From NCBI GenBank assembly GCA_020351835.1, contig CP070669.1:1620876-1654066 (forward strand): a DNA stretch of 33,191 nucleotides, read 5' to 3'. The position numbers were made by a program, and so were the translations under genes. Of this stretch, positions 1-33,191 are shown in pieces (position 1 is the stretch's first letter; the number at the start of each line of letters is the position of its first letter). Under the pieces are notes generated by a model. The model was not told the DNA's origin. It searched no databases and saw only the letters and a list, made by a program, of their open reading frames with translations. The stretch is from Nitrospirota bacterium (GTDB lineage: Bacteria; Nitrospirota; Thermodesulfovibrionia; Thermodesulfovibrionales; BMS3Bbin05).

Positions 1-1
1 T

Positions 2-766
2 ATATCAATAGTCATAGTTACCGTTCTGGCACCGGTGCTGACAGGTTACGACCCGCTAAGGATAGACCTAGATTCCATAAAGCAGCCTCCTTCAGCAAGC
101 CATTTGTTCGGCACAGATACGAAGGGGAGGGATATATTCTCAAGGGTCCTCCACGGCGGTCTCGTATCCCTCAGTGTGGCACTTATGGCTGCATTTCTAT
201 CAATGAGCATTGGGCTGATGGTGGGTCTTATAGCAGGGTATGCCGGAGGTAAGGTAGACGCCGTTCTCATGGCTCTTACTGATCTGGTCCTGTCGTTCCC
301 TTCGCTTTTGCTAGCGATAGGCATCTCAGTGGTACTTCCTCCCGGGATATATACGGTGATGATCGCGATATCAGCTGTTGGATGGGCAGCTTTTGCACGT
401 GTCATAAGGGGGTATGTACTGACCATCAAGGAGATGCCCTATGTGGATTCGGCCAGGGCCGTGGGTTGCTCCGGATGGAGGATATTGATCAGATACCTTC
501 TGCCTCAGTGTATACCGGTAGCTATTGTGATGATCGGACTTAAACTTGGGGGATATATAATAACGGAGGCTTCTCTAAGTTTTCTCGGCCTCGGGCAGCA
601 GCCTCCTGCTCCCAGCTGGGGAGGTATGATCAGCGCTGGAAGGGCATATATAATATCCGAGCCATGGATGGTGCTATTTCCTGGAATAGCTATAGTCGTA
701 ACGGCGCTATGCTTCAATCTTGTCGGGGATATATTAAGGGACAGGTTCGGCCTTCAGATAAAATGA
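2..766 (+). CDS. ABC transporter permease, DppC/OppC family (5' partial)
   Basis: Inner-membrane permease subunit of a peptide/nickel-type ABC importer. The reading frame is open from base 2 and runs through VTVLAPVLTGYDP, the end of the first membrane segment in DppC/OppC proteins, so the true start lies upstream; the GTG at 35 is only the first in-window start codon. Family hallmarks are the HLFGTDTKGRD motif before the core membrane domain, several hydrophobic segments, and the cytoplasmic EAA-type loop (SARAVGCSGWRILIRYLLPQ) that docks on the ATPase. The C-terminus LVGDILRDRFGLQIK is typical of complete DppC proteins. Substrate cannot be told from sequence. The partner DppB permease and the ATPases would be expected upstream. 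It ends 8 bp before the convergent DksA-like gene, with no obvious terminator hairpin between them. Confidence 0.9.
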   Translation: MSIVIVTVLAPVLTGYDPLRIDLDSIKQPPSASHLFGTDTKGRDIFSRVLHGGLVSLSVALMAAFLSMSIGLMVGLIAGYAGGKVDAVLMALTDLVLSFPSLLLAIGISVVLPPGIYTVMIAISAVGWAAFARVIRGYVLTIKEMPYVDSARAVGCSGWRILIRYLLPQCIPVAIVMIGLKLGGYIITEASLSFLGLGQQPPAPSWGGMISAGRAYIISEPWMVLFPGIAIVVTALCFNLVGDILRDRFGLQIK

Positions 767-774
767 GCTTCAGA

Positions 775-1377
775 CTACTCTCTTAGCCTTTCTTCCTCTT
801 CCTGCTCGGTCTTGCACTCTATGCACATGCTCGTAACAGGTCTTGCCTCCAGCCTCTTGATACCGATATCGGCCCCGCAAGACTCACATATGCCGTATTC
901 TCCTGAATCGATCGCCTCAAGGACGCCCTCTATCTTCGTCAGCAGCTTCTGCTCTCTCCCTTTAAGCCTCAGCATGAAGTTCCTGTCTATCTCGGCAGAA
1001 GCCTGATCTCCAAGGTCCGGGAACAGTATCTGGCCCGGTAGTTCGTTTGCAAGAGCAGCTTCGGCGTCTGATATCAGCTGGTTCCTCTGGTCAACGAGAC
1101 GTTCTCTTATTACATCTATCTTTTTGTCTCTGGCCGTGGACCGTTTGGTTGTCTTTTTCTTCACCGTCTTTACAGCCGGTGACGGCTTTGCAGACTTTGC
1201 CGTTCTCTTTGAAGTGGTCTTTGCTTTCTTTTTAGCCGTCTTCTTCGCGGCTTTTTTTACAGTTTTTTTGGCCTTTGCTACTTTCTTTTTCTTAACGGTC
1301 TTCTTTGAAGTGACCTTTTTCTTTGCAGTCTTTTTTTGCTTGGATTTCTTAGCTTTTGACTTCTTTTTTACCGCCAT
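775..1377 (-). CDS. DksA/TraR-type zinc-finger regulator with lysine-rich histone-like N-terminal tail
   Basis: Probable RNA-polymerase-binding transcription factor, 200 aa. Residues 85-200 match the DksA/TraR family: a coiled-coil helix, the DxxDxA tip motif (D121, D124, A126) that in DksA reaches the polymerase active site, and a four-Cys zinc finger (C164, C167, C185, C188). Residues 1-83 are a low-complexity tail made almost only of Lys, Ala, Thr, Ser and Val, resembling histone-H1-like bacterial tails. Such a tail could bind DNA or RNA non-specifically (inference). The start is supported by TAAGGAG a few bases upstream of ATG. A σ70-like promoter lies at 1448-1477. It is transcribed divergently from the NtrB-like kinase. 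It may equally be one of the many DksA-like paralogues rather than DksA itself, so I give no symbol. Confidence 0.88.
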   Translation of the reverse strand: MAVKKKSKAKKSKQKKTAKKKVTSKKTVKKKKVAKAKKTVKKAAKKTAKKKAKTTSKRTAKSAKPSPAVKTVKKKTTKRSTARDKKIDVIRERLVDQRNQLISDAEAALANELPGQILFPDLGDQASAEIDRNFMLRLKGREQKLLTKIEGVLEAIDSGEYGICESCGADIGIKRLEARPVTSMCIECKTEQEEEERLRE

Positions 1378-1447
1378 TTATATCTCCTTAATGTGAATAA
1401 AACGCACGGTCCCCAACTCTGGATGACCGCCATTTTTCAATTCAGCT

Positions 1448-1477
1448 AGTCTATCAAAATCTTTCTTTCTTAGTCAA
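1448..1477 (-). promoter_or_regulatory. Probable σ70 promoter of the DksA-like gene
   Basis: On the minus strand TTGACT (1472-1477) and TAGACT (1448-1453) are 18 bp apart, in an AT-rich divergent intergenic region. Transcription would begin near 1441 and leave a leader of about 64 nt. Inferred from motif matching only. Confidence 0.45.
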
Positions 1478-1545
1478 TTATTTATTTATATTAGGGACTT
1501 TTTGTCCTTGAAAAAAAAGGATTGATATGATAGATTTATGCACCC

Positions 1546-2580
1546 ATGTCTTTTTTTGAATCCCTTGCTAACAGCATTGATGAGACCATAATTACCGTAG
1601 ATCGCAAACAGCAGGTCACGTTCATAAACAGGTCCGGAGAGGAACTGTTAGGCATCATATCAGAGAGCTTGAGGGGGAAGAAGCTATCAGAGGTACTTGA
1701 GAACGACAAGACCATTATACCCCTGACAAGAAAAGCCGTAAGAGAGCTCAGGCCCATCAGCGGCAATAATGCAATATTAAAGATAAAGGAGAGCTATCGG
1801 TTCGATTTCTCGGTATCGCCCCTTATTGAACAGGATAAGGCCACAGGTGCTGTAATTGTCCTTAGGAGGACATTCGATATGCCGGGCAGAATGGACGAGC
1901 AGTTCGAATCCATCATGTATCTTCTGTCATCGGTCGCCCATGAGGTGAAGAATCCTCTTGCAGGAATAAGGGGCGGGGCACAGCTCCTTAAACAGAGAAC
2001 GAGCGGTGAGGACGCAAAGCATCTCGATGTTATCATCAAGGAGACCGAGAGGCTGGACAGGGTCGTCAAGGGATATCTGTTCGGAGTAAGGAAACCTGCA
2101 CTTAACGACCTTAATGTTCATGAGGTCATTGAAGAGGCCTTTACGGTACTGGACCACGAAATTAAAAAGAAGAAGGTGGTATTGAAAAGGTCTTATGACC
2201 CCAGTCTTCCTCATGTTAGAGGTGACGAGGGAAAGCTGCTTCAGGCGTTTATCAATATAATCAAGAACGCATGTGAGGCCATACCTGTCAAAGGAAAGAT
2301 AGAGGTAAGGACGAAGCCTTCTTTCGAATATCTCATTGAGAAAAAGAAGAAGGTCAAGAGAAGGTTCGCCGTGGTCGAGTTTAGGGACAACGGCCCGGGT
2401 ATACCGGATGAGGATATTGATAAGGTATTTATGCCATTCTATACGAGCAAGAAAGGCGGGTCAGGGCTTGGCCTTGCCATTTCAAGTAAGATAATAAGGG
2501 ACCATAACGGGCTTATGAAGATAGGGTCGTCAGGAAAGAAAGGTGCCTCGGTGGAGATATACTTACCATTTATATCATAA
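1546..2580 (+). CDS. NtrB-like PAS sensor histidine kinase (soluble)
   Basis: Cytoplasmic two-component kinase, 344 aa, no membrane segment. N-terminal PAS domain (about residues 5-110), HisKA with the NtrB-type box VAHEVKNPLAGIRGGAQLL (phospho-accepting H132), then a HATPase_c domain with N box (INIIKNACEAIP), G1 (DNGPGIP) and G2 (GSGLGLAI). An insert rich in Lys (EKKKKVKRR) sits inside the ATPase domain. An in-frame TAG at 1531 fixes the start at or after ATG 1546; no good Shine-Dalgarno precedes it, the nearest AAAGGA being about 25 bp away. The response-regulator gene follows 21 bp downstream, so this is a cognate pair. The box and the partner say NtrB family; whether the signal is nitrogen status is not shown, because no glnA, glnB or amtB is nearby. 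Confidence 0.9.
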   Translation: MSFFESLANSIDETIITVDRKQQVTFINRSGEELLGIISESLRGKKLSEVLENDKTIIPLTRKAVRELRPISGNNAILKIKESYRFDFSVSPLIEQDKATGAVIVLRRTFDMPGRMDEQFESIMYLLSSVAHEVKNPLAGIRGGAQLLKQRTSGEDAKHLDVIIKETERLDRVVKGYLFGVRKPALNDLNVHEVIEEAFTVLDHEIKKKKVVLKRSYDPSLPHVRGDEGKLLQAFINIIKNACEAIPVKGKIEVRTKPSFEYLIEKKKKVKRRFAVVEFRDNGPGIPDEDIDKVFMPFYTSKKGGSGLGLAISSKIIRDHNGLMKIGSSGKKGASVEIYLPFIS

Positions 2581-2601
2581 GAAGGGAGAGTAGCAGCAGG
2601 G

Positions 2602-4023
2602 ATGGCGGTAAAAGAAGTAGTAGTAATAGATGATGATGAGAGCATAAACTGGATAGTGAAGAGCGCCCTTGAGAAGCAGGGATACAGCGTAACCACGAAG
2701 AACACAATAAGCAAGGGCTTTAAAGCTATCAAGGACAGCACCAGGGTAGTTCTGCTTGACCTGGTCCTTCCGGACGGTAACGGCCTTGACGCACTTACCG
2801 ATATCCGGGAAGTACATCCTGAAGTAACGGTGATCATTATAACCGCTCATGGCCGGATGGAAAGTACTATCGAAGCCATGAAAAGGGGTGCATACGATTA
2901 CCTGGAAAAACCCTTCGATATAGAAGAGCTGGTCCTCGTCATAGACCGTGCATGCCGGGACTTTGAGCTGAGAAGTGAGGTGAAAAGCCTCAAGAAGGAG
3001 GCTTTTGCCAGTGAGTTCCCCCAGATAGTCGGGAAGAGCCCGCAGATAATGAAGGTGTTCAAGCAGATAGGCAAGGTCGCGGGCAAGGATATCACGGTTC
3101 TGATCACCGGTGAAAGCGGTACCGGAAAGGAGCTTGTCGCCAGGGCTATTCATTTCAACAGCAACAGGTCCCATGAACAGTTCGTGCCGGTAAACCTGGC
3201 CTCCCTTCCCCCCAACCTGATAGAGGGGGAGCTTTTCGGATGGGTAAAGGGGGCCTTCTCCGATGCCAAGAAATCAAGACAGGGTAAGATAGCACACGCT
3301 AACGGAGGGACACTGTTCCTTGATGAGATAGCAGAACTTGACATTAAGCTGCAGTCAAAGCTTCTGAGGTTCATGCAGGAGATGGAATATGCACCGCTGG
3401 GAAGTAATGAACTTCAAAAAGCGGACATCAGGATCGTGGGTGCCACTAACATGAACCTCAAGCAGGCCGTTAAGGAAGGGGTTTTCAGGGAGGACCTTTA
3501 TTACAGGTTCAATGTAGTGGAGATCAAGATGCCGACATTAAGGAACAGGCCCGAAGATATCCTGCCGCTGGCCAAGTATTTTCTCAAGCTTGCAAGCGAG
3601 AAGTTCAGCACGGATGTGAAGACGCTTTCAAAGGATGCTAGGAAGGCACTGCAGGGTCACGATTGGCCGGGGAATGTAAGGGAGCTTGAGAACACTATAT
3701 ACAAAGCTGCGGTACTGTCCTCGGGTAGTGTGATAGACGAAAGAGACCTGTTTACCGATGAGATCACCCGGTTCACGATAAAGGATTTCTTTGAGGAGAA
3801 GATAAACAGGTACCTTGCTGACATGGCAAAGCTTGAGAACGGAGACCTGTATGACACGATACTTTGCGAGGTGGAAAAGTCCCTTATCGAGATAACCTTA
3901 GACCATACAAAGGGAAATCAGTTGAAGGCCACAAGGATATTGGGTATCAACAGGAACACGCTGCGTAACAAGATCCGGGACTACAAGATAAAGTGCCCTG
4001 GCAGGGGTAAAAAGAAAGGGTAA
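2602..4023 (+). CDS. NtrC-family σ54-dependent response regulator
   Basis: Bacterial enhancer-binding protein, 473 aa: receiver domain (about 5-120, phospho-acceptor D53), AAA+ domain (about 140-370) and a C-terminal Fis-type helix-turn-helix (about 425-462). Walker A is GESGTGKE (170-177) and Walker B GGTLFLDE (235-242). The σ54-contact loop, usually GAFTGA, reads GAFSDA (217-222), preceded by LFGWVKG. Thr to Ser keeps the hydroxyl, and Asp at position five occurs in other family members, so activity is likely retained. It is the partner of the kinase just upstream. It should activate σ54 promoters; the best such site I found in the window is at 23883-23898 on the minus strand, but a link between the two is only a guess. 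Confidence 0.92.
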   Translation: MAVKEVVVIDDDESINWIVKSALEKQGYSVTTKNTISKGFKAIKDSTRVVLLDLVLPDGNGLDALTDIREVHPEVTVIIITAHGRMESTIEAMKRGAYDYLEKPFDIEELVLVIDRACRDFELRSEVKSLKKEAFASEFPQIVGKSPQIMKVFKQIGKVAGKDITVLITGESGTGKELVARAIHFNSNRSHEQFVPVNLASLPPNLIEGELFGWVKGAFSDAKKSRQGKIAHANGGTLFLDEIAELDIKLQSKLLRFMQEMEYAPLGSNELQKADIRIVGATNMNLKQAVKEGVFREDLYYRFNVVEIKMPTLRNRPEDILPLAKYFLKLASEKFSTDVKTLSKDARKALQGHDWPGNVRELENTIYKAAVLSSGSVIDERDLFTDEITRFTIKDFFEEKINRYLADMAKLENGDLYDTILCEVEKSLIEITLDHTKGNQLKATRILGINRNTLRNKIRDYKIKCPGRGKKKG

Positions 4024-4112
4024 ATGTTGTATTTTTCTCTGTAATTATGGTAGTTTAATCAATCCTTGCTCTTGCAGAACTTGTGTAAGGGCTAAATCCA
4101 AAAGGAGGTATT

Positions 4113-4475
4113 ATGAACCACTACGAGAACATCACTATTCTCGACCCGTCCCTCAGTGAAGAAGAAGTATCCGATGCTACCGATAAGATCACTTCTCTGA
4201 TCACCAAGAACGGAGGAGAGATCATCAAGTCCGAGAACTGGGGTAAGAAAGACCTGGCTTATGAGATCCATAAGAGGAAGAAGGGTTTCTATTTTTTCAC
4301 TATTTTCAGGTCCCCGTCGGCTGTCATTAAGAAACTTGAGGACCTCTATAAGGTTTTCGATCCCGTTTTCAAGTTCATGATAGTCAAGATGAGAAAGAAA
4401 GAGATAACGGCCCTTGAGAGGTCGTTGCAGAAGTCCGAGGCAAAACCTGTTTCAGAAGAGGCCGAAATTGTATAA
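4113..4475 (+). CDS. rpsF: 30S ribosomal protein S6
   Basis: Ribosomal protein S6, 120 aa, which pairs with S18 on the platform of the small subunit. The N-terminus NHYENITILDPSLSEEE, the central ENWGKKDLAYEIHKRKKGFYFF and the region KLEDLYKVFDPVFKFMIVK are characteristic. A strong Shine-Dalgarno AAGGAGGT (4102-4109) sits 3 bp before ATG. It begins the classic rpsF-ssb-rpsR order and overlaps ssb by 8 bp. The 89-bp leader contains no CCG triplet, so I see no copy of the S6:S18-binding leader motif known from other bacteria. Confidence 0.98.
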   Translation: MNHYENITILDPSLSEEEVSDATDKITSLITKNGGEIIKSENWGKKDLAYEIHKRKKGFYFFTIFRSPSAVIKKLEDLYKVFDPVFKFMIVKMRKKEITALERSLQKSEAKPVSEEAEIV

Positions 4476-4857
4476 CAGGATAATACTCATAGGAAACCTG
4501 ACCAAGGACCCTGAACTTCGATACACACCCAACGGTGCGGCGGTATCAACCTTCAGGATAGCTGTTAACACGAAGTATAAGCAGGGAGAGGATAACAAAG
4601 AAGAGACCCTCTTTATCGACACCGTTGTGTTCGGGAAACAGGCCGAGAACTGCAGCGAGTACCTTTCTAAGGGCAGCCAGGTTCTGGTTGAAGGCCGTCT
4701 CCAGGAGAGGAGATGGGAATCCGACGGCCAGCAAAGAAGCAAGTTCGAGGTCGTTGCCCAGAACGTGAGGTTCCTTACAAAGAGGGGTGGAGGAAAGACA
4801 GACGTTTCCGAGAGCTATGCTCCTCCGAGCGAGACCACGGACCTTGAGCCGTTCTGA
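4468..4857 (+). CDS. ssb: Single-stranded DNA-binding protein
   Basis: SSB, OB-fold protein that coats single-stranded DNA in replication and repair. I place the start at TTG 4468, giving MYNRIILIGNLTKDPELRYT and 129 aa, because the conserved SSB N-terminus begins exactly there, AGAAGAGG lies 7 bp upstream, and the 8-bp overlap with the rpsF stop allows translational coupling. An ATG at 4414 in the same frame would add 18 non-conserved residues inside rpsF. The OB core is followed by a very short linker and the tail DLEPF, a variant of the acidic DDDIPF tip that recruits partner proteins. At 129 aa it is short for the family, mainly because the disordered linker is only about 20 residues. Confidence 0.96.
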   Translation: MYNRIILIGNLTKDPELRYTPNGAAVSTFRIAVNTKYKQGEDNKEETLFIDTVVFGKQAENCSEYLSKGSQVLVEGRLQERRWESDGQQRSKFEVVAQNVRFLTKRGGGKTDVSESYAPPSETTDLEPF

Positions 4858-4896
4858 TCATGTTAATTATGTGCAATAACGGAAAGGAGAAATAAA

Positions 4897-5121
4897 TTGA
4901 GACCAAGGAAGATACAGCGCAGGAAGTTCTGCCGCTTCTGTGCCGACAAAGTAGAGTTCATCGATTATAAGAACGTGAAGCTTTTAAGGAGCTTCATAAC
5001 CGAAAGGGGAAAGATATTCCCCAGCAGGATGACGGGCACCTGTGCGAGACATCAGAGAGAGCTTTCAGGCGCTATAAAGAAGGCAAGGAACATAGCTCTT
5101 CTTTCATTCATGGAAAAGTGA
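4897..5121 (+). CDS. rpsR: 30S ribosomal protein S18
   Basis: Ribosomal protein S18, 74 aa. The sequence KFCRFC, then [47 protein letters not shown], is the family signature. Keeping CRFC and the later Cys and His suggests the zinc-binding ('C+') form of S18 (family knowledge; metal binding not shown here). It starts with TTG at 4897, chosen because GGAAAGGAG (4881-4889) is correctly spaced and the encoded [10 protein letters not shown]-terminus fits. Third gene of the rpsF-ssb-rpsR set. rplI, which often follows, is absent; DUF507 genes follow instead, 1 bp downstream. Confidence 0.97.
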
Positions 5122-5122
5122 T

Positions 5123-5404
5123 ATGAGAATACCTAGATCCTGGGTCCCGATCATGGCTGCCAAGATCGTGGACAACCTCATTGAAAAGGAGCTCATTGGC
5201 CCCAAGGTAAGTAAACACGAGCTTACCATAGCGGCTGAAGAGATAATCATGAAGGAGCTTACGGTCGAGGACCGCCTGAACGATGAGGTCAGGAACATGC
5301 TTGAGCAGTATGAGCGGGAGATAGACACAAATAGGCTGGACTATAAGAAGCTTTTTGACATGACCAAGCAAAAGCTTGTAAGGGAAAGGAACATAATCCT
5401 GTGA
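5123..5404 (+). CDS. DUF507 family protein (copy 1)
   Basis: Small cytoplasmic protein of 93 aa, probably all helical, of the uncharacterised DUF507 family. Recognised by the N-terminus RIPRSWVPIMAAKIVDNLIEKELI and by the adjacent second copy, the usual arrangement in DUF507-bearing genomes. It starts 1 bp after rpsR with ATG, and its stop overlaps the next start in GTGA (5401-5404), so the two copies are translationally coupled. The function is unknown. Location behind rpsR suggests expression with the translation machinery. Confidence 0.8.
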   Translation: MRIPRSWVPIMAAKIVDNLIEKELIGPKVSKHELTIAAEEIIMKELTVEDRLNDEVRNMLEQYEREIDTNRLDYKKLFDMTKQKLVRERNIIL

Positions 5405-5682
5405 GGCTTTCTGACGACAAAGTATCCCACCTGAGCCATGTGCTGCTGCAGGGGCTTATAGATCGTGACATGATAGGTGCAAAGGAAGAAGATGGAAAGG
5501 TCCGTCGCGAGATCAAAAGAGTTATCGAATCAGAGCTCAAAGAGGGAGATGAGATAGATGATGTTGTCAGGCGGAAATTGTTGTCGCTGTCGCGTAAACT
5601 GATCGAGGGGAGCCCCGAGTGGGAGGTACTATATCAAAAGTATTACGCAGAGGAGGAGGGAAGAAGAGGCAGAAGTTCCTGA
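5401..5682 (+). CDS. DUF507 family protein (copy 2)
   Basis: Second DUF507 protein, 93 aa, starting with GTG at 5401. It carries the more typical family features: RLSDDKVSHLSHVLLQGLI at the start and EGSPEWEVLYQKYYAEEE at the end. It differs from copy 1 mainly at the C-terminus, where copy 1 has DYKKLFDMTKQKLVRERN. Two related small proteins made from overlapping frames may form a heterodimer (inference). Its 3' end overlaps the next gene by 64 bp if that gene begins at GTG 5619. Function unknown. Confidence 0.82.
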   Translation: MRLSDDKVSHLSHVLLQGLIDRDMIGAKEEDGKVRREIKRVIESELKEGDEIDDVVRRKLLSLSRKLIEGSPEWEVLYQKYYAEEEGRRGRSS

Positions 5683-7640
5683 TAATCAGGAGTGTTCTCC
5701 TTGTTTCTTTAGCTGTCCTCTCTGCTCTGTTGTATCTCAAAATACCTCTTAAGAGGCCGTATTTCTGGTTCATTCCGTCAGGATCTGTCTTCTTTGCGAT
5801 AGCGTACTGTACCTTTATCCTGGAGGATGAGCGGTTCAATTTTGAGTTCGCGCTTTTCTCACCGATATTCCTTGCGGGTCTTGCCCAGTACTATGGCCAG
5901 CAATGGATGCACTTTCTGATAATACCCTACATGACAGTTCTTGCATTTAAGGCGAGGACAAGGCATGTGATCATAATATCTCTGCTTTTACCCCTGATAA
6001 ATGTTCATGAATACCTGCTGAGCAGAGAGAAGTTCCAGATATTGATCTTCTACTGCCTTATATCTTTATCTTCCGTTCTCATTGCTTTACTGGTGGGACG
6101 GCTGAGGAGCGACAGGGCAGTCGCCGAGCGGTCGCTTGAGAACATAACGAGCGATGCCAGGGAAGCCACAGGAGGCCCTGCCACACTTAAGGAAGAATCG
6201 ATATCTCATTTTCTGGCGTCGCAGCTGCAGGTCGAAGATGAGCTCAGGGTAGTATTGGATGCTGTGCGATCGTCACTATATGCTGACGGGGCTTCCTTCT
6301 TTGAGAGGGATCAGTCTGATCAGCTCAAAATGCGTTACTCGACAGAGATGGACAGGACGGTCATTTCTACAGGGGGAGGGATAATATCCACCGTCCTCAG
6401 GAACAAAGCATCTTTGATAGTGGATGATATCAAGGCAAAGCGTGTTGATGCGGGTTACATAAAGAAGGATGAGTTCGATTCGTTAGCAGCTGTATGTGTG
6501 CTTGAGGGCAGTTATGCCCTGGGTGTACTTGTGGTAGACAGCGACCGTTATAAGGCCTTCAACAAGGCGGACCTTGAGTCACTAGGGGCATTTGCAGGGA
6601 TCATAGCAAACATAGTAAAGCGAGGGAGGTTATATCAGCATATAAAGGTGGACCTTGAGGGATTAAAGATACTACAGGAGGAGTCTCTTAACATACTTTC
6701 TACGCTGAACATTAACGATCTGTGCGGTAACATTGTTAACGGTATACACCGGATATCGGGTGAGCCAGCCGCAATATTCGTGAGAAATGCGGCTAGCGAT
6801 CTTTACCGGCTCGTATCTGCAAAAGGTGTCAGGACAGCGGAACATAGAGAGTTCGACCTGTCAGAAACGGTGCTGAGCCTTAGCATAGAGAACAGACAGA
6901 AGCTTGTGCTGTCAGATACTACATCTATGAGAAAGCAGGTGCTGCCTTTCAATGTGGGTAAGGTCTCTTCGATACTTTGCTTCCCGATGCTCCATGAGGA
7001 TGAGGTCCTTGGAATTACCGTTACTTTCTCAGAAAGGAAGGATGCATTTGACATATATCAGACTGAGGGGATAGAGATATTGAACAATATGGCCTCACTG
7101 TCTATCGACAATGTCAATCTTCTTCACAGAATAGATGAAATGGCCCTTACTGACGGGCTCACCGGCCTTTTCAACCACAGACATTTCCAGGAACGGTTAG
7201 ATGAGGAGATTAAGAGGACAGACAGAAGCAATGAGCCTCTTACCCTGATATTGACGGATATAGACCATTTTAAGAGCGTTAATGATAACTACGGCCATCC
7301 GGCCGGTGATGCTGTCCTTAGAGAAGTATCTGAGATCATTAAGAGCAGGATGCGTGAGACGGACCTTGCCGCTCGATATGGCGGCGAAGAGTTCGCGCTT
7401 ATACTGACGAACACTGATGCAAAAGGCGCCCTTAAGATAGCAGAGGACCTTAGACGGGTCGTTGAGTCAAGGGATTTCTCGGCAGTGGACAGGCAGATAA
7501 CCATTAGCCTCGGGATATCGGAATATCCTGCAGACTCAAGGGCAAAACAGGACCTTATAGATAAAGCAGACCAGGCACTTTATTTTGCCAAGGAGAACGG
7601 CAGGAACAACTCCGTTCTCTGGAAAGAGGTAAAGAAATGA
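5619..7640 (+). CDS. Membrane-bound diguanylate cyclase (multi-TM, two GAF, GGDEF)
   Basis: Makes cyclic di-GMP from two GTP. The 673-aa protein has about six hydrophobic segments (about residues 20-160), two GAF-like regions (about 200-335 and 350-500) and a C-terminal GGDEF domain (about 505-665). The active-site motif is GGEEF (588-592), an active variant of GGDEF. The product-inhibition site RxxD is present as RETD (579-582), five residues upstream, so feedback control is likely. The start is uncertain: GTG 5619 lies 64 bp inside the upstream DUF507 gene but has GAGGGGAG 6 bp upstream, and no ATG occurs in frame before codon 97. The gene overlaps the HNH gene by ATGA. The GAF domains could read a small ligand; none can be named. 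Confidence 0.88.
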   Translation: MGGTISKVLRRGGGKKRQKFLIIRSVLLVSLAVLSALLYLKIPLKRPYFWFIPSGSVFFAIAYCTFILEDERFNFEFALFSPIFLAGLAQYYGQQWMHFLIIPYMTVLAFKARTRHVIIISLLLPLINVHEYLLSREKFQILIFYCLISLSSVLIALLVGRLRSDRAVAERSLENITSDAREATGGPATLKEESISHFLASQLQVEDELRVVLDAVRSSLYADGASFFERDQSDQLKMRYSTEMDRTVISTGGGIISTVLRNKASLIVDDIKAKRVDAGYIKKDEFDSLAAVCVLEGSYALGVLVVDSDRYKAFNKADLESLGAFAGIIANIVKRGRLYQHIKVDLEGLKILQEESLNILSTLNINDLCGNIVNGIHRISGEPAAIFVRNAASDLYRLVSAKGVRTAEHREFDLSETVLSLSIENRQKLVLSDTTSMRKQVLPFNVGKVSSILCFPMLHEDEVLGITVTFSERKDAFDIYQTEGIEILNNMASLSIDNVNLLHRIDEMALTDGLTGLFNHRHFQERLDEEIKRTDRSNEPLTLILTDIDHFKSVNDNYGHPAGDAVLREVSEIIKSRMRETDLAARYGGEEFALILTNTDAKGALKIAEDLRRVVESRDFSAVDRQITISLGISEYPADSRAKQDLIDKADQALYFAKENGRNNSVLWKEVKK

Positions 7641-7945
7641 TGGACCATTTTGTACCCGAGGCGTCCGAGAAAGAGATAAAGAGGGAAAAACAGAAGGCGA
7701 GGGACCTTCGAAAATCACAGTGGTGGAAGAGGAAATGCTCGGAGGGCAGATGTTATTACTGTGGAAAAGAGTTTCGCTCTAAGGAGCTGACGATGGACCA
7801 TATAGTTCCTATAATCAGGGGTGGCAGATCAACGCGTACTAATGTCGTGACCGCCTGCAAGGAGTGCAATAACAAAAAGAAGCACTCCCTGCCGTCAGAA
7901 TGGAAGGAATATCTGGAAAGGATCAGAAAAGAGGATGCACTGTAG
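7637..7945 (+). CDS. HNH endonuclease family protein
   Basis: Small nuclease-like protein of 102 aa. The HNH ββα-metal core is complete: zinc knuckle C39/C42 and C74/C77 and the motif DHIVPIIRGGRSTRTN (D54, H55, N69) followed by CNNKK. The basic N-terminal helix (residues 10-35) could contact nucleic acid. It begins at ATG 7637 overlapping the cyclase stop (ATGA); a second ATG at 7640 is the alternative. Stand-alone HNH proteins of this form occur in many genomes with unknown targets; nothing nearby suggests a restriction, intron or toxin system. It overlaps the next gene by 11 bp. Confidence 0.85.
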   Translation: MMDHFVPEASEKEIKREKQKARDLRKSQWWKRKCSEGRCYYCGKEFRSKELTMDHIVPIIRGGRSTRTNVVTACKECNNKKKHSLPSEWKEYLERIRKEDAL

Positions 7946-8702
7946 TCCTCGAAAAGCAATTATAACAGGGATGATGCTGTTACTGATATCGCCTGTCATA
8001 ATCGCTGATGCCTCGGTATCAGAAGCTGAGGTGACAGTGTATGACGAAATAGCGGTTAACGGCATTCCGGTCACCGTAAGGGCAGAGACCAGAAAGGGAT
8101 TTTTTCGGAGCGGAGGGGAATTGGTAGACTTCACTGCTGACGGGAAGTCCCTGGGCAAAAAACTGTCCGGAGGAGATGGTATCGCATTTATTGAGTTCTT
8201 GCCATATAAGGCGGGCAAGGTCAGGATAGAAGCTTCATTTGAAGGAAGTAAGGGTGAGGGGCTTATTCTGATCCTGGAGAAAGGCGGGGAACTGGTCTTC
8301 ATTGATGTCGAGGGGAGCCTTCTGGAAAAGGGATTTACTATTGGCCCCAGAGACGGGAGCAGGGATGCAGTGGATATTATCGCAAAAAGATCTGCTGTAG
8401 TTTACCTGAGGTCGGGGCTGCCCGGACACTCAATGATAAAGAAATGGATCAGTGAAAAAGGGTTCCCCCCGGGGCCCCTTATAGCATGGGATGAAGGTGC
8501 CATATTTGAGGATGTCCGCTCGATCGGGTTGAAGGTAAGAGCCGTCATCGGGAGTGAGGCGGTGGTAAGCTCTGCAGAGGGATACGGGGCGCATCAGATC
8601 GTATTTGGCGAAGGTCCGGAGCATGACGGCTCTGTCGATGACTGGTCAATGGTGCCGGATATAGTAAGGGGTGATCCCGTGAACCCGAAGGGAGAACTTT
8701 AG
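7935..8702 (+). CDS. Exported protein with C-terminal HAD/LNS2-like region, function unknown
   Basis: 255-aa protein with a signal peptide (about residues 8-26, TGMMLLLISPVIIADA). Residues about 30-125 look like a β-sandwich (VTVYDEIAVNGIPVTVRAE, then KVRIEASFEG). Residues about 130-240 resemble the LNS2/App1-type HAD fold: LVFIDVEGSLL as motif-I-like strand, then SAVVYLRSGLPGHSMIKKWISEKGFPPGP and a late EDVRSIGLKVRAVIGSEA. Motif I reads DVEG, so the second catalytic Asp of DxDGT is replaced by Glu and phosphatase activity is doubtful. ATG 7935 overlaps the HNH stop; the next gene starts 1 bp after its stop. Family assignment is from pattern only. Confidence 0.62.
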   Translation: MHCSPRKAIITGMMLLLISPVIIADASVSEAEVTVYDEIAVNGIPVTVRAETRKGFFRSGGELVDFTADGKSLGKKLSGGDGIAFIEFLPYKAGKVRIEASFEGSKGEGLILILEKGGELVFIDVEGSLLEKGFTIGPRDGSRDAVDIIAKRSAVVYLRSGLPGHSMIKKWISEKGFPPGPLIAWDEGAIFEDVRSIGLKVRAVIGSEAVVSSAEGYGAHQIVFGEGPEHDGSVDDWSMVPDIVRGDPVNPKGEL

Positions 8703-8703
8703 T

Positions 8704-10434
8704 TTGAGAGATTATAAAGAGGCAAAGGACCTGCTCGATATCAGAATTTTCAGGCGCTATCCCAGTGAGTATGACGCAGTTATCCATGCAGATGGGAACA
8801 GGTACGGGGCAAGGACACTTTCGTATTCATTGAGCGGATTAAGCCTGCTTGTTGACGGCAGTCCGGAGATGGGCCGTGGTAGCATAATTAACGTTAAGGT
8901 AGACGAACTTGAGATAGACCAGAAAGGAAGGGTGATATGGGTCTCGAAGATGTCGAGCGGGACCAATGTGGGTCTTGTAAGGCTCGGCGTTCTAAACGGG
9001 CTGTTCCATCACTATCGTATATCGGATATCTTTATAGGCCTACAGAGAAGCCTTTTAACCGGCATTCTGCACATCGAGGTCGGTGATGTTTATAAAAAGG
9101 TATATATAAGGGACGGTAATATGATAGCAGCATGGTCGAACCAGAGCGAGGACCAGCTTGGAGAAGTGCTGTTACGTGAAAAGATAATCGATCATGACAA
9201 ATATATAGAGGCCGGTGAGATAGAAAAGAAGATAGGGGCAGATTACGCATCTATAGTGGTCGAGATGGGTGTACTGAAGCCTAATGAAGTTAAAAATGCC
9301 CTTGAGCTACAGTCAAGAAGGATCATTGAAAGCCTTTTCAGGTACCGTGACGGGAGGTTCAGGTTCGTTGAGGGCAAGTTTGCCGATGAGAGTGATGTAA
9401 GGCTGAAGATATCCGCTGCTAACCTCATATTCAACGAGATAAAAAAGACCGCAGATGTCGGCATGGTAAGCAAATACCTGTCTGATGCTATAGTGGATTT
9501 TTCACATGCACCCCTGGACCTGTTCCAGAACATAAAGTTCTCTAAAGAGGACAGGAACATGCTTTCATATGTCGACGGAAAGACTAGAGTATCTGAGATC
9601 ACTAAAGTGGTCTCAGGTGACGATAGCGAGACCCTGAAGAGCATATATGCACTGTTGGAAGCCAGAATAATCAGGATAAGGCATAAGGGTGAGAAACAGA
9701 GCATCATTAGCTCTGCGGATGTGTTATCAAAGGACAAAATATCCAGCGAGAAGATGATAGAAAGGATAGTCGATATCCATTCCAAATATATGGAACTTGG
9801 TTATTACGGGGTGCTTGATATAAAGGAATCTGCCAGATACGATGAGATAGAGAAGGCCTACTTCAAAGTGTCCAGGGAGTTCCATCCGGACCTTCACTTT
9901 GAGCTTGATGAGGACGTAAAGAACAAGCTGACTGAGGTATTTAGCTACATTACCAACGCATATCTTACACTAATAGATCCTATCGCACGGAAGAAGTATG
10001 ATGACTGTAATAAGGAGTACGAATTTATTCAGTGCGCAGACCTTGAACAGGACAGGGTGACCAAGAACTCCGAACTGGCCAGGTCTAAATATGATGAGGG
10101 GATGGCTCTTTATAAAAATAGAAATTATGATAAGGCCTCCCAGCTCTTTGCCACGGCAATTTATTTCGATAATACGGTTGCCGAGTACCATCACGGCTAC
10201 GGAAGTTCCCTGAGGATGCTTGGGAGGCTCAGGGATGCCCTGAGCGCCCTTAAAGGGGCATTAGATCTCAGTCCGCGAAATGCAGTGGTCCTGACAGAGA
10301 TAGGATATGCTTTTTTGGGCCTTGATATGCACAAGAGAGCCCTTTCGAACTTTTCTTATGCCCTTAAGATCGACCCGGAAAACAAGAATGCTAAAATGGG
10401 GCTTGAGATGCTTAAAAAGGAGAAGGGAAAATAA
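8704..10434 (+). CDS. PilZ-DUF4388-J domain-TPR protein, paralogue 1
   Basis: 576-aa cytoplasmic multidomain protein, probably a c-di-GMP-linked adaptor or co-chaperone. Order: PilZ (about 14-97), DUF4388 (about 108-225), a linker resembling winged-helix/DUF4388 tails (about 260-330), a J domain (about 366-436, HPD at 394-396) and TPR repeats (about 458-570). In PilZ the RxxxR motif is present (R14, R18) but the D/NxSxxG motif reads S40-Y-S42-L-S-G45, so the first ligand-binding residue is lost and c-di-GMP binding may be weak. The HPD tripeptide implies stimulation of a DnaK-type ATPase. TTG start with AAGGGAGA 8 bp upstream. Last gene of the rpsF run, ending 12 bp from the convergent gene. 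A closely similar protein is at 17846-19549. Confidence 0.85.
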   Translation: MRDYKEAKDLLDIRIFRRYPSEYDAVIHADGNRYGARTLSYSLSGLSLLVDGSPEMGRGSIINVKVDELEIDQKGRVIWVSKMSSGTNVGLVRLGVLNGLFHHYRISDIFIGLQRSLLTGILHIEVGDVYKKVYIRDGNMIAAWSNQSEDQLGEVLLREKIIDHDKYIEAGEIEKKIGADYASIVVEMGVLKPNEVKNALELQSRRIIESLFRYRDGRFRFVEGKFADESDVRLKISAANLIFNEIKKTADVGMVSKYLSDAIVDFSHAPLDLFQNIKFSKEDRNMLSYVDGKTRVSEITKVVSGDDSETLKSIYALLEARIIRIRHKGEKQSIISSADVLSKDKISSEKMIERIVDIHSKYMELGYYGVLDIKESARYDEIEKAYFKVSREFHPDLHFELDEDVKNKLTEVFSYITNAYLTLIDPIARKKYDDCNKEYEFIQCADLEQDRVTKNSELARSKYDEGMALYKNRNYDKASQLFATAIYFDNTVAEYHHGYGSSLRMLGRLRDALSALKGALDLSPRNAVVLTEIGYAFLGLDMHKRALSNFSYALKIDPENKNAKMGLEMLKKEKGK

Positions 10435-10446
10435 AAATGTGGAATA

Positions 10447-12363
10447 TTATCTCCTTGTCCAGTTGTTCAGGCAGAAAGTGTTTGCACATTTGGCGATCTT
10501 GAGGTTTTCGTTCTTTGCATCGAAATATGAGAACACGGGCAGGCCGTCCATTCCCATCGTAAGAGACCCGAATTGTCCGCAGCTCCCGGAGTCATCCAGA
10601 GTTATGATGGTATTGCCGGAAGAACACGATGCATTACCGCACTTTACGGCCTTTAAATGCTGGTTCGACGAATCGTAGTAGGAGATCACCGGCAGCCCGT
10701 GAAATCCGATAGTTATCGATGTATGCTCACCAAGGAACCCTGGAGAATCCACGATCACTAATGCAGTATTTACACTGCAATAGAAATCAGCGCACTTGGC
10801 CGTCTTCAGGTCCCTGTTCGATTCATCGAAATATGAAATAATAGGAAGTCCGTCAGGGCCTATTGTTATGGAGCTGTATTTTCCAACAAAACCTTCAGAG
10901 TCGATCGTTATCAGTTTTGTCCCGAAGGAGCACGCAGCGTTCATACATTTTGCTACCTTGAGGTCCCTGTTCGATTCATCATAGTATGCTATTACAGGAT
11001 ATCCGTCAGCTCCTATACTGATTGAGCTGTGCTTTCCTACGAAACCAATGGAATCGATAGTGGTGATCAAATTATTAGCACTGCACGCCGGGTTCCCGCA
11101 TTTCAAGAATTTGAGGTCTCTTGATGTTTCTTCATAATAGGAAACGACCGGCAGGCCATCGGTGCCGATGCTTATGGAGCTGTAACTTCCTTCAGTATCG
11201 ACCGACGGAATGCCGGTGATAGTGTTGTTTTTTGAACAAACCGGATCTCCGCACTTGGCGATCTTAAGGTCGCCGTTAGTAGCATCATAGTATGAAATGA
11301 CCGGCAGACCATCAGTCCCTATAGTTATTGAACTGTACTGCCCTACCACACTATCCTGGTCTATTGTTGTTACTATATTATCTGAGTTGCATGAGATGTT
11401 GCCGCATTTTAATACTTTCAGGTCAGAACCGGAGATTGCAAAGTATGAAACAACGGGAAGCCCGTCAGTGCCTATAGTTATGGATGTATACTGTCCGACA
11501 GAACCATCCGAATCAACTGTTGTGATAAGGTTGGTCCTGGGTATCTGGGATGCAACTACATACCTTGCATCAAGTTCAGCAAGTGTTTTCCCCTCGAGCA
11601 TTTTAGAGTCTAAGGACACAGATGAAGTTGAAGAGTTGCCAGAGATGCTTATAGGGTATGTTCCTGACAATCTGGCCGGATCCAGTGTTCCATGAGTTAT
11701 ATTGGCTGCGCTCAGGTCAGTCAGTCCGGCGCCGGTTCCTGAAAAATTTCCGTTTGTGAAAACGCCGCCACGAAGCATTGCTGATGAAAGGTCAGCTGTA
11801 CCGTTTATATTAATAGAGGAGATGGTTGCACTTGTAATATCTGTGAATGACAGAGGGCCCGAGTATGATCCTGAAAGTTGGCTGTCTGACAAGGTTCCGG
11901 TCAGTTCAGACATATCATGAGCATGATTAGAAAGAGAAAAATCAGCCGAGTCCAGTCCGTCAAGAGTATCAGAGCTCAAAGCATGTGCGGAAACATCTGC
12001 TCTGATCGCATTGCCAATACTTGTCAGTCGCTGCCTGGGTTCCATTTCATCATCGGTTTCGACCGTGATGCCTAACCAGTATGGCTCATCAAATGCAAGT
12101 GATAATGGCACTAATTCTCCAAGCTCTATACTATAAACACCATTTTCAATATCGATCGACCTGGCACTTGTCCAGAGTGCCGATCCACCGATTTCTATGT
12201 TGTAGATCGAAAATGTCAAATTGAACTGTCCGTTCAGTGGAGTGCCACTGCTGCCAGTGATGAAACCCTGATAATTAATAGTGTGGGAGGCTATGCCCTG
12301 TACAGGGCAGATAAGTAATGATATGACCACAAATAAATATAAATAAGAAAATATTCTTCTCAT
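10447..12363 (-). CDS. Secreted seven-repeat (probable β-propeller) protein
   Basis: 638-aa exported protein with a signal peptide (RRIFSYLYLFVVISLLICPVQGIA). Residues about 28-130 hold a module common at the start of bacterial surface proteins (INYQGFITGSSGTPLNGQF, LTFSIYN, ENGVYSIELGE, WLGITVETD). A Ser/Thr/Gly-rich region follows (about 130-278), with stalk-like phrases such as LDGLDSADFS and HAHDMSELTGTLSDSQLSG. Residues about 279-638 are seven tandem 51-residue repeats with core TSITIGTDGLPVVSYYD, DLKVAKC and a second Cys 5-6 residues later, which likely forms a disulfide in each blade. Seven repeats suggest a closed seven-bladed propeller. AAGGTGG lies 10 bp before ATG, and a consensus promoter is at 12429-12457. 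Ligand unknown. Confidence 0.82.
   Translation of the reverse strand: MRRIFSYLYLFVVISLLICPVQGIASHTINYQGFITGSSGTPLNGQFNLTFSIYNIEIGGSALWTSARSIDIENGVYSIELGELVPLSLAFDEPYWLGITVETDDEMEPRQRLTSIGNAIRADVSAHALSSDTLDGLDSADFSLSNHAHDMSELTGTLSDSQLSGSYSGPLSFTDITSATISSININGTADLSSAMLRGGVFTNGNFSGTGAGLTDLSAANITHGTLDPARLSGTYPISISGNSSTSSVSLDSKMLEGKTLAELDARYVVASQIPRTNLITTVDSDGSVGQYTSITIGTDGLPVVSYFAISGSDLKVLKCGNISCNSDNIVTTIDQDSVVGQYSSITIGTDGLPVISYYDATNGDLKIAKCGDPVCSKNNTITGIPSVDTEGSYSSISIGTDGLPVVSYYEETSRDLKFLKCGNPACSANNLITTIDSIGFVGKHSSISIGADGYPVIAYYDESNRDLKVAKCMNAACSFGTKLITIDSEGFVGKYSSITIGPDGLPIISYFDESNRDLKTAKCADFYCSVNTALVIVDSPGFLGEHTSITIGFHGLPVISYYDSSNQHLKAVKCGNASCSSGNTIITLDDSGSCGQFGSLTMGMDGLPVFSYFDAKNENLKIAKCANTFCLNNWTRR
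10450..11529 (-). repeat. Seven tandem 153-bp coding repeats
   Basis: Seven in-frame units, six of 51 codons and a last one of 54, make up the C-terminal half of the secreted protein. Each unit carries SITIG.DGLPV.SY and a Cys pair. Identity between units is high enough to suggest growth by unequal crossing over, yet third-codon positions differ, so the units are not recent copies. Confidence 0.85.
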
Positions 12364-12428
12364 TTGTCACCCCACCTTTTTTATCAATTCATGAATAGCT
12401 GTAGTTAATGTTATTGTAATCTACACTA

Positions 12429-12457
12429 ATTATAGGCTCTATTGTGTATAATGTCAA
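12429..12457 (-). promoter_or_regulatory. Consensus σ70 promoter of the seven-repeat protein gene
   Basis: Minus strand TTGACA (12452-12457) and TATAAT (12429-12434) are both perfect and separated by exactly 17 bp. Transcription would start near 12421, about 58 nt before the ATG. No operator-like palindrome overlaps it, so strong constitutive or growth-linked expression is likely. Confidence 0.8.
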
Positions 12458-12870
12458 CAATTAGAACACATAATTAAACGTATTTTACATAGAATATAAA
12501 AGTAATACATAGGAGTTACTTATATGTATAAATAAAGAGGTGGCATTTATTGGCTGAGGCACTGTTTTTGGAATATATATCAATTACTTAGATCTTGCCG
12601 TGAATCTGTGTCACGCAATATGATGTTTACAGGTCCATAAGACGTCGAAATTCACTGAACCCGATTAACAGATAGAGAGGGATGACACTTATCGCATGAG
12701 CAAAAGAATCCTGATAACAATTTTCCTATTCAATATTTATCTCTGACATGTTAGGGACTGTATATGATCGATCTTATTTCATTCGAAGAGTAAAATTCTT
12801 TTGCATAAAGCTCATCTGCATCGGGCGAAAAAGAAGTGGATTGACAACTTAACTTGACCCATATGAAAAA
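12458..12870. other. Intergenic stretch without a recognisable gene
   Basis: AT-rich spacer between the promoter of the seven-repeat gene and the 3' end of the tRNA gene. I find no open frame with a credible start and ribosome-binding site and no strong hairpin. TTTTTC directly after the tRNA CCA end (minus strand, about 12865-12870) may serve in termination. Confidence 0.5.
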
Positions 12871-12955
12871 TGGTGGGCGAGAGAGGACTCGAACCTCCAC
12901 GGGTTACCCCACCAGATCCTAAGTCTGGCGCGTCTGCCAGTTCCGCCACTCGCCC
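12871..12955 (-). tRNA. tRNA-Leu (UAG)
   Basis: 85-nt class II tRNA with encoded CCA. The acceptor arms GGGCGAG and CTCGCCC pair over 7 bp, followed by discriminator A and CCA. The anticodon arm CCAGA-CTTAGGA-TCTGG gives anticodon UAG (Leu, CUA codons). The long variable arm TGGGGTAACCCG and T-loop GTTCGAGTC are typical of tRNA-Leu. TATAAT at 12971-12976 on the minus strand is a plausible -10 element, though no good -35 accompanies it. Confidence 0.97.
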
Positions 12956-13252
12956 CATTGTGAAAAAACTATTATACAATAATTAATATTTGCGTTTGTT
13001 GTTTGATGATCCCGATAAGATCCTTTTCACAAATGCTAAATAGGTCAAGATATTGAATAATAGCACCTTTCATGATATGCAGCGTATGGGAGGGCTAATT
13101 ATCAATAATCTTCGGAATGAATAACATATATAATGAGAAAAAGCTTATTTGATGGCTAAAAGTATTTGATAAAAAAGAAATATGGTCTTGCCTATTTTTT
13201 ATGCAAAATGCTGAACGCTTTAACTTCATTACGCATGGGCTCGATCATGACT

Positions 13253-13281
13253 CACTTATTAACATTTTTTGTTAATAAGTG
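13253..13281. repeat. Perfect 12-bp inverted repeat with 5-nt loop
   Basis: CACTTATTAACA (13253-13264) and TGTTAATAAGTG (13270-13281) are exact reverse complements around TTTTT. The stem is AT-rich and lacks a following T-tract, so it is not a standard intrinsic terminator. It could be an operator or a cruciform-prone site. Confidence 0.75.
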
Positions 13282-13433
13282 TTAGAAAGATCAACGTTAA
13301 CTAATCGTTCAGGGGGAAATGGGTTTTAAAATGCCGGTACCGCTTGAATCTTTAGGAGTGCAAATATATAATATTAAAGGATTTAAAGAAAACGGGGGAT
13401 GGGTGAATAGAATTTCTTTAATAAACCGCTGTT

Positions 13434-13487
13434 CTTGCCCTGGCCATGAGGTTTTTCGTGCTTAGTTCGACCTCATTATCCGGCAAG
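13434..13487 (+). other. Candidate structured RNA or leader element
   Basis: Two nested stems: CTTGCC (13434-13439) with GGCAAG (13482-13487), and inside it ATGAGGT (13446-13452) with ACCTCAT (13470-13476), separated by a short internal loop. A further weak hairpin follows (GCC..TTTG-CTTG-CAAG..GGC, about 13488-13507). It lies about 95 bp upstream of the 13580 gene and is more GC-rich than its surroundings. It matches no riboswitch consensus I know, including the c-di-GMP classes. Alternative: a decayed coding fragment on the minus strand. Confidence 0.35.
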
Positions 13488-13579
13488 GCCTTTGCTTGCA
13501 AGTGGGCATTTAATAGTGCTTCGGCCTGCTTTTCCAACGCAATAAAGAATTACTTTATACACATTAAGAGACGGTGGAT

Positions 13580-14671
13580 ATGAGGAAGATAATTCTCCTT
13601 ACAATGTGTTTCCTGATGTTTTATTCAGTCCTGTATGGCGCACAGCTGAGTAATGAGGTTGTCAAGCAGGATGGAAGAAATGTTGTCTTTTCCTTCGACA
13701 TCGAGAGTACGGAAGAGTATGTTGATGTAAAGGTCGTTCTTAGCGTTGGGAACAAACGGTATACCTCGAAGAACCTTAAACTATCAGGTGATGCAGGGAA
13801 AGTGAAGCCAGGGAAAGGCAAACGGATAACCTGGAACGTGATAGGCAACTTCCCGGAGGGATATTCAGGGGAGATCAAATGGGAACTGAGTGCAGATGAC
13901 ATAAAGGCTGGTGTAGATAATATGGTGGAGGTTAAGGGGGGCTGTTTCCAGATGGGAGACATGTTCGGAAACAGTTATTCTGATGATGATCCCGCTCACG
14001 AGGTATGCCTGAGCGATTTCTACATAAGGGCCAATGAAGTGACCGTAGGCGAGTTCAGGAAGTTTGTAAAGAATACGGGATATAAGACACAGGCTGAAAA
14101 GGGCGGCGGATGTTTTTTCCTTTCAGGAGATGGCTGGGAAAGCAGGCGTAACAGGAACTGGCGTGATCCAGGGTTCGAGTTAAATGATAGTCAGCCCGTA
14201 GTATGTGTATCAATGAAAGATTCGAAGGCCTTCCTGAAGTGGCTTTCCAAGGAATCGAAGAGGAAGTACAGACTACCAACGGAGGCCGAATGGGAGTATG
14301 CGGCCCGCAGCAAGGGAAAAAAGGAAAAGTGGTCCGGGACATCCAGCAAGGGCGAGATGAGCAAGTACGCGTGGTTTATCGAGAACTCTAAGAGGAAGGC
14401 GAACCGGGTGGGGAAAAAGCTTCCGAATTCGCTGGGTATCTATGATATGACCGGGAATGTGTGGGAGTGGGTGTCCGATAAATACGACAGCTCATATTAT
14501 GAGAAAAGCCCTGCACAGGACCCATCCGGGCCATCAGGTGGATCACTGAACGTTCTAAGAGGCGGGTCATGGTTTGACAGCCCAGACGAAATGGAAGTGG
14601 CAAGGCGTCTTAAGAGCGTTCCTGAGTTCAGTAGTACAAATTTTGGGTTTCGTTATGTGACTTCGAAATGA
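13580..14671 (+). CDS. Exported protein with sulfatase-modifying-factor (FGE-like) domain, probably non-catalytic
   Basis: About 363 aa. Signal peptide (MRKIILLTMCFLMFYSVLYGA), a β-rich N-terminal domain (about 24-110) and a C-terminal FGE-sulfatase/SUMF1 domain (about 115-363) with MVEVKGGCFQMGD, ANEVTVGEFRKFVKNTGY, RLPTEAEWEYAAR, GIYDMTGNVWEWVSD and LRGGSWFDSPDE. True formylglycine-generating enzymes have a catalytic Cys pair after the RGGS motif; here that stretch (FDSPDEMEVARRLK) has no Cys, so a binding or structural role in the envelope is more likely. I chose ATG 13580 over GTG 13574 because it gives a cleaner signal peptide and better spacing from TAAGAG. It overlaps the next gene by ATGA. 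Confidence 0.87.
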   Translation: MRKIILLTMCFLMFYSVLYGAQLSNEVVKQDGRNVVFSFDIESTEEYVDVKVVLSVGNKRYTSKNLKLSGDAGKVKPGKGKRITWNVIGNFPEGYSGEIKWELSADDIKAGVDNMVEVKGGCFQMGDMFGNSYSDDDPAHEVCLSDFYIRANEVTVGEFRKFVKNTGYKTQAEKGGGCFFLSGDGWESRRNRNWRDPGFELNDSQPVVCVSMKDSKAFLKWLSKESKRKYRLPTEAEWEYAARSKGKKEKWSGTSSKGEMSKYAWFIENSKRKANRVGKKLPNSLGIYDMTGNVWEWVSDKYDSSYYEKSPAQDPSGPSGGSLNVLRGGSWFDSPDEMEVARRLKSVPEFSSTNFGFRYVTSK

Positions 14672-15507
14672 TGTGTAAGAGATATATAGGTTCAGTATTA
14701 ATTGCGGTGGCTTTTATTATATTGCCATCTGTTGTTTTTGCTGGGAAAGGCTCGTTGTCCATAAATGTGACGATCCCTTCCAACCTGATAATATCGGTCG
14801 AGTTCGGTAACGGTGCCGGTACTAATGTGATAGAGGCAGGTGGTAGCGGGACCATGGTCTTGAAGGTATGGAATAACGGCAAGACCAAAGCGACGAACGT
14901 AAGGGCCAGTATCAGCAGTAGCTCGAGAACTAAAGGGTTGAACTTTCCCGGCTATGTGGATTTTGGCACTATACTGCCCGGGAAGAGTGTAAGCAAAAGT
15001 ATTAGAATTGCGGCGGGTGAGGAGTTGCAAAGCGGTTCTGCGGGACTGAATGTTGTGATAAGCGATGCGTCGGGATTCAGGTCGGAACCGGTAAGTACAG
15101 CAGTTAAGTTCAAGGGTTCGTCTAAACCAAAGCTTATTGTGTATGACTATGGCATAAACGACATGAACAATAACTTAAAGGTAGAGCAAAAGGAAAGGAT
15201 CAGATTGATAGTAAGGGTGAAGAACACAGGAGGCGGGAAGGCTGAAAATGTGAGAGTGAATATGGCCACAGGGAAGTATGTAACGGTATGTGGGTCGGGG
15301 ATATCCTCCTTTGAAGTAGGGGATATCAGGGCCGGGGAGTATAAGGATATAAAGTTCAATTTCTATGCAGAGAAAAAATTGAAGAACGGTCAGAAGATAC
15401 CCATAGACGTTGAGATATTTGAGAGTAGGAGCGAATTCAATATTGTAAAAGGGCTTGATCTCGTAATGGGAGAGAAAATAAAGAGCAGCATGGACTTAAA
15501 GAGGTGA
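14668..15507 (+). CDS. Exported protein with two CARDB/Ig-like domains
   Basis: 279-aa secreted protein with a signal peptide (RYIGSVLIAVAFIILPSVVFA). Two β-sandwich domains resembling CARDB/NEW3 adhesion-like folds: about 35-150 (VIEAGGSGTMVLKVWNNGKTKATNVRA) and about 155-265 (KVEQKERIRLIVRVKNTGGGKAENVRV). The two halves repeat the pattern 'VxNxGxxxAxNVR', pointing to internal duplication. ATG 14668 overlaps the previous stop, so it is translationally coupled to the FGE-like protein and probably works with it outside the inner membrane. A second ATG at 14671 is possible. No catalytic motif seen. Confidence 0.8.
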   Translation: MMCKRYIGSVLIAVAFIILPSVVFAGKGSLSINVTIPSNLIISVEFGNGAGTNVIEAGGSGTMVLKVWNNGKTKATNVRASISSSSRTKGLNFPGYVDFGTILPGKSVSKSIRIAAGEELQSGSAGLNVVISDASGFRSEPVSTAVKFKGSSKPKLIVYDYGINDMNNNLKVEQKERIRLIVRVKNTGGGKAENVRVNMATGKYVTVCGSGISSFEVGDIRAGEYKDIKFNFYAEKKLKNGQKIPIDVEIFESRSEFNIVKGLDLVMGEKIKSSMDLKR

Positions 15508-15514
15508 CACCGAC

Positions 15515-15748
15515 ATGAACTTTTATTCATTTATAAATGATATTTACTCATTTCTTCATAGCCACGTTATTATTGCTGTCATAATCGCAATTATTCTGTT
15601 ATTCGTTCTATACAGGTCCCCGAAGATCTTCTTTTTAATTCTCATGATAGTAATCTTACTTACCGGTATCTTCTATATCATTACTGATGTTGCTTATGTG
15701 GGCAAACACCAGAAGGGCAAGATGATAAAGGAGCATGATTTAGAGTAA
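15515..15748 (+). CDS. Small two-TM membrane protein
   Basis: 77 aa with two hydrophobic helices (about 18-33 and 38-58) separated by a short basic turn (YRSPK), so both ends likely face the same side. A charged tail (KHQKGKMIKEHDLE) follows. AGAGGTG lies 8 bp upstream of ATG and overlaps the preceding stop, tying it to the two exported-protein genes. No family recognised. Confidence 0.72.
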   Translation: MNFYSFINDIYSFLHSHVIIAVIIAIILLFVLYRSPKIFFLILMIVILLTGIFYIITDVAYVGKHQKGKMIKEHDLE

Positions 15749-15834
15749 ACGATCTTATTGTTTTGTGTGATTTCTCGATAATTTAGGGCTTTGATATGCA
15801 ACCGATTCTTTGATAGATTACACTGAAGCTTGTT

Positions 15835-17079
15835 TTGGATCATAAAATGCTCGACGAAAAGCAAAAATTGAACCAGCTTATAACACTCGGACTAGAGGTC
15901 TCCGAGGTCAAGGACCTGGACCTGCTCCTTGAGAAGATCCTCACCGATGCCAGAAAACTCGTAAATGCAGATGCAGGTTCCATATATGTAAGGGAGCATG
16001 ACAATCTGAGGTTCAGCGTATCTCAAAATGATACCCTGGGAAGAAAGCTGCCTGATGGGAAGAAGCTTATCTATTCCACATTTGTGGTCCCTATCAATAA
16101 TGAGTCGATATCGGGGTATGTTGCAAATACGGGGATCATTCTAAATATCCCTGATGCATATGAGCTTGACAAAGGAGTATCTTATTCTTTTGACAGGCAA
16201 TATGACGAAATATCGAAATACAAGACCAGGTCAATGCTTACCTGTCCGCTTAAGACCAACAGGGGTGATGTGGTAGGGGTCTTACAGCTCATCAATGCTC
16301 AGGATGAAGATGGAAATATTGTATCTTTCAAAGATGATGATGAACCTTTTATCATGCATTTTGCAAATAATGCAGCTCTCGCGCTCGAGCGTGCACAGTT
16401 AACAAGGGCCATCATACTAAGGATGATAAAGATGTCGGAGCTCCGAGACCCTAAAGAGACCGGGGCACATGTCAACAGGGTCGCGTCGTACGCTACAGAG
16501 CTATATGGGACATGGGCCAGAAAGAGGGGAGTGCCTCAAAAAGAGATAGAGGATAATATGGACACACTTAAGATGGCTGCAATGCTTCACGACGTGGGAA
16601 AGGTAGCTATTTCCGATGTGATCCTTAAAAAGCCATCCAGACTGAACCTTGACGAGTTCCAGGTAATGCAGCAGCACACTTATATGGGAGCGAGGCTTTT
16701 TACCAATCAATACTCCGATTTTGATGAGGCGGCTTTCATAGTTGCTCTGAACCACCATGAAAGATGGGATGGTAAAGGTTATCCCGGGCACATCAATCCC
16801 ATGACCGGGAGACCGATCCCGGGATACGAGACCGGGTCCGGAGGTGCTGAGGGGAAAAAGGGGGAAGAGATCCCGCCGTTTGGAAGATTGGTTGCCATAG
16901 CCGACGTATATGATGCACTTTCATGCCGGAGAGTATATAAGGATGCATGGGATGAGTCGAGGGTCTTGGAAACGATACAGGAAGAGAGAGGAAAGCAGTT
17001 CGATCCCGAGATGGTTGATGCGTTCTTGGAATCTCTTGATGTTATAAAGGCGATACAGGAACGCTACCCTGACGAATGA
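15835..17079 (+). CDS. GAF-HD-GYP cyclic-di-GMP phosphodiesterase
   Basis: Predicted to degrade c-di-GMP to pGpG/GMP. 414 aa from TTG 15835 (ATG 15847 is the alternative; neither has a strong ribosome-binding site). GAF domain at about 10-188, HD-GYP domain at about 193-410. The catalytic set is complete: H212 (GAHVNR), H252-D253 with G255-K256 (HDVGK), H281 (QQHTYMGA), and HHERWDGKGYP (307-317) containing the GYP signature. A Gly-rich insert (about 328-345, GYETGSGGAEGKKGEE) follows GYP and is not seen in minimal HD-GYP proteins. It stands 46 bp upstream of a receiver-PilZ gene and is the only c-di-GMP-degrading enzyme in the window. Soluble, so the GAF domain must sense a cytoplasmic cue. 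Confidence 0.93.
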   Translation: MDHKMLDEKQKLNQLITLGLEVSEVKDLDLLLEKILTDARKLVNADAGSIYVREHDNLRFSVSQNDTLGRKLPDGKKLIYSTFVVPINNESISGYVANTGIILNIPDAYELDKGVSYSFDRQYDEISKYKTRSMLTCPLKTNRGDVVGVLQLINAQDEDGNIVSFKDDDEPFIMHFANNAALALERAQLTRAIILRMIKMSELRDPKETGAHVNRVASYATELYGTWARKRGVPQKEIEDNMDTLKMAAMLHDVGKVAISDVILKKPSRLNLDEFQVMQQHTYMGARLFTNQYSDFDEAAFIVALNHHERWDGKGYPGHINPMTGRPIPGYETGSGGAEGKKGEEIPPFGRLVAIADVYDALSCRRVYKDAWDESRVLETIQEERGKQFDPEMVDAFLESLDVIKAIQERYPDE

Positions 17080-17124
17080 CCGATTACTTATTAACAGAAG
17101 TAACAATATGATACAATTAACGCT

Positions 17125-17787
17125 ATGAGAAAGATCCTTATAGTTGGTGACTTTGAGACATTCCTTGAGATGGATAAGAACATTCTCTCAAGGGAGAACT
17201 GCCTGATGCTGGCATCCTCATCCGCGGAAGGTGCGATCGATATCCATAAGAGAGAGTTCTTCGACCTGATAATAACAGATTATGGTCTTCCGGGAATGGA
17301 CGGCGCTGAGCTATGTGAGTATATAAGGAAGCATATGACATTGAAGAAGGTATCTATTCTCTTGCTTTGCGATGATGATACCCAGGTCGACAGGGCCGGG
17401 AAGTGCGGTTCGAACGACTATCTAATGAGGCCATTTGGACCTGAAGACCTTAATGCAAAGATAAGCGAGCTTCTTGATATCGCTGACCGTGAGGGGAAAA
17501 GAGTGCTCTTACGGTCTGGGTTGAGCGTATCTGTCGATGAGGAAAGTTTCGAAACGGTCCCGGAAGACATAAGCAAGACAGGGATAGCTTTCAGGACCGA
17601 AAGGTCCATGGAAGAAGGACGTAAGGTATTGATAGCCTTTAAACTTGGAGATAACGATATATCGGTTCGCGGAGAGGTTGTCCGTATCAAGGAGGAAGGT
17701 TCGGGGGACATCCTTCACGGAGCACAGTTCGTTGACCTCGACCCCGAAACCAAGAGTATCATTGAGGAATATGTGAACTCGCATTGA
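17125..17787 (+). CDS. Receiver-PilZ protein (atypical receiver)
   Basis: 220 aa: receiver domain (about 1-118) joined to PilZ (about 121-215). The phospho-acceptor Asp is kept (D52 in LIITDYGLPGMDG), but the acidic pair is reduced to GD (G8, D9), the conserved Thr/Ser is Cys (C82) and the conserved Lys before Pro is Arg (R102). Phosphorylation-driven switching is therefore uncertain. PilZ looks functional: RxxxR (R122-R126) and DxSxxG (D148, S150, G153). It follows the HD-GYP gene by 46 bp and precedes the PilZ-J-TPR gene by 58 bp, all on the same strand. A related protein with a fully degenerate receiver is encoded at 29613-30284. Confidence 0.88.
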   Translation: MRKILIVGDFETFLEMDKNILSRENCLMLASSSAEGAIDIHKREFFDLIITDYGLPGMDGAELCEYIRKHMTLKKVSILLLCDDDTQVDRAGKCGSNDYLMRPFGPEDLNAKISELLDIADREGKRVLLRSGLSVSVDEESFETVPEDISKTGIAFRTERSMEEGRKVLIAFKLGDNDISVRGEVVRIKEEGSGDILHGAQFVDLDPETKSIIEEYVNSH

Positions 17788-17845
17788 CCTTTTTTAAAAC
17801 CCCCCTGTATTAAAAAATATTGCTGTAACTATAAAAGGAACGATC

Positions 17846-19549
17846 ATGTCCGGATACGATGAAAGAAGGAACTTCAGGAGGTACAAGACAAACACTGAAT
17901 TCCATCTGAAGATCGGCGAGGAGCGCTATGAATGTACCGCTGTTGACTACTCTGTGGACGGCATAAGCCTTTTGTTCCCTAGGAGCTTTCCTGAGATCAA
18001 GGTCGGAGACATAATTGATATCTCGGTCGAGGACCCAGATATAGAGATGAAAGGCGAGATGAAGTGGAAGAAGGCGGGAGATGACGGGCTGGTGATAGGT
18101 TTCTACAGGGTCAATGAGATAAAGGGGTCATGTTATGTGTTCAAACTACCCGATCTGCTGCTTGGCATACAGCGCCTTGGAAAAACGGGTACACTTGAAA
18201 TAGTCTTCGGTTACAAAATGGTAAAGGTATTCTTTAAGGACGGCGAGATGATATTTGCTCAGTCCAACCAGGAGGACGACAGGTTCGGAGAGGTCCTTCT
18301 GAAAGAAGGCGAGATAACCCTTGAGCAGTATTTTGAGGCGAGTAAGATTTTAGCTGAGACCGGCAAAAGGCTTGGTACTATCCTTATAGAGCTGGGATAT
18401 ATGAAGCCGAACCAGCTTGTAGGAGCTGTTCGTCATCAGGTGGTAGAGATAATATTCAATATGATAACGACGGATTGCGGCAATTTTGTTTTCCATGAAG
18501 GGGCACTGCCGAGCGATGAAGCTATAACACTTAATCTCAGTGCCGCTAATATAATCTATCGCGGGATCAGAAAGATGACCAATTTTCAGTATATACTCGA
18601 GGATTTTCCGTCACTTGAAACGGTTCTGACCTTTTCGGAGGACCCGCTTGACCTGTTCCAGGACCTCGCCTTAGATAAGACCTCAAAGGAGCTCATAAGA
18701 CGGATAGACGGGAAGAAAACAATAAGGGACATTCTTTCACCATCTCAGATCAATGATTTTGAGGCTATCAAGATGATATATGCTCTTCTATGTGCCAGGA
18801 TAATTACGGTAAGGAGAGAGGATGATACAGGACCCGTCGTAGAGGCGGAAGATGTGTTCAGTGAGCCGCTTGCCGAGGTAGATCCTGAATTCGAGGGAAT
18901 GATCGAGAAGATGAGGGCCCGTGTTGAAAAAGGGAATTACTATGAAGTGCTGGGAGTTGATAAACAGGCAAAGAGCGATGAGATAAAGAGGTCCTATTTC
19001 AAGCTTACAAAGGAGTTCCATCCTGACAGGCATTTTTCGATAGGTTCAGATGAGGTGAGAAAGAAATTAAATACCATTTCATCGTTTATCAATGCTGCGT
19101 ACTCCTGCCTGTCAGACCCGGCCAGAAGAAGTGAATATGACCAGTCAATATCAAGTGGCGTTGGAGGGGTCGAGGAGGGAAGGACCGCCTCAAGGGAAGA
19201 GATGGCAGCGGAGAAATATGAGGATGGCCGGTCGAAGATGATGATGGGCATGTATGAAGAAGCGGAGAAGACGTTCGCGCAGGCCATATACTTCGATGAC
19301 TCTAATCCTAATTTCCACTATTACCACGGCCTTGCCCTTAATAAGCTTGGTCTTGTCAAGGAGGCTGCAAGGTCAATGGAAAAAGCGGTGCAGCTTAAAC
19401 CTGACGGAGTGCGTTTCATGATAGAACTTGGATACGTATTTCTAAAAATGGGAATGAAGAAACGGGCAGAGACCAACTTTAAAAGAGCCCTGGATATAGA
19501 CCCACAGAACGAAAAGGCGATCAAGGGCCTTAGCAAAGCCCTGGAATAA
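17846..19549 (+). CDS. PilZ-DUF4388-J domain-TPR protein, paralogue 2
   Basis: 567 aa with the same architecture and length as the protein at 8704-10434: PilZ (about 7-92), DUF4388 (about 103-220), intermediate helical domain (about 250-325), J domain (about 364-432, HPD at 392-394) and TPRs (about 452-565). Here PilZ is canonical, with RxxxR (R7/R8-R11/R12) and D34-x-S36-xx-G39, so this copy should bind c-di-GMP. Equivalent phrases in both copies include DPLDLFQ, ALLxARII, YFKxxxEFHPD and AIYFD. A J domain without the Gly/Phe and zinc regions of DnaJ suggests a specialised (type III) co-chaperone. Clear AAAGGA before ATG 17846. mtgA follows 15 bp after its stop. Confidence 0.88.
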   Translation: MSGYDERRNFRRYKTNTEFHLKIGEERYECTAVDYSVDGISLLFPRSFPEIKVGDIIDISVEDPDIEMKGEMKWKKAGDDGLVIGFYRVNEIKGSCYVFKLPDLLLGIQRLGKTGTLEIVFGYKMVKVFFKDGEMIFAQSNQEDDRFGEVLLKEGEITLEQYFEASKILAETGKRLGTILIELGYMKPNQLVGAVRHQVVEIIFNMITTDCGNFVFHEGALPSDEAITLNLSAANIIYRGIRKMTNFQYILEDFPSLETVLTFSEDPLDLFQDLALDKTSKELIRRIDGKKTIRDILSPSQINDFEAIKMIYALLCARIITVRREDDTGPVVEAEDVFSEPLAEVDPEFEGMIEKMRARVEKGNYYEVLGVDKQAKSDEIKRSYFKLTKEFHPDRHFSIGSDEVRKKLNTISSFINAAYSCLSDPARRSEYDQSISSGVGGVEEGRTASREEMAAEKYEDGRSKMMMGMYEEAEKTFAQAIYFDDSNPNFHYYHGLALNKLGLVKEAARSMEKAVQLKPDGVRFMIELGYVFLKMGMKKRAETNFKRALDIDPQNEKAIKGLSKALE

Positions 19550-19564
19550 GCATTAACTTATGTA

Positions 19565-20266
19565 ATGAGATACCGTAAGATAGACGGAGCAGGTATAATT
19601 GGCATCATCTTTGCGGCTTGTGTGATATTCATATTGGTTAACTTTATCTATCCTGACATTACCTACCTTAAGACAGAGAATCCCGCTAAAACATCCTTCA
19701 TGGAATACAGAGAAAGGGAGTGGGAGCTTAATGGGAAAAGACAGAAGATCGAACAAACATGGGTCCCTTACTCCAGGATATCGCCTTACCTTATTAAAGC
19801 GGTCCTTATAGCGGAGGATGACAAGTTCTGGAACCATGAGGGGTTCGATTACGACTCGATAGAAAGAGCAATGATAAAGAACATAAAGACAAGAGGATTT
19901 GCTGCCGGAGGCAGCACGATATCACAACAGCTTGCCAAGAATCTTTATCTTACACCTTCAAAGAACCCGATGAGAAAGCTCAGAGAGGCATTTCTTACTA
20001 TCAGGATTGAGTCTACTCTGCCTAAAAGGAGGATACTCGAGATATACCTGAACGTTGCCGAGTGGGGGGAGGGAATATTCGGTATAGGCGCAGCTTCGAG
20101 GCATTACTTCGGGAAGAGGGCTGCCGAACTGGACCCTTATGAATCAGCTCGGCTTGCCGCAGTACTTCCTAATCCGAGGAGATTTGATCCCCTGGGCGAC
20201 TCATCTTACGTGGCCAACAGGACAAGGATCATACACAGTATAATGATCAGCAGAGGAATCAATTAA
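19565..20266 (+). CDS. mtgA: Monofunctional peptidoglycan glycosyltransferase
   Basis: Family GT51 enzyme that polymerises lipid II into glycan strands at the inner membrane. 233 aa with one N-terminal membrane anchor (GIIGIIFAACVIFILVNFIY, about 10-30) and the GT51 motifs EDDKFWNHEGFD (catalytic E84), GGSTISQQLAKNL (115-127), KLREA and RRILEIYLNVAEWG (156-168). No transpeptidase domain follows, which is the mark of MtgA as opposed to class A PBPs. It starts 15 bp after the PilZ-J-TPR gene, so they are probably co-transcribed; whether c-di-GMP signalling touches wall synthesis is conjecture. Confidence 0.95.
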   Translation: MRYRKIDGAGIIGIIFAACVIFILVNFIYPDITYLKTENPAKTSFMEYREREWELNGKRQKIEQTWVPYSRISPYLIKAVLIAEDDKFWNHEGFDYDSIERAMIKNIKTRGFAAGGSTISQQLAKNLYLTPSKNPMRKLREAFLTIRIESTLPKRRILEIYLNVAEWGEGIFGIGAASRHYFGKRAAELDPYESARLAAVLPNPRRFDPLGDSSYVANRTRIIHSIMISRGIN

Positions 20267-20479
20267 AGAGAGTACAATCGACGTTATCCCCGGCCTCCTT
20301 ATCACAGACCTTCGGGATTAAATAACACGGCTCAGCCATCCAATGTCTTTTATCCGCCCTGATGTTGACATTATTATAAAAAAGGAGAATAATATACATA
20401 AGTAATACTAAAAATTGTTTATATGTTTTTTATTTTGATAATAGCGTCAAATAGCATTGAAAGTAATTCGGAGAAATGA

Positions 20480-20962
20480 GTGATCTGCTATTTGTGCGGT
20501 GACTTTATAAGGCAAAATCCTGATGAGTCAGGCACTGTCTGCGAAACTTGTTCTATGCACTACTGCTTTCGCTGCTCTGCTGAACTTGAGCACTGCTATG
20601 TGTGCGGGAGCAGTACGTCTAAGATAGAAACCAAGAAAGTCTCTGTGTTTGAGCCTGAAGACATACTTGCCGAGATTGATAACGAGGACAAACGGGACCA
20701 ACCAAGAAAAAAGATAAAGATAGAGTGCGCCTATAAGTTCGAAGATGATAGCGGCATAAACTATAAGGACAGGGGGCATAAGGCGCTAACAAAGAACATA
20801 AGTAAATCAGGGCTGTGCATATATTCATTGACACCCCTTGAGAAAGGACAAAGATTAAAATTTTCGGAGTGTAAAGCGCTCAGCGACAGGGCCTCTGCAA
20901 CAGTTAAGTGGGTAAAGAAGACCAATGGCAAGATATATATAGCGGGCCTGCAGTTCGAGTGA
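20480..20962 (+). CDS. Zinc-finger (four CxxC pairs)-PilZ fusion protein
   Basis: 160 aa. Residues 3-42 hold four CxxC pairs (C3/C6, C21/C24, C29/C32, C39/C42) plus H27 and H38, a spacing like RING/treble-clef double-zinc folds. Residues about 70-160 form a PilZ domain with RxxxR (R72-R76) and NxSxxG (N106, S108, G111), so c-di-GMP binding is likely. GTG 20480 is the start: GGAGA lies 5 bp upstream, the CxxC motif begins at codon 3, and the ATG at 20476 runs into a stop after eight codons. The combination suggests a c-di-GMP-controlled protein- or nucleic-acid-binding adaptor. It stands alone, with 213 bp before it. Confidence 0.82.
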   Translation: MICYLCGDFIRQNPDESGTVCETCSMHYCFRCSAELEHCYVCGSSTSKIETKKVSVFEPEDILAEIDNEDKRDQPRKKIKIECAYKFEDDSGINYKDRGHKALTKNISKSGLCIYSLTPLEKGQRLKFSECKALSDRASATVKWVKKTNGKIYIAGLQFE

Positions 20963-21032
20963 TCCACTTAACTTTCCGGCAAGACGTTGGTATGCTCTCC
21001 CAACAAGATTAGATTTGATGTAAAATTAACTA

Positions 21033-21887
21033 ATGAAAAAGACAAAGAAGGACCAGAGGCCAGCCAGTAGTATGACAAAGGCGGAACTCGCAGAGGAGAT
21101 AAAAAGGCTGAGGCGTAAGGTCTCCAGCCTGCATAAGTTCAAGGCCATGTACAATGAGATCAAGGGTGGTAGCAGGGAAGAAACTGCAGAGTATGAGAAA
21201 CTTGCAGCTCTGGGGCGATTTACGGCTAATGTTGCCCCTGAGATAAGGAACCCAATAACTGTAATTGGTGGGATAGCCAGGCGGATGATACTTAATGCGG
21301 AAGACAGAAGCAAGAACAGAGAATACCTTAAGATCATAGTCAAAGAGGCCAGGCGCCTTGAGGATGTGCTGACGGATGCGATAACATTCTCGGGCAAAGG
21401 TATCTTTCACAGGACCGAAAGCGATATCAATAGCATAGTGAAGAGTGAACTTGAAAAGTTAGTACATCAGTGCGGAGAAAGAGGTATCAAGGTAGAACAG
21501 AAAAGTGGAAGAATACCCTCGGTCTATGTGGATAAGAAGGAGGTTGGAGAGGCTATATTTAACATAATTGAAAATGCGGTGGATGCTATGGGCAAGGGAG
21601 GGACACTGACCATAGCAACGGAAGTTGAAAAGATGAGCGAACGTGATTATGTGACCGTAAATATTAGTGACACTGGAGAAGGGATACCTGAAGAGAAGAT
21701 AAAGGTCATATTTGAGCCTTTCTTCTCGACAAAGGTCGACCATCAGGATACAGGCCTTGGGCTGCCTATAGCAAAAAAGACGGTAGAGGTGCATGGTGGT
21801 TTCATTAAGGTTAAGAGCCAGGTAGGTATGGGGACTACATTCTCACTATATTTCCCGTTCAGGGGAAGGTCAAAAAAACGCAAATAG
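21033..21887 (+). CDS. Soluble histidine kinase with His-to-Pro change in the phosphorylation site
   Basis: 284 aa. A basic, Lys-rich coiled-coil N-terminus (1-45) precedes HisKA (about 50-120) and HATPase_c (about 150-280). The HisKA box reads FTANVAPEIRNPITVIGGIARRM, where the family has VAHEIRNPL: residue 69 is Pro (CCT at 21237-21239) in place of the phospho-accepting His. A single A-to-C change from CAT would explain it. The ATP site is intact (N box IIENAVDAM, G1 DTGEGIP, F box FEPFFSTK, G2 TGLGLPIAKK). It cannot autophosphorylate in the normal way unless another residue substitutes. No response regulator adjoins it. It may be a pseudokinase or a recently inactivated orphan. The shared terminator with hsp20 follows. 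Confidence 0.87.
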   Translation: MKKTKKDQRPASSMTKAELAEEIKRLRRKVSSLHKFKAMYNEIKGGSREETAEYEKLAALGRFTANVAPEIRNPITVIGGIARRMILNAEDRSKNREYLKIIVKEARRLEDVLTDAITFSGKGIFHRTESDINSIVKSELEKLVHQCGERGIKVEQKSGRIPSVYVDKKEVGEAIFNIIENAVDAMGKGGTLTIATEVEKMSERDYVTVNISDTGEGIPEEKIKVIFEPFFSTKVDHQDTGLGLPIAKKTVEVHGGFIKVKSQVGMGTTFSLYFPFRGRSKKRK

Positions 21888-21901
21888 CGGTCATTATAAA
21901 A

Positions 21902-21926
21902 GAGCCCCGGGGATGACCCGGGGCTC
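21902..21926. terminator. Bidirectional intrinsic terminator between kinase and hsp20
   Basis: GAGCCCCGGG (21902-21911) and CCCGGGGCTC (21917-21926) are perfect 10-bp arms around a 5-nt loop. On the minus strand the stem is followed by TTTTAT, a good terminator for hsp20; on the plus strand by CTTCT, weaker. It sits between convergent genes. Confidence 0.88.
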
Positions 21927-21936
21927 CTTCTAAGGG

Positions 21937-22419
21937 TCACTCGATGGTTATCTTTTTGTGTTTCTTTTCGGCTTCTTTAGAGCGAGGTATCTTCAGCTCA
22001 AGTACCCCGTTCTTGAAACTGGCTGTCACCTTCTCTGTATCGACGTGTGAAGGAAGCTCAAAACGCCTGCGGAAAGATCCGAAAGAACGTTCATATCTGT
22101 AGTAGTCTTCCTTCTCTACCTTTTCCTCTTTCTTCTTCTCTCCGGATATCGTCAGCAGGTCCGCTGTAATATCAACTTGTATGTCATCCTTTTCCAGTCC
22201 GGGAAGATCAGCTTTCACCACAAGTTCTTTATCGGTCTCGTAGATATCGATCGATGGTGAAATGTCGTAACCTTCGAACTTCATGTCCGGCCAGAAAGGT
22301 GCTCTGAGCATTGAGAGCGGCCTTTTCCACATGTCCTCGAACCAGTGCTCTATGTCACCGAAATGAGGTAAGGTCCTTGACCCTTCGCGTTTGACTATCT
22401 CTTTCCCTTTCTTCGTCAT
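21937..22419 (-). CDS. Small heat-shock protein, Hsp20/α-crystallin family
   Basis: ATP-independent holdase that binds unfolding proteins. 160 aa: N-terminal arm rich in Trp and Phe (HWFEDMWKRP, FWPDMKF), α-crystallin domain (about 50-150, with SPSIDIYETDKELVVKADLPG and SFKNGVLELKIPR) and the C-terminal IxI anchor (ITI in KKITIE) for oligomer assembly. I start it at ATG 22419 because AAGGAGGT lies 7 bp upstream; the GTG at 22428 falls inside that ribosome-binding site. A small inverted repeat TCGGC/GCCGA lies about 60 bp upstream, but no CIRCE element was seen. It ends at a strong terminator. Confidence 0.96.
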   Translation of the reverse strand: MTKKGKEIVKREGSRTLPHFGDIEHWFEDMWKRPLSMLRAPFWPDMKFEGYDISPSIDIYETDKELVVKADLPGLEKDDIQVDITADLLTISGEKKKEEKVEKEDYYRYERSFGSFRRRFELPSHVDTEKVTASFKNGVLELKIPRSKEAEKKHKKITIE

Positions 22420-22605
22420 AACGTTCACCTCCTTTCATCGTTTCCCCTCCTATTTACATTTTAGTACCTGCCTTCGGCATTGGCAATAGCCGATTTCAGC
22501 CACTTTTTACCTCAATATTGGTTTTTTGAAGAGAACTGAAGGATAAGGTCTTATTTTACCGGTTTTCAATGGCCGGCCGGAAAAGGAGAAGAAAGGGTAC
22601 AGCTA

Positions 22606-23811
22606 TTATAAGCTCCTTAGAGCATATAGTTGATACTTGCTTGCTTCAATAGACTTTAACCACCACTTGCGAGACTTATAATAGTAATGTATCCCCCCTG
22701 CATATTGCTTTGCATACTTCTTTGATCCGTTATACTTGTATGCGGTTGCCCACGTCACCGGCAGGGATTTCCCGGCGAACATGACATTCTTTGAAGGCTT
22801 TATATCTGATGTACGGATATTAAGTTCGGCCACCTTTATTGATATCGTTTTCGCCGCCTCGGTCATACATAGAAATACATTATCAAGAACGTTGACCGGG
22901 ACCATCTGATGCCTTATACGTACTCCGGATGCCTCCTGTACCTTTTCTATCCAGTAATCAGATTGCAGAACGGTGTTTGCCGCACGTAAGGTCTGCTGGG
23001 TAGTGCCTGACCCTCCATACCAGAACTCCATGGCGAAGTTAGTCTCAAAGGCGCTTATTAGAAGCATATAATCGGTCGGTATACCATAGAAAAGCTCCGT
23101 AAAGAAGGAAGCCGCCACGATCTCCCTTATCTGATTATCACTAACATCCGCTCTGGGGGATATTCTTGAGTTAGCCCCCTTATCGTTTATTATAGCCGCC
23201 GATACTACGCCTATCACCGGTCTTAACTCAAGGAACCTGGCAGCATTAGCATCTACTTCGTCATAACTGAAAAGGTGTTCGCAGAAAAAATAGAGTAATC
23301 CTTCCTCGAAGTCGTTGAAATTTTCGCCGAGGTAATCCTTCAGCCAGGAGTTCTTTCTAAGAAAAGCAGCTCTTTCCTTTTCAGCATCCGCAATGATGGA
23401 TATATATTCCTTTCGAAGCTCCTCTATGTTCGTGTTTGTCATGAACTCACGCGTAAGACTGGCTGTAGCCCGTGACCTGCCGGCCGTCCAGTCCTTATCA
23501 GAAAAAGCCTCTTTCTGGCCAAGTAAGGATGATAGTGCCACGGACCTTACATATAGTATGAACCCTCTTTTATGCTCATCGTTAAGGCCATTGAACCACA
23601 TTGAGAATCCGAGGTTCTCGGGGCCATTATCATCTATCACGTCAAATACTGCGGACTCCATGTAGATCAGCCTCTTCTTGACGGAATCCGCTTCGGATAT
23701 GTATTCCGGGATCTCAAGTGTCCTGTTCGATTCGGCATACGATACTATCAGTACACCTATAGTTATCCATATTGCTGCGGACACTATCATTTTCGCTTTA
23801 TTTCTTCTCAA
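22606..23811 (-). CDS. Membrane-anchored lysozyme/lytic-transglycosylase-like protein
   Basis: 401 aa with an N-terminal membrane anchor (MIVSAAIWITIGVLIVSYA, 8-26). A long helical region follows (about 35-230). Residues about 240-400 resemble a lysozyme-like fold: LISAFETNFAMEFWYGGSGTTQQTLRAANTVL has a Glu (E256) in the ESNF-like position and GTTQQ where lytic transglycosylases carry GLMQ, and the C-terminus has AYKYNGSKKYAKQYAGGIHYYYKS. Peptidoglycan cleavage in the periplasm is a reasonable inference but not certain. TTG start at 23811, since the upstream ATG frame stops at once. A σ54-like site and a TATAAT box lie in its upstream region. It neighbours, divergently, the MurNAc-recycling pair. 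Confidence 0.72.
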   Translation of the reverse strand: MRRNKAKMIVSAAIWITIGVLIVSYAESNRTLEIPEYISEADSVKKRLIYMESAVFDVIDDNGPENLGFSMWFNGLNDEHKRGFILYVRSVALSSLLGQKEAFSDKDWTAGRSRATASLTREFMTNTNIEELRKEYISIIADAEKERAAFLRKNSWLKDYLGENFNDFEEGLLYFFCEHLFSYDEVDANAARFLELRPVIGVVSAAIINDKGANSRISPRADVSDNQIREIVAASFFTELFYGIPTDYMLLISAFETNFAMEFWYGGSGTTQQTLRAANTVLQSDYWIEKVQEASGVRIRHQMVPVNVLDNVFLCMTEAAKTISIKVAELNIRTSDIKPSKNVMFAGKSLPVTWATAYKYNGSKKYAKQYAGGIHYYYKSRKWWLKSIEASKYQLYALRSL

Positions 23812-24148
23812 TTCTTCATAACCTCTCTTTGTCCATATATTGTGCTATACCCAAACAAAACAGCAAACATTATACCATATATGGCATTTTTTGTGCCAGT
23901 ATTAGAGCACATGTAACCCATTGAAATATAAGGAAACCTAATCAGCGAGCTGTGTTATTGAGTGAAAAAATGTGTCAAAATCGATACAAATGAAATAATA
24001 TGAGATGCCAGCCCCGGGCTTAAATGTCCCGGCTATCATGAATTGCCCGAGACCGGTGCAAGTCCCTGTGATATAATTAGAAAAGTCTAATATCAACTTC
24101 TGAGGTCATTGATCTGTGCTTAGAGGATAGATATCTGGAGTTACTTTT
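23812..24148. other. Divergent intergenic region with promoter-like and hairpin elements
   Basis: 337 bp between the lysozyme-like gene and the NamZ-like gene. It holds CCATATATGG (23875-23884), a minus-strand TATAAT (23869-23874), a σ54-like site (23883-23898), a GC-rich hairpin CCGGG/CCCGG (about 24014-24032) and a small hairpin ATTAGA-AAAG-TCTAAT (about 24075-24090). No protein gene is seen. Confidence 0.55.
23883..23898 (-). promoter_or_regulatory. Candidate σ54 (-24/-12) promoter
   Basis: Minus strand TGGCACAAAAAATGCC fits the TGGCAC-N5-TTGC consensus with GG and GC exactly 10 bp apart. Only the first T of TTGC and the last base deviate. It lies 72 bp upstream of the start of the lysozyme-like gene and overlaps the upstream part of a σ70-like TATAAT region. 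The window encodes an NtrC-type activator, but a direct link is not shown. Confidence 0.45.
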
Positions 24149-25324
24149 ATGGTGAAAACAGGACTGGATAATATAAAGAGCAAATGGCCTAAAAGCTTAA
24201 ATGGAGCATCCGCCGGACTCGTTGTCAATCCCTCCTCGGTCAACGGTCAGTTGGAACACGCCGTTGATGTACTAAGATCTTTCAGTTCAATAAAGCTTAA
24301 GGCACTTTTCGGACCACAGCATGGTATCAGGGGAGAGACCCAGGATAACATGGTCGAATGGCAGGGGTTTAAGGACAAAAGGACAGGGCTACCGGTGTTC
24401 AGCCTTTATGGGTCGACCAGGGAGCCTCTCGATGATATGTTAAGAGGTCTGGATGTGCTCATTATCGATATGCAGGATGCGGGTGCGCGATACTATACGT
24501 TTATCTGGACAATGGCGCTTTGCATGAACGCATGCGAGCAAAAAGGGATCTCATTGGTCATACTTGACAGGCCTAATCCCATAAATGGTTCAGATACAGA
24601 GGGGCCTGTCCTGGACCCGGCATTCACCTCTTTTGTTGGCCTCTATCCAATACCTGTCCGCCACGGAATGACGATAGGCGAGATAGGTGTTTACCTGAAG
24701 GATGTGTTCTTTCATGACCTTGAGCTTATTGTTATCAAGATGAGAGGATGGAGCAGGAAGATGTGGTTCGATGATACAGGTTTGCCTTGGGTGTTGCCAT
24801 CTCCTAACCTTCCAACTCTTCAGTCTTCTATGGTTTATCCGGGCATGTGTTTGCTCGAGGGGACAAATATGAGTGAAGGAAGGGGAACAACAAGGCCTTT
24901 TGAGATATTCGGAGCCCCTTATATAGAACCTTATGATCTGGTGAGGAGGTTAAGAAGGTATATGCTTCCCGGAGTTGGTTTCAGGCCGCTCTACTTTGAG
25001 CCAACGTTCCAGAAATACGCGGGGAAACTATGCGGGGGAGCCCAGCTTCATGTTGAGGACAGGAAGAAATTCCGCCCTTTCAGAACAGGCGTGGCAGTTG
25101 TAAAGGCCGTTCATGATCTATTCCCAGAGAGGTTCAAATGGAAACAGCCTCCTTACGAATATGAGCGAGAGAAGTTACCGTTCGATATCCTGTGCGGTAC
25201 AGACAGAATAAGGAAAGATATCGAGGGAGGAAAGAACATTGGATCGATGGTAAGATGGTGGGAAGGACAGTGCTCGAAGTTCGATCACGAAATAAGAAGA
25301 AGATGCATTATATATGAAAAATAA
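24149..25324 (+). CDS. namZ: DUF1343/NamZ-like exo-β-N-acetylmuramidase
   Basis: 391-aa member of DUF1343, whose characterised member NamZ (Bacillus subtilis YbbC) removes MurNAc from the non-reducing end of peptidoglycan fragments. Family motifs: LVVNPSSVNGQ, ALFGPQHGIRGETQDN, PVFSLYG, DVLIIDMQDAGARYYTFIWTM, ILDRPNPINGSDTEGPVL, PVRHGMTIGE, PSPNLPTLQSSMVYPGMCLLEGTN and SEGRGTTRPFEIFGAP. Many relatives are secreted, but no signal peptide is visible here, so this one probably acts in the cytoplasm on imported muropeptides. GGAG lies 8 bp before ATG. Its last 11 bp overlap the MurU-AmgK-like gene, a direct link to MurNAc recycling. The symbol is by family resemblance. Confidence 0.88.
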   Translation: MVKTGLDNIKSKWPKSLNGASAGLVVNPSSVNGQLEHAVDVLRSFSSIKLKALFGPQHGIRGETQDNMVEWQGFKDKRTGLPVFSLYGSTREPLDDMLRGLDVLIIDMQDAGARYYTFIWTMALCMNACEQKGISLVILDRPNPINGSDTEGPVLDPAFTSFVGLYPIPVRHGMTIGEIGVYLKDVFFHDLELIVIKMRGWSRKMWFDDTGLPWVLPSPNLPTLQSSMVYPGMCLLEGTNMSEGRGTTRPFEIFGAPYIEPYDLVRRLRRYMLPGVGFRPLYFEPTFQKYAGKLCGGAQLHVEDRKKFRPFRTGVAVVKAVHDLFPERFKWKQPPYEYEREKLPFDILCGTDRIRKDIEGGKNIGSMVRWWEGQCSKFDHEIRRRCIIYEK

Positions 25325-27182
25325 GTTCAAGACCTTCATTCTGGCAGCCGGACTCGGTGAGAGACTAAGGCCTATTACTGATCATATCCCCAAGCCCCTG
25401 ATGCCCGTTCTCGGTAAGCCTGTTATAGAGAGAGTGATAAGGTCGATGAACGGGCTCGATCATGCCGGCATGGGCATGAACCTGCATTATAAGAGAGAAA
25501 TAATTGAAGAATGGCTCAATAAGAACGGTTATAGCGATGATATAAAGACCTTCCATGAGGACCCAATATTGGGAACAGGCGGTGCCCTGAGGAATGCTGC
25601 CGATTTTCTAAGTGAATGCACCTTCCTTGTCCATAACTCCGATATCATCTCTGACGTTGATCTGGCCGAACTGGTGGCGTTCCACGAAAGTTCCGGCAAT
25701 ATTGCGACACTTGCTGTCCACTATCATGAGAAGTTCAATAATCTGTGTGTCGACAGTGAAGGAGATTTCAAGATGATAGGGTTTGGATATTGCATCCCTA
25801 CAAGAGGCCTGACAAGGCTTGCTTTTACAGGGATCGCTGTATATGAGCCTGAATTTCTTGAATTCCTTCCACCGGGCGATTCCAGTGTGATCGAGGCATG
25901 GGACAAGGCGGTTAGTGCGGGGCGTAAGATAGGAACATTGGATGTTACGGGGAGCAAATGGACGGATATTGGTACTCCTGCGTCCTATGCCAGAGCGGTG
26001 TTCCAGCTAATGAGGGAGGATGGTGAGAGCATGTATATTGATCCGGAGGCCGGTGGGTGTAAAGAGGTTGCAATGGCCGGTATGGTAGCATTGGAGAGCG
26101 GAAGCTCGGCAAAAAAGGGGGCATCTCTAAAGAATTGTATATTGCTAAGGGGGGGGATGGCGGAGAAAGGCGAAAACCTCGAGAACTGCATAAAGATAGC
26201 GGGACATGTATTGAAAATTGATGAGGGGCGGCTCTTTCCAGTAAAGCACAGGACCGGAATGCAGATGATCGGATCGGGCGGTTCCGATCGTGATTACTAC
26301 AGGATGTCATATGGGACGGGCACTGCTGTCCTTCTCAGGAACGCAGGTAAGGATTCAGGTCTTGAAAGACATATCCGTTTAACAGAGTATCTGTCCGGGA
26401 ACGGAGTTCCTGTACCAGGGCTGTTATCGGCTGACACGAGCAAGAATGAGGCAATTTTCGAAGATCTTGGAGATACATCATTGTATAACTGGCTTAAGTG
26501 CGAGGACGAGGCTTCAGAGATCGAGATGATGTATCGAAGTGTTCTGGATGTTGCCCTGAAGATGCACTTTGAATTAGAAGGTTCAAGGGTTTGCGATGAG
26601 ATAAAAGAAGTTATATTCGACTATGGACATTTCAGGTGGGAGACGGATTATTTTATTGAGATGTTCGTTCGCGGTATAAGAGGCCTGGAGATGTTTGACA
26701 GGCCGGCACTGGAAAACGATCTGGACGAACTTGCAAGAACCGCTGATGAGTTCAATAAGACGGTCATACATAGAGATCTTCAGTCTCAGAACATAATGGT
26801 AGTCAGTGACGGGTCACCCAGATTGATCGATTACCAGGGCGCTAGAATGGGACCTCCTGCTTATGACCTGGCATCGCTTCTCTGGGACCCTTATGCAAAG
26901 CTTGATGCCAAAATGAGAAGCGATCTTTTGAGGTATTATCTGTGGAAAGCGACAGAGGTTTCAGGGGGGCAGGCCGATGTCGGTGAGATAGAGAGATCAC
27001 TGATATACTGCAGGCTTCAGAGACATATGCAGTCCCTTGGTGCTTACGGTAACCTTTCCATGAACATGGGGAAAAGATATTTTCTTAAGTTCGTTACCGA
27101 AGGTATCGATCTGTTGAAGGTGGACATGAAAGAGCTAAATGAGGGCCTGCCCGCACTTCGAGAGCTTATTGGTTCGTTATAG
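25314..27182 (+). CDS. MurU-AmgK-like fusion: sugar-1-phosphate nucleotidyltransferase plus MurNAc kinase-like domain
   Basis: 622 aa. Residues 1-235 are a nucleotidyltransferase (LAAGLGERLRPITDHIPKPLM at 10-30; GTGGALRNA at 87-95; HNSD at 107-110; WTDIGTP at 216-222). Residues about 240-305 look like a short hexapeptide-type linker. Residues about 315-615 are an APH/choline-kinase-type domain with HRDLQSQN (486-493) and IDYQGARMGPPAYDLASLLW (metal-binding D506). In Pseudomonas, AmgK makes MurNAc-1-phosphate and MurU converts it to UDP-MurNAc as separate proteins; here both steps are apparently on one chain in reverse order. Overlap with the NamZ-like gene supports MurNAc as substrate. Alternative: another sugar-1-phosphate route. 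Confidence 0.85.
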   Translation: MKNKFKTFILAAGLGERLRPITDHIPKPLMPVLGKPVIERVIRSMNGLDHAGMGMNLHYKREIIEEWLNKNGYSDDIKTFHEDPILGTGGALRNAADFLSECTFLVHNSDIISDVDLAELVAFHESSGNIATLAVHYHEKFNNLCVDSEGDFKMIGFGYCIPTRGLTRLAFTGIAVYEPEFLEFLPPGDSSVIEAWDKAVSAGRKIGTLDVTGSKWTDIGTPASYARAVFQLMREDGESMYIDPEAGGCKEVAMAGMVALESGSSAKKGASLKNCILLRGGMAEKGENLENCIKIAGHVLKIDEGRLFPVKHRTGMQMIGSGGSDRDYYRMSYGTGTAVLLRNAGKDSGLERHIRLTEYLSGNGVPVPGLLSADTSKNEAIFEDLGDTSLYNWLKCEDEASEIEMMYRSVLDVALKMHFELEGSRVCDEIKEVIFDYGHFRWETDYFIEMFVRGIRGLEMFDRPALENDLDELARTADEFNKTVIHRDLQSQNIMVVSDGSPRLIDYQGARMGPPAYDLASLLWDPYAKLDAKMRSDLLRYYLWKATEVSGGQADVGEIERSLIYCRLQRHMQSLGAYGNLSMNMGKRYFLKFVTEGIDLLKVDMKELNEGLPALRELIGSL

Positions 27183-27202
27183 ATATTTCTTTTGCCAGTA
27201 TA

Positions 27203-27231
27203 TTGAATTTTTTATCACCAGGTTATAAAAT
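27203..27231 (+). promoter_or_regulatory. Possible σ70 promoter of receiver-GGDEF gene
   Basis: TTGAAT (27203-27208) and TAAAAT (27226-27231) with a 17-bp spacer. A TCACC/GGTGA inverted repeat (about 27214-27238) overlaps the -10 and could be an operator. Weak motif evidence only. Confidence 0.35.
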
Positions 27232-27261
27232 ACGGTGACCTAAGACAGTCCGGGGGAAGTA

Positions 27262-28119
27262 GTGGGGAATAATCGCATATTGATAGTAGATGATGAGCCT
27301 CATGTTCTTGACATGATAGGCCAGGGACTTACGTCCGAAGGCTTTAAGTGCGAGGTAGCTATCTCCGGTGAAGAGGCACTGGAGATGATCATGCAGAACG
27401 ATTACGAGTTCCTCATCGTCGATGTTGTTCTTCCCGGAATGGATGGTATCGATCTTACCCGCAAAGCCAAGAAACAAAAAAAGGATATCCTTGTCATATT
27501 AATGACCGGGTTTGTCGAGAAGTTCTCCTATGAAACAGCTCATAGCACCGGTGCTTCGGATTTCATTGGAAAGCCTTTCAGGGTGCAGGAGCTCATTCTT
27601 AGAATGAAGCATGTGAGGATGCAGGAGAGACTTCGCTTAATGTCCATAACCGATGAACTTACAGGGCTGCTTAACAGGCGGGGGTTCTTCCCTATGGCTG
27701 AAAAGCAGTTGAAGATAGCGGACAGATTCGGTGATGAGATGGCACTGTTGTTCGTTGACCAGGATAACCTTAAGTCGATCAACGATACCTGGGGTCATAA
27801 GGAAGGCGATAGTGCGATAGTAAATACGGCATGCCTGATCAAGGATACATTCCGTGACTCGGATATCATTGCCCGGATGGGAGGAGACGAGTTCGCTATA
27901 CTTATGGTCGTTGACAGGGAGTTCAACGGTGATGTGGTTGTCAAAAGGCTCGAAGAGACCTTTGACCGGCATAACAGGAACAGTAGCGAGAAGTATGACC
28001 TTTCTATCAGTGTAGGATGCGCAATATACAAGCCTGAATCGATATTTTCACTGGATGACCTTATAAGCCGCGCGGATGCTGAGATGTATCATAACAAAAG
28101 TCTGAAGCGCTCCGGTTGA
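27262..28119 (+). CDS. Receiver-GGDEF diguanylate cyclase, paralogue 1
   Basis: 285-aa soluble response regulator making c-di-GMP. Receiver domain about 4-118 (acidic pair D10/D11, phospho-acceptor D54, conserved K104 in FIGKPF); GGDEF domain about 128-280 with GGDEF at 207-211 and inhibitory RxxD (RDSD, 198-201) five residues upstream. Dimerisation on receiver phosphorylation would activate it, as in PleD/WspR-type enzymes. GTG 27262 has GGGGGAAG nearby. No kinase is adjacent. Strongly similar to the protein at 30605-31507 (shared LILRMKHV/LFMRMKHV linker, TFRDSDIIAR, TGLLNRRGFFPM), so a duplicated pair. Confidence 0.94.
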   Translation: MGNNRILIVDDEPHVLDMIGQGLTSEGFKCEVAISGEEALEMIMQNDYEFLIVDVVLPGMDGIDLTRKAKKQKKDILVILMTGFVEKFSYETAHSTGASDFIGKPFRVQELILRMKHVRMQERLRLMSITDELTGLLNRRGFFPMAEKQLKIADRFGDEMALLFVDQDNLKSINDTWGHKEGDSAIVNTACLIKDTFRDSDIIARMGGDEFAILMVVDREFNGDVVVKRLEETFDRHNRNSSEKYDLSISVGCAIYKPESIFSLDDLISRADAEMYHNKSLKRSG

Positions 28120-28149
28120 AATGGGCCTGGCCGGACAAACCGGTATCAA

Positions 28150-28584
28150 CTAATCAGACAGTATAAGAAGCATATCATTCGTAAATCTTAACCTTTTGCA
28201 CAATGTAACGGCGATCGACCTGTAAACGATGCTTGCCATATCTTTGTCCTCTTTCAGTGCCTTATCGAACTCCCTGGTCGGGATCTCAATTAGTACTGTT
28301 CTCTTTGCCGCCTTAACGGTTGCAGACCTTGGCCCCCTGTCGATGAAAGATACCTCACCTATCGGGCTTCCGTCTGAAAGCATGCTTACGGTCTTGTCGC
28401 CCTTGATAACATTTACAGTTCCCTCTTTAATGATAAAAAAAGAATTGCACTCATCACCTTCGCTTACTATCTCGTCTCCCATCTCGTATACAGATTCTTT
28501 GCATATCCTGCTTATTTTCGTCAGCTCCATAGTTGAGAGTCCGTTAAGGAACTCTATCTTTTTTAGCAGCTTGATGTTCTCCAT
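28150..28584 (-). CDS. Cyclic-nucleotide-binding (CAP_ED) domain protein
   Basis: 144-aa protein consisting of one cNMP-binding β-roll (about 10-125) and a C-terminal helix, with no helix-turn-helix, so not a Crp-type transcription factor. The phosphate-binding cassette IGEVSFIDRGPRSATVKA keeps the Glu and Arg used to hold cAMP or cGMP. AAGGAG precedes ATG at good spacing. It is convergent with the receiver-GGDEF gene and divergent from an unknown membrane protein. Such stand-alone domains often regulate partners by protein contact. The ligand is not defined by the sequence. Confidence 0.87.
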   Translation of the reverse strand: MENIKLLKKIEFLNGLSTMELTKISRICKESVYEMGDEIVSEGDECNSFFIIKEGTVNVIKGDKTVSMLSDGSPIGEVSFIDRGPRSATVKAAKRTVLIEIPTREFDKALKEDKDMASIVYRSIAVTLCKRLRFTNDMLLILSD

Positions 28585-28607
28585 TTAAGGTTCTCCTTAT
28601 TTAGGCG

Positions 28608-29318
28608 ATGATATCAGGCAACAAGTGCTTATGCTGTTTAATGTATCATCAGATGTTTTTTATTGTCAATTTTGGCATTTATGGTGGGACCTATCTTGAT
28701 TCTCTCTATGATCTGATGTATATTTATAGCGTGGATGAAAATATAGTGCAAAAGTTCAATGAGGCCTTCGACAAGTATTCCAGGTCAGAGTATGAATCTG
28801 ATGGAGTAGTGCTGGGAGACATTATAGAGATAAACGGCAAGCCCGAAGGGGTCAGGGTCCAGCTGGCGCTTCTCATTTTTTTTATTATAGTCCCGGTCGT
28901 TGCCCTGATCGAGGACAGATCATTGCTCTTGATCACTTTCTCACTATTATGGATCATTGTTTCTGTGAAAGTTATGTATGAGATCACTAAAGCTGACCTC
29001 TACGCCAGGTTCAGCTATGTTGAGAAGACCTTTGAGGTCGAGAACATAAATCTTTTGATAGGGAAGATCAGAAGTTTGATAGGCTTCAGGTATTCCTGGG
29101 AAGGGATACATAAATGGTCGGACATGAAGCAGATATTGCTAAGAGAAAAGAAGTTCGGTAAATTGATCTCTAATAAGGAATATCGACTCATTTTCATCGG
29201 GACCAACCGGAAGGAATACCCTATAGCTGAGTTCACAAACAGCCACCTCGCCGAGAACGTCGCTTATATACTAGCGAGACTGACCGGGGCAAAATACTAT
29301 AAGATAAGGGCTCACTAA
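28608..29318 (+). CDS. Two-TM membrane protein, unknown function
   Basis: Up to 236 aa. The region from about residue 37 (MYIYSVDENIVQKFNEAFDKYS) reads as a real protein: a short soluble part, two adjacent membrane helices (about 85-102 and 104-122) and a C-terminal cytoplasmic-type domain (about 125-236) with GIHKWSDMKQILLREKK and YPIAEFTNSHLAENVAYILARL. The first 36 codons are AT-rich and Cys-rich and may not be translated; ATG 28716 is an alternative start, though neither has a strong ribosome-binding site. No family recognised. It is divergent from the cNMP-binding gene with only 23 bp between starts if 28608 is used, which also favours a later start. Confidence 0.62.
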   Translation: MISGNKCLCCLMYHQMFFIVNFGIYGGTYLDSLYDLMYIYSVDENIVQKFNEAFDKYSRSEYESDGVVLGDIIEINGKPEGVRVQLALLIFFIIVPVVALIEDRSLLLITFSLLWIIVSVKVMYEITKADLYARFSYVEKTFEVENINLLIGKIRSLIGFRYSWEGIHKWSDMKQILLREKKFGKLISNKEYRLIFIGTNRKEYPIAEFTNSHLAENVAYILARLTGAKYYKIRAH

Positions 29319-29343
29319 TACCATGTGTGAAAGCTATTAAGGT

Positions 29344-29481
29344 TTATGCGGAGAGGACTATTCTCAGAAGGTCCTCTTTTTCTTCGGGGGACAGTTCAGC
29401 GTATAGTTCGCTTTCTTTCAGGATACTGACGATCTCACTGATCATCTCTTCATCGGTCTTGTTCTGGTACTTACCGGTCAT
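29344..29481 (-). CDS. Small acidic helical protein, 45 aa
   Basis: Short frame read on the minus strand: MTGKYQNKTDEEMISEIV, then SILKESELYAELSPEEKEDL and LRIVLSA. CGGAG lies 6 bp before ATG (29481). The composition (charged amphipathic helices, no Cys or Trp) and codon use match neighbouring genes. It lies between a convergent membrane-protein gene and the pseudo-receiver-PilZ gene. The function is unknown; size and charge would suit a regulatory or adaptor peptide. Confidence 0.55.
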   Translation of the reverse strand: MTGKYQNKTDEEMISEIVSILKESELYAELSPEEKEDLLRIVLSA

Positions 29482-29612
29482 ATTAGACTCCGGAAGCAGT
29501 TTTAAGCATTATCTATGCCAGAACGGAACATATTGATATTAAAAAGAATATCTATTGAGGGGGTGTGTCGTAAATTAATAGATCTGTAACATTTTGATAC
29601 TATACTTATTGA

Positions 29613-30284
29613 TCAGATCATTTCTCTTATCTTTATATAGTCATCAATAAGTGCCTTTGACGTTGCATCGAGATTATTGAACCTGAGGCCATATTGGAAA
29701 TGGTTATCGCCCAGTTCGAGCTTTCTGACCACCTCTCCCTCGATCGTAACACGGTTAAGCCTCATGAATATCGAAAAGTTGAGAGTATCACCCTTATTAA
29801 GGGCTTTATTTGTCTCTATCAGCATCCCTGAGGAACTAATATTCTTCGAACTGCAGTAAAAGGAGTTCTTGAACTTGCCGTCGACAGCAATGTTCATAAG
29901 TACTCTTATGCCCCGCCTCTGGGGTACATCGAGAAGCTCGCTGGCCTTTCTGTACAGCTCCTGCGAATAGACGGGCTCTGTAATGATGGCATTAGCACCT
30001 GCAAAGACACATTTGTCTATAGATCCCTGTTCATTATCACAAGTCAGAAGAACTGATACGTTACGCAGTTCCTTATCGCTCCTGAGGGTTTTACAGAGCC
30101 TGTCACCTCCCATCCTCGGGAGGCTCAGGCTGGCTATTACAAGTTCCGCTGGAGACCCTACATGTATCTCAAGCATCTCTTCGCAAGAGGAGGCCGAAAC
30201 CATTTCTATATCGGATCTCAGTATAAAGCTGCTGTTCTTGTCAAGGAAATGCTTAAGTCTCTTTTCAACAATGATCTTTTTCAT
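29613..30284 (-). CDS. Pseudo-receiver-PilZ protein
   Basis: 223-aa paralogue of the receiver-PilZ protein at 17125-17787 with the same domain order. The receiver has lost its chemistry: the phospho-acceptor position is Ser (S52 in ELVIASLSLPRMGG), the acidic pair is absent (IIVEKR) and the conserved Lys-Pro is Glu-Pro (TEP, 102-104). The PilZ half is intact, with RxxxR (R123-R127) and NxSxxG (N148, S150, G153). It therefore should bind c-di-GMP but not receive phosphate; the receiver fold likely serves as a dimer or partner-binding platform. Monocistronic, minus strand; the 320-bp AT-rich region upstream separates it from the divergent receiver-GGDEF gene. Confidence 0.87.
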   Translation of the reverse strand: MKKIIVEKRLKHFLDKNSSFILRSDIEMVSASSCEEMLEIHVGSPAELVIASLSLPRMGGDRLCKTLRSDKELRNVSVLLTCDNEQGSIDKCVFAGANAIITEPVYSQELYRKASELLDVPQRRGIRVLMNIAVDGKFKNSFYCSSKNISSSGMLIETNKALNKGDTLNFSIFMRLNRVTIEGEVVRKLELGDNHFQYGLRFNNLDATSKALIDDYIKIREMI

Positions 30285-30604
30285 TCAAAAATTATAAAAC
30301 AAAACTTGATAGCAGGTCTAACAATGTGACCCGAAGGAATATTGTGCTGGTCAGGTCGAATGTGAGAGATGCCCTGTATTAATTTATATATGATCCATTT
30401 AAAAAAATAATATAATAATAAAAAAATATAAAAGCTATAAATTCAATGACTTAGATGTAATAAATGTAGTTACATTTATATACTTAGAACAGCAAAGAAG
30501 CTCAAAATTCTGTATAATGAAAGCAGGAAAATTGGTTTATTCCTATTTGGGGTTATATAATGCTGTTGCATGAAATTTAATTAGGTGATTATATAAAAGA
30601 GAGA
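30285..30604. other. AT-rich divergent intergenic region
   Basis: 320 bp, very AT-rich, with A-tracts around 30400-30435 that suggest bent DNA. It contains the 18-bp palindrome at 30461-30478 and, on the plus strand, TGTATAAT with its -10 hexamer at 30513-30518, without a good -35. No protein gene. Confidence 0.6.
30461..30478. promoter_or_regulatory. 18-bp palindrome, candidate operator
   Basis: TAAATGTAGTTACATTTA is a perfect 8-bp inverted repeat around GT. Its centre is about 55 bp upstream of the start expected from the TATAAT at 30513-30518, a position typical of activator sites, and that promoter lacks a -35. It could control the receiver-GGDEF gene, the divergent PilZ gene or both. 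Confidence 0.45.
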
Positions 30605-31507
30605 ATGAGGGACATGAAGACAGAAGATAACAGGGTTCTGATCGTTGATGACGATGATACCGTTTGTGAAATGTTCGGCGAAGCGCTTAGCAATGAAGGG
30701 TTCCATTGCATGACCGCATCCAATGGAGAAGATGCACTTAAGTTATTAGACGATAATACTTTTGATTTTATGATCACTGATATTATTATGCCCGGGATGA
30801 AGGGGTTTCAACTTGTAGAGAAGGCTAAAAAGGCCTATCCCGACCTGTCGGTGATATTGATGACCGGCTTTGTAGAGGATTTTTCCTATGATGATGCTAT
30901 CGAGGCCGGTGCATCGGATTTCATCAAGAAACCATTTACTCCAAATGAGCTGTTCATGAGGATGAAACACGTTAAGATGCAGGAGAAGGTCCGAAGTATG
31001 TCTGTTACTGATTCTCTTACCGGCTTGCTCAACAGGAGAGGTTTCTTCCCTATGTCAGATAAGCAGCTCAAAGTTTCTGACCGAAGCGGGATACCTTTAG
31101 TTTTGTTATTCGCAGATATAGATAACCTGAAATATATTAATGACACCTGGGGGCATAATGATGGGGATCTGGCCCTGATAAATATCTCCAGGATCATCAA
31201 GGACACATTTAGGGATTCTGACATAATTGCAAGGCTGGGAGGGGACGAGTTCGCTATACTTTTGTGGGGTGGGGATGAATTCGAGACCGACCTGGTCATA
31301 AAGAGGTTGCAAAGCAACATCGATAAGTTCAACAGTAATGTTAGCGACAGATATAGACTGTCTCTAAGTGTAGGGCATTCTAACTACGATCCCAGGGAGA
31401 AGTGCACCATTGATGAACTGATATCCAAAGCTGACGCTAACATGTATGAGAGCAAGCGAGCAAAAAGGACGATCCGGCAGTCTTCAGACGATACTCCTGA
31501 CAAATAA
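30605..31507 (+). CDS. Receiver-GGDEF diguanylate cyclase, paralogue 2
   Basis: 300 aa, same architecture as the protein at 27262-28119. Receiver about 10-125 (acidic cluster D15-D18, phospho-acceptor D59, K109 in FIKKPF); GGDEF domain about 135-290 with GGDEF at 212-216 and RDSD inhibitory site at 203-206. It differs from paralogue 1 in having the more common DIDNLK in the metal-binding strand, where paralogue 1 has DQDNLK, and in a C-terminal basic extension (ESKRAKRTIRQSSDD). Start ATG 30605 with AAGAGAGA upstream; ATG 30614 is possible. A PilZ gene follows 51 bp downstream and may be its effector. Confidence 0.93.
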   Translation: MRDMKTEDNRVLIVDDDDTVCEMFGEALSNEGFHCMTASNGEDALKLLDDNTFDFMITDIIMPGMKGFQLVEKAKKAYPDLSVILMTGFVEDFSYDDAIEAGASDFIKKPFTPNELFMRMKHVKMQEKVRSMSVTDSLTGLLNRRGFFPMSDKQLKVSDRSGIPLVLLFADIDNLKYINDTWGHNDGDLALINISRIIKDTFRDSDIIARLGGDEFAILLWGGDEFETDLVIKRLQSNIDKFNSNVSDRYRLSLSVGHSNYDPREKCTIDELISKADANMYESKRAKRTIRQSSDDTPDK

Positions 31508-31558
31508 TGTTCTGATAGTTTAAAATTCCTCCTATATGCATATGCAAGGGGGAACCGC

Positions 31559-31897
31559 ATGCCGTCTAAGAGGGATCAGAAGAGGTTCATTAAGAGGCTA
31601 AATGCCGATTTTACCGTAAATGGTGTGACACGAAAAGGTGTTTCAAGTAACTTCTCCATAAACGGTCTGTTCATAAGGACGAACTATCCGTACGTTGTGG
31701 GTACCATGCTGGACATTGATATACATCTTCCTGATGGCGAGATATCCCGATTGAAGGGTAAGGTGGTAAGGTCAGACAAGACGTCTATGGGAAAGGTGAT
31801 CGGTATGCCTGTGAGATCTATGAAGAACGGAATGGGTATCGAGATAATTGATAAGGACCCGAACTACCTGCATTTGATAAGAGACCTGGTTGACTGA
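31559..31897 (+). CDS. Single-domain PilZ protein
   Basis: 112 aa, almost entirely one PilZ domain. Both c-di-GMP motifs are present: RxxxR (R9-R13, RFIKR) and NxSxxG (N31, S33, G36 in NFSINGLF). GGGGGAA lies just upstream of ATG. It follows a receiver-GGDEF gene by 51 bp on the same strand, giving a compact producer-receptor pair. The domain ends with the usual GIEIIDKDPN.LHLI segment. The target is not evident; single PilZ proteins often act on motility, secretion or polysaccharide machinery, none of which is nearby. Confidence 0.9.
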   Translation: MPSKRDQKRFIKRLNADFTVNGVTRKGVSSNFSINGLFIRTNYPYVVGTMLDIDIHLPDGEISRLKGKVVRSDKTSMGKVIGMPVRSMKNGMGIEIIDKDPNYLHLIRDLVD

Positions 31898-31944
31898 GCG
31901 CTGTGCGACCGTAAGGTCTTCGAACAAAGAATGAGTATTAGCGA

Positions 31945-32874
31945 TCACAGCTGATCTGCTTTGAACCCTCTTTTCTCAAGCAGTGAGATTATTCCCTTCT
32001 CCCCTGTAAGATGAGCAGCTCCTACAACTATGAAGTACGTACCTTCTTTCCTCAGCAGTTCCATTATTTTTTGGGCCATATTAGTGTTCCGGTCATCTAT
32101 TAGTTTTTCGTATATGTTGAGGAGGTCCGGCCTGTCCTTTATACTTTGGGTAAGCAGCGTATGCATCTTAATAGTGTCGCCTCTCACCCATGAGCTCACA
32201 AGTTTATCGATCTGAGTGCCAAACAATTCAAGGTCGTTCAGAGTGTATATCAACAATAACTCCTGTTCCTCATCTGAGAAGGAATTAAAAAGATCAGCCT
32301 GCATCTCAAAGGATTCAAGCTCTATGATCGCTTTCTTACCCCTTGCTTTTCTGATGAAGTGGATATCTATCCCGTGCTCGGGTTCAAATCCCAGCTTGTT
32401 CAGCTCCAGGCCCGTAAGCGTAAGAGCAATGAATGAGGGTTTGAACATATCAAATGATGTTATATCGATACCGAAGTCGTACAGTTTCTTTTGTGTCCTC
32501 TCATATGTGTCCATAGTCAGCCTTTCAGATAGAGGAACTCCCTTGTCATGCATCGCACCTTTAAGAACTGAGCTTTTCATATCGTCCGGTGCTAAGCTCG
32601 CGATATCAACTTCTACTACAAGCGAGTCAGAGCTCTCGAAAGCCTGCTCTATTATCTTGTTCAGGGGGTATAGTTCCTTCTTGAAGAAATGCACGGAGCC
32701 GAGCAGATATGCAGTTGCTGTGTCGGATGTTACTCTCCATATGAAAGACCTTTCATCTGCGGCAGCACTTGAGCTTGTCAGAAAAGCGAATAGAAGTATT
32801 AAAGTGCCGATCAGGGCAGAGGCAAGAAATCGATGCTTAAAGGGCCTGTCAGACCTTCGCTGTTTCCGAAGCAT
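31945..32874 (-). CDS. TraB/GumN family exported protein
   Basis: 309 aa with a signal peptide or anchor (FLASALIGTLILLFAFLTSSSAAA, about 16-39). The mature part matches TraB/PrgY/GumN proteins: FIWRVTSDTATAYLLGSVHFFKKELYPL with the conserved GxxH (G59-H62), EVDI, a central helical region and the C-terminal IVVGAAHLTGEKGIISLLEKRGF carrying the second conserved GxxH. Members are thought to be metal-dependent proteases or hydrolases (TIKI-like), not proven for this one. Its start overlaps the upstream gene's end by 26 bp on the same strand, implying coupled translation. Confidence 0.88.
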   Translation of the reverse strand: MLRKQRRSDRPFKHRFLASALIGTLILLFAFLTSSSAAADERSFIWRVTSDTATAYLLGSVHFFKKELYPLNKIIEQAFESSDSLVVEVDIASLAPDDMKSSVLKGAMHDKGVPLSERLTMDTYERTQKKLYDFGIDITSFDMFKPSFIALTLTGLELNKLGFEPEHGIDIHFIRKARGKKAIIELESFEMQADLFNSFSDEEQELLLIYTLNDLELFGTQIDKLVSSWVRGDTIKMHTLLTQSIKDRPDLLNIYEKLIDDRNTNMAQKIMELLRKEGTYFIVVGAAHLTGEKGIISLLEKRGFKADQL

Positions 32875-33190
32875 TATCCGCTTTGGCCTCTATCCTGTGA
32901 GCTTGAATAGTATCGTTATTAGCAGGTGCTACATCAACGGCGGTCTTTTCTCCTGTGCTCTCCCTGTAAACGCTTACTCTCACAGATGTATGCGCTTTGG
33001 CATCGGAGTACCGTGCGGTCATTGATGCGGCCAGCTTGATCGACCTTTCATCACATGTGCCCCTTAACAGTGTTATGGGGCTACCATGATCGTCTACCCA
33101 GAGCTGAACATCAGAGGGTCGAGAATGATTTAGTATCGCATTGTTCTCAGATTCATTGCGGCCTATTATGATCTTACACGTTTCTGACGC
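32849..33190 (-). CDS. C-terminal part of a probable tRNA-thiolation-type enzyme (NFACT-R_2/DUF814-like), truncated by window edge
   Basis: Open minus-strand frame entering at the window end and stopping at TGA 32849-32851, 113 residues visible. CKIIIGRNESENNAILNH, then DVQLWVDDHGSPITLLRG, then IKLAASMTARYSDAKAHTSV, resemble the C-terminal domain found on TrmU/ThiI-like thiouridylases in many bacteria, where GRNxxEN and AARYSDxK recur. The tail (RESTGEKTAVDVAPANNDTIQAHRIEAKADN) extends past that domain. The catalytic part lies outside the window, so the reaction cannot be confirmed. It overlaps the TraB/GumN-like gene by 26 bp. Confidence 0.6.
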   Translation of the reverse strand, partial: ASETCKIIIGRNESENNAILNHSRPSDVQLWVDDHGSPITLLRGTCDERSIKLAASMTARYSDAKAHTSVRVSVYRESTGEKTAVDVAPANNDTIQAHRIEAKADNASETAKV

Positions 33191-33191
33191 C

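Follow-up and report, generated by a model that had tools for sequence, protein, structure and literature searches.

Can a histidine kinase that has lost its phospho-accepting His still be a working protein? The question is raised by a gene at 21033..21887 (+) of the DNA analysed here, a stretch of 33,191 nucleotides from a Nitrospirota bacterium (the window). The gene encodes a soluble orphan HisKA-HATPase kinase of 284 aa, read from ATG to TAG, with Pro where the phospho-accepting His is expected. We asked what kind of protein this is, when the His was lost, and which explanation of the Pro best fits the gene and its relatives.

Fold and H box of the kinase

Pfam matched HisKA to residues 60-120 (40.1 bits, cut-off 26.9) and HATPase_c to residues 167-277 (91.8 bits, cut-off 26.4). 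No transmembrane segment, PAS domain or other sensor domain was detected in the 284-aa kinase, and its N-terminal 55 residues are charged and coiled-coil-like, a feature common to its relatives. The reading frame contains no stop and no frameshift, and no ATP-binding box is missing. The N box (EAIFNIIENAVDAM, 21549..21590), the G1 box (DTGEGIP, 21669..21689), the F box (FEPFFSTK, 21711..21734) and the G2 box (TGLGL, 21750..21764), all on the + strand, are intact, as an earlier note on this DNA had stated. The top match among solved structures was ZraS (9jfj, 3.8e-32), and AtoS and ZraS were the top NCBIfam models, with scores far under their equivalog cut-offs. HisKA kinases of the ZraS, AtoS and NtrB type possess both the His and sensor domains, whereas the 284-aa kinase has neither.

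The H box, residues 67-74 (21231..21254, +), reads VAPEIRNP within the sequence FTANVAPEIRNPITVIGG, and the codon CCT at 21237..21239 (+) places Pro69 at the phospho-accepting site, exactly as the earlier note had read it. No compensating His is present in the sequence close to residue 69. Both E70, the kinase residue at H+1, and N73, the phosphatase residue at H+4, are retained; N73 agrees with the Asn-or-Thr rule at H+4 for phosphatase-competent HisKA kinases. Judged by its sequence, the product has the fold of a HisKA kinase but lacks the defining catalytic feature, the phospho-accepting His. This combination of retained fold and missing phospho-acceptor places it, as a working class, among the pseudo-histidine kinases.

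A degenerate-codon search for A-P-E-I-R-N-P across 396 genomes of the phylum found it in one, that of the window, so that the Pro state is not conserved across species. Each of the order's 176 genomes has the His version, A-H-E-I-R-N-P, in 1-8 copies. The occurrence of APEIRNP is far beyond chance.

Relatives, neighbourhood and rate of change

The closest relatives of the window protein are short kinases of 271-278 aa (counted from the first ATG) in seven genomes of the order (G121, G123, G118, G116, G119, G032 and G175). They are 46-50% identical to it over the full length and at most 54% in the core. They resemble it in length, in the coiled N-terminus, in having no sensor domain and in the H box (GRLTANVAHEIRNP), but all of them carry His and their neighbouring genes are generally unshared. 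In a maximum-likelihood tree of 43 cores the window protein nested within the short-kinase clade (support 100/100), while nine kinases with Asp at the His site, described below, formed a separate clade (83/83 for the nine, 100/98 for eight of them). Because the window protein nests among His-bearing short kinases, its Pro represents a lineage-specific change from a His ancestor; and because the Pro and Asp types fall in distinct clades, the His has been lost at least twice among related kinases. The site codon of the seven relatives is CAT in six and CAC in one, so that one A-to-C change from CAT suffices for Pro69, in agreement with the change that had been suggested at 21238. The earlier note also proposed comparing orthologues at this codon, and here the answer is partial: His in 7/7 other clade members makes the Pro unconserved, yet these relatives are only 46-54% identical and the congener has no copy of the gene.

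The distribution of the clade is patchy, with members in 8 of the order's 176 genomes. The sole other genome of the genus (G001) has no orthologue, and the flanking mtgA is also missing there. The kinase's own genome has 44 HATPase_c places and no close paralogue, the next best match being 33% identical. A contig scan for an orthologue among the named genomes returned 44 loci, all distant (~26-40%), and those that span the site all have His. One related kinase (L017, G037:C24:56487-57182) reads VAHSIRNP, with Ser in place of the acidic residue after the His, a substitution predicted to compromise kinase activity.

Constraint on the rest of the protein was compared across the clade. At 34 DHp positions invariant in the seven other members the window protein has five changes, of which only H69P is radical; L63F, L85M, V116A and L117I are conservative. 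In the CA domain it alters 3 of 38 invariant positions, all mildly, against 8 of 43 in the His-bearing kinase L002. The DHp/CA distance ratio, 0.96, is the highest in the clade (0.64-0.80 in the others), with overlapping bootstrap intervals, and hints at best at a loosening of constraint on DHp. Relative to the distance between two clade members, the window's copy lies 1.3x as far from the clade for the kinase and 2.8x for mtgA. The control is a single gene from two of the same genomes, and horizontal exchange of the neighbouring kinases is possible. An old null gene is unlikely, since there is no acceleration relative to mtgA and the other residues are largely kept. A recent null and retained function are both compatible with these data. 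Between the window gene and its relatives synonymous sites are saturated, and dS gives no dN/dS. The earlier description of a gene otherwise free of decay holds on all three counts, namely an intact reading frame, mild DHp and CA changes and no rate acceleration.

The kinase lies in a cluster of c-di-GMP genes (8704-31897) that encodes an HD-GYP protein, two REC-PilZ and two REC-GGDEF proteins, further PilZ proteins and one cNMP-binding protein; 5-6 of the 28 PilZ domains of the genome fall within the 33-kb window. The gene 70 bp upstream (20480..20962, +) encodes a PilZ-domain protein with a Cys-rich N-terminus and is possibly co-transcribed with the kinase. A promoter-like match was found at 20365-20393; the number of such matches is not above chance. 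On the 3' side a small heat-shock gene is convergent with the kinase, with a hairpin between the two. One REC-PilZ response regulator (17125..17787, +) has kept its phospho-accepting Asp and is a possible partner of the kinase. Another (29613-30284, -) has a receiver without the phospho-accepting Asp (Ser instead) and the conserved Lys. In G160 a REC-PilZ protein with Lys in place of the Asp (L156:1905-2600) is encoded 0.6 kb from an Asp-type kinase. An association of kinase and PilZ genes (window, G118 and G160) was considered; with 28 PilZ domains in the genome it stays within chance expectation (rough estimate ~0.2), and neither the short nor the Asp-type kinases have a conserved gene neighbourhood beyond near relatives. 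Elsewhere in the window, at 24149-27182, a NamZ exo-beta-N-acetylmuramidase gene adjoins one for a fused nucleotidyltransferase-APH kinase (622 aa), an arrangement that we take to be reminiscent of the fused MurU-AmgK of MurNAc recycling. Two reading frames, 22606-23811 (-, 401 aa) and 28608-29318 (+, 236 aa), had no Pfam match.

Kinases with Asp or Asn at the His site

The order was searched for the H-box motif with A, G or T at the first position of the His codon, a search that covers Asn, Asp and Tyr codons. This gave 27 matches, 18 of them chance matches outside kinases; the nine that lie in histidine kinases all have Asp. These Asp-type loci (L125, L141 and L143-L149) come from nine genomes (G047, G149, G024, G159, G160, G013, G170, G171 and G017) of families f5, f12 and f13, and encode PAS-HisKA-HATPase proteins with VADEIRNP and the other boxes intact. 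They are like the window kinase in the loss of His, in keeping the H+1 Glu and the H+4 Asn, and in a related HisKA-HATPase core (43-46% identical in 8/9). They differ from it in belonging to a separate clade with its own loss, in having a PAS domain, and in that their Asp is conserved under strong purifying selection. Pairwise dN/dS was 0.03-0.13 for the DHp domain (unsaturated pairs) and ~0.12-0.16 for CA; for comparison, CA of His kinases gave ~0.05 in three related pairs and 0.12-0.18 in two short-His pairs. Because the His-less DHp is as a rule their most constrained part, we conclude that the Asp-type proteins function, and in this type the His-less state has been conserved under selection.

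Kinases of another type have the H box NE[IL]NNP, with Asn at the site. One is encoded in the same genome as the window (G000:C1:366228-367136), and its orthologues were found in another five (G036, G015, G026, G003 and G040) of families f3 and f8; Asn is present in 6/6. The gene for this ~303 aa kinase is directly followed by cheD in five genomes, its own (L172:6229-7635, G000:C1:366228-367634) and four of f3 (L173-L176), while the sixth orthologue (G040) retains Asn and has no recognised cheD. CheD was confirmed by Pfam in the own genome (104.6 bits) and identified in the others by similarity to that protein. In the f3 genomes the kinase-cheD pair comes after dnaN and, in several, before gyrB; in the own genome the kinase is preceded by cheB. 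Like the window kinase, the Asn type is short and soluble, has no phospho-accepting His and keeps its ATP-binding boxes. It is distant from the window kinase, however (26% identical), its Asn is conserved, and it adjoins cheD in five genomes. The Asp-type and Asn-type proteins are stronger cases of working pseudokinases than the Pro69 kinase itself.

Possible roles of the Pro69 kinase

The explanation that we tentatively favour, as the most likely of those considered, is that the product of 21033-21887 is a folded but kinase-dead histidine kinase acting as a phosphatase or as a regulator-binding sink. Pro69 would preclude autophosphorylation, as follows from histidine kinase chemistry; autophosphorylation is lost in EnvZ H243 mutants (PMC2991266). 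By sequence, the protein retains its DHp surface, N73 as the phosphatase residue, and the whole of the ATP-binding domain. Such a protein may bind a response regulator that a different kinase has phosphorylated, and then dephosphorylate or sequester it, and ATP or ADP binding could set its conformation. The tree shows a single loss of the His, in the lineage of this kinase and from an ancestor that had it. The REC-PilZ or REC-GGDEF proteins of the c-di-GMP-rich neighbourhood are candidate partners only; no cognate regulator or partner kinase was identified. Precedent comes from CrdS, whose H box (LAHEIKNPL) is nearly identical to that of the window kinase. In CrdS the Glu at H+1 serves the kinase only and the Asn at H+4 the phosphatase only, and H371A abolishes kinase activity with a modest loss of phosphatase, most of which is retained (PMC3510030). 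In PleC, by contrast, H610A abolished both kinase and phosphatase (PMC3510030). The intact HisKA and HATPase domains argue for a kinase-dead protein still in use, as do H69P as the sole radical DHp change, a CA domain as well kept as in the His-bearing members, the absence of neutral acceleration against mtgA and of a close paralogue, and the persistence of Asp-type and Asn-type kinases in the same order. Against it, the gene is patchy, missing from the only congener and perhaps dispensable, Pro was found in no second genome among the 396, and the DHp/CA ratio is the clade's highest, although the intervals overlap.

Pro in helix alpha1 is a disruptive replacement. It breaks helices, which Asn, Asp, Tyr and Ala do not, and the phosphatase geometry may suffer. 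Because Pro is the more disruptive residue there, we gave nearly equal weight to a recent null allele, a young A-to-C loss of function in a dispensable orphan kinase that has not yet accumulated further damage. This explanation, almost as likely as a kinase-dead protein and likewise tentative, accounts for a Pro unique to one genome, for the His of all seven clade members and for a gene that is patchy and absent from the congener; it sits less well with a reading frame without stop, frameshift or loss of an ATP-binding box, with a rate that is not accelerated, and with the lack of a close paralogue that would make the kinase redundant. The helix argument also kept an assembly base error, with the organism truly CAT at 21237-21239, at a low weight. 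A single base in one genome, against CAT or CAC throughout the rest of the clade, is what such an error would produce, but the assembly is a single contig of 2.29 Mb (97% complete, 0% contamination), and the substitution leaves the reading frame around it undisturbed. A lone transversion is uncommon in a finished assembly, and we consider an error unlikely. The two possibilities raised in the earlier note, a pseudokinase and a recent loss-of-function allele, both survive.

Less probable still is a protein that works like DivL, enzymatically inactive, sensing a phosphorylated receiver and allosterically driving another kinase. The His of DivL is replaced by Tyr (by Ala in one species); DivL has neither kinase nor phosphatase activity, and its contact with DivK~P is made by the usual docking surface (PMC4211667). 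The window kinase is like DivL in the replaced His, the retained ATP-binding domain and the HisKA fold, and its DHp surface is kept. DivL, however, has Tyr and not Pro, uses several PAS domains where the window kinase has none, is a membrane and polar protein, and is conserved across the alphaproteobacteria; the window kinase has no PAS domain and neither Tyr nor Ala in place of the His, and the analysis turned up neither a partner kinase nor a cognate regulator for such a role.

Pseudo-histidine kinases are already known from DivL, and the Pro69 kinase adds another member. To our knowledge DivL is the textbook example among the small number of His-less HisKA kinases that have been studied. 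The Asp-type and Asn-type families raise the interest of the Pro69 kinase moderately, as His-less kinases are in use in its relatives. The Asp-less receivers, that with Ser at 29613-30284 and that with Lys near the Asp-type kinase of G160, led us to propose a phosphate-independent reading of the whole set. It is a long shot that the order runs 'two-component' signalling in which His-less kinases (Pro, Asp and Asn) pair with Asp-less receiver-PilZ proteins; if true, the signal would be carried by ATP binding and c-di-GMP and not by phosphotransfer. The order holds a comparative set consisting of a fresh Pro loss, an old and selected Asp loss, a conserved Asn loss linked through cheD to chemotaxis, and His-bearing sisters. 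This set makes it testable how a histidine kinase turns into something else, and whether phosphatase activity or docking is what is kept first.
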